The notes beneath the pieces were generated by a model. The model did not search any database, was not told the origin of the DNA, and was given only the letters and a program-made list of their open reading frames with translations. The position numbers and the translations under genes were made by a program. From contig JAUIHE010000007.1 in the NCBI GenBank assembly GCA_030432195.1, forward strand, positions 1 to 41,969: a stretch of DNA of 41,969 nt, written 5' to 3'. The stretch is from Alphaproteobacteria bacterium (GTDB lineage: Bacteria > Pseudomonadota > Alphaproteobacteria > UBA7985 > JAUIBT01). Shown piece by piece: positions 1 through 41,969 of this stretch (position 1 is its first letter; each line of letters begins with the position of its first letter).

Positions 1-758
1 GGTCGATAGGCCCAATAGGCGCCCAAAATCGCGCCATTGTCACTGTTTTGGACCAGCACGGCGCGGCCCTGCGCCTTGAAGTCGGTGGGGCGCCAAGACA
101 GGTGCACATGATCTAGCGACACGGGCAGACGACGTCGTTCGACCTGCAATACAGAGTGGGCGTACAAGCGCTCGACACTACCGCTGCCACGCTTCGTCAA
201 GCGCGCGCGGGCCAACTTGCTAAAATGTAGGTCCAGCAATTCGAGCGCTGGCTCGGCGTCATCTTTCGCACGAATGACGATATCAAGCTGGCCGTCGTCC
301 TGCACCTTGAAACTGACCCCTGCATGATCGTGCCGGGCCTCCTCCAGGCCGCTCAAAACAGCCTCGCGATCAGAGCCCACGACATGATGACGCCCATTGA
401 GAACCACTTGGGGCGTATAGACGTAGGCGGACTGGTGCAGGTCACGATACCAGCGCTGGCGCGCGGTCCAGGCCCGATGCGACAGTGGGTCTTTCATGGC
501 ACCCATGTTGAGATAATCAACGTGAAAGGAGAGCACCAGCACGTCGTCACGCTCATGCAGTTCGCGGGCTAGGTCATCGGCTTTTGGGCAATTGGTGCAG
601 ATAAGAGAGGTAAAAAGCTCCATTACAACGGGGCTCGCGGTCTTGGCAGGCACAGGGCCTTGCTGAGCCTCCTGCGCTCCTGTGGGAACGAGGCTCAGGG
701 CCAACAGGCCGACCGCCAACAGGCTCCGGCGTCCAAACTGCCAAAACGCAAACATCAT
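1..758 (-). CDS. DUF1223 thioredoxin-like secreted protein (3' end outside window)
   Basis: The reading frame enters from the left edge and starts at an ATG at 758 (a second ATG follows at 755), preceded by an AGAGAG ribosome site. The first ~28 residues form a signal peptide with an Arg pair (residues 10-11), a hydrophobic stretch and an AQ-type exit. It is followed by VVMELFTSLICTNCPKAD, the DUF1223 signature with a CxxC (C54, C57) where most family members have GCSSCP. Downstream the segments for HVDYLN and YTPQVVLNGRHHVVGSDR also fit the family. Proteins of this family have a thioredoxin fold and are probably periplasmic; their exact role is not established. The C-terminus lies outside the window, so full length is unknown. 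No partner gene is visible on its left. Confidence 0.85.
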   Translation of the reverse strand, partial: MMFAFWQFGRRSLLAVGLLALSLVPTGAQEAQQGPVPAKTASPVVMELFTSLICTNCPKADDLARELHERDDVLVLSFHVDYLNMGAMKDPLSHRAWTARQRWYRDLHQSAYVYTPQVVLNGRHHVVGSDREAVLSGLEEARHDHAGVSFKVQDDGQLDIVIRAKDDAEPALELLDLHFSKLARARLTKRGSGSVERLYAHSVLQVERRRLPVSLDHVHLSWRPTDFKAQGRAVLVQNSDNGAILGAYWAYR

Positions 759-855
759 GCTCTCTTTGTAATGCGCCTTGCGGTCACTTGCTAGTCACGA
801 CGTGGTTACAGGCCGTCGCGGCAGGCAGATTTCAATCATGGTTACATTTGTAAGT

Positions 856-1401
856 TCAGCCTCTGGCCATTTGCAAGGCATAGCTCGCTTCAATGCGGTA
901 TTCTGCGCCTTCCGCAGTCAGCTTTGACGAATAGAGGTGGAATTCCTTGGCATCCACGCAAGGCAATTCAAGCGTGGCTCGTTCTTCAATCCACGGCATG
1001 AGCTCAACGCGAGGCCGCATGGCAAAGCGCGCCAAAGTCACGTGGGGATAAAAAGTCTTTCCATCATGCTTGATCCCCAGACGTTGGGCCAATCGCCTCA
1101 GCTCTTTGGCGAGCACCGCCAGCTCCTGGCAGGGGGCAACGCCCGCCCACAAGGAATTACACAGCCCAGAACGGTCGAAGCAGCCCAGGTCTTGCAGACA
1201 AAAATCGAAGCTTGGCAGATCTAACCCCTGCAAATGCCAATCGAGCTCCTGCAAATCGTCATCGCGCAGATCGCCCATGAACAGCAAGGTTAGATGCAGA
1301 TTGTGAGGCTCCAGCCAGCGCGCTGCGGGCAGCCCGCCCCTAAGTAATGACAGCTGGCGACAGGCTGCATCCGGCAAAGAAAGTCCCAAAAAGCTCCGCA
1401 T
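856..1401 (-). CDS. thpR: RNA 2',3'-cyclic phosphodiesterase (ThpR/LigT family)
   Basis: A 181-residue protein of the 2H phosphoesterase superfamily. The two hallmark HxT motifs are present: HLT at residues 36-38 and HVT at residues 120-122, with the usual spacing and in the contexts LHLTLLF and YPHVTLARF. In this family the two histidines hydrolyse the 2',3'-cyclic phosphate at RNA ends to a 2'-phosphate. The protein has no signal peptide and should act in the cytoplasm. The ATG at 1401 lies only four bases after the stop of the upstream dehydrogenase gene, so the two are probably cotranscribed, although no functional link is obvious. Length is normal for the family. Confidence 0.9.
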   Translation of the reverse strand: MRSFLGLSLPDAACRQLSLLRGGLPAARWLEPHNLHLTLLFMGDLRDDDLQELDWHLQGLDLPSFDFCLQDLGCFDRSGLCNSLWAGVAPCQELAVLAKELRRLAQRLGIKHDGKTFYPHVTLARFAMRPRVELMPWIEERATLELPCVDAKEFHLYSSKLTAEGAEYRIEASYALQMARG

Positions 1402-1405
1402 GATC

Positions 1406-2209
1406 CTAAGTATCTCTTGCGTACGAGGGCAGCCCGCGCAGCAAGTGGGGCAGAATAGTTAGCCAGTCTCGCTCGACACTGGGGTCCAGCGCGTCCAATC
1501 CGGCCTCAACATCCTTGGCCAAAATGGCGATAGAGTTATCCGGCTCAAAGCCGTGCTTGGCAAATTCAATCGTTTCGAATCCGCTCGCCAACCAGTTTTG
1601 CCCCGAACTTGTCTGCATCAGCGCCAGCAGCTTTTCTGGCTCAAGGCCTGCGCGCCTGGCTTGGCGCAGCGCAAGGCGGGTCAACAGTGTATTGCTGGCA
1701 GCGAGTATGTTGTTCAAAACCTTGGCCGTCATGCCAGCCCCCAGCGCACCCATACGATGGAAGTGCTTGCCCATGGCGTCCAATTGCGGTTGCAGGAAAT
1801 CCAAGTCTTTATCTGCCCCGCCAAGCATGAATGAGAGGCGTCTTTCCTGGGCCGCTATTTGAGCGCCCGACATCGGCGCATCAACAAGTCGGATATGGCC
1901 CGGCAGGCGGTCACGCAGATTGTCGATATAGCGCGGCGACAGCGTGGAGCAAACCACAAGGCAGCTTAGCTTGGGCGCCTTTTCAATGACCCTTTGCTGG
2001 TCAAAGAAAAGATCATCCGACTGCCGCACATCACGCACGACGCTGTAGAGCGTCTCAATCGGCTCCGCAAACGCCACAGGGTCCAGCAAGACCGTTGCGG
2101 TGTCAGAGGGGCGGTCCACAATATCAAGACCGTGCGCGGCAAACCCAGCGCCTACCAAAGCTTCCAGCATAGGCAGGCCCATGCGCCCGCAACCTGCAAC
2201 ACCGATCAT
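1406..2209 (-). CDS. NAD(P)-dependent beta-hydroxyacid dehydrogenase family protein (3-hydroxyisobutyrate dehydrogenase-like)
   Basis: The frame is open from 2263, but the ATG at 2209 puts the nucleotide-binding glycine motif (IGVAGCGRMGLP) at residue 2, as in the family, and follows a GAG-rich ribosome site. This gives about 267 residues. A DAPMSG substrate-loop motif lies at residues 110-115 and the catalytic Lys at K163 in GAGMTAKVLNN, both diagnostic of the 3-hydroxyisobutyrate/tartronate-semialdehyde/6-phosphogluconate dehydrogenase superfamily. The protein should oxidise or reduce a small beta-hydroxyacid with NAD(P). The substrate cannot be named: the substrate loop reads SGAQIAAQ instead of the common SGGxxGA. 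Residues 31-45 look shortened compared with typical members. It lies directly upstream of thpR. Confidence 0.82.
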   Translation of the reverse strand: MIGVAGCGRMGLPMLEALVGAGFAAHGLDIVDRPSDTATVLLDPVAFAEPIETLYSVVRDVRQSDDLFFDQQRVIEKAPKLSCLVVCSTLSPRYIDNLRDRLPGHIRLVDAPMSGAQIAAQERRLSFMLGGADKDLDFLQPQLDAMGKHFHRMGALGAGMTAKVLNNILAASNTLLTRLALRQARRAGLEPEKLLALMQTSSGQNWLASGFETIEFAKHGFEPDNSIAILAKDVEAGLDALDPSVERDWLTILPHLLRGLPSYARDT

Positions 2210-2351
2210 GCTCTCAACCCTTGCCCCGTTTTCCTTGTCTATTCTAGGGCTGGCAGCTTGCAAAAAAAGCGCCGAGCTAGCAAGCGCTGGCTCGGCGTTA
2301 GAGGCTCAAAGGGAGGCAGAAGAAAACTCAACTGTTGGAGGGAGATGAGGC

Positions 2352-2702
2352 CTACCAGGGACGGGAGCAGACCTTTTCCCAAACCCAATCACAACCGCGC
2401 TTTACTTTGACGGTCTGGCAGTTGGAGGGGACCCACTGGACCTTGTAATGGGGCTGGTAGCCGTAATGCGGGGGCTTGTAGGGGTTGTGGTAACCGGTAT
2501 AGCCACCGTAATAGAAATTTCCGAAATCATGGCCGTAATCGTAACTGTGGTTATAATTCGGGGTCCACTGGATAGCTTGATTGATAGCATTGACGTTATC
2601 ACCTGAGTAATAACCGTCATACTGAGTTGAAAAAGCGTGCGCTGAACCAGCAATCATAGCCATAAATCCAGCGACAACGGCAACAAATGCAACTTTTTTC
2701 AT
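2352..2702 (-). CDS. small secreted Tyr/Gly/His-rich protein of unknown function
   Basis: A 116-residue protein starting at MKKVAFVAVV (ATG at 2702). Residues 1-23 form a clear Sec signal peptide ending in SAHA. The mature part is rich in Tyr, Gly, His and Asn, with short aromatic blocks such as YDGYYSGD, FYYGGYTGY and PHYGYQPHY. It ends in a compact Cys/Trp-rich tail with three cysteines (NCQTV, GCDW, VCSRPW). I do not recognise the family. The composition suggests an extracellular or periplasmic structural or metal-binding protein, but that is inference. The gene is visibly richer in A+T than its neighbours, which may indicate a separate origin or selection for aromatic codons. It has its own upstream region with an inverted repeat (2723-2740). 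The frame is open upstream to 2834, but the signal peptide fixes this start. Confidence 0.75.
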   Translation of the reverse strand: MKKVAFVAVVAGFMAMIAGSAHAFSTQYDGYYSGDNVNAINQAIQWTPNYNHSYDYGHDFGNFYYGGYTGYHNPYKPPHYGYQPHYKVQWVPSNCQTVKVKRGCDWVWEKVCSRPW

Positions 2703-2722
2703 GGTCTTAACTTTCGCGATAT

Positions 2723-2740
2723 GTATCCATATTTGGATAC
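2723..2740. promoter_or_regulatory. inverted repeat upstream of the secreted Tyr-rich protein
   Basis: GTATCC and GGATAC arms flank a six-base AT spacer, giving an 18-base dyad 20 bases upstream of the ATG at 2702. Position and symmetry suit a repressor operator or part of a promoter. No regulator can be assigned from the sequence. Confidence 0.35.
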
Positions 2741-2901
2741 GGGGAGGTATTGTTTTGCTACTTGCCTCATGAGTGGAGACAAGAGAGCGATAAATGCGCA
2801 ATCGCTGGCAAAAAAACTGCGCCTCAAGTCGCAACGGGGCGAGCTGAGGTCTTGAAGTCCAGCAACATTGCAGACCTACTCAAGCCGCCACAGGGGGTGT
2901 C

Positions 2902-4470
2902 ATGACCAGCGAAGATCCCAACCAGCCACTGGTCACTCGTGGTGCCGGGCCGCGCAGACGCAGCCGCGTTGCAAAAACAAGCAAACCGACACGAAACCCC
3001 AGATACCGCCAGATCACCAATAGCCTTGGCCTGACGGAACCCTTCAGCGACGATCAGATCGCGGCCATTCACAGCGAAGCGCTTCGTGTTTTGCAAGAGC
3101 TTGGCATCCGCGTCCTGCTGCCCGAAGGGCGCGATTATTTCAAACAGGCCGGAGCCAGCGTCGATGACGAAACCGGCATGGTCTATATCGGAAAGGAGAT
3201 CGTCGAGGCTGCGCTTGAAACGGCCCCGAAGTCCTTTACGCTGCGTGGTGCGCCCAGTGCGGATCGCGACTTACCTTTTGGCGGCCGCTCGCTGGTCGTT
3301 GGACCAGGCGCAGGCTGCCCCAACGCCAGCGATCTTGCGCGCGGGCGGCGTCCAGGAACGCTGCGAGACTTCATCGAGCTTACCAAGCTCACGCAGAGCT
3401 TTGATGTCATGGGTCTGAACGTGCCCATCGTCGAGCCGCAAGATGTGCCATTGAGAAACCGCCACTACGCCACGTTGCGCGCTCAACTTCAACTCAGCGA
3501 TAAGCCGCCTTTCATTTTTGCGCGCGGGCGTGCGCAGGTTGAGCAGGGCTTTGAAGCCATCCGGCTCGCGCGCGGGCTCAGCCAGCAGGAATTCGAATCC
3601 CATGTCTGGGCAACCACCGTCATCAACTCCAATTCGCCACGACAACTCGATATACCGATGACGCAAGGCATCATCGACTATGCGCGCTACAAGCAAGTCA
3701 CCATCATGACTCCCTTTTGCTTGTCCGGGGCCATGGCGCCGATCACAATCCCCGGTGCTTTGCTGTTGTCCCATGCCGAAGCACTGGCGGGTATCACGCT
3801 AGCTCAAATCGTGCGGGCGGGCGCGCCCGTCGTCTACGGTGCCTTTAGCTCTAATGTGCACATGAAGTCGGGGGCGCCGGTGTTTGGCACGCCAGAGCAT
3901 ATCAAGGCCAATTTTGGTGCGGGCCAGCTGGCCCGCCACGTCAATTTGCCCTGGCGATCAGGCGGCGGTACGGCAGCGCCTTGGCCCGACGTTCAGGCCG
4001 ATTATGAGACGCAAATGTCGGTATGGGGCTCGGTCTTGGCGGGCGCCAATCTCATCTATCACGCGGCTGGCTGGCTCGAAGGCGGCCTAACGCTGAGCTA
4101 CGAAAAGTTCATCACCGATTTGGAGCTGCTGCAGACACTGGCTGAGCTGGCCAACCCCATCCCTTTCAACGACGATGAACTGGGGTTTGACGCTATTGCC
4201 GCCGTTCCACCCGGCGGCCATTTCTTTGCCACCGAGCACACCATGCAGCGCTTTGCCACCCAGTTCTATGAACCCAAGGTGTCCGATTGGTCGAATTTTG
4301 GCCAGTGGCAGGAAAACGGCGCCGTGGAGGCGACCCAACGCGCGCTCGGGATCTGGCAACAGACCCTCGACGGCTTCCAGGAACCGAAATTAGACGAGGC
4401 GGCGATCGGCCAGGCGCTTGACTATATGCAGGCTTGCGAAGATTCTGTCGGCGCTGAGGCCGTCAGCTAG
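2902..4470 (+). CDS. MttB-family (trimethylamine methyltransferase-like) protein without pyrrolysine
   Basis: A 522-residue protein. After an Arg-rich N-terminal leader of about 30 residues, it matches the MttB-family barrel throughout, for example FSDDQIAAIHSEALRVLQEL near the start, the VGPGAGCPN and APITIPGALLLSHAEALAG segments, and HAAGWLEGGLTLSYEKFI near the end. The true TMA methyltransferases of methanogens carry an in-frame amber codon read as pyrrolysine. Here the frame runs through without any TAG until the terminal stop at 4468-4470, so it belongs to the non-Pyl branch, which includes glycine betaine and other quaternary-amine methyltransferases using a corrinoid partner. No corrinoid protein gene is adjacent. 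A CAGGGGG ribosome site precedes the ATG. The FAD oxidoreductase gene follows after about 50 bases, suggesting joint use of a methylated amine. The substrate is not known. Confidence 0.85.
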   Translation: MTSEDPNQPLVTRGAGPRRRSRVAKTSKPTRNPRYRQITNSLGLTEPFSDDQIAAIHSEALRVLQELGIRVLLPEGRDYFKQAGASVDDETGMVYIGKEIVEAALETAPKSFTLRGAPSADRDLPFGGRSLVVGPGAGCPNASDLARGRRPGTLRDFIELTKLTQSFDVMGLNVPIVEPQDVPLRNRHYATLRAQLQLSDKPPFIFARGRAQVEQGFEAIRLARGLSQQEFESHVWATTVINSNSPRQLDIPMTQGIIDYARYKQVTIMTPFCLSGAMAPITIPGALLLSHAEALAGITLAQIVRAGAPVVYGAFSSNVHMKSGAPVFGTPEHIKANFGAGQLARHVNLPWRSGGGTAAPWPDVQADYETQMSVWGSVLAGANLIYHAAGWLEGGLTLSYEKFITDLELLQTLAELANPIPFNDDELGFDAIAAVPPGGHFFATEHTMQRFATQFYEPKVSDWSNFGQWQENGAVEATQRALGIWQQTLDGFQEPKLDEAAIGQALDYMQACEDSVGAEAVS

Positions 4471-4521
4471 CCAATTAGCTGTGCGTCAGCACACCACTCC
4501 TTGCCTCTTGCTGACCGAGCC

Positions 4522-5859
4522 ATGTCAATTACCAGCATTGATCCCAAGCAACCTGCCCCCGATGTCATTATCATTGGCGCGGGCATTTTGGGCTGTTCCC
4601 TTGCCCTAGCGCTCTCGCAAGCGGGGTTCAAGACCTTGAATGTTGACCGCAATGCCGCGCCGGGGCTCGGCTCTACCGCGGCTTCGACCGGGGCCATTCG
4701 CGTTCACTATTCGACCTTTGACGGTACCGCGCTTGCCTACGAATCCTATCATAACTGGCTCGCTTGGCGCGATTTTTTGGCCGCGCCCGGCGATGAGGAC
4801 CTGGCCGCTTTCCATCACACCGGCTGTTTGGTGCCGGCGACGCCCGAAAACGATTTCCTAAGGCCGCAACTGAGGTTTTGCCAACAGCTGGGCATCGCCC
4901 ACGAACGCTGGGATGCTGAACGTGTCAAGACCTATCTAGGACAGGTGGACCTACGCTCGTTTGCGCCGGTCCGTGCGTTGGATGATCCGATGTTCGCCGA
5001 ACCGAACCCAACTTCCAAAGCCATAAATCAGGCGGTATTCTTCCAGACGGCGGGCTATGTGTCTGACCCCCAGCTTGCCTGCCAAAACCTGGCAGACGCT
5101 GCAAAACGGGCGGGCGGGCGCTTCTTGCACAAGGCCAGGGTCAGTCAGATTAGCCAAGCCCAGGGCCGCGTATCGGGTGTTGTATTGGCCGATGGCACCC
5201 GCATCGGCGCCCAGGTTGTGGTCAATGTTACGGGGCCCTATTCCAGCGCGATCAATGCGTTGGCAGGCGTCGGCAATGACATGAACATCAAGACCCGCGC
5301 CTTGAAGCAAGAAAAGACCGTGCTGCCCGCCCCGGCTGCCCTTGCGGGCCGCCAACCGGGCGTGATCTGGTCCGACAGCGATGTTGGAGCCTATTTCCGA
5401 AGCCACGGAGACGCGGATATTCTGATCGGCAGCCAAGATTTTTCTTGCGACCCCATGGTCTGGGTCGATGATCCCGACGACTGGGACGACAATTTCAGCC
5501 AGCAATGGCAGACCCAGGCTTTTCGCATGGCCCAGCGCCTGCCCGATCTTGGCATCCCAAGCCGGATGCGCGGCGTCGTTGCCCTCTATGACGTGGCGGA
5601 CGATTGGATCCCGATCTATGACCGTTCCAGTCTGCCCGGCTTCTATATGGCTTGCGGGTCCAGCGGCAACCAATTCAAGAATGCGCCGATGGTCGGGCGC
5701 CTGATGGCTCACCTAATCGAGCGCTGCGAAGCTGGGCACGATCATGACCAAGACCCCTTGAAGTTCAGCTTGGAACGCATCGGCCAACAGGTCAGCCTCG
5801 GCTTTTATTCCCGCAACCGGGCGATCAATGAAGAAAGCAGCATGTCGGTCGTCGGCTAA
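4522..5859 (+). CDS. FAD-dependent amine oxidoreductase (DAO family)
   Basis: The frame is open from a TTG at 4501, but the ATG at 4522 is the more natural start and gives 445 residues. The Rossmann motif VIIIGAGILGCSLALALS lies about 15 residues in, followed by an acidic-to-Asp end of strand 2 (LNVDRN) and the STAASTGAIRVHYS segment typical of dimethylglycine/sarcosine-oxidase-like flavoproteins. The C-terminal part has a GFYMACGSSGNQFKNAPMVGR stretch resembling the second FAD-contact block of the DAO fold. These enzymes oxidise secondary or tertiary amines or amino acids. It follows the MttB-like gene on the same strand, so an N-methylated substrate is a reasonable guess. No aminomethyl-transferase (GcvT) domain is fused, unlike in dimethylglycine dehydrogenase, so released one-carbon units may be passed on by another protein. 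Confidence 0.82.
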   Translation: MSITSIDPKQPAPDVIIIGAGILGCSLALALSQAGFKTLNVDRNAAPGLGSTAASTGAIRVHYSTFDGTALAYESYHNWLAWRDFLAAPGDEDLAAFHHTGCLVPATPENDFLRPQLRFCQQLGIAHERWDAERVKTYLGQVDLRSFAPVRALDDPMFAEPNPTSKAINQAVFFQTAGYVSDPQLACQNLADAAKRAGGRFLHKARVSQISQAQGRVSGVVLADGTRIGAQVVVNVTGPYSSAINALAGVGNDMNIKTRALKQEKTVLPAPAALAGRQPGVIWSDSDVGAYFRSHGDADILIGSQDFSCDPMVWVDDPDDWDDNFSQQWQTQAFRMAQRLPDLGIPSRMRGVVALYDVADDWIPIYDRSSLPGFYMACGSSGNQFKNAPMVGRLMAHLIERCEAGHDHDQDPLKFSLERIGQQVSLGFYSRNRAINEESSMSVVG

Positions 5860-5895
5860 TCGCAAGCGCGCGACCAGCAATGAACAGGAGCCCCT

Positions 5896-6414
5896 ATGAA
5901 AGTGATCGACGCAACGCCCGAACACTTTGTCCAGATACAGGCGATTTACGCGCAAGCGGTTCTGGAAGGCACCGCCTCGTTCGAACAAACACCGCCCAGC
6001 GTGGACGATCTCCTAGAGCGCCTAGCCGCAGCGCGCGAGCGCGGCCTGCCCTACCTCTTAGCCGTGGATGGCGAGCGCGTGCATGGCTACGCCTACGCCT
6101 TGCCCTATCGCGCACGCATTTCCTATCAATATACTATCGAAAACTCGGTCTACGTCGCCGTTGATAGCCAAGGCAAAGGCGTCGGTTCTGCGTTGATGTC
6201 CGAACTGATCGCCCGCTGTGAGGCCGGGCCCTGGCACCAGATGATCGCGGTGATCGGCGACAGCGCGAATGCAGGCTCCATAGCCTTGCATCGCCGCCAC
6301 GGCTTCCGCCACATCGGCACGCTGGAGCGCGTTGGCCGCAAATTCGATCGCTGGCTCGACTCGGTGTTTATGCAGCGCGCCCTAAAGCCTGAAAGTGCGC
6401 CCCTTAAAGCCTAG
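5896..6414 (+). CDS. GNAT N-acetyltransferase, phosphinothricin acetyltransferase-like
   Basis: A 172-residue single-domain GNAT. The acetyl-CoA pyrophosphate loop is seen as YVAVDSQGKGVGSALM (residues 86-101), followed by IAVIGDSANAGSIALHRRHGFRHIGTLERVG-type blocks that mark the PAT/BAR and methionine-sulfoximine acetyltransferase branch (given here in outline). The early ASFE and YALPYRAR segments also fit. Such enzymes acetylate the free amino group of small amino-acid-like compounds. An AGGAG ribosome site (AACAGGAGCCCCT) precedes the ATG. It lies 36 bases after the FAD oxidoreductase and is probably in the same transcript; whether it modifies an intermediate of that pathway is unknown. 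Confidence 0.85.
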   Translation: MKVIDATPEHFVQIQAIYAQAVLEGTASFEQTPPSVDDLLERLAAARERGLPYLLAVDGERVHGYAYALPYRARISYQYTIENSVYVAVDSQGKGVGSALMSELIARCEAGPWHQMIAVIGDSANAGSIALHRRHGFRHIGTLERVGRKFDRWLDSVFMQRALKPESAPLKA

Positions 6415-6444
6415 GGTCGGCGTGTCCCGGCAGACAAAGCGCAC

Positions 6445-7251
6445 CTATTTTTCGACGGGGTTAAATTTCTGAAGCCAAAGGTATAGCCACGGCGGCAAGA
6501 TGCCCAGCAAGCGACTGCCCATCATCAATGGCCAGGGAAAGCTAATCAACGCTGCGTTCTTGGATACCCGTTCCAGCATGCGCCGCGCGGCGGGCGCGCC
6601 TTCCATAAACCAGGGCATCCAAAAGCTGTTGGCGTCGGTAATGCGCGAGCGAATGAAGCCCGGCGCGATCAAGCTGACCTCGATCTGATCGGGGGCCAAT
6701 CGACCGCGCAGAGCTTCGGCCAAGGCGTGGACCGCTACCTTGCTGGCTGAATAACCGGGCGCATAGGGCATACCTCGAAATCCCGCCAGCGATCCCATCA
6801 GGACCAATTGACCGCGGCGGCGCGCTCGCATGGGCGCCAACACCGGCTGGATCGTGTTCAAGACGCCCATTACATTGATGTCGAAGATTTGGGTCAAAGC
6901 GTCCAAGTCACTGGTCGGCGGCTCAAGGCTTGCGCTTGGCAGTGCGCTGGGGAGCGTCGTACTTGACACGCCAGCGTTCGCAATGACCAGATCCAAGGCT
7001 CGCGCCTGGTCTTGGGCCTCGATCCAGGCCTTCATCGCGATCCGATCGCAGACATCCAGCACGGCGGTCGCAACCTCTGCGCCGCGCTGCTCCAGTGCGC
7101 CTTGCACCTCGTTCAACCGGGCTTCATCGCGCCCCGTGATCGCGATACGAACGCCCGGCGCAGCCAACTCCAGCGCCAAGGCCCGACCGATGCCCGACGA
7201 ACCGCCGGTGATGACGACACTGCGCCACTTGTATTGAGGCCTTTTGCCCAT
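6445..7251 (-). CDS. short-chain dehydrogenase/reductase (classical SDR)
   Basis: The ATG at 7251 follows a GAAGAGGG ribosome site and gives 268 residues. The longer open frame up to 7341 overlaps the divergent yicC start and is unlikely. Motifs are the cofactor-binding TGGSSGIG (residues 15-22), ANAGV (91-95), the active-site Ser S154 in MGSLAG, and YSASK with Y167 and K171. The C-terminal 25 residues are hydrophobic (a PLMMGSRLLGILPPWLYLWL-like run), which suggests membrane association, as in DltE/RhlG-like or sterol/lipid-modifying SDRs. It should be an NAD(P)H oxidoreductase; the substrate cannot be read from sequence. It is transcribed divergently from yicC with 36 bases between the starts. 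Confidence 0.85.
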   Translation of the reverse strand: MGKRPQYKWRSVVITGGSSGIGRALALELAAPGVRIAITGRDEARLNEVQGALEQRGAEVATAVLDVCDRIAMKAWIEAQDQARALDLVIANAGVSSTTLPSALPSASLEPPTSDLDALTQIFDINVMGVLNTIQPVLAPMRARRRGQLVLMGSLAGFRGMPYAPGYSASKVAVHALAEALRGRLAPDQIEVSLIAPGFIRSRITDANSFWMPWFMEGAPAARRMLERVSKNAALISFPWPLMMGSRLLGILPPWLYLWLQKFNPVEK

Positions 7252-7287
7252 TAAACCCTCTTCACAGCCCAACTTTAGGACGCCTAC

Positions 7288-8160
7288 ATGACAAACGCTC
7301 TTCTTTCCATGACCGGATTTGCCCGCCATGCGAGCGCGCATGAAGGCACCAGTTGGGCGTGGGAGCTACGCTCTGTCAATGCGAAAGGCTTTGAGCTTAA
7401 GTGCCGCTTGGGTGTCTGGACCGATCGCCTGGAGCCCGAGTGCCGAAAGCGCTTAACCGCCAAGATCAAGCGCGGTACGGTCAATCTGGGGCTGCGCATC
7501 GAAAGCGCCGACATCAGCGCCTATTCGCTTGATGCTGACTGGCTGGCTAGCCTGCAAAACTTGTGCGCCGAACGCGAAGAGCAACCCAGCTTGGTCGAGC
7601 TGCTGGCCCTACCCGGCGTGCTGCGCCCTCACGCCCAGCACGATGAAGCGGGCGAACGCGCGTTGGTCCCTTTGTTGCTGGCCTCCTTGGATCTTTGTAT
7701 TGATGATTTTATCGCCTCGCGGCGCGCCGAAGGGGCACCTTTGGCTGAAACCTTGGAATTCATTCTGACGGACATAGCGGCCTCGATTGAAATGGCCAAA
7801 CAGCAAGCCAAGCAAGACGCTGGCGGCTTCGCCAACAAGATCCGATCGCAGGTCGATGAGCTGTTTGGCAGCGATCAACGCCTCGACCCGCAGCGCCTGG
7901 CTCAAGAGGCCGCATTGCTGGCCGTCAAAGGCGATGTCGCTGAAGAGCTGCAACGCCTGGATGCCCATGTCGCCTCTGCCCGCCAATTGCTGTCCGGCAA
8001 GGGCCCCAAGGGCCGCGCGCTTGACCATCTGTGTCAGGAATTTGTGCGGGAAAGCAACACCTTGTGTTCCAAGTCTACCAGCATAACCATGACCAATCTG
8101 GGCCTGAAACTGAAGGCCTCGGTCGATCAGCTGCGCGAACAATGCGCCAACCTGGAGTAA
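7288..8160 (+). CDS. yicC: YicC/YloC-family endoribonuclease
   Basis: A 290-residue protein with the classic N-terminus SMTGFARH, the block WELRSVNAKGFELKCRL, and the family's C-terminal signature around QEFVRESNTLCSKSTSI at residues ~250-265. The YicC/YloC family comprises cytoplasmic endoribonucleases linked to small-RNA turnover in Escherichia coli. Length is normal. It is followed after four bases by guanylate kinase, a pairing very common in proteobacteria, so the two are one transcript. Confidence 0.93.
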   Translation: MTNALLSMTGFARHASAHEGTSWAWELRSVNAKGFELKCRLGVWTDRLEPECRKRLTAKIKRGTVNLGLRIESADISAYSLDADWLASLQNLCAEREEQPSLVELLALPGVLRPHAQHDEAGERALVPLLLASLDLCIDDFIASRRAEGAPLAETLEFILTDIAASIEMAKQQAKQDAGGFANKIRSQVDELFGSDQRLDPQRLAQEAALLAVKGDVAEELQRLDAHVASARQLLSGKGPKGRALDHLCQEFVRESNTLCSKSTSITMTNLGLKLKASVDQLREQCANLE

Positions 8161-8164
8161 GGCC

Positions 8165-8836
8165 ATGCTAACCCTGTCCCTGCTGCTCGCTGACGAAGAG
8201 CGCTATGCCCCACGCCGTGGCCTAATGGTGATCTTGTCGTCGCCCTCGGGTGCGGGCAAATCCTCCACCGCCCGGCGCATTTTGGCAGCGGATGGCCGCA
8301 TCGTCTCGTCGGTGTCAGCCACAACACGCCCAATGCGCCCTGGCGAGGTCGAAGGCAGCGACTACTATTTCACAGACCGCAGCGACTTTGAACAAAGCAT
8401 CAAAGACGATGCCTTCTTGGAGCACGCAGAGGTGTTCGGGAACCTTTACGGCACGCCCAAGGCGCCCGTAATGGCGGCCCTGGGTCAGGGCAAAGACGTA
8501 ATTTTTGACGTGGATTGGCAAGGCGCCGAACAACTTCGAAACGCCGCACAAGAAGACGTGGTGTCGATATTCTTGCTGCCGCCGTCGATCGACGATCTGA
8601 GGGTGCGTTTGCGCGCACGCAACCAGGACAATGCCGAGACCGTACAACGGCGCATGCAAGGCGCTCATGGCGAGATCAGCCACTGGGAAGACTATGAATA
8701 TGTCTTGATTAATCGGGATCTGGACGAGACCGTCAGCGCGGTGCAAGCCATCATCACCGCTGAGCGCCTCAAGCGCCGACGTCAGCCAGGCCTTAAGCCC
8801 TTCGCAACCGAGCTGTTGGCAGAGCCTCTTTCCTAG
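8165..8836 (+). CDS. gmk: guanylate kinase
   Basis: A 223-residue cytoplasmic enzyme that phosphorylates GMP to GDP with ATP. The P-loop is SSPSGAGKSS at residues 25-34, followed by the GMP-binding region with SATTRPMRPGEVEGSDYYF and EHAEVFGNLYGTPK, the DVDWQGA strand (as D-x-D-W-Q-G), and the LID region RRMQGAHGEISHW. A 20-residue N-terminal extension before the first beta strand is common in alphaproteobacterial Gmk. The ATG at 8165 has a GGAG ribosome site overlapping the yicC stop, which decides the start. The TAG stop lies inside the first copy of a tandem repeat that continues downstream. Confidence 0.95.
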   Translation: MLTLSLLLADEERYAPRRGLMVILSSPSGAGKSSTARRILAADGRIVSSVSATTRPMRPGEVEGSDYYFTDRSDFEQSIKDDAFLEHAEVFGNLYGTPKAPVMAALGQGKDVIFDVDWQGAEQLRNAAQEDVVSIFLLPPSIDDLRVRLRARNQDNAETVQRRMQGAHGEISHWEDYEYVLINRDLDETVSAVQAIITAERLKRRRQPGLKPFATELLAEPLS

Positions 8837-8887
8837 GGCCCCTTTCCTAGCAACCCGTTCCTAGGGCCCCTTTCCTAGCAACCCGCT
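8832..8887. repeat. 28-bp tandem repeat x2, built of alternating 14-bp half-units, overlapping the gmk stop
   Basis: Two copies of a 28-base unit (8832-8859 and 8860-8887) differ at one base near the end. Each unit is itself two 14-base half-units that both begin TTCCTAG, one continuing GGCCCCT and the other CAACCCG, so the CCTA word recurs every 14 bases, with a fifth partial copy at 8888. The first copy contains the gmk stop codon. It may be a slippage product; no function is evident. Confidence 0.85.
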
Positions 8888-9183
8888 CCTAAAGCGCGTT
8901 TCGCCGAATTGCAGTCACCGAGCGCGCTCACTCTATTTGCTATTGCCGCAAATGCGCCTTGCTTGTCTTTGGCACAATCGAGGGCGATTGCTCGGGCTTC
9001 ACTCTAGCAACCCGGCAAGATCGAGTCAGGCTGCAACCAACGCACCGGCCACAAAAAAAACCCGCAAACAGCGGGGTTTTTGTGGTTCGAAGCGAGACGC
9101 TCATATCGGCGCCCAATAATCGGAAACCAAGGCCTTGCCTCCGATTTGCCGGAGCGCCGGCGCATGCGCTCACCAGAGGACGG
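8837..9183. other. 347-base gap between gmk and the 33-codon gene
   Basis: This stretch holds the tandem repeat just after gmk and the bidirectional terminator at 9051-9083. Between them (8890-9050) and from 9084 to 9183 no credible gene, RNA gene or mobile-element end was seen. The open frames in it lack ribosome sites and family features. Confidence 0.6.
9051..9083. terminator. bidirectional intrinsic terminator
   Basis: A stem with CCCGC on one side and GCGGG on the other around an AAACA loop is flanked by an A run on the left and a T run on the right. Read on the minus strand the stem is followed by eight Ts, so it is the strong end of the transcript carrying the 33-codon gene at 9184-9285. 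Read on the plus strand there are five Ts, so it can also stop transcription coming from gmk. Confidence 0.85.
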
Positions 9184-9285
9184 CTAGAAAGCCAGGACGG
9201 CCGCCTCGGCAAATGAATTGGACAACAATGCGAACAATATTGCTGCTCCAACCAGAGCCATCAGGCGTAAGCTGTTGACTGACAT
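9184..9285 (-). CDS. 33-residue hydrophobic peptide of unknown function
   Basis: A short reading frame beginning at ATG 9285, preceded at ideal spacing by the ribosome site AAAGGGAT and followed about 100 bases later by a strong intrinsic terminator. The peptide reads as a short polar start, a hydrophobic segment (LMALVGAAILFALLS, residues 8-22) and a tail NSFAEAAVLAF. It could be a single-pass inner-membrane peptide, or a signal-peptide-like sequence with a possible cut after AEA. The frame is open further upstream to 9405, but only this start has a ribosome site. I do not recognise a family. The combination of ribosome site, membrane segment and own terminator makes a real small gene likely, though not proven. 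Confidence 0.55.
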   Translation of the reverse strand: MSVNSLRLMALVGAAILFALLSNSFAEAAVLAF

Positions 9286-9407
9286 AGAAATCCCTTTGAT
9301 GCGAGCTTTGTATATTGTTTGCCTTGCCCTCGTTTTCGGCAATAGATCAGTGATTCGCAAGCTCGAAATTTGCCTAAATGGGAAAATTTTCGCTATCCTA
9401 TCCACAA

Positions 9408-9439
9408 CAAGTCACGCCTCATCGCCGAAGCGTGACTTG
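9408..9439. promoter_or_regulatory. 10-bp inverted repeat between the small peptide gene and msrP
   Basis: The arms CAAGTCACGC (9408-9417) and GCGTGACTTG (9430-9439) are perfect complements around a 12-base spacer. The repeat lies between divergent genes, 66 bases before the msrP ATG and 123 bases upstream of the small gene. No T run follows, so an operator for a dimeric regulator is more likely than a terminator. Confidence 0.5.
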
Positions 9440-9504
9440 ACCTTACCTTGGTAGGGCGACAAGCTCTTTCGCATATAGGTTGTTTGGCATGGGGGCATGG
9501 GGCT

Positions 9505-10530
9505 ATGACACGCCGTTTTTTGGGGCCGATTACTAGTGAGGCCGAAGTAACAGACGAGAAATTCGTCCTCGAACGTAGAAAAATAGTTCGAGGTCTTGCA
9601 GGACTTGGACTAACCGGGGCCATGCTGGGGGTCTCGGGCCTAGGCGGGACATCCAGAGCCAACGCTGCCGGCGGGTTAAGCGGCGATCCGTCCGCGTCAT
9701 TGTACCCGGTGCCGACCAATTCCAATTTTGCGACTGCAGACGTTGGTGGTCAAGCCTATCCGGTGACCTCGCCCTCCATCACCTCGATTTTCAACAACTA
9801 CTATGAATTCTATTCGGGGCGCGGAACCTCCAAGTCCATTTGGGAGCAAGCCCAGACCCTGCCGTTGCGCCCTTGGCGGCTAGAGGTCGTCGGGATGGTC
9901 GAAAAACCGCTCACTTATGAAATCGACGATCTGCTAGCAGCCATGCCGCTGGAAGAGCGCATTTATCGGCACCGCTGCGTGGAAACCTGGGCCATGACAG
10001 TGCCTTGGTCGGGCTTCCCGCTCGCGGCCCTGGTCAAACGCGCCGCGCCGCTATCAAGCGCCAAATACCTCAAGTTCGAGAGCTTCAACAACCCTGAGGT
10101 GGCCATCGGCCAACGCGAGACCCGTTACCCGTGGCCCTACGTTGAGGGCCTGACCATCGAAGAGGCGAGCAACGACTTAGCCTTCGTCGCGACGGGCGCT
10201 TACGGCAAGCCGCTGCTCAAGCAGATGGGCGCGCCCTTGCGCTTGGCCCTGCCCTGGAAGTACGGTTTCAAATCCTCAAAGGGCTTGGTGCGCATCACCT
10301 TCACAGACCGCCAGCCAGAGAGCTTTTGGGAGCGTCTGAACCGCCGTGAATACGGGTTCTGGGCGAACGTGAACCCGGATGTCGCGCACCCGCGTTGGTC
10401 GCAGGGTAACGAGCAGGACATCGGCACGGGTGAAAAGCGGCCGACCCTGCCTTACAACGGCTATGGCGAACAAGTAGCGCAGCTTTACAGCGACAAGCTA
10501 GCGGGCCTAGGCGACCGCCTGTTCCGTTGA
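9505..10530 (+). CDS. msrP: protein-methionine-sulfoxide reductase catalytic subunit MsrP (YedY family)
   Basis: A periplasmic molybdopterin enzyme that repairs oxidised methionine in envelope proteins. The ATG at 9505 gives 341 residues and a Tat leader with the twin arginine at R24-R25 (ERRKIVRG), a hydrophobic stretch and an ANA exit near residue 54. The Mo-ligand cysteine is C158 in YRHRCVETWAM, with family blocks PWRLEVVGMVEKPLTY and LPWKYGFKSSKGLV. The frame is open upstream to 9448, but that part has no leader logic. The usual membrane haem partner MsrQ (YedZ) is not next to it: the following gene is gluQRS. Electrons must come from an msrQ elsewhere or from another donor. A perfect inverted repeat lies just upstream (9408-9439). 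Confidence 0.92.
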   Translation: MTRRFLGPITSEAEVTDEKFVLERRKIVRGLAGLGLTGAMLGVSGLGGTSRANAAGGLSGDPSASLYPVPTNSNFATADVGGQAYPVTSPSITSIFNNYYEFYSGRGTSKSIWEQAQTLPLRPWRLEVVGMVEKPLTYEIDDLLAAMPLEERIYRHRCVETWAMTVPWSGFPLAALVKRAAPLSSAKYLKFESFNNPEVAIGQRETRYPWPYVEGLTIEEASNDLAFVATGAYGKPLLKQMGAPLRLALPWKYGFKSSKGLVRITFTDRQPESFWERLNRREYGFWANVNPDVAHPRWSQGNEQDIGTGEKRPTLPYNGYGEQVAQLYSDKLAGLGDRLFR

Positions 10531-10600
10531 TCCTAGGCTGGAACCGGCGCGGTCCGAAATGACGCTAGCCTGCGCCAAATTATGCGCCTAGAACGGAGAG

Positions 10601-11464
10601 ATGAAGCCGCCATCGCCTCCGCCTGTCACCACCCGCTTTGCGCCCTCACCTACGGGCTATTTGCATCTGGGTCACGCTTTCGCAGCGCGCTTTGCGGCCC
10701 AGCGCGGGCAACGTTTTCGCCTTCGTCTCGAAGATATCGACACCACCCGCTGTCGTCCCGAATACAGCGCCGCCATCTTGCAGGATCTGGCCTGGTTGGG
10801 CCTAGAATGGCAGCCGGAGGTGTGGCGCCAATCCCAGCGCTTGGACGCCTACCGCAGAGCCCTCGACACGCTGCGCGCCCTTGAGCTGCTGTATCCTTGT
10901 TTTTGCACCCGAAAAGCGATCCAAGCCGAAATCGCGGCTATGGGAGGCGCACCGCATCCAGGGCTAGACGGCCCTGCCTATCCCGGCACCTGCCGCAACC
11001 TGGACGCTCAGGAACGCGCCCAGCGCATCGCGGATGGCCAAGCGCATTGCTGGCGCTTGCATACCGAGTGCGCCGCCGAGCATGTTGGGCCGCTGCGTTG
11101 GCGCGACCTGGATGTCGGTGACGTTCAGTTAAATCTTCGCGGCGTCGGCGATATGGTTCTGGCCCGCAAGGACACGCCCAGCGCCTACCACCTAGCCGTG
11201 GTCGTTGATGACGCGGCGCAAGGCGTTGATCTGGTCACGCGCGGCATCGACCTGCGCGCGGCCACCCATCTGCACCGCCTGCTACAGGCTCTGCTCAAGC
11301 TGCCGGTGCCCGATTACGCCTTCCATCCCCTGCTGCTCGATGACCAAGGCCAGCGTTTCGCCAAGCGCAACCAAAGCGCTACTATTCGCGCAATGCGCCA
11401 AGCGGGCATGACCCCAAACGAGGTATGGCGGGCGGTTGACGCTTGCCCGCAGCAGACAAGCTGA
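10601..11464 (+). CDS. gluQ: glutamyl-Q tRNA(Asp) synthetase
   Basis: A 287-residue truncated glutamyl-tRNA synthetase paralogue that attaches glutamate to the queuosine base of tRNA(Asp). The N-terminal TRFAPSPTGYLHLGHA contains the HIGH-type signature as HLGH. The zinc-site pattern is CFC at ~97-99 with Tyr and Cys in YPGTCR further on. The KMSKS counterpart is FAKRNQS. The anticodon-binding domain of GltX is absent, as expected for this family. A GGAGAG ribosome site precedes the ATG. It ends 13 bases from the convergent GMC gene end. Confidence 0.93.
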   Translation: MKPPSPPPVTTRFAPSPTGYLHLGHAFAARFAAQRGQRFRLRLEDIDTTRCRPEYSAAILQDLAWLGLEWQPEVWRQSQRLDAYRRALDTLRALELLYPCFCTRKAIQAEIAAMGGAPHPGLDGPAYPGTCRNLDAQERAQRIADGQAHCWRLHTECAAEHVGPLRWRDLDVGDVQLNLRGVGDMVLARKDTPSAYHLAVVVDDAAQGVDLVTRGIDLRAATHLHRLLQALLKLPVPDYAFHPLLLDDQGQRFAKRNQSATIRAMRQAGMTPNEVWRAVDACPQQTS

Positions 11465-11477
11465 CTGGGCCGCAACG

Positions 11478-13100
11478 CTAGCGCCAGTCTTGACGTATCA
11501 GCGTCGCGGCGCGCTCAGCAAGCATGACGACCGAGGCCAAGGGCGGCACGCTGAGGCCATCCGGGAAGGCCGACGCATCGACAACGCGCAAGCCATCGAC
11601 GCCGCGCAAGCGCAAATCCGGGTCCAATACCGCATGCTGATTCTCTTCGTGCCCCATCCGACAGGTCGCGGCGTAGTAGTGCGACGGCTCGACGATCTCG
11701 CGCAGGCTTGCGTTCTCCAGCTGTGGGTCAAGCGGACCGCTCGTCAGTCCCGCCAACGGCGATTGGTCCGTTAAGGCTCGTGCCATAGCAACCGCAGTCT
11801 GCAAGGCCTCTTGGTCCCGCGCGTCGCCAAGCAGACCCAAGTCAACATGGGTGGGCTCGGCAGCGTCCGGCGAACGCAGTCCCACGCGGCCGCGCGCCTT
11901 TGGCTGACCCAAGCTAACCCGCAGCGAAAAGCCAGGCACAGCCCAACGATCGCGCCCGAACAACCATCGGGCCGGACGCAACCACCGCGCCGCCTGCCCC
12001 AGCCGCGACCGCGAAGCGGCCTGATCCGCGGGTATCAGCGCCATGGGTGCAAAATCAATGGCTAACGGCGCGCCTGTTGGCAAAGCCTGGGCCGCTGTCG
12101 CCGACCATAGGGAGGCAGCGGCAAGCCCCTGCTTACGGGTAGCGTAGAGCATGGCCTGCCACAGAGCCCGATCCAGGCGCAGGCTGCCCGTGGTACTCAA
12201 GGAAGGATCGTTCAGGCCAAAAGCCAGGGTCACCTGCGGCTGGTCGAATAAGCCCTGTCCAACGCCCTCAAGGGCGGCAATGACCGGAATATCAAAACGC
12301 TGCAAGGTCAGACCCGGCCCCAAGCCTGACAGCATCAAGATCTGAGGCGTGGTCAGTGCGCCAAGCGACAAGATGACCTCGCGGCGCGCCTGAAAGCTGG
12401 TCTGCCAACCACCACCGCGCAGCACTTCAAGCCCCATGGCGCGGCGCCCCAGAAACTGCACTCGCTGCACTTTGCAGCCCGTCAACAGGGTCACATTGGG
12501 CGGCATGGGGGTCAAATAAGCCGCGGCGGTTGAACGCTTGCTGCCGTGGGACTGAGTGACGTCAGGGCGCCCAACCCCAGTGCCCGCCCGGAGGCTCAGG
12601 TCACCGACTATGGGCAAGCCGCGGCGATGGGCCGCGCGAATAAAGTTTTGGGTCAGGTCATCAAAACGCCCGGCGCGCTCCAACACCATGGGACCAGCTT
12701 GCCCCCGCGGCACGCTCTGGTGCGGCGCGCGTTCGGCACGCTGATATGCGGCCAGCATGGCCCTGGGGCTCCAGTGGTCGCTGATCGCTTGCCAAGTTTC
12801 CAAGTCTTCAGATTGCGCCAAGTGCCAGAGCCCGTCGCCAAGCGCGGCGCTGCCCCCAAGCCCTCTGCCCGAATGGAGAGGGCTGTTCGTGCTCCCGTCG
12901 TCCCCATGGGACCGCGCGAAAAGCGGGTCGGCAAAGAGCGCTCGACCCGACAAGGGAAGGCGGCCAAGCAGGCCAGAGGGCGCTTCGCCCTCTTCCACCA
13001 ACCCCACGCTGACCCTTGGATCTTCGGCCAAACGGGCGGCCAGCGCGCATCCGGCTGTCCCAGCGCCTGCAATCAGATAGTCGAAAACTTGCAGGCTCAT
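11478..13100 (-). CDS. GMC-family FAD oxidoreductase
   Basis: The open frame runs back to 13499, but the ATG at 13100 places the FAD motif (YLIAGAGTAGCALAARL) at residue 8 and lies 13 bases after the upstream oxygenase gene, giving 540 residues. Other GMC marks are SGRGLGGSAALGDGLW (second FAD signature), LSLGALTTPQILMLSG (the GMC_2 pattern), and the C-terminal EPSHYYAATCRMG and GLRVVDASAFPDGLSV. The first catalytic His is present in SHYYAATC. The second active-site residue, usually Asn or His about 13 residues after the VVDAS motif, appears to be Leu here (PPLASVVM) by ungapped comparison with choline dehydrogenase. Family members oxidise alcohols such as choline. The substrate is unknown. 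It is probably cotranscribed with the 2OG oxygenase. Confidence 0.85.
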   Translation of the reverse strand: MSLQVFDYLIAGAGTAGCALAARLAEDPRVSVGLVEEGEAPSGLLGRLPLSGRALFADPLFARSHGDDGSTNSPLHSGRGLGGSAALGDGLWHLAQSEDLETWQAISDHWSPRAMLAAYQRAERAPHQSVPRGQAGPMVLERAGRFDDLTQNFIRAAHRRGLPIVGDLSLRAGTGVGRPDVTQSHGSKRSTAAAYLTPMPPNVTLLTGCKVQRVQFLGRRAMGLEVLRGGGWQTSFQARREVILSLGALTTPQILMLSGLGPGLTLQRFDIPVIAALEGVGQGLFDQPQVTLAFGLNDPSLSTTGSLRLDRALWQAMLYATRKQGLAAASLWSATAAQALPTGAPLAIDFAPMALIPADQAASRSRLGQAARWLRPARWLFGRDRWAVPGFSLRVSLGQPKARGRVGLRSPDAAEPTHVDLGLLGDARDQEALQTAVAMARALTDQSPLAGLTSGPLDPQLENASLREIVEPSHYYAATCRMGHEENQHAVLDPDLRLRGVDGLRVVDASAFPDGLSVPPLASVVMLAERAATLIRQDWR

Positions 13101-13113
13101 GAGGATCGCTCGC

Positions 13114-14178
13114 TTAGGGGTTGGGCGTCGGCAGGCCGCGCGGCGCGCGCAGATCTTCAAGACCGGCCTGCTCAGGAAACTTCGTTGTGACCTCCCACAG
13201 ATAGTCACCATAGACGAAAGGTTCAAACGCATGCGCGCCATCGAGGGGCAGCGGGCCAATGACCGCGTCGATTGCGGGCTCGAAAAAGAAGGGAACGGAA
13301 AAGCGCTCACGCCCTGTTCCCAAGATACGGTGCAAGGTGGCGCGGATCGTCCCGCCCGTCCAGCGCTCCAGCAGTTGGCCGAAGTTGACGGCGACCTGAC
13401 CCTCTCCGGGTGGCACATCCACCCAATTCCCGCTGCGGGTTTGGGCTTGCAGCCCGGAAACGCCGTTTTGAACCAACAGTGTGATAAAGCCGGAATCAAC
13501 GTGTGGCTTGCCGATCAGGTGATGGGTTTCATCCACCCAGACCTCATCCCCGAGAGAGCCAAAACTCTCCGCCGTGCGCGGGGGATAGCGGATAAATCGC
13601 ATGGTCGAAATGGGGCGCTCAAAGGCGGTCAGCAGCAGCTCTTCATCAAGGCCAAGCCCGCGAGCAATGGAGGCCAAGATGGCGCGCCCACTGGCCTCCA
13701 TCGCCAGATAATAGGACCGCACGGCCTGGTGCCACGCGCCGTCGTCAGGCATCGGTGTAGCCTCGCCCAGCGGATCGCCTTCGACCAACGCGGCTGAACC
13801 ATGCGCAACGTCCGGGCCCAGATCAATGCCTTCCTTGTAGGTCGGTAAACCCGGCGTGACGGGGAAATAACCGCGATAGTAGTTCGGGTTCGCCTTGTTG
13901 AAATTGCGCTTATAGAGCTTTTTCTTGTCTGCCTCGCTGAGATCAAAGATTTTCAGCATTGCTTTGCGCGATTCAGCAGACAGGCAATCACCGGGCAAGC
14001 CGGTTATCACCATGAAGCCCAGATCGCGGGCCGCCGCCATGATGGCTTGATCGCACCCATCCCGCGCTGCGCTGGGCGGTCCGAACAAAGGGGCAATGTC
14101 GATTTTCGCGATGGTTGCTTGTTGGTGGGGTGGGGAAGACGCCGCAGGATCTGGCTGGTATGGGCTCTGCATCGACAT
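13114..14178 (-). CDS. 2-oxoglutarate/Fe(II)-dependent oxygenase, isopenicillin N synthase-like
   Basis: A 354-residue protein with an N-terminal DIOX_N-type part (LGFMVITGLPGD at 53-64; YYRGYFPV) and the jelly-roll domain. Iron ligands are H226 and D228 (KPHVDSGFITLL) and H283 (ATLHRIL); the co-substrate motif RxS is R292-x-S294. This is the plant-type/IPNS superfamily, which hydroxylates or desaturates small metabolites. A GGGAG ribosome site precedes the ATG at 14178. The GMC oxidoreductase gene follows after 13 bases, so an oxygenase product may be oxidised next by the GMC enzyme (inference). The region 13-23 is Pro/Ser-rich and probably disordered. Confidence 0.87.
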   Translation of the reverse strand: MSMQSPYQPDPAASSPPHQQATIAKIDIAPLFGPPSAARDGCDQAIMAAARDLGFMVITGLPGDCLSAESRKAMLKIFDLSEADKKKLYKRNFNKANPNYYRGYFPVTPGLPTYKEGIDLGPDVAHGSAALVEGDPLGEATPMPDDGAWHQAVRSYYLAMEASGRAILASIARGLGLDEELLLTAFERPISTMRFIRYPPRTAESFGSLGDEVWVDETHHLIGKPHVDSGFITLLVQNGVSGLQAQTRSGNWVDVPPGEGQVAVNFGQLLERWTGGTIRATLHRILGTGRERFSVPFFFEPAIDAVIGPLPLDGAHAFEPFVYGDYLWEVTTKFPEQAGLEDLRAPRGLPTPNP

Positions 14179-14344
14179 GTGGTGGGCTCCCTCTCAATCA
14201 AGTGCGCCGTGTAAGGCTACACCGCTTGGCGCGCCCCGCCCGCCCCAATGCGACAAGCGCGGCAAGCCAGAAGCCGCCGCGCTCGTTTGATTGCTGTATG
14301 AGAGGCTCGTTTGCCCTGTGCCCAACGGCAGAGCGCGTGCAGCC

Positions 14345-15523
14345 CTAAAAGAACGCTTGAAGGCCGGTCTGCGCGCGTCCCAAAATCAGAGCGTGCACAT
14401 CGTGGGTGCCTTCATAGGTATTGACGGTCTCCAAGTTGGCCGCGTGGCGCATGACGTGATAGCCGATCTGAATCCCGTTGCCGCCGTGCATGTCGCGCGC
14501 CATCCGTGCGATGTCCAGGGCCTTCCCGCAGTTGTTGCGTTTGACCAGGGAAATCATTTCGGGCGCGAAGGACTTGTCGTCGATCAATCGGCCAACGCGC
14601 AGCGAGGCTTGTAGACCCAAGGTGATCTCGGTCTGCATGTCGGCCAGCTTCTTTTGATACAACTGAGTGCCCGCCAACGGCTTGCCAAACTGCTTGCGGT
14701 TCATGCCGTAGTCTTGCGCGCGAAACCAGCAGTCTTCCGCCGCGCCCATCGCACCCCAGGAGATGCCGTAGCGCGCCATATTCAAGCAGGAGAACGGCCC
14801 CTTCAGCCCTTCAACGCCGGGCAATATGGCGTCCTCGCTGACCTCAACGCCGTCCAAGACGATTTCGCCTGTAACCGAGGCCCGCAAGGACAATTTGCCC
14901 TCGATTTTTGGAGCCGACAGACCCGCCATCCCTTTTTCCAGAACAAAGCCTTTAATCTTGCCGTCGTGCGCGTCCGACTTTGCCCAGACCACAAACACAT
15001 CCGCGATCGGCGCGTTAGAGATCCACATTTTGGCGCCGGTCAGACGATAGCCGCTTGCGGTCTTCTCTGCACGGGTCTTCATGCCGCCCGGATCAGAGCC
15101 CGCCTCTGGTTCGGTCAGACCAAAGCAACCGATCAGCTCGCCGCTGGCCAGCTTGGGCAGATAGCGTTGTTTTTGCTCTTCAGAACCGAAAGAATAGATG
15201 GGGTGCATGACCAAGGACGATTGCACCGAAGCCATAGAGCGGTAGCCGCTGTCTACGCGCTCGATCTCGCGCGCGATCAAACCATAGGCCACATAGGAAG
15301 CCCCAACGCCGCCGTACTGTTCGGGCAGCGTCGCCCCCAGCAGACCGGTCTGGCCCATCAACCGAAAGATCTCGGGCTCGACGCCTTCGTTGGCGTACAT
15401 GTCTTCAACGCGCGGAGCCAGCTCAGCCGCAGCAAAGGCCGCCGCGGTGTCCTTGATCATCACCTCATCTTCGCTGAGTTGCTGATCGAGCAAAAAGGGG
15501 TCTTGCCATGTAAAGGGGCCCAT
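14345..15523 (-). CDS. gcdH: glutaryl-CoA dehydrogenase
   Basis: A 392-residue acyl-CoA dehydrogenase that decarboxylates glutaryl-CoA to crotonyl-CoA in lysine and tryptophan breakdown. Family-specific blocks are the N-terminal [18 protein letters not shown], the [18 protein letters not shown] region with the Arg of the substrate pocket, [17 protein letters not shown], and the C-terminal [20 protein letters not shown], in which E371 is the catalytic base. Length is normal and there is no signal peptide. The next gene, on the other strand, is a kynurenine-formamidase-like hydrolase, which would fit tryptophan breakdown, but they are not in one transcript. A long open frame on the opposite strand is a codon-bias shadow. 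Confidence 0.94.
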
Positions 15524-15702
15524 GCTGTTCTCCGTTCATCGTCTAGAGCTGAATATAGGGCGCATTGCCTTCGAGGGCGCGCGTGTCCTGCCTCGTTGTT
15601 TCACGAGCAACAAGCGCGAAACAAGGGCTAGTGTGGTCGCAGGTCCAGATAACTGTGCCGCTTTGTTGGCGATCAAGCAAAATTAGTTGGGGAGCGAAAG
15701 CC

Positions 15703-16563
15703 ATGAAATCCACGATCCACGCCATCAAGGACTGGGAAGTTGCCTACAGCAACCAAGGCTACGTTCCGCACGCTATGGACCTGATGGATGCGGGGGCCGC
15801 GGCGGCAAAAGCGCTGCGCGAGCGGCTGGTCGCGAAGGGGTGCGCTGGCCTGGGGCTGAGCTACGGCGACGGCGACCGGCACAAGCTGGATCTCTTTTGG
15901 CCAGAACAACCGGCTGGCAGCGGCAGCGAGCGCCAGGCCAAGGGCTTGGTTTTCTTTGTGCATGGTGGCTATTGGCGCGCCTTCGACCCGTCTTATTGGT
16001 CGCATTTGGCTCAAGGCCCGCTGGCTCAAGGCTGGGCCGTCGCCATGCCCGCCTATACGCTGGCACCTGAGGCAAGCTTGACCCAAATTGGCCAGGAGGT
16101 CGCCCAGGCACTCAACTTTGCGAGCACGCTTGTTCCGGGTTCCATTCGTATAACCGGGCATTCGGCCGGTGGACATCTGGTTAGCCGCCTTGCCTGCCAG
16201 GACTCTGGACTAAGCGACGAGGCTGCCGCGCGCTTGCACACATGCCTTAGCTTGTCTGGTTTACACGACTTGCGCCCCTTCTTGCGCCTTGACCTCAACA
16301 AGGATTTGCGGCTGGACCCGCAAGAGGCGGCCCAGGAGAGCCCGGCGCTGCTTCAGCCACGCGCCCTAAACCGTTTGATCTGCTGGGTTGGCGGCGGTGA
16401 GACCGACGAGTTCCGGCGGCAAAATGCGCTGTTGGCCAATATCTGGGCCGGCCTTGGTTTGGAAACGCATTGCGTTGAAGACGGGAACTTCAACCACTTC
16501 AACGTGATTGACGGGCTAACCCGCGCTGACAGCCCCTTGACCATGGCCCTGCTTGCGGAATGA
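15703..16563 (+). CDS. alpha/beta hydrolase, kynurenine formamidase-like
   Basis: The frame is open from 15565, but the ATG at 15703 has a GGGGAGCG ribosome site and yields a normal 286-residue protein. It carries the oxyanion motif HGGYW (87-91) and the nucleophile elbow GHSAGGH with S154. The Asp is probably in VGGGETDEFRRQ and the His in NFNHFNVI near the C-terminus. These two blocks, ETxEFxRQ and NHFxVI, are typical of the arylformamidase branch, which hydrolyses N-formylkynurenine. In bacteria this branch also includes carbamate and ester hydrolases, so activity is not certain. It is convergent with the SMP-30 gene. Confidence 0.8.
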   Translation: MKSTIHAIKDWEVAYSNQGYVPHAMDLMDAGAAAAKALRERLVAKGCAGLGLSYGDGDRHKLDLFWPEQPAGSGSERQAKGLVFFVHGGYWRAFDPSYWSHLAQGPLAQGWAVAMPAYTLAPEASLTQIGQEVAQALNFASTLVPGSIRITGHSAGGHLVSRLACQDSGLSDEAAARLHTCLSLSGLHDLRPFLRLDLNKDLRLDPQEAAQESPALLQPRALNRLICWVGGGETDEFRRQNALLANIWAGLGLETHCVEDGNFNHFNVIDGLTRADSPLTMALLAE

Positions 16564-16588
16564 CCTTTGGATTCGAAACGGCGCTCCT

Positions 16589-17446
16589 CTAGAGGATCAC
16601 TTGGTGTTCAAGCTGCCCCTTGGTGCCGTCCATAAACGTTTGCAGATAGGTCAGGCCGTCCGCCGGGCCGGGTTCGTCGAGCCCCTGAATTGCGGTCGTT
16701 ACCAGCAGCAGATTGCGCCCTGCCCCGCCAAATGCCGGGCAAGTTGAGTGTTTGGCCGGGACTGCGACCGCTTTGATAAAGCCACCATCCGGCCCATAGC
16801 AGGCCACCCGACCGGCTCCCCATTGGGCATTCCAAACACACCCCACCTCATCGACCACGGCACCATCGGGGACCAAATCGTCAGCGCTAAGGTCCAAAAA
16901 GACCTGTGGCTGCCCGTCTGGCCAACCGTGGGCTGGGTCCAAGGCCACCTGCATGATTTTTCGCTCTGTTGAATCGCTAAAGTAGGCGCGTGTCCCGTCT
17001 GGCGAAAAGCAAATCGAGTTGGGAATCGTCAGGCCAGGATAGAGGCAGCGCAACTCCCCGCGATAATAACGGTAGATTGCGCCCTTTCCCGCCTCCGCCC
17101 GCCGGCCCATGGTGCCGATCCAAAAGCCACCAAAGGGGTCTGCGCGACCATCGTTGGAGCGCGTCAAAGGGTCTTCGGCTTCCAGATCGCAAATCGTCTC
17201 CTGCTCGCCGGTGTCAATGTTGACCTTCAGCAAGGCGCGCGCGCTGGCAACCAACAAGTGATCAATATCAAGCCAACCAGCAGCCGAAACGGGATCTTCA
17301 AACAAGCGCGCATGACTGCGCCCATCGCGTTGAGTTAGCAACTCACGATTGAGAATGTCGAACCAATAGAAACAGGCGCGCAGGGGGTGCCACAAAGGCC
17401 CCTCTCCCAGCGCACAGGGGGTGTTGTCGAAAATATCAGGCTGCAT
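16589..17446 (-). CDS. SMP-30/gluconolactonase/LRE family protein
   Basis: A 285-residue six-bladed beta-propeller. The divalent-metal ligands expected for the family are visible: E15 in LGEGPLWHP, Asn in SNDGRADPFGGFW (about residue 97), Asn in TIPNSICFSPDG (about 142), and Asp in VPDGAVVDEVG (about 196). Blade motifs such as YFSDSTERKI and CVWNAQWGAGRV fit. Members are lactonases acting on sugar lactones such as gluconolactone or arabinolactone. No sugar-catabolic partner lies next to it, so the lactone cannot be named. The protein is probably cytoplasmic. Confidence 0.88.
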   Translation of the reverse strand: MQPDIFDNTPCALGEGPLWHPLRACFYWFDILNRELLTQRDGRSHARLFEDPVSAAGWLDIDHLLVASARALLKVNIDTGEQETICDLEAEDPLTRSNDGRADPFGGFWIGTMGRRAEAGKGAIYRYYRGELRCLYPGLTIPNSICFSPDGTRAYFSDSTERKIMQVALDPAHGWPDGQPQVFLDLSADDLVPDGAVVDEVGCVWNAQWGAGRVACYGPDGGFIKAVAVPAKHSTCPAFGGAGRNLLLVTTAIQGLDEPGPADGLTYLQTFMDGTKGQLEHQVIL

Positions 17447-17696
17447 CGTCCAACCTTAGATTGTTACACTTCATGATTAAGCCTGGCTAAGCCCCGGTTG
17501 CAAGCCCAGATTCTAGGGCGCCTCTGCTGGGCGATTTCGCCGCCTTGGGCCTTGCCCCTATGCCCGCGCCAATGCTCGCGCGTCGTCGGTCGCGAAAAAG
17601 GCGCGATTCATGCGCCGCACCGCGTCACAGAGATTGATTTCTGATCTGCGCTCGGGCAGCTTCAAGCCCGTCATTGTTTCCTGCTGCGAGCGCCCC

Positions 17697-18935
17697 ATGA
17701 GCCAAGCTTCTTCCCCCCTCACCGTCTCTGGTTTACCCTCAGAGCGACCCGCCAAACAGAGCTATGATGTCGTCATCGTGGGCGGCGGAATCATGGGCTC
17801 AGCCATTGCATGGTCTTTGAGCCAACGCGATGACTTTGGGGGCTCGATTTTGGTCATCGAGCGCGATCCCAGCTATGAATTTGCTTCGACCAGCCACACC
17901 AATTCCTGCATTCGCCAACAGTTCTCGACAGAGATCAACATTAGGGTGTCACAATACGGGGTTGACTTCATCCAAGACCTCCAGAGCCACATGGGCCCCG
18001 ATCCGCGCCTGCCCGACTGCCCCATTCAGGCCTTTGGCTATATGTACCTGGCCAACTCAGAGACGGGCGCCGCGGTCTTGCGCGAAAACCAAGCTCTGCA
18101 AGCGCGCTGCGGCGCAGGCACGCGGCTGTTGACACCCCAAGAGCTGGCCCAGGCTTACCCCTTTTATACCGTCGATGACTTGCTGCTCGCCAGCCACAAC
18201 CCGGTCAACGAGGGCTATTTTGAAGGCGCGACCTTGTTCGATTGGTTCCGCCGCTTGTCTCGTGAGGCGGGCGCGACCTTCTTGGCGAATGAAGTGCTGG
18301 CCATCCAGCGCGATGCAGAGCGCGTAACCGGCGTCACCCTGGCTTCAGGGGAGCAGGTCCAATGCGGCCTACTGGTCAATGCATCAGGACCGCGCGCGGC
18401 CGCTACGGCCGCCATGGCGGGGCTATCCCTGCCCGTTGAGCCCCGAAAGCGCCTGACTTTTATCTTCGACAGCGCTCAACCGCTGGGACAAACCCTGCCG
18501 TTGACCATTGATCCCAGCGGCGTTCATGTGCGCAGCGACGGTCCTTATTTCATGGCAGGCTGCGCCCCCTTTGACGATCGTGCGGTTGCCTATGATGATT
18601 TCGAGGACTTGCCGGAGCTTTGGGAGGAGCGGGTTTGGCCCGCCATCGCCGAACGTATTCCAAGCTTTGATCGCCTAAAGCTTATGCGCTCTTGGGTTGG
18701 GCATTATGCCTACAACACGCTCGATCAGAACGCGGTTGTTGGCCCGCACCCCGATTTGTCAAATTTCTATTTCGCTAACGGGTTTTCCGGTCACGGTCTC
18801 CAGCAATCACCCGCCATCGGGCGCGGCCTGGCAGAGCTGATCGCCACCGGCGCCTATCAGTCGCTCGACCTTACGGCTTTCTCCTATCAACGCCTGTTGG
18901 ACAACCGTCCCTTGATCGAAAAGGCGGTCATCTAG
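17697..18935 (+). CDS. FAD-dependent oxidoreductase (DAO family, FOXRED1-like)
   Basis: The frame opens at 17610, but the ATG at 17697 (MSQASSPL) gives a normal 412-residue protein; the ribosome site is weak. The FAD-binding motif is DVVIVGGGIMGSAIAWSLS at ~22-40, followed by ERDPSYEFASTSHTNSC and IRQQFSTEINIRVS, a stretch that resembles FOXRED1-type and sarcosine-oxidase-like flavoproteins. Near the C-terminus NFYFANGFSGHGLQQSPAIG is the second FAD-contact block. It should oxidise an amine or amino acid with electrons passed to FAD; the substrate is unknown. It differs clearly from the DAO protein at 4522-5859 and has no partner gene on the same strand. Confidence 0.85.
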   Translation: MSQASSPLTVSGLPSERPAKQSYDVVIVGGGIMGSAIAWSLSQRDDFGGSILVIERDPSYEFASTSHTNSCIRQQFSTEINIRVSQYGVDFIQDLQSHMGPDPRLPDCPIQAFGYMYLANSETGAAVLRENQALQARCGAGTRLLTPQELAQAYPFYTVDDLLLASHNPVNEGYFEGATLFDWFRRLSREAGATFLANEVLAIQRDAERVTGVTLASGEQVQCGLLVNASGPRAAATAAMAGLSLPVEPRKRLTFIFDSAQPLGQTLPLTIDPSGVHVRSDGPYFMAGCAPFDDRAVAYDDFEDLPELWEERVWPAIAERIPSFDRLKLMRSWVGHYAYNTLDQNAVVGPHPDLSNFYFANGFSGHGLQQSPAIGRGLAELIATGAYQSLDLTAFSYQRLLDNRPLIEKAVI

Positions 18936-19143
18936 CATCCGATCAACAAGGCACGTTGCCCATCCGACCTTCCCTCGAACCTCACAGCCTGGCAGCTATA
19001 GGGTCTCCGGCCATCGTGAATGACCGCACCATCTTTAAATGGGATGCGGGTGTTGTGCGCGCAGCCCCCCTGATTGCGGATTGGCGCTGCCGTCGATGAT
19101 CGGAAACGACGCCGGAAAGGGTTACTCGACACCAACCGCCGCC

Positions 19144-19174
19144 AAAGCAGCGCTCACAATCGGGCGCTGCCTTT
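19144..19174. terminator. bidirectional terminator between convergent genes
   Basis: GCAGCGC (19147-19153) and GCGCTGC (19164-19170) form a seven-base-pair stem with a ten-base loop, with AAA before it and CTTTCTTATT after it. It lies between the convergent FAD oxidoreductase and tlpA genes. The upstream 18936-19143 part shows nothing recognisable. Confidence 0.55.
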
Positions 19175-19188
19175 CTTATTCCTGAGCT

Positions 19189-19767
19189 TTATTCCTCAGC
19201 GAGCGCGGCCAGATAGGTTTTAACCTCGTCGCTGTTCCAATCCGCGGGGCCGAAGCGCTGCATGCGCCCTTTGCCGTCCTTATCGAACACGATCGTCACC
19301 GGCAAGCCGCGCGCGCCCAAGGGCACCAACACATCCGGGTCGGCGGCAAAGGTGAACTGCACTGGCTCGCCCCACATGTTGTTGTTCAAAAAACCTTCAA
19401 CCTGATCGGGCGGGCCGTCCATCGTGGCAACCGCGACCAGGGCCACATCCTTATCCTGCATGTCCTTGGCTAGGGCGATCAGGTCGGGCATTTCCCGCAA
19501 GCATGGCTGGCACCAGCGTGCCCAGAAATTCACCAAGGTCACCTTGCCCTGGGGCAAGGAAACAGGGTTGCCGCTCGCGTCTTGCATCTTAAAGCTCGCC
19601 GCTGTCCAGTCGGGCTCAAAAGGATCCATCCACTCCAGCCGCTCGACCTTTGCAGTGGCCGCACCTGCATTGCCATTCTCACGAAGCGCCTTTCCAGCCC
19701 ACAACCCGGCCACAGCAGCCAAGCCCGCAACGATAACAACCAGGCCAAATCTAACCAGTGAACCCAT
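19189..19767 (-). CDS. tlpA: TlpA-type membrane-anchored thiol:disulfide reductase
   Basis: A 192-residue protein with an N-terminal membrane anchor (VRFGLVVIVAGLAAVAGLWAG, residues 5-25 in outline) and a periplasmic thioredoxin fold. The active site is WCQPC with C86 and C89, the cis-Pro loop is GLPVTIVFD, and the ending GPADWNSDEVKTYL resembles the C-terminus of Bradyrhizobium TlpA. TlpA reduces periplasmic thiols needed to load copper into cytochrome oxidase. Location beside argH-lysA is the same as in Bradyrhizobium, which supports the name. A second thioredoxin-fold gene lies just upstream on the same strand. Confidence 0.82.
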   Translation of the reverse strand: MGSLVRFGLVVIVAGLAAVAGLWAGKALRENGNAGAATAKVERLEWMDPFEPDWTAASFKMQDASGNPVSLPQGKVTLVNFWARWCQPCLREMPDLIALAKDMQDKDVALVAVATMDGPPDQVEGFLNNNMWGEPVQFTFAADPDVLVPLGARGLPVTIVFDKDGKGRMQRFGPADWNSDEVKTYLAALAEE

Positions 19768-19801
19768 TACCCTAACTTCCTCTTATCGCCAGTCAGCGCC
19801 G

Positions 19802-19831
19802 CCCGCCCATAACGCACCCGCCCATAACGCA
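19802..19831. repeat. 15-bp perfect tandem repeat x2
   Basis: The unit CCCGCCCATAACGCA occurs twice head to tail, in the 105-base gap between the two thioredoxin-fold genes. No function is apparent. Confidence 0.85.
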
Positions 19832-19872
19832 AGAGCGACGGCCAGCGCACCACAGCAACCAACCGTAGCCGC

Positions 19873-20502
19873 CTAGGCAGTCTGCATGAAATCCAGCACC
19901 GCTTGCGATTCGGGGCGATCCCAAAAGGCCGCGCCGCGCAGCCCACCCAAGATGCGCCCATAGCGGTCCATTAAAAAGGCCGTTGGTGTCGCGCCCGAGC
20001 CAAACAGATTGAACAATTGCTGAGTTTGATCTTGGAAGTGCGCCAAGCTGGTCCAACCCTTGGCGCGCATAAATCCGCTCACCTCTGAGAGAGGCCGGTC
20101 GTCGATCGAGATCGGCAGCACGGACAAGCGATTGGGATCGACACCCCTAGCCGCCGCATTCAACAAGGGCATATCGATTTGGCATGCACTGCACCAGGTG
20201 GCCCAAAAGACGATCAGGGCCGGGCGGCCGTAATACTGTTGAAGGGTCAGCCACTGCCCGCTGGCATCATAAAAGCCATAATCGGGCGCGGGCGTACCGT
20301 CAGGAATGGTCAAATAGCGATCTCGCCAATACCCCGCCAAGGGTGGTTGAGCGGCAGCAGGAACACCTTGAGCATCCGCCCGAGTGCTAACAAGGGGCGA
20401 GGCACCCGCCGCTAGCGCCAACCCGAGCCCTGAACTTAGGGTAGTACGGATAAAGGCGCGCCGATCAACCGGCGTGTTGGAAGTTTCTGTCGTGTTCGGC
20501 AT
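19873..20502 (-). CDS. Tat-exported thioredoxin-like (TlpA/redoxin family) protein
   Basis: The ATG at 20502 is chosen over the TTG at 20523 and gives 209 residues. The N-terminus carries a twin-arginine leader (DRRAFIRTT, R14-R15), a hydrophobic run and an ADA exit near residue 44. The mature part is a thioredoxin fold with active site WCSAC (C104, C107) and a GATPTAFLMD cis-Pro loop. Unlike the downstream TlpA, it is a soluble-type exported protein, and Tat export is unusual for a thioredoxin without a cofactor. A role in cytochrome or cofactor maturation is possible but unproven. It lies upstream of tlpA with a 105-base gap. Confidence 0.78.
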   Translation of the reverse strand: MPNTTETSNTPVDRRAFIRTTLSSGLGLALAAGASPLVSTRADAQGVPAAAQPPLAGYWRDRYLTIPDGTPAPDYGFYDASGQWLTLQQYYGRPALIVFWATWCSACQIDMPLLNAAARGVDPNRLSVLPISIDDRPLSEVSGFMRAKGWTSLAHFQDQTQQLFNLFGSGATPTAFLMDRYGRILGGLRGAAFWDRPESQAVLDFMQTA

Positions 20503-20586
20503 ATCACTGGCAACCCATAGCAATTTGTGTCCGGTGCAAGCCTAATTCGAGCTGCGCTCACTAATAGGGCGCAGTCATGGCAAAGC

Positions 20587-20614
20587 TTGGCCATATTTTT
20601 CTTGGTCTTATAGG
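20587..20614 (+). promoter_or_regulatory. candidate sigma-70 promoter of argH
   Basis: TTGGCC (20587-20592) and TATAGG (20609-20614) stand 16 bases apart, each matching four of six consensus bases, about 50 bases before the argH ATG. Prediction is by eye only. Confidence 0.3.
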
Positions 20615-20662
20615 TATCAGGATTAATCTGCCAGCCTTCCTTTTACTAGACACAAGATCGCG

Positions 20663-22087
20663 ATGACCGACCAAGCCAAGACCGCCACCGATTCCAGCCA
20701 AGCCAACAGCATGTGGGGCGGACGCTTTTCCGAAAGCAATGCCGCCATCATGCAAGCAATTAATGCATCGATCGACATCGACAAACGCATGTACGCGCAG
20801 GACATCCAAGGCTCCATGGCGCATGCAAACATGTTGGCAGACCAGGGGATCATTGGCGCCGACGATGCCAGGGCTATTTGTGAGGGCCTCGCGCAGATCA
20901 AGTCCGAGATCGAAGCCGGGCAGTTTTCCTTTAGTCAGGAGCTGGAAGACATTCATATGAATGTTGAAGCGCGTCTGAAGGCGGTGATCGGTGAACCAGC
21001 CGGGCGCCTGCACACCGCGCGCTCGCGCAATGACCAGGTTGCAACCGACTTTCGGCTGTGGCTGCGCGATCAGATCGACTACACGCTTGGCCAAATCGAC
21101 AAGCTGATGCAGGCGCTGTTGGACAAAGCCGACAAGCACGCCGACGACGTTATGCCCGGCTACACCCACCTGCAACCTGCGCAGCCCGTGACCTTTGGCC
21201 ACCACCTGATGGCCTACGTCGAGATGCTGGACCGCGACAAAGACCGCCTGCAAGACGCCCGCAAGCGCCTCAACCGCTCACCCCTGGGCTCTGCTGCCAT
21301 GGCGGGCACCGGTTTCAATATTGACCGCGAGGCCACGGCGCGCGCGCTCGGTTTCGACGGCCCGACCCTGAACTCGATGGACGGTGTGGCAGACCGGGAT
21401 TTCGCGCTGGAATTCTTGGCGGCTGGTTCGATCTGCCTCATTCATCTATCGCGCTTGGCGGAAGAGTTGGTGATCTGGTCCACCCCATCCATCGGGTTTG
21501 TGACCATGAGCGACAAGTTTTCGACCGGCTCATCCATCATGCCGCAAAAGCGCAATCCAGACGCCGCCGAATTGATCCGCGCCAAGCCGGGGCGGCTGCT
21601 GGGGGCTTTTCAGACCTTGGCGGTCGTCATGAAGGGCCTGCCCATGACCTATGCCAAGGACATGCAGGAAGAGAAGGAAATCACCTTCGCGGCCGCCGAT
21701 GCCGTGGACTTATCGCTGGCCGCAATGACGGGCATGGTTGAAGACCTGACCGCCCACCCCGCGGCCATGCGGGCAGCCTGCCAAAAGGGTCACCTAACCG
21801 CAACCGATCTGGCCGATTGGTTGGTCAGAGAACTGGGCATGCCCTTCCGCGATGCTCACCATGTAACCGGCCGGGTTGTGGTTATTGCCGACCAAAAGAA
21901 CTGCCCGATCTGGGACTTAGACCTGGCGGACCTGCAATCGGTCGAACCACGGATTACCGCCCAGATCTTTGATGTTTTGTCTATCGATGCCTCCGTTGCC
22001 AGCCGCGCATCTTTCGGCGGCACCGCGCCTGAGCGCGTGCGAGAGGCCGTCGCCGATGCTCGTAAGCGCTTGGCGCACAGCTCTTAG
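20663..22087 (+). CDS. argH: argininosuccinate lyase
   Basis: A 474-residue cytoplasmic enzyme splitting argininosuccinate into arginine and fumarate. Diagnostic blocks are [20 protein letters not shown] at the start, [20 protein letters not shown], the TGYTHLQ-like [17 protein letters not shown] with the catalytic His, and the superfamily signature [12 protein letters not shown] with the catalytic Ser at around residue 290. The ATG has no strong ribosome site but sits at the expected N-terminus. It heads an operon-like run with lptM and lysA and is divergent from the thioredoxin-fold pair. Confidence 0.96.
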
Positions 22088-22100
22088 AAAGGCCCCAACA

Positions 22101-22292
22101 ATGCGCGCTTCCTCCGCCCCTGTACGCCTTCTTTTGCCGCTCGTCGTGGTCGCTCTGGCGGTCAGCCTCACCGCCTGCGGCGTCAAATCACCGCCGAAAT
22201 ACACTTACCCTGGCAGCGAGAAACCGCTAGAAAGACGCGCCTACCCGCCCATGCCCGAAGGCTATGACCTGCCAGATTTGAAGGCAGGCTAA
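22101..22292 (+). CDS. lptM: small outer-membrane lipoprotein, LptM (YifL)-like
   Basis: A 63-residue precursor starting at ATG 22101, 13 bases after argH. The signal peptide ends in a lipobox LTAC with the lipidated cysteine at C26, followed by GVKSPPKY. This short LxxCGxKxPP-type lipoprotein between argH and lysA is the location and pattern of LptM/YifL, a lipoprotein that helps LptD mature in E. coli. The tail is rich in Pro and Tyr. The frame is open further upstream inside argH, but that part is not coding. Confidence 0.8.
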   Translation: MRASSAPVRLLLPLVVVALAVSLTACGVKSPPKYTYPGSEKPLERRAYPPMPEGYDLPDLKAG

Positions 22293-22352
22293 AGCCCGAA
22301 AGCTCTCAAACACCCAAGGGCTAGACCGCTCGCCAAATCGGACGCACAAACT

Positions 22353-23645
22353 ATGACTTCCCGCCTGCTGGACACAGCATTTTGCTACCGCGACCAAGAT
22401 CTTTATGCCGAAGACGTTCGTATCGCGGACCTGACCTCGACCGTCGGTACGCCATTCTATCTGTACAGTACGGCCTCCATGGCCCGGCAGTATCGCCACC
22501 TGAAGGATAGCCTGGCTGGCCTGGACGCGCTGATTTGCTATGCGGTCAAAGCCAACAGCAATCAGGCCGTTATCGCCACAATGAAAGAGTTGGGCGCAGG
22601 CGCCGATGTGGTCTCGCAAGGCGAGCTTTTGCGCGCGCTGGCCGCTGGCGTGCCCGCAAATCGCATCGTCTTCGCGGGCGTGGGCAAGCGGCCCGAAGAG
22701 ATGCGCTTGGGCTTGGAAAAGGGCATTTTGCAGTTCAATGTTGAGTCCTGGCCAGAGCTGGACGCCTTGGAGCAAGAGGCTGAGGCCTTGGGCGTGATTG
22801 CGCCGGTTGCGCTGCGCATCAACCCCGATGTAGACGCCAAAACGCACGCGAAAATCACCACAGGAACGGCGGAAAACAAGTTTGGCGTCACCATCGCCCA
22901 AGCCCGCGAGATCGCGGCTGCGATCAAAGGGCGTAAGCACGTGCGCCTTGAAGCTCTGGCGATGCACATCGGCTCGCAATTGGTCGACATGGAGCCCTAT
23001 AACAGCGCGTTCGAGCGTATGGCTGGCCTTGCGCGCGAACTACAGGCAGACGGGCACCAACTGCGCCGGTTGGACGTTGGCGGCGGTCTTGGCATTGACT
23101 ACGGCAAAGGCCAAGGTCCGGCTGACGACCAGGTTGCCACCTATGCCGGTATGGTGCGCCGACATTTTGCTGATTTCAAATTGCCGCTGGTTTTGGAGCC
23201 GGGGCGCTATCTAATCGGCAATGCGGGCTTGATGGTTAGCCAAGTCGTTTACATCAAAAAGGGCGAAAACAAGCAGTTCGCTATCTTGGACAGCGCGATG
23301 AACGACCTCATTCGCCCCACCCTTTATGATGCGCACCACAGCCTGGTGCCGCTGCGCCAAGAAGGCGACCGCAAGCCCCAATCCTACGACCTGGTTGGCC
23401 CGGTCTGTGAGACTGGGGATACCTTCGCACAGAGCGCGGAGCTGGCTGGTCTGGAGGCGGGCGATTTGGTGGCCTTCCAGTCGGCAGGCGCGTATTCCGC
23501 GGTCATGGCGTCGACCTACAACTCGCGCCGCTTGGTGCCCGAGGTGCTGGTCAAAGGCGCCAGCTGGTCGCAAGTGCGCGAACGCCAGAGCTTTGAAGCT
23601 CTCATTGCCCAAGACACACTGCCTAGCTGGCTTGAGGGCTCGTAG
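22353..23645 (+). CDS. lysA: diaminopimelate decarboxylase
   Basis: A 430-residue PLP enzyme of the last step of lysine synthesis. K66 in CYAVKANSN is the Schiff-base lysine. Further family blocks are FAGVGKRPEEM, LRINPDVDAKTHAKITTG, NKFGVTIAQA, LDVGGGLGIDY (phosphate-binding glycines) and the dimer-interface Cys in VGPVCETGDTFA. It follows argH and lptM with a 60-base gap and is probably in the same transcript. Confidence 0.96.
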   Translation: MTSRLLDTAFCYRDQDLYAEDVRIADLTSTVGTPFYLYSTASMARQYRHLKDSLAGLDALICYAVKANSNQAVIATMKELGAGADVVSQGELLRALAAGVPANRIVFAGVGKRPEEMRLGLEKGILQFNVESWPELDALEQEAEALGVIAPVALRINPDVDAKTHAKITTGTAENKFGVTIAQAREIAAAIKGRKHVRLEALAMHIGSQLVDMEPYNSAFERMAGLARELQADGHQLRRLDVGGGLGIDYGKGQGPADDQVATYAGMVRRHFADFKLPLVLEPGRYLIGNAGLMVSQVVYIKKGENKQFAILDSAMNDLIRPTLYDAHHSLVPLRQEGDRKPQSYDLVGPVCETGDTFAQSAELAGLEAGDLVAFQSAGAYSAVMASTYNSRRLVPEVLVKGASWSQVRERQSFEALIAQDTLPSWLEGS

Positions 23646-23654
23646 ATAAAGCAG

Positions 23655-23685
23655 AGACCAGCACCTAATGCCTGGGCGTTGGTCT
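23655..23685. terminator. possible stem-loop between convergent lysA and the YcgN gene
   Basis: AGACCAGC (23655-23662) can pair with GTTGGTCT (23678-23685), with one G-U pair and a 15-base loop. No T run follows on either strand, so it is only a weak terminator candidate; it overlaps the end of the minus-strand gene. Confidence 0.25.
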
Positions 23686-24175
23686 AGGCTCCTGGATCGA
23701 CATTCGCCCAATCGACAATGCGCTCGGGCAGGGCTTCGTCTGCGATATCGTCTTCGCTGATGACACGGTGACTGCAAGACGCCCCGGCGCGATGCACGCT
23801 GTTCGCCTCGCCGCTCAGCAAGGGGTGCCAATCATAGAGCGGGCGGCCTTCTGACAAAAGGCGATAGGCGCAGGTGGGCGGCAACCAGTGCGCAACCTGG
23901 TCTAAGGTCTCTGGCGTCAGAACGATGCAGTCGGGCACAAAGATCTTGCGGCGCGCATAGTCGCTACAGCGGCAGGTCTCCGCATCCAGCAGCTTGCAAG
24001 CCACGTCGGTGAAGTAGGTCTCACCAGTGTCCGCATCTTCCAGCTTTAGCAGGCAGCACTTGCCGCAGCCATCACACAAGCTTTCCCATTCGCTCCGGGA
24101 CATTTGCGCAAGCGATTTGGTCTCCCAAAAACGCTCCTGCGGCAGCTCAAGATCAGACTTTGGTCGCCGTGCCAT
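23684..24175 (-). CDS. UPF0260 / YcgN-family cysteine-cluster protein
   Basis: A 163-residue protein with the YcgN-family pattern: [21 protein letters not shown] at the start, the cluster CDGCGKCC (residues ~34-41), then [17 protein letters not shown] and CAYRLL. The many ordered cysteines imply a metal or Fe-S site; the YkgJ/YcgN superfamily is described as zinc or iron chelating, and the physiological role is not settled. The ATG lies three bases after the ccmI stop, so it appears to be the last gene of the cytochrome c maturation operon. That context suggests, but does not show, a role in haem, iron or thiol handling. Confidence 0.85.
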
Positions 24176-24178
24176 GGC

Positions 24179-25381
24179 CTATTCTTGCCCGCTTGCTTGT
24201 CCAGCGGCATCAAGGCGATCAGCCAGGCCAGCCCGTTGCGGATGGTCTTGCGGCAGCTTTTCGAGCGCTTGGCGGGCGTCATCCAAGCGACCAAGCACCA
24301 TGTAGGCATTCGCCAATCGGGCCCATCCGTCCATATCGTCAGGTTCTTCGGCCAGGCGATCAGCCAGGCGCTGCACCATGCCCTCAATCATAGCATTTCG
24401 ATCATCGGAGCTCATTTGCTGCGCAGCTTGGACGTCTTCTGCACTTGGCCCTGGTGCATCGCTGATTGTCCCGCCAGCAGCGGCTTGCTTGGCCAGCTCT
24501 TCAACGTCCCGTATCCGCTGATCGACCGCCAAAGCCAACGGTTCGATGTCCGGCACCTGAGCGCGCAACGTACGCAGCAAACCGATCGCCTGGTCGTAGA
24601 GGCCTTCTTCCGTCAAGATCAGAGAGGAGACAAACAAGCCGCGCGGATTGTTGGGGTCCAACTGCAACGAACGACCAATGGCTTGACGTGCCGCTGGAGG
24701 AATGACGCCCTGGCTCATACCAAGACTAAAGATTATCTCTCCGAACTCCGCCCACAGGTCCGCATTTTCCGGCGCGATCTCGGTCGCGGCACGCATGGCC
24801 TCCAGCCCTTCTATCACCTCACCACCAGCGATATAGCGGCGTGCTAGCTCGCGGTTGAGGTCAAGGCGCTGCTCGGCGGGCAAGGTCTCATCTTTGGTTC
24901 TAATTTCTAGATAGCGCAGGCGCGCGGCATGGTCGTTGGTCTCCGCGTCTTTGGCTGCGATCACCCGCGCTTCATAACCCAGCGTCGGCATGAAAGGATT
25001 ACCAAAGCGTGCGTAAAATCCCAAGGTGCCCAAAATAACCAAAAGCAGCCCGACTGCGAGGCCGGTATGGGCGACCCAAGGCGCCATGAGTGGCGGCTTG
25101 GCCTTGCCACGGGCGGTCAAATCGCTGGGCAATGCCAACAAACGGCGTTTGACTTCCAGACGTGCGGCTTCGGCCTGATCTTCTGGCAACACGCCGCGTT
25201 GCTGATCGCGCTCGATCTCCTCAAGCTGATCGCGATAGACCTGCAAGTTCTTCTCGTCGCCGATCAAGGCGGCTTCGCTCGCCTGGCCTGTCGAAGAACG
25301 ACCGCTTGCGCGCCCGACCAACGGCCAAATCACTACCGCCAGACTTATCAGGCACACCAGCGCCAAAAGGGCAAAAACCAT
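24179..25381 (-). CDS. ccmI: cytochrome c maturation protein CcmI
   Basis: A 400-residue inner-membrane protein that delivers apocytochrome c to the haem ligation complex. The N-terminal transmembrane segment (FALLALVCLISLAVVIWPL) is followed by the typical NLQVYRDQLEEIERDQQRG block, a second transmembrane segment near residues 100-120, and a periplasmic region of tetratricopeptide repeats (for example GWARLANAYMVLGRLDDARQ). The start overlaps the ccmH stop by one base. Length and domain order match alphaproteobacterial CcmI. Confidence 0.92.
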   Translation of the reverse strand: MVFALLALVCLISLAVVIWPLVGRASGRSSTGQASEAALIGDEKNLQVYRDQLEEIERDQQRGVLPEDQAEAARLEVKRRLLALPSDLTARGKAKPPLMAPWVAHTGLAVGLLLVILGTLGFYARFGNPFMPTLGYEARVIAAKDAETNDHAARLRYLEIRTKDETLPAEQRLDLNRELARRYIAGGEVIEGLEAMRAATEIAPENADLWAEFGEIIFSLGMSQGVIPPAARQAIGRSLQLDPNNPRGLFVSSLILTEEGLYDQAIGLLRTLRAQVPDIEPLALAVDQRIRDVEELAKQAAAGGTISDAPGPSAEDVQAAQQMSSDDRNAMIEGMVQRLADRLAEEPDDMDGWARLANAYMVLGRLDDARQALEKLPQDHPQRAGLADRLDAAGQASGQE

Positions 25382-25893
25382 TACTTGCTTTCCTGTTTCA
25401 GCAAGGCGTCAAGTCGCGCCTGCTCGTCAGCACTCAGCGGCGCTACAGCATTGCTTTTAGCCGATTGTTTTCGGCGCATCAGCGCCACAACAATGCCCCC
25501 TGCCGCAACCAATAGCAGGATAATAGGCATGAGCCACAACAAGGCGGTACTGGCATCAAACGGTGGACGCAACAGCACATAGTTGCCATAGCGCTCTACG
25601 AAATAGCCCTTGATGGCATCAGCGTCTTGGCCTTGCACCACAAGCTCACGCACCTTTAAGCGCATGTCTTTGGCAATGCTGGCATCGCTATCGTCGATGG
25701 ATTGATTTTGACAAACCACACAGCGCAACTGCTTGCTGATATCGCGCGCGATGGCCTCTTGCTGGGGGTCGGGCAAGACCTCGTCGGGCTCGACGCCGTA
25801 AACGGACAAGCTAAACAAACTCACCGCCAGGCTTAAAGCCAATATGAACGCGATACGTAAGGCCCCAAAGGGGTGCGCCAACTTGGGCATCAC
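25381..25893 (-). CDS. ccmH: cytochrome c maturation protein CcmH
   Basis: A 170-residue membrane-anchored thiol oxidoreductase. A signal sequence (residues ~12-33) precedes the family motif LRCVVCQNQSIDDSDA with the redox cysteines C58 and C61, then VRELVVQGQDADAIKGYFVERYG and a C-terminal transmembrane segment (WLMPIILLLVAAGGIVVALM). CcmH resolves or holds the apocytochrome thiols before haem attachment. The gene overlaps ccmG by four bases. Confidence 0.95.
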   Translation of the reverse strand: MMPKLAHPFGALRIAFILALSLAVSLFSLSVYGVEPDEVLPDPQQEAIARDISKQLRCVVCQNQSIDDSDASIAKDMRLKVRELVVQGQDADAIKGYFVERYGNYVLLRPPFDASTALLWLMPIILLLVAAGGIVVALMRRKQSAKSNAVAPLSADEQARLDALLKQESK

Positions 25894-26450
25894 GATGCCT
25901 CCTCTGCTTCTTTGCGAAGCGCCACCACCAAGGGAATTATCACGGTGTTGATATTGCGCGGATTAAGCGGGCCTTGCTGTCGATAACGTACGCGCCCCTT
26001 AGCATCAATGATGAAGGTTTCAGGAACCCCCGTGATACCAAAATCCAAGCCCACGGCGTTCTTTTGATCGACGCCGATGCGGGTGTAGGGATTGCCCAAA
26101 TTGTTGAGCCAGGCCAAGGTGGCGTCGGGCTCATCACGCCAGGCGATGCCATGGATGGGCAGATTGCTTTCCTTGGCCAGGGTCTCCAAGTGCGGATGCT
26201 CCGCACGGCACGGCACACACCATGAGGCGAAGAAGTTGATCAGCTTGACTTGGCCGTCAGCCAAATCCGCACTGGCCAATGCCGGGCTGCCGGAGCCTTC
26301 CAGCGCGGGTAGCGCAAAGGCGGGCATGGCCTTGTCGATCAGCTGGGACGGCAGCGCTTTGGGGTCGCGCTCTGGGTTCAGGCCCCACAGCCACAAGCCG
26401 ACCAGCACGGCAAAAACCGCCAGCGGTAGAAAGAAAAGCCAACGCATCAT
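25890..26450 (-). CDS. ccmG: thiol:disulfide interchange protein CcmG (DsbE)
   Basis: A 186-residue protein with an N-terminal membrane anchor (LFFLPLAVFAVLVGLWLWGL) and a periplasmic thioredoxin fold. The active site is FFASWCVPCRAEHP with C78 and C81, and the cis-Pro loop is GVPETFIID, both specific to CcmG/DsbE. It reduces apocytochrome c or CcmH disulfides. It overlaps ccmF (upstream) and ccmH (downstream) by four bases each, indicating translational coupling. Confidence 0.95.
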   Translation of the reverse strand: MMRWLFFLPLAVFAVLVGLWLWGLNPERDPKALPSQLIDKAMPAFALPALEGSGSPALASADLADGQVKLINFFASWCVPCRAEHPHLETLAKESNLPIHGIAWRDEPDATLAWLNNLGNPYTRIGVDQKNAVGLDFGITGVPETFIIDAKGRVRYRQQGPLNPRNINTVIIPLVVALRKEAEEAS

Positions 26451-28474
26451 GAGCTTTGGGCCTCTTTGCTCGCCACCAGACCAGAGCCGGCGCTTTGTGT
26501 GGACTTGCCAGCAACGGCGGCTCTAACACGGCGAGGGATGCCCAAACGCAAGCGGCGATCTGACAAGGACAAAAGCCCGCCGGCGACCATCAAAATGCCC
26601 CCCAGCCAAATCCAGGGAACAAAGGCACGGAAATAGGCCCGCACGATCCGCTTGCCATTTTGCTCATCGCCCAAAGCGACGTAGACGTCACCGTTCCAGC
26701 GCGAGTTAATGGCCGCCTCGGTGGTGCCCATTGCCCGAACCGGATAGGAGCGCTTTTCAGGCGCCAAACTTAGCCAGTCGTCTTGGCAGTTTTTCAAAAC
26801 CGTCAAATCGCCGCGCAGAGCGGTGTAGTTTGGTCCCGGCACCGTGTTGACGCCATTGAAGCGCACACAGTGCTGGCCTAAAGCGGCGGTCTCGCCGGGC
26901 GCCATGGTGGTAATGGTCTCGACTGACCAAGAAGTAGAGCCAACCATACCGATGATGGCGACGCCAAGCCCGGCGTGGGCCAGGCTCATGCCGTGTGCCG
27001 CGTTCGGAGTCCGCGCTATACGCTGCCACAATCCGGCAATGCTGCCATTGCGTAACCCGACACGGTCCCACCACTCGACCGCGGCGGCCACGATCAACCA
27101 GACCGCCAAACCAACACCTACGTAAGGCAGCCAAGCCCCACCGCGACGCAAGAAGATTACCGCAACGACGATCACCGCCGTGATCCCCAAGACCAAGCCC
27201 AGCCGCTGGGCTATGGCGCCCGCATCGGCGCGCTTCCAGGTCATGAAGGGACCGATCCCCATCACGATAATCAAGGGCGCCATCAGCGGAACAAAGGTGC
27301 GATCATAGAAGGGCCCGCCCACGGTGATTTTCTGCCCGCTTAGGGCTTCGACGACCAGGGGCCAAAGCGTGCCATAGAAGACGACAGCCGCCGCAATTGC
27401 CAATAAGAGGTTGTTGATAAGCAAGGCGCCTTCGCGGCTGATCGGGGCAAACAGCCCGCCCGGCTTAAAGATGGGCGCGCGCACGGCGAACAGCCCCAAA
27501 GATCCGCCAATGGACAAGGCCAGCAAGACCAAGATATAGCGCCCGCGCTCTGGATCGACCGCAAAAGCATGCACAGAAGTCAGCAGGCCCGAACGCACGA
27601 TAAAGGTACCAACCAGGCTCAGCGCGAAAGTTAGTACCGCAAAAAGGATGGTCCAGACCTTCATCGCATCGCGCTTTTCGACCACGATAGCGCAGTGCAG
27701 CAGAGCGGTTCCGCTCAGCCAGGGCATGAAGGAGACGTTCTCGACCGGATCCCAGAACCACCAGCCGCCCCAACCCAGCTCGTAATACGCCCACCAAGAG
27801 CCTAGCGTGATACCCGCGGTCAAGAAGACCCAAGCCGCCAGGGTCCAGGGGCGCACCCAACGCCCCCAAGCGGGATCTACACGCCCTTCAATCAGAGCCG
27901 CGACAGCAAAGGAAAAGGCCATGGAGAAGCCGACATAGCCCAAATAGAGCATGGGCGGGTGCATCGCCAGGCCGATATCTTGCAACAAGGGATTGAGGCC
28001 TTTGCCGTCGATGGGCAGCACCGCTTGACGCAAGAAAGGATTAGAGGTTAGCACCATGAAGCTCAAGAAGCCCAGCGCAATGCTGCCCTGCACCCCCAGC
28101 ACCCGCGCCTTGAGGCTGGAGGGGAGTCCGCGACCAGCCAACACGAGACAGGCAGAAAACAGGGTCAAAATCAGGGTCCAAAGCAGTAAGGAGCCCTCGT
28201 GATTGCCCCAGGTACCTGCAATGCGATATATCAGAGGTTTGTCCTGGTGGGAGTTCTCCCAAACCGCCAATAGGCTGAAATCGGAAACGATATAGGCGTG
28301 CATCAGCGCCGCAAAAGCCAGCAGCACCAAGGAAAAGCTGACCAAAGCCGCTTGGTCCGTGGCTTGCATCAAGCCCGCATGGCGACGTTGAGCGCCCCAA
28401 AAGCCAAACACCATCTGCAAGCTGGCAATGAAGGTCGCTAGAATGAGGGCGAAATGCCCAATCTCGGTGAACAT
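26447..28474 (-). CDS. ccmF: haem lyase subunit CcmF
   Basis: A large polytopic membrane protein of 675 residues when started at ATG 28474, whose A overlaps the ccmE stop (TAATG). The frame is open eight codons further upstream, inside ccmE. The haem-binding tryptophan-rich motif is WGGWWFWDPVEN (residues 235-246), and the block GTWGNHEGSLLLW lies at 87-99. Many hydrophobic helices follow, and a periplasmic domain sits before the last helix. CcmF with CcmH forms the complex that attaches haem to apocytochrome c. Confidence 0.96.
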   Translation of the reverse strand: MFTEIGHFALILATFIASLQMVFGFWGAQRRHAGLMQATDQAALVSFSLVLLAFAALMHAYIVSDFSLLAVWENSHQDKPLIYRIAGTWGNHEGSLLLWTLILTLFSACLVLAGRGLPSSLKARVLGVQGSIALGFLSFMVLTSNPFLRQAVLPIDGKGLNPLLQDIGLAMHPPMLYLGYVGFSMAFSFAVAALIEGRVDPAWGRWVRPWTLAAWVFLTAGITLGSWWAYYELGWGGWWFWDPVENVSFMPWLSGTALLHCAIVVEKRDAMKVWTILFAVLTFALSLVGTFIVRSGLLTSVHAFAVDPERGRYILVLLALSIGGSLGLFAVRAPIFKPGGLFAPISREGALLINNLLLAIAAAVVFYGTLWPLVVEALSGQKITVGGPFYDRTFVPLMAPLIIVMGIGPFMTWKRADAGAIAQRLGLVLGITAVIVVAVIFLRRGGAWLPYVGVGLAVWLIVAAAVEWWDRVGLRNGSIAGLWQRIARTPNAAHGMSLAHAGLGVAIIGMVGSTSWSVETITTMAPGETAALGQHCVRFNGVNTVPGPNYTALRGDLTVLKNCQDDWLSLAPEKRSYPVRAMGTTEAAINSRWNGDVYVALGDEQNGKRIVRAYFRAFVPWIWLGGILMVAGGLLSLSDRRLRLGIPRRVRAAVAGKSTQSAGSGLVASKEAQSS

Positions 28475-28920
28475 TAGCAGCCGCCTCCGCCTTGCCAAAC
28501 GCCCTGCTCTTTCAGCTTGTCGGCGACGTCCTTGGGCATGTAATTCTCGTCGTGCTTGGCCAGAACCTTGTCCGCCACAAACACGCCTTGCGCGTCGAGC
28601 TGACCTTCAGCGACCACTCCTTGGCCCTCACGGAACAGGTCCGGCAGGATGACGTTGGTGCGAACAAGCAAACTCGCCTCGCAATCCGTGACGCTGAAAT
28701 CGGTCTGAGTGCCTTGCTTGACGACTGTTCCAGTCTCCACCAGGCCACCGAGGCGGTAACGCTGGCCGTCGGCGGCGGTTTCTTGTTGCAGCTCGCTGGG
28801 CGTTTTGAAAAAGGCCGCCGTGGAGCTAAACGCCAGCGCCATAAAGATCACTGCAATGACCGCCAGGCCTAGCCCAACAGAAATGAACAGAAGCCGCTGC
28901 GACTTACGTGAATAGGCCAT
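28474..28920 (-). CDS. ccmE: haem chaperone CcmE
   Basis: A 148-residue membrane-anchored OB-fold protein. The N-terminal anchor (LLFISVGLGLAVIAVIFMAL) precedes the beta-barrel, and the covalent haem-binding histidine is H123 in AKHDENYMP. Residues 57-63 (LGGLVET) and 88-94 match the family. The last residues are GGGGC, an unusual terminal cysteine after a glycine run; most CcmE tails are disordered and variable. It overlaps ccmD and ccmF by one base. Confidence 0.95.
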   Translation of the reverse strand: MAYSRKSQRLLFISVGLGLAVIAVIFMALAFSSTAAFFKTPSELQQETAADGQRYRLGGLVETGTVVKQGTQTDFSVTDCEASLLVRTNVILPDLFREGQGVVAEGQLDAQGVFVADKVLAKHDENYMPKDVADKLKEQGVWQGGGGC

Positions 28921-29135
28921 TAGGTGCGTTCCTCGTTATCATCGGTGGGCGCAGAGCGTCCTGCATTGTCCGTGGCGCCGCCGCCGTCTTGGGCTTTCAA
29001 GCGATCCAGAGCCGCTTGACGGGTCTTCAGCTCTTGGACAGACCAGACAAAAATGCCGCCCATAACCAGCGCTACCAAGATGTAGGAGCCCCAAACGTAG
29101 AAGGCGTATCCGCCCATCGCGAAATAGTCAGCCAT
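28920..29135 (-). CDS. ccmD: haem exporter protein CcmD
   Basis: A 71-residue single-pass membrane protein with FAMGGYAFYVWGSYILVALVM near the N-terminus, the typical CcmD motif, followed by a charged cytoplasmic helix (QELKTRQAALDRLKAQ) and a disordered tail. CcmD stabilises the CcmABC-CcmE step that releases haem-loaded CcmE. Position between ccmC and ccmE supports the call. Confidence 0.9.
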   Translation of the reverse strand: MADYFAMGGYAFYVWGSYILVALVMGGIFVWSVQELKTRQAALDRLKAQDGGGATDNAGRSAPTDDNEERT

Positions 29136-29177
29136 GCGCTAAGCCTTTCATAATAGCTTGATTTTTTCTGCCATCGC

Positions 29178-29927
29178 CTAGGATGCCACCGCTTCAGCGG
29201 TCTGGCTTCGACGCATGAGAGACAGGCGCGCAGAGCGCAGACGGACCGCGGCCATTTCTGAACGCATGCGCAAGATCAACAGCGCAAAATAAAGAAGCTG
29301 GAAAGTGATTCCCATGACCAGCAAGGGCCACAGCAGCGACGCCTCGATTGTCGGACCGTCCATGCGGAACACAGAGGACGCTTGGTGCAGTGTGTTCCAC
29401 CAATCCACTGAAAATTTGATGACGGGCAAGATCAATGCGCCGACCAGCGCAAAAATACTAGCGATGCGGCGGCCTTGCGCTGGGTCTTCAAAGGCGTGAA
29501 CCAGCGCCATATAGGCCATATAGATGAAGAACAGGATCAAGACAGAGGTCATGCGCCCGTCCCATTCCCAATAGGTGCCCCACATGGGCTTGCCCCATAA
29601 GGAGCCTGTCACAAGCGAGCAAAAGGTAAAGGCCGCACCAATCGGCGCCGATGCCACCGCTGCGATTTCAGCCAACGGGTGGCGCCAAACCAGGGCTACA
29701 AAACTAGCGACCGCCATAGAGGCGTACACGAACATGGCCATCCAGGCCGACGGCACATGAATATACATGATGCGCACCGTCTCGCCCTGTTGATAGTCGG
29801 GCTCAACGATCACCAGCCCCCAGACCAGGCCGACGCCCAGACCGATCACCACCAAGCCCCACAGCCAAGGCGCGATACGGTCTGCCAGAGCGAAAAAACG
29901 CGCAGGTTGAGCAAATCGCGTAATCAT
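29178..29927 (-). CDS. ccmC: haem transporter/ligation protein CcmC
   Basis: A six-helix membrane protein of 249 residues when started at ATG 29927 (MITRFAQPARFFALADRIAP). The frame stays open up to 30038, but that extension is not family-like. The WWD-type motif WGTYWEWDGRMTS lies at 116-128, with haem-ligand histidines in IMYIHVPSAWMAM (H57) and in WWNTLHQ (about 184). It is the first gene of this Ccm run. ccmA and ccmB, often directly upstream, are missing here and must be elsewhere. Confidence 0.95.
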   Translation of the reverse strand: MITRFAQPARFFALADRIAPWLWGLVVIGLGVGLVWGLVIVEPDYQQGETVRIMYIHVPSAWMAMFVYASMAVASFVALVWRHPLAEIAAVASAPIGAAFTFCSLVTGSLWGKPMWGTYWEWDGRMTSVLILFFIYMAYMALVHAFEDPAQGRRIASIFALVGALILPVIKFSVDWWNTLHQASSVFRMDGPTIEASLLWPLLVMGITFQLLYFALLILRMRSEMAAVRLRSARLSLMRRSQTAEAVAS

Positions 29928-30461
29928 AGATAAGACCTTTTGTTCGTTTGGCCGGGCCATGCAGCACAGCGACACCTGGCTCTTTTGACATGGCGCACAA
30001 CGGCCCGCATGCAAAGACCAGCGAGAATTCTTCCTCATAGGCTCATATACCTACTTCCTAGGGAGCATACCAGACCTGCGCTGTCTCCTGATAAATCCGT
30101 GAATGCGTCATAGTCTCGCGGCGCAAAGGCAGGGTCTCGCGGCGCAAAGGCAGGGTCTCGCGGCGCAAAGGCAGGCCAAGCAGGCTCTAGCGCGCAGGCG
30201 CAATTCTTGCGGTTCCGGCCGTGTTGAGCGCTCTGCTTTTTGCCGGCGCTGTCGTGTTGCCCAGCCATATCTTTTCAGATCCAAATCGCACGGTCTGAAT
30301 TTCCCCTGACAAGCCCTGCTGAACTGCTAATGTGCCTGCTGGTGCTCACAGGCATGCTTGGGCTTGATAGTTGCCCTTTGTCTGCGCACTTAGAAGTTAA
30401 ACCTTGATCCGTTCGTTTAGGGCCCGGTTCGCCTCGGGCCCGTATCCGCAGGCCGTCGTTG
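29928..30461. other. 534-base divergent intergenic region between ccmC and ycjX
   Basis: It should hold the promoters of the ccm operon (leftward) and of ycjX (rightward), but no convincing -35/-10 pair could be picked. It contains a 21-base tandem repeat in three copies (30113-30175). No tRNA or recognisable gene was seen; the short frames across the repeat have no ribosome sites. Confidence 0.55.
30113..30175. repeat. 21-bp perfect tandem repeat x3
   Basis: The unit GTCTCGCGGCGCAAAGGCAG plus G occurs three times without a mismatch. Because 21 is a multiple of three, all frames over it give seven-residue peptide repeats, which explains the repetitive frames on both strands. It lies between the divergent ccmC and ycjX genes. 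Confidence 0.9.
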
Positions 30462-31910
30462 ATGGATTCTATTCGCCCCACGCTACAATCTGCATCTGTC
30501 TTGCAGCGCTCGCACGCCGGTGTCGGGGCGCTGTTGTCAGGCGTGCGCGATCAGATCACGAGCCCCTTTTCCGAACCGACGTTGCGGCTGGGCGTCACCG
30601 GCTTGTCCCGATCAGGAAAGACGGTGTTCATCACCTCGCTGGTCCACAACATACTAACCGCGCGGCGCTTTCCGCTCTTTCAAGCCTCGGCGCAAGGGCG
30701 CCTGACAGCGGCGGTTTTAAGGCCCCAACCCAACTTGGATCTGCCGCGCTTTGCCTACGAAGCGAATATTGACGGGCTGCTGGGGGGCCAACCGGTTTGG
30801 CCTGAGAGCACTTGGCGATTGAGCCAACTGCGCCTGACCATCTCCTATAAGCCGACCAGCTTGCTTAAGCGTGCCATGCCGGGCCCTCACCTGCTGAACC
30901 TGGATTTGATCGACTATCCGGGCGAGTGGCTGCTGGATCTGCCGCTTTTGACACTCGATTTTGCGGACTGGTCCGACCAGGTGCTGGCCGCCGCCAAACA
31001 GCCCGCACGCAAACCCTATGCCCGCCCTTGGCTGGAGGCCCTGGGTCAACTGGACCTGAACGGCGACCATGACGAGCGGGTCTACATTGAACTTGCGCAG
31101 CTCTACACAAACTACTTGCGGGCTTGCCGACAAAAGAACCTTATGATCGCGCAATTGCAGCCGGGTCGCTTCTTGATGCCGGGCGACCTTGAAGGTTCGC
31201 CCAGTTTGACTTTTTGCCCGGTGCCACGCCCGCGTGGGAACCTGAGCAAGTCCGGCTTTTTTGCCACCTGCACCCAGCGCTATGAAGCCTATAAAAAGCA
31301 CGTCGTGCGCCCCTTCTTTCGCGATCATTTCTCAAAGCTAGATCGCCAAATCGTCCTAACCGATCTGCTGGGGGCCGCGGCGGCCGGTCCTGCCGCCGTT
31401 GAAGATCTGCAAGCCGCCATGACGACGGTGCTTCAGGCTTTTCGACCAGGGGCAAATTCTTGGCTTTCCAAGCTCTTTCGCGGTCGCCGCATTGACAAGA
31501 TGCTGTTCGCCAGCACCAAGGCCGATCATTTGCCGCGCGCCCAGCACGACCGGCTGGCGCGCTTGCTGGGTGAATTGGCGTTTGAACCGGCCAACAACGC
31601 GCGCTTTCGCGGCGCCGATGTCAGTTTCATGGCGCTGTCGGCCATCAAATCAACGCGGCTTGCCAAGGTGCGCGAACAGGGCAAAGTCTACGATTGCATC
31701 ACCGGCTGGATTGCGGGACAGCAACAGCCCAAAGCCTTTTATCCGGGTGAGCTGCCCGACAGCTTGGCTGAGTTAAAGAGGGGCATTGACGCTCCCCTTG
31801 CGCAGGTTCGCTTTATGCCGCCGCCAAACCTAGATCATCAGCAACAGGGCCTGCCCCACATCGGACTGGACCGCAGCTTGGAATTCTTGCTGGGAGACCT
31901 GTTGTCATGA
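30462..31910 (+). CDS. ycjX: YcjX-family P-loop NTPase
   Basis: A 482-residue DUF463 protein, taken from ATG 30462. The Walker A motif is GLSRSGKT (residues 47-54) in the family context LRLGVTGLSRSGKTVFIT. Further family blocks are NLDLIDYPGEWLLDLPLL (Walker B-like with DYPGEW) and the C-terminal VRFMPP. YcjX is a stress-associated GTP/ATP-binding protein that occurs next to YcjF. Its exact role is unknown. The stop overlaps the ycjF ATG (ATGA), so the two are translationally coupled. Confidence 0.93.
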   Translation: MDSIRPTLQSASVLQRSHAGVGALLSGVRDQITSPFSEPTLRLGVTGLSRSGKTVFITSLVHNILTARRFPLFQASAQGRLTAAVLRPQPNLDLPRFAYEANIDGLLGGQPVWPESTWRLSQLRLTISYKPTSLLKRAMPGPHLLNLDLIDYPGEWLLDLPLLTLDFADWSDQVLAAAKQPARKPYARPWLEALGQLDLNGDHDERVYIELAQLYTNYLRACRQKNLMIAQLQPGRFLMPGDLEGSPSLTFCPVPRPRGNLSKSGFFATCTQRYEAYKKHVVRPFFRDHFSKLDRQIVLTDLLGAAAAGPAAVEDLQAAMTTVLQAFRPGANSWLSKLFRGRRIDKMLFASTKADHLPRAQHDRLARLLGELAFEPANNARFRGADVSFMALSAIKSTRLAKVREQGKVYDCITGWIAGQQQPKAFYPGELPDSLAELKRGIDAPLAQVRFMPPPNLDHQQQGLPHIGLDRSLEFLLGDLLS

Positions 31911-33334
31911 AACCTGGCCAAACCTTCGAGCTGTCCGACAAGAAGATCCAATCCCTTGAGCAGGACGGCAGCCAAGTTTGGGATGCGTTGGGCCAGAACG
32001 TCAGTGGCGACGAGCCCGAGACTATCAAGACGCCGCCTCCGCTTGTGCCCAAACCGCCAATGCCTGGCGCCGCGAGCAAGACGACGGACACCCCCAAGCA
32101 CCAAGGCTCCACGCCGCAGGCTCCAGTGGCGACAGACCAAACTGGCCAATCTGGCGATAAACCTGGTGGCCAACCGACCTATCGACCCGCCAATCAGCCC
32201 ACCGATAAGCCTACCGGTCGCCCGCAGCCGTTTATCGCCGTGCCTCCCCGCGCCGACACTGCGGCTCGGCAAGCGTCGTCTCCGTCTCCGGCGACACCCT
32301 CCAAGCCGAACCCTGCGCGGAATCCCCGCCCCAGCAAGGAACAAGGCCCCAGCAAGGAACAAGGGCGCGCTTTTGCCGCCACGACCAATCAAAACGGCGG
32401 CCAGAGTGCGAGCCAATCCGCCCTGTTGCAGGCGGCCCAGCGCCTCAATCAACAACGCTCCTATCGCTGGTTGGCCGTCTTGGTCGTGACCTTAGGCGCC
32501 CTGTTTATCGTGTTGCTGGTAGCCGACACGCTCAGCGGTCTTGCCTGGCTGTTTGGGTTTTCACGAGCCCTAGGGTTGCTCGCCAGCCTGCTGCTGGGTC
32601 TGGCGGTGGTCAGCCTGGGCATCTTGGTTAGCCGAGAATGGCGCGCGCTTGCACGCATGAGCCGTCAACGCCACTTGCGCCAACTCACCGAGGCAGCCCT
32701 GTCTGAAGACGGTGCCCCCGGCGCGGATGATGCTATGGCGGCGGTCGAGGCCAGCTATGCCCGTCAGGACGAAACCGCTTGGCTCGTTGCTCAGTTTCGC
32801 GAGCTGGCGCCGTCAGATTCCTATAGCGCCGCCGATCGGCTGGAAGTGTTCGAACGCGAAGTCCTGCGCAAGCTGGACAGCCAAGCCGTTGACATCATTG
32901 AGGAAAACGCGCGCAACACAGCCATCATCACCACCATATCCCCCTTTGCGCTGTTTGATGCCCTGTTCACCTTGTGGCGCAATCTGCGCATGATTCGCCA
33001 GGTGGCAACCGTCTATGGCGTCGCGCCAGGGTTTTGGGGTTCTATGCAGCTCCTGCGCAAGGTCTTTGCCAATGTTCTGTTGACCGGCGGCCTTGAAGCG
33101 GCCGACGGGGCCCTAAACCAGCTGCTCGGCGGGTCTTTGACCGCGCGGCTATCGACCAAACTCAGCGAAGGCTTGGTCAATGGCATGCTATCCGCGCGCT
33201 TGGGCTTGGCAGCCATGGATCAATGCCGCCCGCTGCCCTTCAAGCACAACCGACGCCCCCGTTTGTCCGATATCGGTGGGCGCTTGGTCGGTGCTGTGCG
33301 CAAATCCATTATGAAGAGCAAGGACGAGCGTTGA
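31907..33334 (+). CDS. ycjF: YcjF-family (TIGR01620/DUF697) membrane protein
   Basis: A 475-residue protein. Residues 1-175 are a low-complexity Pro/Gln/Ala/Lys region, probably disordered. It includes an exact 18-base tandem duplication at 32330-32364 that gives SKEQGPSKEQG. Two transmembrane segments follow (WLAVLVVTLGALFIVLLVA and LASLLLGLAVVSLGILV). The C-terminal DUF697-type domain contains DIIEENARNTAIITTISPFA and LFTLWRNLRMIRQVATVYG. The disordered leader is longer than in E. coli YcjF. The protein is a membrane partner of YcjX. Confidence 0.9.
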   Translation: MKPGQTFELSDKKIQSLEQDGSQVWDALGQNVSGDEPETIKTPPPLVPKPPMPGAASKTTDTPKHQGSTPQAPVATDQTGQSGDKPGGQPTYRPANQPTDKPTGRPQPFIAVPPRADTAARQASSPSPATPSKPNPARNPRPSKEQGPSKEQGRAFAATTNQNGGQSASQSALLQAAQRLNQQRSYRWLAVLVVTLGALFIVLLVADTLSGLAWLFGFSRALGLLASLLLGLAVVSLGILVSREWRALARMSRQRHLRQLTEAALSEDGAPGADDAMAAVEASYARQDETAWLVAQFRELAPSDSYSAADRLEVFEREVLRKLDSQAVDIIEENARNTAIITTISPFALFDALFTLWRNLRMIRQVATVYGVAPGFWGSMQLLRKVFANVLLTGGLEAADGALNQLLGGSLTARLSTKLSEGLVNGMLSARLGLAAMDQCRPLPFKHNRRPRLSDIGGRLVGAVRKSIMKSKDER

Positions 33335-33363
33335 GCTCTGTGTAAGATCAAGCACACCGCTTG

Positions 33364-33401
33364 TCCCTGCGGCCTCTGTTGCACGGGTCAAAGCGCAGGG
33401 A
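33364..33401. terminator. possible stem-loop between convergent ycjF and the DUF2007-like gene
   Basis: TCCCTGCG (33364-33371) and CGCAGGGA (33394-33401) are perfect eight-base complements around a 22-base loop. There is no T run, so intrinsic termination is uncertain. Confidence 0.3.
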
Positions 33402-33409
33402 TCAAGCCG

Positions 33410-33643
33410 CTATCCGTCGATCGGCAACAGCTCAATGCTGGGATCTAGGGCCTCAAGCAAGGCCTGCGCCTGTGCCGCTTGGCTGTCTGTGACCCACATG
33501 CCAATACCGCCCGCCGCCAGGCTCACCGCCACCAGCAAACTGTCTTGGCTGGCATCCAGGTGCGCGCGAATCCCTTGTGAGCCCAGATGAAGCAAAGCGG
33601 TTTGCGCCTGTGGCACCGATAAGAAGACGGCCACACGCTTCAT
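33410..33643 (-). CDS. small DUF2007-like protein
   Basis: A 77-residue protein without signal peptide. The arrangement RVAVFLSVPQAQTALLHLGS, then IRAHLD, then GIGMWVTDSQAAQAQALLEAL resembles the beta-alpha-beta fold of DUF2007 (a proposed signal-transducing domain) in which a Tyr/Phe strand is followed by a helix that scans for a partner. The match is by pattern only. The ATG lies three bases beyond the folD stop, so it is cotranscribed with folD and the formate dehydrogenase. No function is assigned. Confidence 0.55.
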   Translation of the reverse strand: MKRVAVFLSVPQAQTALLHLGSQGIRAHLDASQDSLLVAVSLAAGGIGMWVTDSQAAQAQALLEALDPSIELLPIDG

Positions 33644-33646
33644 GGT

Positions 33647-34531
33647 TTAAATCCAACCCGCGGAGCGTTGACGACGCAGAGCCGCCAAAGCGTTTCGCAT
33701 CAAAATTGCAGAGGTGACCAATCCGACACCCCCGGGCACTGGCGTCACCCATGAGGCGACCTCGATCAGGCTTTCGGTGTCACCGTCGCCAACAATCTTT
33801 GTCCTGCCCTGACCGTCGTCCACCTGGTTGATCCCGATATCAATCACCGCAGCACCGGGCTTTACCATGTCGGCCTTCAAAAAGCCGGGGATCCCGACCG
33901 CCACTAGCACGGCATCCGCGCGCCGCGAATGCGCGGCCACCGAGCGGGTCATGTGGTGGCAAACCGTCACCGTCGCCCCCTCCGACATGAGCATGAAGGC
34001 TGCTGGCTTGCCGACAATGGCCGAATGACCAATCATCACCACTTCAAGGCCGTTGAGATCCAGTCCCGTGGCCTTGATGAGCTCCACCGAGGCTGCCGCC
34101 GTACAGGGCGCTAGAGCGGTTTCGTTATAGACCAGATTGCCAATAGACGCCGGGTTCATGCCCTCCACGTCCTTGAGCGGATGGATCGCGCTCTGCAATG
34201 AGCGAACGTGAAGATGATCGGGGACCGGACGCTGTAAAATCACGCCCAAGATGCTCGGATCATCGTTCATGGCTACAAGGCGGGCTTTTGTCTGCTCTTG
34301 CGTGAGGTCAGCGGGCCAAAACTGGTCGTCGAAGGGCAGGCCGACGTGCTCAGCAACCCGTTTTTGGTTGCGAATATAGACCGCAACTTCAGGGTTGTTT
34401 CCGATTGAAATCGACACCAAGCGCCCGGCTGGGTGTTCGCGCGTTTCATGCGCCAACGCTTCCTTGACCTCCGCCAAGATTGCCTGCTGCACGGGCTTGC
34501 CGCGCAACAAGCGCGGATCGCTCTTGTCCAT
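33647..34531 (-). CDS. folD: FolD-like methylenetetrahydrofolate dehydrogenase/cyclohydrolase with altered active site
   Basis: The ATG at 34531 has an AGGA ribosome site and gives 294 residues; the TTG at 34546 is less likely. Fold and motifs are FolD: VYIRNQ at 51-56, GVILQRPVP (95-103), HPLKDVEG (117-124), PCTAAA, the nucleotide loop VVMIGHSAIVGKP, VIDIGIN and ASWVTPVPGGVG. Compared without gaps to the human DC domain, Tyr52 and Gln100 are kept, but Lys56 is Gln and Asp125 is Glu123. The Arg of GRS in the NADP loop is His (GHS). Lys56 is the residue linked to cyclohydrolase activity, so this enzyme may act mainly as dehydrogenase or on another substrate. It follows the formate dehydrogenase on the same strand, placing it in one-carbon oxidation. 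Confidence 0.85.
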   Translation of the reverse strand: MDKSDPRLLRGKPVQQAILAEVKEALAHETREHPAGRLVSISIGNNPEVAVYIRNQKRVAEHVGLPFDDQFWPADLTQEQTKARLVAMNDDPSILGVILQRPVPDHLHVRSLQSAIHPLKDVEGMNPASIGNLVYNETALAPCTAAASVELIKATGLDLNGLEVVMIGHSAIVGKPAAFMLMSEGATVTVCHHMTRSVAAHSRRADAVLVAVGIPGFLKADMVKPGAAVIDIGINQVDDGQGRTKIVGDGDTESLIEVASWVTPVPGGVGLVTSAILMRNALAALRRQRSAGWI

Positions 34532-34576
34532 CTCTGGTCCTATCAATCAGGGGTCAACGTAACCGGACGAACCGGC

Positions 34577-37375
34577 TCACTCGGCTGCAATTGTCGGCGC
34601 ATCTCCGTCCAGCTTGCGCACCCTAGCCGCACAGAACTTGAACTCGGGGATCTTGCCGAAGGGGTCAAGAACCGGGTTGGTCAGAAGGTTGGCTGAGGCT
34701 TCAGCATAACAGAATGGAATGAAGACCATGCCTTCGGGAACATCGCGATCGGCGCGCGCGCGAATGTCCACCTGCCCGCGGCGGGTAGAGACCTGCACCA
34801 TGCTGCCCGCCTCGATGCCCTGCTCGCGCAAGTATCGCGGGTGCATAAAGGCGACGGCTTCGGGCTCAATTGTATCCAAGACCCGCGCGCGGCGCGTCAT
34901 GGAACCGGTGTGCCAATGCTCCAAGATCCGGCCCGTTGACAGAACCATAGGAAAGTCGGCATCGGGCAATTCGTCCGGCGGCACCAGGCCTGTAGGCACC
35001 AGCTTGCCCTTGCCGCTGGCCGTCGGGAAAGCGTCCGAGAAGATGATATCCTTACCGGGTTGGTCAGGCGCTTCGCAGGGATAGGTGACCGCAGAATCGC
35101 GCTCCAAACGCTCCCAGGTGATGTTATCCAAGGATTTCATGACCTGAGCCATTTCGCCGAACACCTCACCGGCACCGGCGTAGTGCCAATTGAGCCCCAA
35201 CTCGCGCGCCAAAAGTTGAATGATTTCCAAATCTTGCTTGGCTTCACCTGGCATCGGCACGACCGGGCGCGCGATCTGCACCTGACGATTGGTATTGGTG
35301 AACGAGCCCGACTTCTCGTGATAGGCCGATGCGGGCAGAATAACGTCGGCAAAATAGGCGGTTTCAGTCATGAAAATATCTTGCACGACCAACATGTCCA
35401 AATTGGCCAGACCCGCGCGCGCGTGGCGTTGGTCAGGGTCAGACATGGCCGGGTTTTCCCCCATAACGTACATGCCCTTGACCTCGCCTTCATAGGCCTT
35501 GTCGATGATCTCAACCACTGTCAAACCTTTAACAGGGTCCAAATCAGCGCCCCAGAAGTCCTCAAACCGGTTTTGGATGTCTGCGTTCATGACCGACTGA
35601 TAATCCGGGTAGAACATGGGGATCAGGCCCGCGTCCGACGCGCCCTGTACGTTGTTTTGGCCGCGCAGAGGGTGCAGGCCGCTGCCGGGGCGTCCAGTCT
35701 GGCCGGTCAACAATGCTAAATGGATGAGGCAACGCGCATTGTCGGTTCCGTGGACGTGCTGGGAAACGCCCATACCCCAGAAAATGATTGAAGCCTTGGA
35801 CTTGGCATAGACACGCGCCACCTGGCGCAGGGTATCCGCGTCGATCCCACACAAAGGCGCCATGGCCTCAGGGGTGAAATCCTTGACCGCTTCGCGAATG
35901 TCTTCAATGCCATCGGTCATGCGTGCGACGTAATCATGATCGATCAGATCTTCTGCCAAGATGGTGTGAATCATGGCGTTGAGCATGGGTACATCTTGCC
36001 CAGACTTAAATTGCAGGTGCTTCCAAGCATGGCGGGTCAAACCTTGCTTGCGTGGGTCCATGACCACCAGCTTTGCGCCTCGCTTAGCGGCCTGCTTGAT
36101 GTAGGTCGCAGCAACCGGATGGTTCACTGTGGGGTTCGAACCGATTACGATGATACACTCAGAGTCCAGCGCGGCGGTAAAGGGCGCTGTCACGGCGCCG
36201 GTCCCGATGCCCTCGATCAGCGCGGCAACCGAAGAAGCGTGACACAAGCGGGTACAGTGATCGACGTAGTTGGAGCCGAAGCCCAAACGCACCAACTTCT
36301 GGAACAAATAGGCTTCTTCGTTGGAACCCTTTGCTGAACCGAAGCCTGCAAGCGCTTTTGGCCCATGGGCTTCTTTGATCCCGCGCAGCCCCTGACCTGC
36401 CAGCGTTAGCGCCTCTTCCCAGCTCGCTTCACGGAAATGGGTGAAGGGGTTGGATGGATCGATCTCCATCGAGCTTGACTTGGGGGCATCCTGGCGACGA
36501 ATCAAAGGCTTGGTTAAGCGCGATGGGTGCTTGATATAATCAAAGCCAAAGCGCCCCTTAATGCACAAGCGGTTTTCGTTTGCTGGGCCGTCGTGGCCGT
36601 CGGCATATAAGATTTGGTCGTCCTTAACCTTGTAATCGACCTGGCAGCCGACGCCGCAATAGGGGCAGCCTGACTGCACGGTTTTATCTTCATAAGCCGT
36701 GCGCACACCGTCGCTATCCAAAAGGCGCGCTTCCATCAACGCGCCGGTTGGGCAGGCTTGCACACATTCACCACAGCCGACACAGGTTGACTGCCCCATG
36801 GCGTCGTCGAAATCGAATACGATCTTGGCGCCTGAGCCGCGGAAGGCCATGCCGATGACATCGTTGACCTGCACTTCGCGGCACGCGCGCACGCACAGAC
36901 CACAATTGATGCAAGCATCCAGGTTGACCGCGATCGCCGCGTGCGAAGTGTCGGCCGCAGGTAAAGCGCCGCCCGCCTCTTGCCGGGTCGGAAAGCGGCT
37001 GTCGGCAACGCCCATGCGATCGGCCCATTCCCAGAATTTTGAACGGTCGTCGTGTGCAACGGGCTTGGCGGGCTGATCGGCCATGAGCAGCTCAAACACC
37101 ATCTCGCGCGATTTCTTGGCGCGATCGGAAGCCGATTTGACCACCATACCCTCAGCAGGCTTGCGTGAACACGAAGGAGCAAGCACGCGCTCGCCCTCAA
37201 TTTCGACCATGCAAGCGCGGCAGTTGCCGTCGGAGCGATAGCCGGGCTCTGGCGTATAGCAAAGGTGGGGGATTTCAACGCCCTGCCGCTGGGCGACTTG
37301 CCAAATGGTCTCGCCCGGGGCAGCCGTAACCGACTGGCCGTCCAACGTGAAGCTAATGGATTTTGTCTCACTCAT
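34577..37375 (-). CDS. fdhA: formate dehydrogenase alpha subunit (Mo/W-bis-MGD, Cys form)
   Basis: ATG 37375, after an AGAGGCAGAGG-like ribosome region, gives 932 residues. N-terminal [2Fe-2S] domain: C39, C52, C55, C69. Two [4Fe-4S] sites: C155, C158, C161, C165 and C198, C201, C204, C208. Molybdopterin [4Fe-4S]: C237, C240, C244, C271. The metal ligand is C378 in VDHCTRLCHASSV, not selenocysteine. A C-terminal dinucleotide-binding domain follows (LSTGRILEHWHTG). The protein oxidises formate to CO2. There are no adjacent beta/gamma NAD-reducing subunits (fdsB, fdsG) and no Tat leader, so its electron acceptor is unclear. The folD-like gene follows 45 bases downstream. This pairing is consistent with oxidation of tetrahydrofolate-bound C1 to CO2. 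Confidence 0.92.
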   Translation of the reverse strand: MSETKSISFTLDGQSVTAAPGETIWQVAQRQGVEIPHLCYTPEPGYRSDGNCRACMVEIEGERVLAPSCSRKPAEGMVVKSASDRAKKSREMVFELLMADQPAKPVAHDDRSKFWEWADRMGVADSRFPTRQEAGGALPAADTSHAAIAVNLDACINCGLCVRACREVQVNDVIGMAFRGSGAKIVFDFDDAMGQSTCVGCGECVQACPTGALMEARLLDSDGVRTAYEDKTVQSGCPYCGVGCQVDYKVKDDQILYADGHDGPANENRLCIKGRFGFDYIKHPSRLTKPLIRRQDAPKSSSMEIDPSNPFTHFREASWEEALTLAGQGLRGIKEAHGPKALAGFGSAKGSNEEAYLFQKLVRLGFGSNYVDHCTRLCHASSVAALIEGIGTGAVTAPFTAALDSECIIVIGSNPTVNHPVAATYIKQAAKRGAKLVVMDPRKQGLTRHAWKHLQFKSGQDVPMLNAMIHTILAEDLIDHDYVARMTDGIEDIREAVKDFTPEAMAPLCGIDADTLRQVARVYAKSKASIIFWGMGVSQHVHGTDNARCLIHLALLTGQTGRPGSGLHPLRGQNNVQGASDAGLIPMFYPDYQSVMNADIQNRFEDFWGADLDPVKGLTVVEIIDKAYEGEVKGMYVMGENPAMSDPDQRHARAGLANLDMLVVQDIFMTETAYFADVILPASAYHEKSGSFTNTNRQVQIARPVVPMPGEAKQDLEIIQLLARELGLNWHYAGAGEVFGEMAQVMKSLDNITWERLERDSAVTYPCEAPDQPGKDIIFSDAFPTASGKGKLVPTGLVPPDELPDADFPMVLSTGRILEHWHTGSMTRRARVLDTIEPEAVAFMHPRYLREQGIEAGSMVQVSTRRGQVDIRARADRDVPEGMVFIPFCYAEASANLLTNPVLDPFGKIPEFKFCAARVRKLDGDAPTIAAE

Positions 37376-37779
37376 GCCTCTGCCCTCTTTTGCTTGGCGT
37401 TCCCGGCGCCATTGGCTGCGTTTGATTGCCGCCACTATAACCGCAGGGCTCCTGTATAGCCAAGTCGCGCCAACCACCATGGCTTTTTAGCGGCATGCAT
37501 GGCCTCTTTCGAGACACAAGCGCGCCTGCCTTGCAATCTTAGCGATTGCACTTACCCCCAATCAGCGGCGCGCGCGTCCCGTCGAAACGACGACAGGCGC
37601 AGAACGATGTGCCGCATTCACGGAAAATTGTTCTTTTCCTTGAGGCAATTGCCTTTTGGAGGCACTCGGCGCTGGACCCTGGTTCGACAAACTGCCAGCA
37701 TGCCTTGGTGGCCAGTCAGCAGGCGCAACTTGCGAATTCTTGATGCTGACGGCACCGTAGGCTCAAGGGGAACGCCATC
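37376..37779. other. 404-base divergent intergenic region
   Basis: It separates the leftward formate dehydrogenase gene from the rightward unknown gene and should contain both promoters. The only structured element seen is the palindrome at 37643-37654. Open frames in it lack ribosome sites and family marks. Confidence 0.5.
37643..37654. promoter_or_regulatory. 12-bp perfect palindrome AGGCAATTGCCT
   Basis: A gapless 12-base palindrome followed by TTTT, 126 bases before the ATG of the unknown gene. It could be an operator site; chance occurrence cannot be excluded. Confidence 0.3.
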
Positions 37780-38628
37780 ATGGAAGAACGTTTTTACATG
37801 ACAGAGGCGCACATCCGGGCTCTGGAGCACCTGGTTTTTATCCATTGCGCTGCTGAGCCGGAACAGAACCTTGCGGCCTGCCTCCTGAGCGACCCTTTGA
37901 CTATTTTTGAAGGTGAAAGCCCTGGCCCGACGGTGGCGCGCTGGATGGAACTAGAGCCGCCGTATGATCAACACACAAGGCGGCAGGTCGTTGACTTTTA
38001 CCGCGCGCTGCCCCAGGCGCTAACCATCGCGCTGCAACAAGCCGTATGCCCCGCCAAGCCACAAAAACTCAAAGCCCGTGGCTCCCTGGCCATGTTGCTG
38101 GGGTATGGAGGCAGCGACTGCGGACCCGACTGCGGGTTGCCGCAACTGGATACCGAAGCAACCGCAATCGCGCTCGCCTTGGCCAACGATCCGCAAGTGC
38201 GCCTGCCTAGCTTGGCGCCGCTCATTCGGGGGATAAAAAATCCCAGCTATCATTTCATGGCGACCCAAAGCCATTTGGGCTTCCTGCAAACGCTTAAATT
38301 TGGCTGGAGCTGGTTTGCAGAAGACGAACACCCCCAGGGCGACGACGGAATGACGAGCGATTTTGAAGATATTTTCTTTGCCGAAGCGCGAGACATAACG
38401 CTGATAGAATACCTGTCGTGTATTCCTGCGATATCTGCCGAACTGCCCCAGGCCGCCAATCAGGAGCCAGGTCAGCAGCGCCTGTTGGGCGAATTGGAAC
38501 CAGCCCTGAGCTATTTTTTGGGCAAGCCGCGCCTGGAAGCGGGCGTCTACATGCGCGACCAACAGACGCGCGGGTTTTGGCGCCCCATGGCCAGTTTTTC
38601 GCAGATCGCCCAAATGGCCCTGGCCTAG
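37780..38628 (+). CDS. hypothetical protein, 282 residues, no recognised family
   Basis: The ATG at 37780 follows an AAGGGGA ribosome site at suitable spacing; a second ATG six codons later is possible. There is no signal peptide or transmembrane segment. Visible features are an acidic, Leu-rich helical character, a GYGGSDCGPDCGLP segment at about residues 107-120 with two cysteines, a LGFLQTLKFGWSWFAEDEH block near 170, and an FEDIFFAEARDITLIEYLS block near 200. I do not recognise it. Its good ribosome site, codon usage like its neighbours and 849-base length make it a real gene. It stands alone between a divergent formate dehydrogenase and a convergent CsaA-like gene. Confidence 0.75.
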   Translation: MEERFYMTEAHIRALEHLVFIHCAAEPEQNLAACLLSDPLTIFEGESPGPTVARWMELEPPYDQHTRRQVVDFYRALPQALTIALQQAVCPAKPQKLKARGSLAMLLGYGGSDCGPDCGLPQLDTEATAIALALANDPQVRLPSLAPLIRGIKNPSYHFMATQSHLGFLQTLKFGWSWFAEDEHPQGDDGMTSDFEDIFFAEARDITLIEYLSCIPAISAELPQAANQEPGQQRLLGELEPALSYFLGKPRLEAGVYMRDQQTRGFWRPMASFSQIAQMALA

Positions 38629-38648
38629 GCCTGCTTCAGTCGATTTTG

Positions 38649-38990
38649 CTAGTGGAGTTGCGCACCGTTGGGCACCGCCTCATGCGGATGGACAAGGTGA
38701 ATAGCGCCGTTTGTATCGCTGAACCCCACCACCAAAACCTCGGACATGAACTTTCCAATTTGCTTGGGTGGAAAATTGACCACGCCCGCAACACGCAGGC
38801 CGATCAAGCTTTCTGGGCTGTAATGGTCGGTTACTTGGGCAGAGGTCTGCTTGACGCCGATTTCTTCACCAAAATCAATCCACATCTTAATAGCTGGCTT
38901 ACGCGCCTCGGGATAGGGCTGAGCATCGACCACGGTACCCGCACGCAGATCAACCTTTAAGAAATCTGAAAAATCAATGTAATCAGGCAT
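38649..38990 (-). CDS. csaA: tRNA-binding / CsaA-like export chaperone
   Basis: A 113-residue protein made of a single EMAP-II/Trbp111-type OB fold. FLKVDLRAGTVVDAQPYPEARKP-like start, IDFGEEIGVKQTSAQVTDHY, and NFPPKQIGKFMSEVLVVGF match CsaA proteins, which bind tRNA or unfolded preproteins as homodimers. Length is typical. It lies downstream of the tetR gene on the same strand with a 129-base gap. Confidence 0.9.
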   Translation of the reverse strand: MPDYIDFSDFLKVDLRAGTVVDAQPYPEARKPAIKMWIDFGEEIGVKQTSAQVTDHYSPESLIGLRVAGVVNFPPKQIGKFMSEVLVVGFSDTNGAIHLVHPHEAVPNGAQLH

Positions 38991-39119
38991 CTGTCACTCT
39001 TCTTGGTAGATCGGTGGGTTTGAATATTTAGCTTCTGAATGGCCACAAGTTCAATTCGGCAATCCCATCTGCAACAATTGGCTATGGCTTGCCGCGCCCC
39101 TTGTCTCTGCGGCGGGGGT

Positions 39120-39776
39120 CTAGGGCGTAGCCGGTTCAGCGGCCCCATCGTCGTCAGCGCTTGGCCGTGGCCGGTTGGGCCATTTGGGCCAACGTATGCC
39201 TTGCGGGCCTTTGTCGAGCCAAGACGCCGCCCGCTCGGCCCGCTTCAAACTCTCATCAACAACCTTCATTGTCGGCCCAAGATCTTCACTCTCGTCCTTT
39301 ATCCAAGCTCGCAGACAGCGCAAATAGAGCGCGGTCAACGCCTTGGAGCGCAAGTGCCCCGTCAGACCATCGCTGCCCTGCCCGGCTGCTTCAAGTGCCA
39401 AGGCCATAGAGCGTTCAAGACGCAAGGCGGTGCGCAGTCCGTCGACCGGCGCGCGTTGCTGTTCTTCAAACATGCGCGCAACCGCCGACTTGTAATCGCT
39501 CAAAGCGTCAAATCGTGCCATCAGCAGGTCAAACAAATGCTCGCGCACCGGCGTTTCAGGATCAAAGACCTCCGCCTCCGTCAGCATCGCCGCATCAATG
39601 CGATCGGCAAAAGCTGACATCACGGCATCCATATCGCGTGCGACCGCGTAGACATCGCGATAGACTAGGCCCGCCGCCTGCAAGACATCGGTATAGCTGG
39701 TATTCGCCCAGCCTTGTTCCGCGATGCGGCCCATGGCGACATCAATCAATTGGTCCAAAGTTTCTGCGTTGTTCAT
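39120..39776 (-). CDS. TetR/AcrR family transcriptional regulator
   Basis: A 218-residue protein. The N-terminal helix-turn-helix region is LIDVAMGRIAEQGWANTSY followed by TDVLQAAGLVYRDVYAVARD (residues ~10-48), which fits the TetR DNA-binding domain, although the recognition helix lacks the usual Ser-x-Gly-x-x-Tyr. The C-terminal effector domain is helical and ends in a Pro/Asp/Ala-rich tail. The ligand is unknown. Repeated words and a near-palindrome lie just upstream (39836-39858), suggesting self-regulation. The AMP-binding enzyme gene lies upstream on the same strand. Confidence 0.78.
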   Translation of the reverse strand: MNNAETLDQLIDVAMGRIAEQGWANTSYTDVLQAAGLVYRDVYAVARDMDAVMSAFADRIDAAMLTEAEVFDPETPVREHLFDLLMARFDALSDYKSAVARMFEEQQRAPVDGLRTALRLERSMALALEAAGQGSDGLTGHLRSKALTALYLRCLRAWIKDESEDLGPTMKVVDESLKRAERAASWLDKGPQGIRWPKWPNRPRPSADDDGAAEPATP

Positions 39777-39813
39777 GGCGCGGCCTTTTCCCCTTCAGGT
39801 TGGAGCGTGGGCA

Positions 39814-39833
39814 AGCCTGCCACAGCCTGCCAC
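39814..39833. repeat. 10-bp perfect tandem repeat x2 upstream of tetR
   Basis: AGCCTGCCAC occurs twice head to tail, 38 bases before the tetR ATG on its 5' side. It may be a slippage product or part of the control region. Confidence 0.7.
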
Positions 39834-39835
39834 CC

Positions 39836-39858
39836 ATGTCCTATAGACATGTCCTATA
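39836..39858. promoter_or_regulatory. direct repeats with internal palindrome upstream of tetR (candidate operator)
   Basis: ATGTCCTATA occurs at 39836-39845 and 39849-39858, a 13-base period. The junction forms the palindrome GACATGTC (39846-39853) within a longer imperfect dyad. It lies about 60-80 bases upstream of the tetR ATG, a usual place for a TetR operator. Binding is inferred from position only. Confidence 0.4.
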
Positions 39859-39917
39859 AAATGGCAGCCAACGCCAACATTGCAAGCCACTGCCCGGGTT
39901 TCGGGCTGCGGCCTTTC

Positions 39918-41543
39918 CTATCGCGAGCGACGTCGCGTGCTGGTCGTGATGAGCGGTCGTAGGGCCTTGGCCAGGGCCACAGCTGCATAGCGTTGCGGTT
40001 TGCCCATGTCAGAGCGGGGCAGATTGCTCACGGCATAAACCAACAGCGGCGGTATGGGCAGCTCCGAAGCCGCCGCAACGGCCTGCACCAGGTCTTGCGC
40101 GGCCTTTGGAACCACACTTGGGGCAACATCTGCGGCAAAATCCGGTCCCAAGTCCAACACAAGGCAAAGCGCATCGACCCCAACATTGTCCGGTAAAACA
40201 ATCGCATAGCCGTCACGAATACTGCCAAAGGCCGCGATGAAGTCATCATAGGCGGTAAGATCAACCGTCACCCCGCCGATATTGACGGTCTCATTGGCGC
40301 GCCCCTCCAGATAAAGATAGCCATCATTGGAGAAATGCCCGGCATCGCTGGACACAAACCAACCGTCTTGCAGCTTGCGCGCTTCCAGCTCTGGATCAAG
40401 GTAGATGCCGACGCCTGGCGCCGACTTCATACGGATCCGCCCTTTGGTGCCCGCGGGCAGCGGCGTTCCCGCCTCATCCGCTATTTCCAGCTCAAGCCCC
40501 GGCCGCACCACCGCTAGACGCCCGTCATAGCTGCGGTCTTCGGCTTGCGTCCAAAGGGCGATGTCGCCGATCTCGGTCGCGCCATAGAAGATTAAGATGT
40601 GCTTGAAGCGGCGGCGCATGTTTTCCAGCAATTTGGCGCTAGGCTTGCCGCCGCCGACCTGAGCTTGCAAAAAGCGAGCTTGCGATTTGGTTTTGTCCAT
40701 CAGAGCAAGAAACTTCGAGAACTGCGACGGCGAACCAACGATCTGATTGATTGCGATTCTTTCCAATATTCGTCGATTAACCGCGGTCAGATTGACACCG
40801 CCCGCCAGCAGCGTACGGATCATCGTCTTAGCGCCGTGACCCGATTGCGGGCGAAAGAGGCAGAGGCAGATCGGCGGCTTGCCCCCTAGAACATCGGGAT
40901 AGTCATAGGAGACCCGCGCCCAGTCATCCTTCGCCGTCATCGCGATCGCTTTGGGCTTTCCGGTTGTGCCCGAAGAAAAGGTAATGCGCGCCAATTGTTC
41001 GGGGTCAGAAAAACCGTCGAAGTCCTCAGCTTTCGCGCCTTCGTAGTCCTGGGGCCTGAAGTCCTGCATAAAGACGGTCTTCAGGCTCCAAGTCGGGGCC
41101 TCACGATCGTCCTGCCGTTTGAGCAAAGCGTGGGTTACCCGCCCTTCGATCAAGCGCATGCGGGCGACAGGCCCCCCGGTCCAGGTCGCGCCAAGAAGGG
41201 CGCAAGCGCACAAGGCCAGAATGTGGGCGGTATGATCGTCAACTTGAATGGCAACGCAGGAACCCTGCTTCACGCCCTGATGCTTTAGAAACAACGCAAA
41301 TTTAAGTATGTAGCTCGCTAGCCCTCGATAGCTAAGGCTACTGCCCTTGGCATCAACGTAGGCGATGCGATCTTGATACTTCTGGCATGCCCTCAACACG
41401 CCAAAACCGATATTGAAGTCGTTCTGCAAATGCGGGCCTCGTGTGATTGGGGCGGCAACGCCACTTACGATGACAAATGCGGCCGTTATTGGCTGCCAAC
41501 AAAGACTGCCCAAAAAGACTGACAGCTTTGCATCCCATTGCAA
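39918..41543 (-). CDS. class I adenylate-forming enzyme (AMP-binding family ligase)
   Basis: A protein of up to 541 residues that activates a carboxylate as an acyl-adenylate. The A3 P-loop is ITFSSGTTGKPKAIAMT, the A5 region is IFYGATEIGD, A7 is WFVSSDAGHFSNDGYLYLEGR, A8 is NETVNIGGVTVD, and the A10 lysine lies in LPRSDMGKPQR, so all core residues are present. The start is uncertain: the frame begins at TTG 41543, and the first ~38 residues are hydrophobic and not family-like. A TTG at 41429 (QNDFNIGFGVLRAC) with a CGAGG ribosome site gives a more usual N-terminus. Substrate is unknown. It lies between the tetR gene and a disrupted outer-membrane barrel gene. Confidence 0.85.
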   Translation of the reverse strand: MQWDAKLSVFLGSLCWQPITAAFVIVSGVAAPITRGPHLQNDFNIGFGVLRACQKYQDRIAYVDAKGSSLSYRGLASYILKFALFLKHQGVKQGSCVAIQVDDHTAHILALCACALLGATWTGGPVARMRLIEGRVTHALLKRQDDREAPTWSLKTVFMQDFRPQDYEGAKAEDFDGFSDPEQLARITFSSGTTGKPKAIAMTAKDDWARVSYDYPDVLGGKPPICLCLFRPQSGHGAKTMIRTLLAGGVNLTAVNRRILERIAINQIVGSPSQFSKFLALMDKTKSQARFLQAQVGGGKPSAKLLENMRRRFKHILIFYGATEIGDIALWTQAEDRSYDGRLAVVRPGLELEIADEAGTPLPAGTKGRIRMKSAPGVGIYLDPELEARKLQDGWFVSSDAGHFSNDGYLYLEGRANETVNIGGVTVDLTAYDDFIAAFGSIRDGYAIVLPDNVGVDALCLVLDLGPDFAADVAPSVVPKAAQDLVQAVAAASELPIPPLLVYAVSNLPRSDMGKPQRYAAVALAKALRPLITTSTRRRSR

Positions 41544-41651
41544 GCGTGCTGGCTTAGGTCGATCACCATTTTTTCCCGCGGCATAGCAACCAACAAGAAA
41601 AGGAAAGCAAACCGCCTCCTCTTTTGACTTTCGCTGGCAGCAGATCTTCGC

Positions 41652-41858
41652 CTAGAAAGCCACCTTAACCGACGCGCCTGCAACCCAGGTGCGGCTCTCA
41701 TAATCGCCGAGGTCAAGACCACGCCCGCTCACGCCGCCGACACGGGGAAACCCGAAGCCTGGATCCAACAAGCCACCCGGCTTAGACGCCGACCAGTTGT
41801 CCGCCGAATCGCTATCCAGATTGGCCACGCCGATATTGATTGTCAGGCCATCAGCTAG
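41652..41858 (-). pseudogene. C-terminal remnant of an outer-membrane beta-barrel (TonB-receptor-like) gene cut by an IS
   Basis: The last 68 codons of a minus-strand gene end at a TAG (41654-41652). The residues LTINIGVANLDSDSAD and YESRTWVAGASVKVAF show the alternating pattern and the terminal Phe required for barrel assembly, and the spacing resembles the end of TonB-dependent receptors; the family is not certain. The frame meets the left end of an IS5-type element exactly at CTAG (41855-41858), so the 5' part of the gene is separated from it. By frame alone the reading continues through the IS end to the window edge, giving an artificial fusion. Confidence 0.6.
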
Positions 41859-41969
41859 GGTCCGTGGACATTCAGGATTCCCAAGCGGGCTGAAGTCTGA
41901 TTCAAGGTTCCAAAATGGAGGCTTGAATGAACGAAGATCGGTTTGTGTTGACAGATGAGGTCTGGGCGT
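41859..41969 (+). mobile_element. left end of an IS5-family insertion sequence (continues beyond window)
   Basis: The element seems to start with GGTCCGTGGACATTCAGG just after a CTAG tetranucleotide (41855-41858), which suits the YTAR target of IS5-group elements. A GGAGG ribosome site and a transposase start follow within 70 bases. The right end, second CTAG copy and inverted repeat lie outside the window. Confidence 0.75.
41927..41969 (+). CDS. IS5-family transposase, N-terminal fragment (truncated by window edge)
   Basis: The ATG at 41927 follows GGAGG at six-base spacing. The 14 visible residues, MNEDRFVLTDEVWA, match the conserved start of IS5-family transposases in alphaproteobacteria (the F-x-L-T-D-x-x-W motif). 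The rest of the protein, including its DDE catalytic residues, is outside the window. Confidence 0.8.
   Translation, partial: MNEDRFVLTDEVWA

Follow-up and report, generated by a model that had tools for sequence, protein, structure and literature searches.

A conserved 33-codon gene, probably for a membrane-spanning microprotein, between gmk and msrP in one genus of Alphaproteobacteria

Between gmk and msrP, a 33-codon reading frame is kept at the same length by purifying selection in three genomes of one alphaproteobacterial genus, together with its ribosome site and its place among the neighbouring genes. The frame was picked by eye from the raw sequence of a stretch of 41,969 nucleotides (contig JAUIHE010000007.1, positions 1 to 41,969; hereafter the window), and it could be confirmed as a gene with the help of two relatives. 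We have hardly any doubt that it is a real protein-coding gene, and we consider it highly probable that its product is a membrane helix. The whole explanation that we prefer, namely a genuine gene for a genus-restricted, single-span inner-membrane microprotein that has an accessory role and is controlled jointly with msrP, seems to us the better bet, with reservations. Small unannotated membrane proteins are already well known as a kind, and as a gene this one is well supported. The features of the locus are listed in Table 1.

Table 1. Features of the gmk-msrP locus, in window coordinates
Feature	Position	Strand	Remarks
33-codon small gene	9184..9285	minus	ATG 9285-9283, TAG 9186-9184; single predicted helix, residues 3-32
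Ribosome-binding site AAAGGGAT	9290..9297	minus	AAAAGGAT in G001, TTAGGGAT in G002
gmk, guanylate kinase (convergent neighbour)	8165..8836	plus	TIGR03263, 222 bits, cut-off 160
msrP, periplasmic methionine sulfoxide reductase catalytic subunit (divergent neighbour)	9505..10530	plus	NF003767, 371 bits, cut-off 207
Spacer to msrP, probable divergent control region	9286..9504		Invariant runs of 8-16 bases
Invariant runs in the msrP/peptide spacer	9350-9360, 9376-9391, 9398-9406, 9428-9435, 9437-9447, 9477-9484		Three genomes
Bidirectional intrinsic terminator-like hairpin	9051..9086, core stem 9061-9075	both	Between convergent gmk and small gene

The reading frame and its start

A first-pass annotation of the window had described a small frame with a ribosome site and one hydrophobic segment. 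We find these on the minus strand at 9285..9184, where six bases separate the GGG of the ribosome site AAAGGGAT from the ATG at 9285. The product of the frame is MSVNSLRLMALVGAAILFALLSNSFAEAAVLAF (33 aa). The frame is open further upstream and reaches 73 aa when counted from a GTG. Since this extension is not preserved at the protein level in the two relatives of the same genus (G001 and G002), whereas the ATG, a ribosome site and the 33 codons are all kept, we took ATG 9285 as the start.

No other frame of 20-60 aa in the window has all three of an ATG, a word resembling a Shine-Dalgarno site and a Kyte-Doolittle mean over 18 residues of 1.9 or more. These criteria were set after the frame was known, so that this count is indicative only. 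In 20 simulations of first-order Markov sequence (cut-off 2.0) there were on average 0.2 such frames per 42 kb, and for the 672-base spacer the result was 0 of 300. Conservation in the aligned genomes places the frame far beyond chance.

Codon constraint across the genus

Conservation of the frame beside msrP had been named in the first-pass annotation as a test, and a lack of codon constraint in relatives as the outcome that would speak against a gene. We made this comparison in three genomes and over 99 bases; two of the three carriers are labelled as MAGs, and the assembly that holds the window has 224 contigs and a completeness of 86%. The frame has the same length and place in both same-genus relatives, and the constraint in them is strong. 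Among the changed codons, the ratio of silent to replacing changes is 12:2, 16:5 and 18:4 in the three genome pairs. Base changes at codon positions 1, 2 and 3 number 3, 1 and 13 in the first pair, 8, 2 and 17 in the second and 7, 1 and 16 in the third, that is, 13 of 17, 17 of 27 and 16 of 24 fall at third positions. When the same base changes were dealt at random, as few replacements were seen in none of 20,000 deals for each pair, and 27-34% of the deals created a stop. The replacements in the peptide lie at positions 3 and 30 (V/I), at position 10 (A/T) and in the last two residues.

We also looked at the other frames of the same 99 bases. Four of the five show nearly all replacing changes, as well as stops in at least one genome. 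The fifth, which is antisense, is open in all three genomes; of its changed codons, 5 of 13, 11 of 21 and 9 of 20 replace the residue. Among the six frames, only that of the small gene has the full purifying pattern.

Compared with its neighbours, the small gene has a dN (NG86, three pairs: 0.062, 0.118 and 0.087) slightly above that of gmk (0.052, 0.085 and 0.064) and below that of msrP (0.092, 0.154 and 0.168); the values for yicC in the same pairs are 0.066, 0.150 and 0.157. We left gluQ out of this comparison: its G002 rows are unrelated frames (26-27% identity), and its dN between the window's own genome (G000) and G001 is 0.186. Estimates of dS, which are rough for so short a frame, are 0.80, 2.96 and 1.98 by NG86 and 0.37, 0.81 and 0.65 by YN00, with 0.9-1.7 by NG86 for gmk, msrP and yicC. 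By YN00 the dN/dS of the small gene is about 0.15-0.22.

Distribution

The peptide has one match in the window's own assembly. In a search of 61 genomes (this one and 60 relatives) it is carried by the same-genus genomes G001 and G002, with an identity of 97% and 90%, respectively, over the aligned parts and of 94% and 85% over all 33 residues. In all three genomes of the genus it has 33 codons and the gene order is the same, with gmk converging on the small gene and msrP diverging from it. The earlier reading of a small membrane-protein gene beside msrP is therefore supported, both by the strong codon constraint and by the place kept in all three. Five weak hits of the same search, four outside the genus and one a second place in G002, were read and judged to be chance. 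The weak match nearest in look (locus L006) has 41% identity over 22 residues with the end GFAEAS and lies inside a 65-aa frame.

Further sets of genomes, which overlap with each other and with the set of relatives, give a similar picture. In the order set (11 genomes) the three members of the genus match at E <= 4.3e-21, and no other match is better than E 0.198. The class set of 385 genomes has 15 with a match at E <= 0.1, namely the genus's three and twelve others at E 0.0096 or weaker; in the phylum set there are 6 of 398 at E <= 0.05, the window's own and five at E 0.011 or weaker. Among the GTDB-220 contigs 64 stretches fit a pattern and two were confirmed, which are the contigs of G001 and G002. 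In IMG/VR 37 stretches fit a pattern and none was confirmed as the peptide, and a plasmid search returned none. We were not able to recognise a relative beyond the genus in the order, class and phylum sets, GTDB-220, IMG/VR or plasmids, and as far as seen the peptide appears to be restricted to one alphaproteobacterial genus. Short proteins soon diverge beyond detection, so distant relatives are possible.

In the families f2 and f3 of the order, seven msrP loci (five of f2, two of f3; L020 is shorter than the other six) hold no small hydrophobic frame with a ribosome-site word beside msrP. With looser limits a few frames turn up in four of the seven (L019, L020, L021 and L025), which by eye are unlike each other; one of 48 aa, which begins upstream of msrP at 1131 in L020, sits within the span of a larger frame.

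A predicted membrane helix

From a three-row alignment, AlphaFold2 predicts one helix over residues 3-32, with a mean pLDDT of 94 and a pTM of 0.53. This helix is hydrophobic (18-residue Kyte-Doolittle mean 2.05) and long enough to span a membrane. An arginine close to the N-terminus and a glutamate towards the opposite end suggest, by the positive-inside rule, that the N-terminus is inside and the C-terminus outside. On an ideal helix (100 degrees per residue), G13, S24 and E27 fall on one side.

Searches of Pfam and NCBIfam, whose filters can lose short proteins, gave no match to the peptide at E up to 1, and for this reason its function rests on analogy. The sole match to a solved structure at E up to 10 was PetM of cytochrome b6f (1q90 chain M), with 13 residues at E 0.69. 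This is chance level, and we did not accept PetM as a homologue.

The main rival explanation concerns the same helix. Residues 1-28 could be a cleavable signal peptide and the gene could encode a minimal exported peptide, the product being either the last five residues or the freed signal peptide. The arginine, a hydrophobic core of about 14 residues and then SNSFAEA with A-x-A at -3/-1 are features of a signal peptide, and the C-terminal half also reads as the end of one (SFAEA-A). The A26-E27-A28/A29 stretch, read by eye, does not differ among the three genomes, but the residues after the putative cut do (AVLAF, AVLLI, AILLG). Ordinary signal peptides, on the other hand, drift in sequence; in this peptide it is the core that is conserved most, and the would-be five-residue product least. 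The helix predicted by AlphaFold2 is also unbroken, although a signal peptide, too, may come out of this program as a helix. Cleavage at A-E-A/A, giving a signal-peptide-like product, seems unlikely to us, and we prefer the uncleaved membrane helix.

msrP and the missing MsrQ

The msrP gene was scored as 9508-10527, with ATG 9505 as its presumed start and a frame open from TTG 9448. It matches above the cut-off in 10 of the 11 genomes of the order, among them all three of the genus; it is absent in G010, an f2 genome that is 72% complete. The membrane partner of MsrP is MsrQ, a multi-span haem protein, which we expect to find in the family PF01794. A search for this family, positive in an E. 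coli control, did not find it in the three genomes of the genus (completeness 99% in two), nor in the six f2 genomes (63-96% complete), five of which have msrP. It was found in two of the 11 genomes of the order, namely the two of family f3. In this genus, MsrP appears to work without MsrQ. In E. coli, MsrPQ is described as responding to reactive chlorine and copper (PMC9302797).

Could the peptide itself be a partner of MsrP? A helix that helps to dock or supply MsrP at the membrane would suit a genus that has msrP in all three genomes and no detectable MsrQ, and the two genes are divergent neighbours across a spacer that is conserved in all three. However, the peptide has neither His nor Cys and can hardly carry electrons itself, and the genes are divergent and do not form one operon. 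With 33 aa, one helix, no His and no Pfam match, it also differs from MsrQ. Moreover, f2 is equally without PF01794 and yet shows no such peptide, so the peptide is no general substitute for MsrQ. We consider a partner of MsrP improbable. The more specific idea that, in a lineage without MsrQ, a co-controlled helix docks MsrP to a different source of electrons (a quinol or cytochrome complex, for instance) we regard as a long shot. What suggests a link to MsrP is one thing only, the conserved control region that the two genes appear to share.

In four of the five f2 loci (L022, L023, L024 and L025) an open frame of 134-157 codons lies right after msrP, at about 2457-2930 and in the msrP direction, with a hydrophobic stretch visible by eye. 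The product of this frame is a candidate partner of an MsrP that lacks MsrQ. Beyond msrP in G002 (L003, 1-259) the place of gluQRS is taken by what by eye resembles the last part of a histidine kinase; synteny thus breaks on the far side of msrP in this genome, while gmk, the peptide gene and msrP stay together. Elsewhere in the window, AT skew is 0.24 at 27001-30000, and none of the other 3-kb bins listed goes above 0.10.

The downstream hairpin

About 110 nt downstream of the small gene, a terminator scan finds a hairpin (9075-9061) of five G-C pairs followed by a T-run. The first-pass annotation had seen here a strong terminator that ends the small-gene transcript. The hairpin does exist, but it is bidirectional and so reads as a terminator for gmk as well. 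It folds better than shuffles do, with z -2.89 leftward and -3.75 rightward. The scan of 8500-10000 gave three sites as against 1.7 (sd 1.3) in shuffles, and by itself it is weak evidence. G001 has an equivalent hairpin. In G002, the most distant relative, the scan finds no terminator-like site at this place, although one stretch there does fold (z -2.37). In this downstream spacer 14 of 120 columns are invariant in the three genomes. Right at the end of gmk and after it (8830-8887) we noticed by eye a direct repeat of about 28 bases, present twice (CCTAGGGCCCCTTTCCTAGCAACCCG...), and different short repeats in the same gmk-side spacer of G001.

Toxins of the TisB/Ibs/Ldr type are small, consist of a single helix and have their own terminator. 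The peptide resembles them in all three respects, and it might be read as a hydrophobic type I toxin that is held in check by an antisense RNA from the overlapping strand. We hold this to be very improbable. There is one strong match to the peptide per genome in the three genomes (the others are at E 0.2 or weaker), synteny is conserved, the constraint is like that of the housekeeping neighbours and the peptide has no charged C-terminus. The two Rfam matches within 8800-9600, isrK (20.4 bits, gathering score 50) and flavi_FSE (15.7 bits, gathering score 43), are both far below their gathering scores and were taken as chance, although undescribed RNAs are possible.

The spacer shared with msrP

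That the small gene and msrP have their upstream region in common, as had been proposed, holds true: the spacer lies between divergent genes and is conserved in all three genomes, with 122 of 238 columns invariant. This conservation upstream of the small gene is non-coding. Exact copies of two of its blocks occur only here in G000-G002. Allowing one mismatch, ACCTTACCWTGGTA is found once in each genome, in this spacer only; allowing two mismatches, AAATGGGAAAATTTTC has its exact copy here and four imperfect ones elsewhere, as many as the backward control. In these searches of G000-G002 we were not able to find a regulon that shares the blocks. Scans of the three genomes gave no sigma-70-like site in this spacer; in the scanned part of the window the only such site is leftward at 9753-9725, inside msrP, with 0.7 expected in shuffles. 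The plus-strand word CTATCCACA at 9398-9406, invariant in the three genomes, is one base off a DnaA box (TTATCCACA).

The simplest reading of the conserved spacer is probably a divergent control region, in which case msrP and the small gene would be controlled jointly. Consensus folding did not reveal an RNA structure in the spacer (covariation penalty +1.79; 3 of 45 pairs change on both sides). That the conservation is due to a DNA or RNA element (a divergent promoter, a 5' region or a small RNA) and that the frame is incidental has some appeal in view of the non-coding conservation upstream, but we regard it as next to impossible, as the changes within the frame are mostly found at third positions, a pattern that a DNA or RNA site leaves unexplained, and folding of the spacer is penalised on covariation.

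Proposed role and significance

In the explanation that we prefer, the small gene would be transcribed leftward from the conserved region that it has in common with msrP, the two would probably be controlled together, and the transcript would end at the hairpin at 9061-9075. The peptide would insert as a single span, with the N-terminus and its arginine in the cytoplasm and the C-terminus on the outer side, and might lie against a larger membrane protein by helix-helix contact, stabilising or tuning it as CydX and AcrZ do. By analogy, it is probably an accessory or regulatory helix of such a protein.

Several known small proteins, such as AcrZ, KdpF, MgtR and CcoM, the last of which belongs to the cbb3 oxidase, act by binding a larger membrane protein. 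CcoM has 36 aa (PMC10433244). The peptide shares the size class and the likely topology of these four and differs from them in having no Pfam or NCBIfam match, a distinction that comes from family searches and not from one-by-one comparison. CydX is a single helix that, like the peptide, has a glutamate late in the helix; it also has Trp/Tyr residues. The peptide has neither Trp nor Tyr, its neighbours in all three genomes are gmk and msrP and not cydAB, and it gives no Pfam match at E up to 1, including to PF08173, which we take to be the CydX family. According to PMC4325964, CydX has 37 aa, is part of cytochrome bd oxidase and goes with cydAB, and its homologues are often unannotated (80 of over 300). 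The likeness to CydX, as described there, is that of a short membrane protein, often unannotated and kept by selection (PMC4325964). More generally, an unannotated, taxon-restricted small protein is of a kind to be expected from the GMSC catalogue, which lists 965 million non-redundant small ORFs (PMC11364881).

Since the peptide is conserved about as well as guanylate kinase and is nevertheless unrecognised by Pfam and NCBIfam, it likely does something that the genus needs. Were it linked to MsrP, it would matter for the question of how this enzyme is supplied with electrons where MsrQ is missing.
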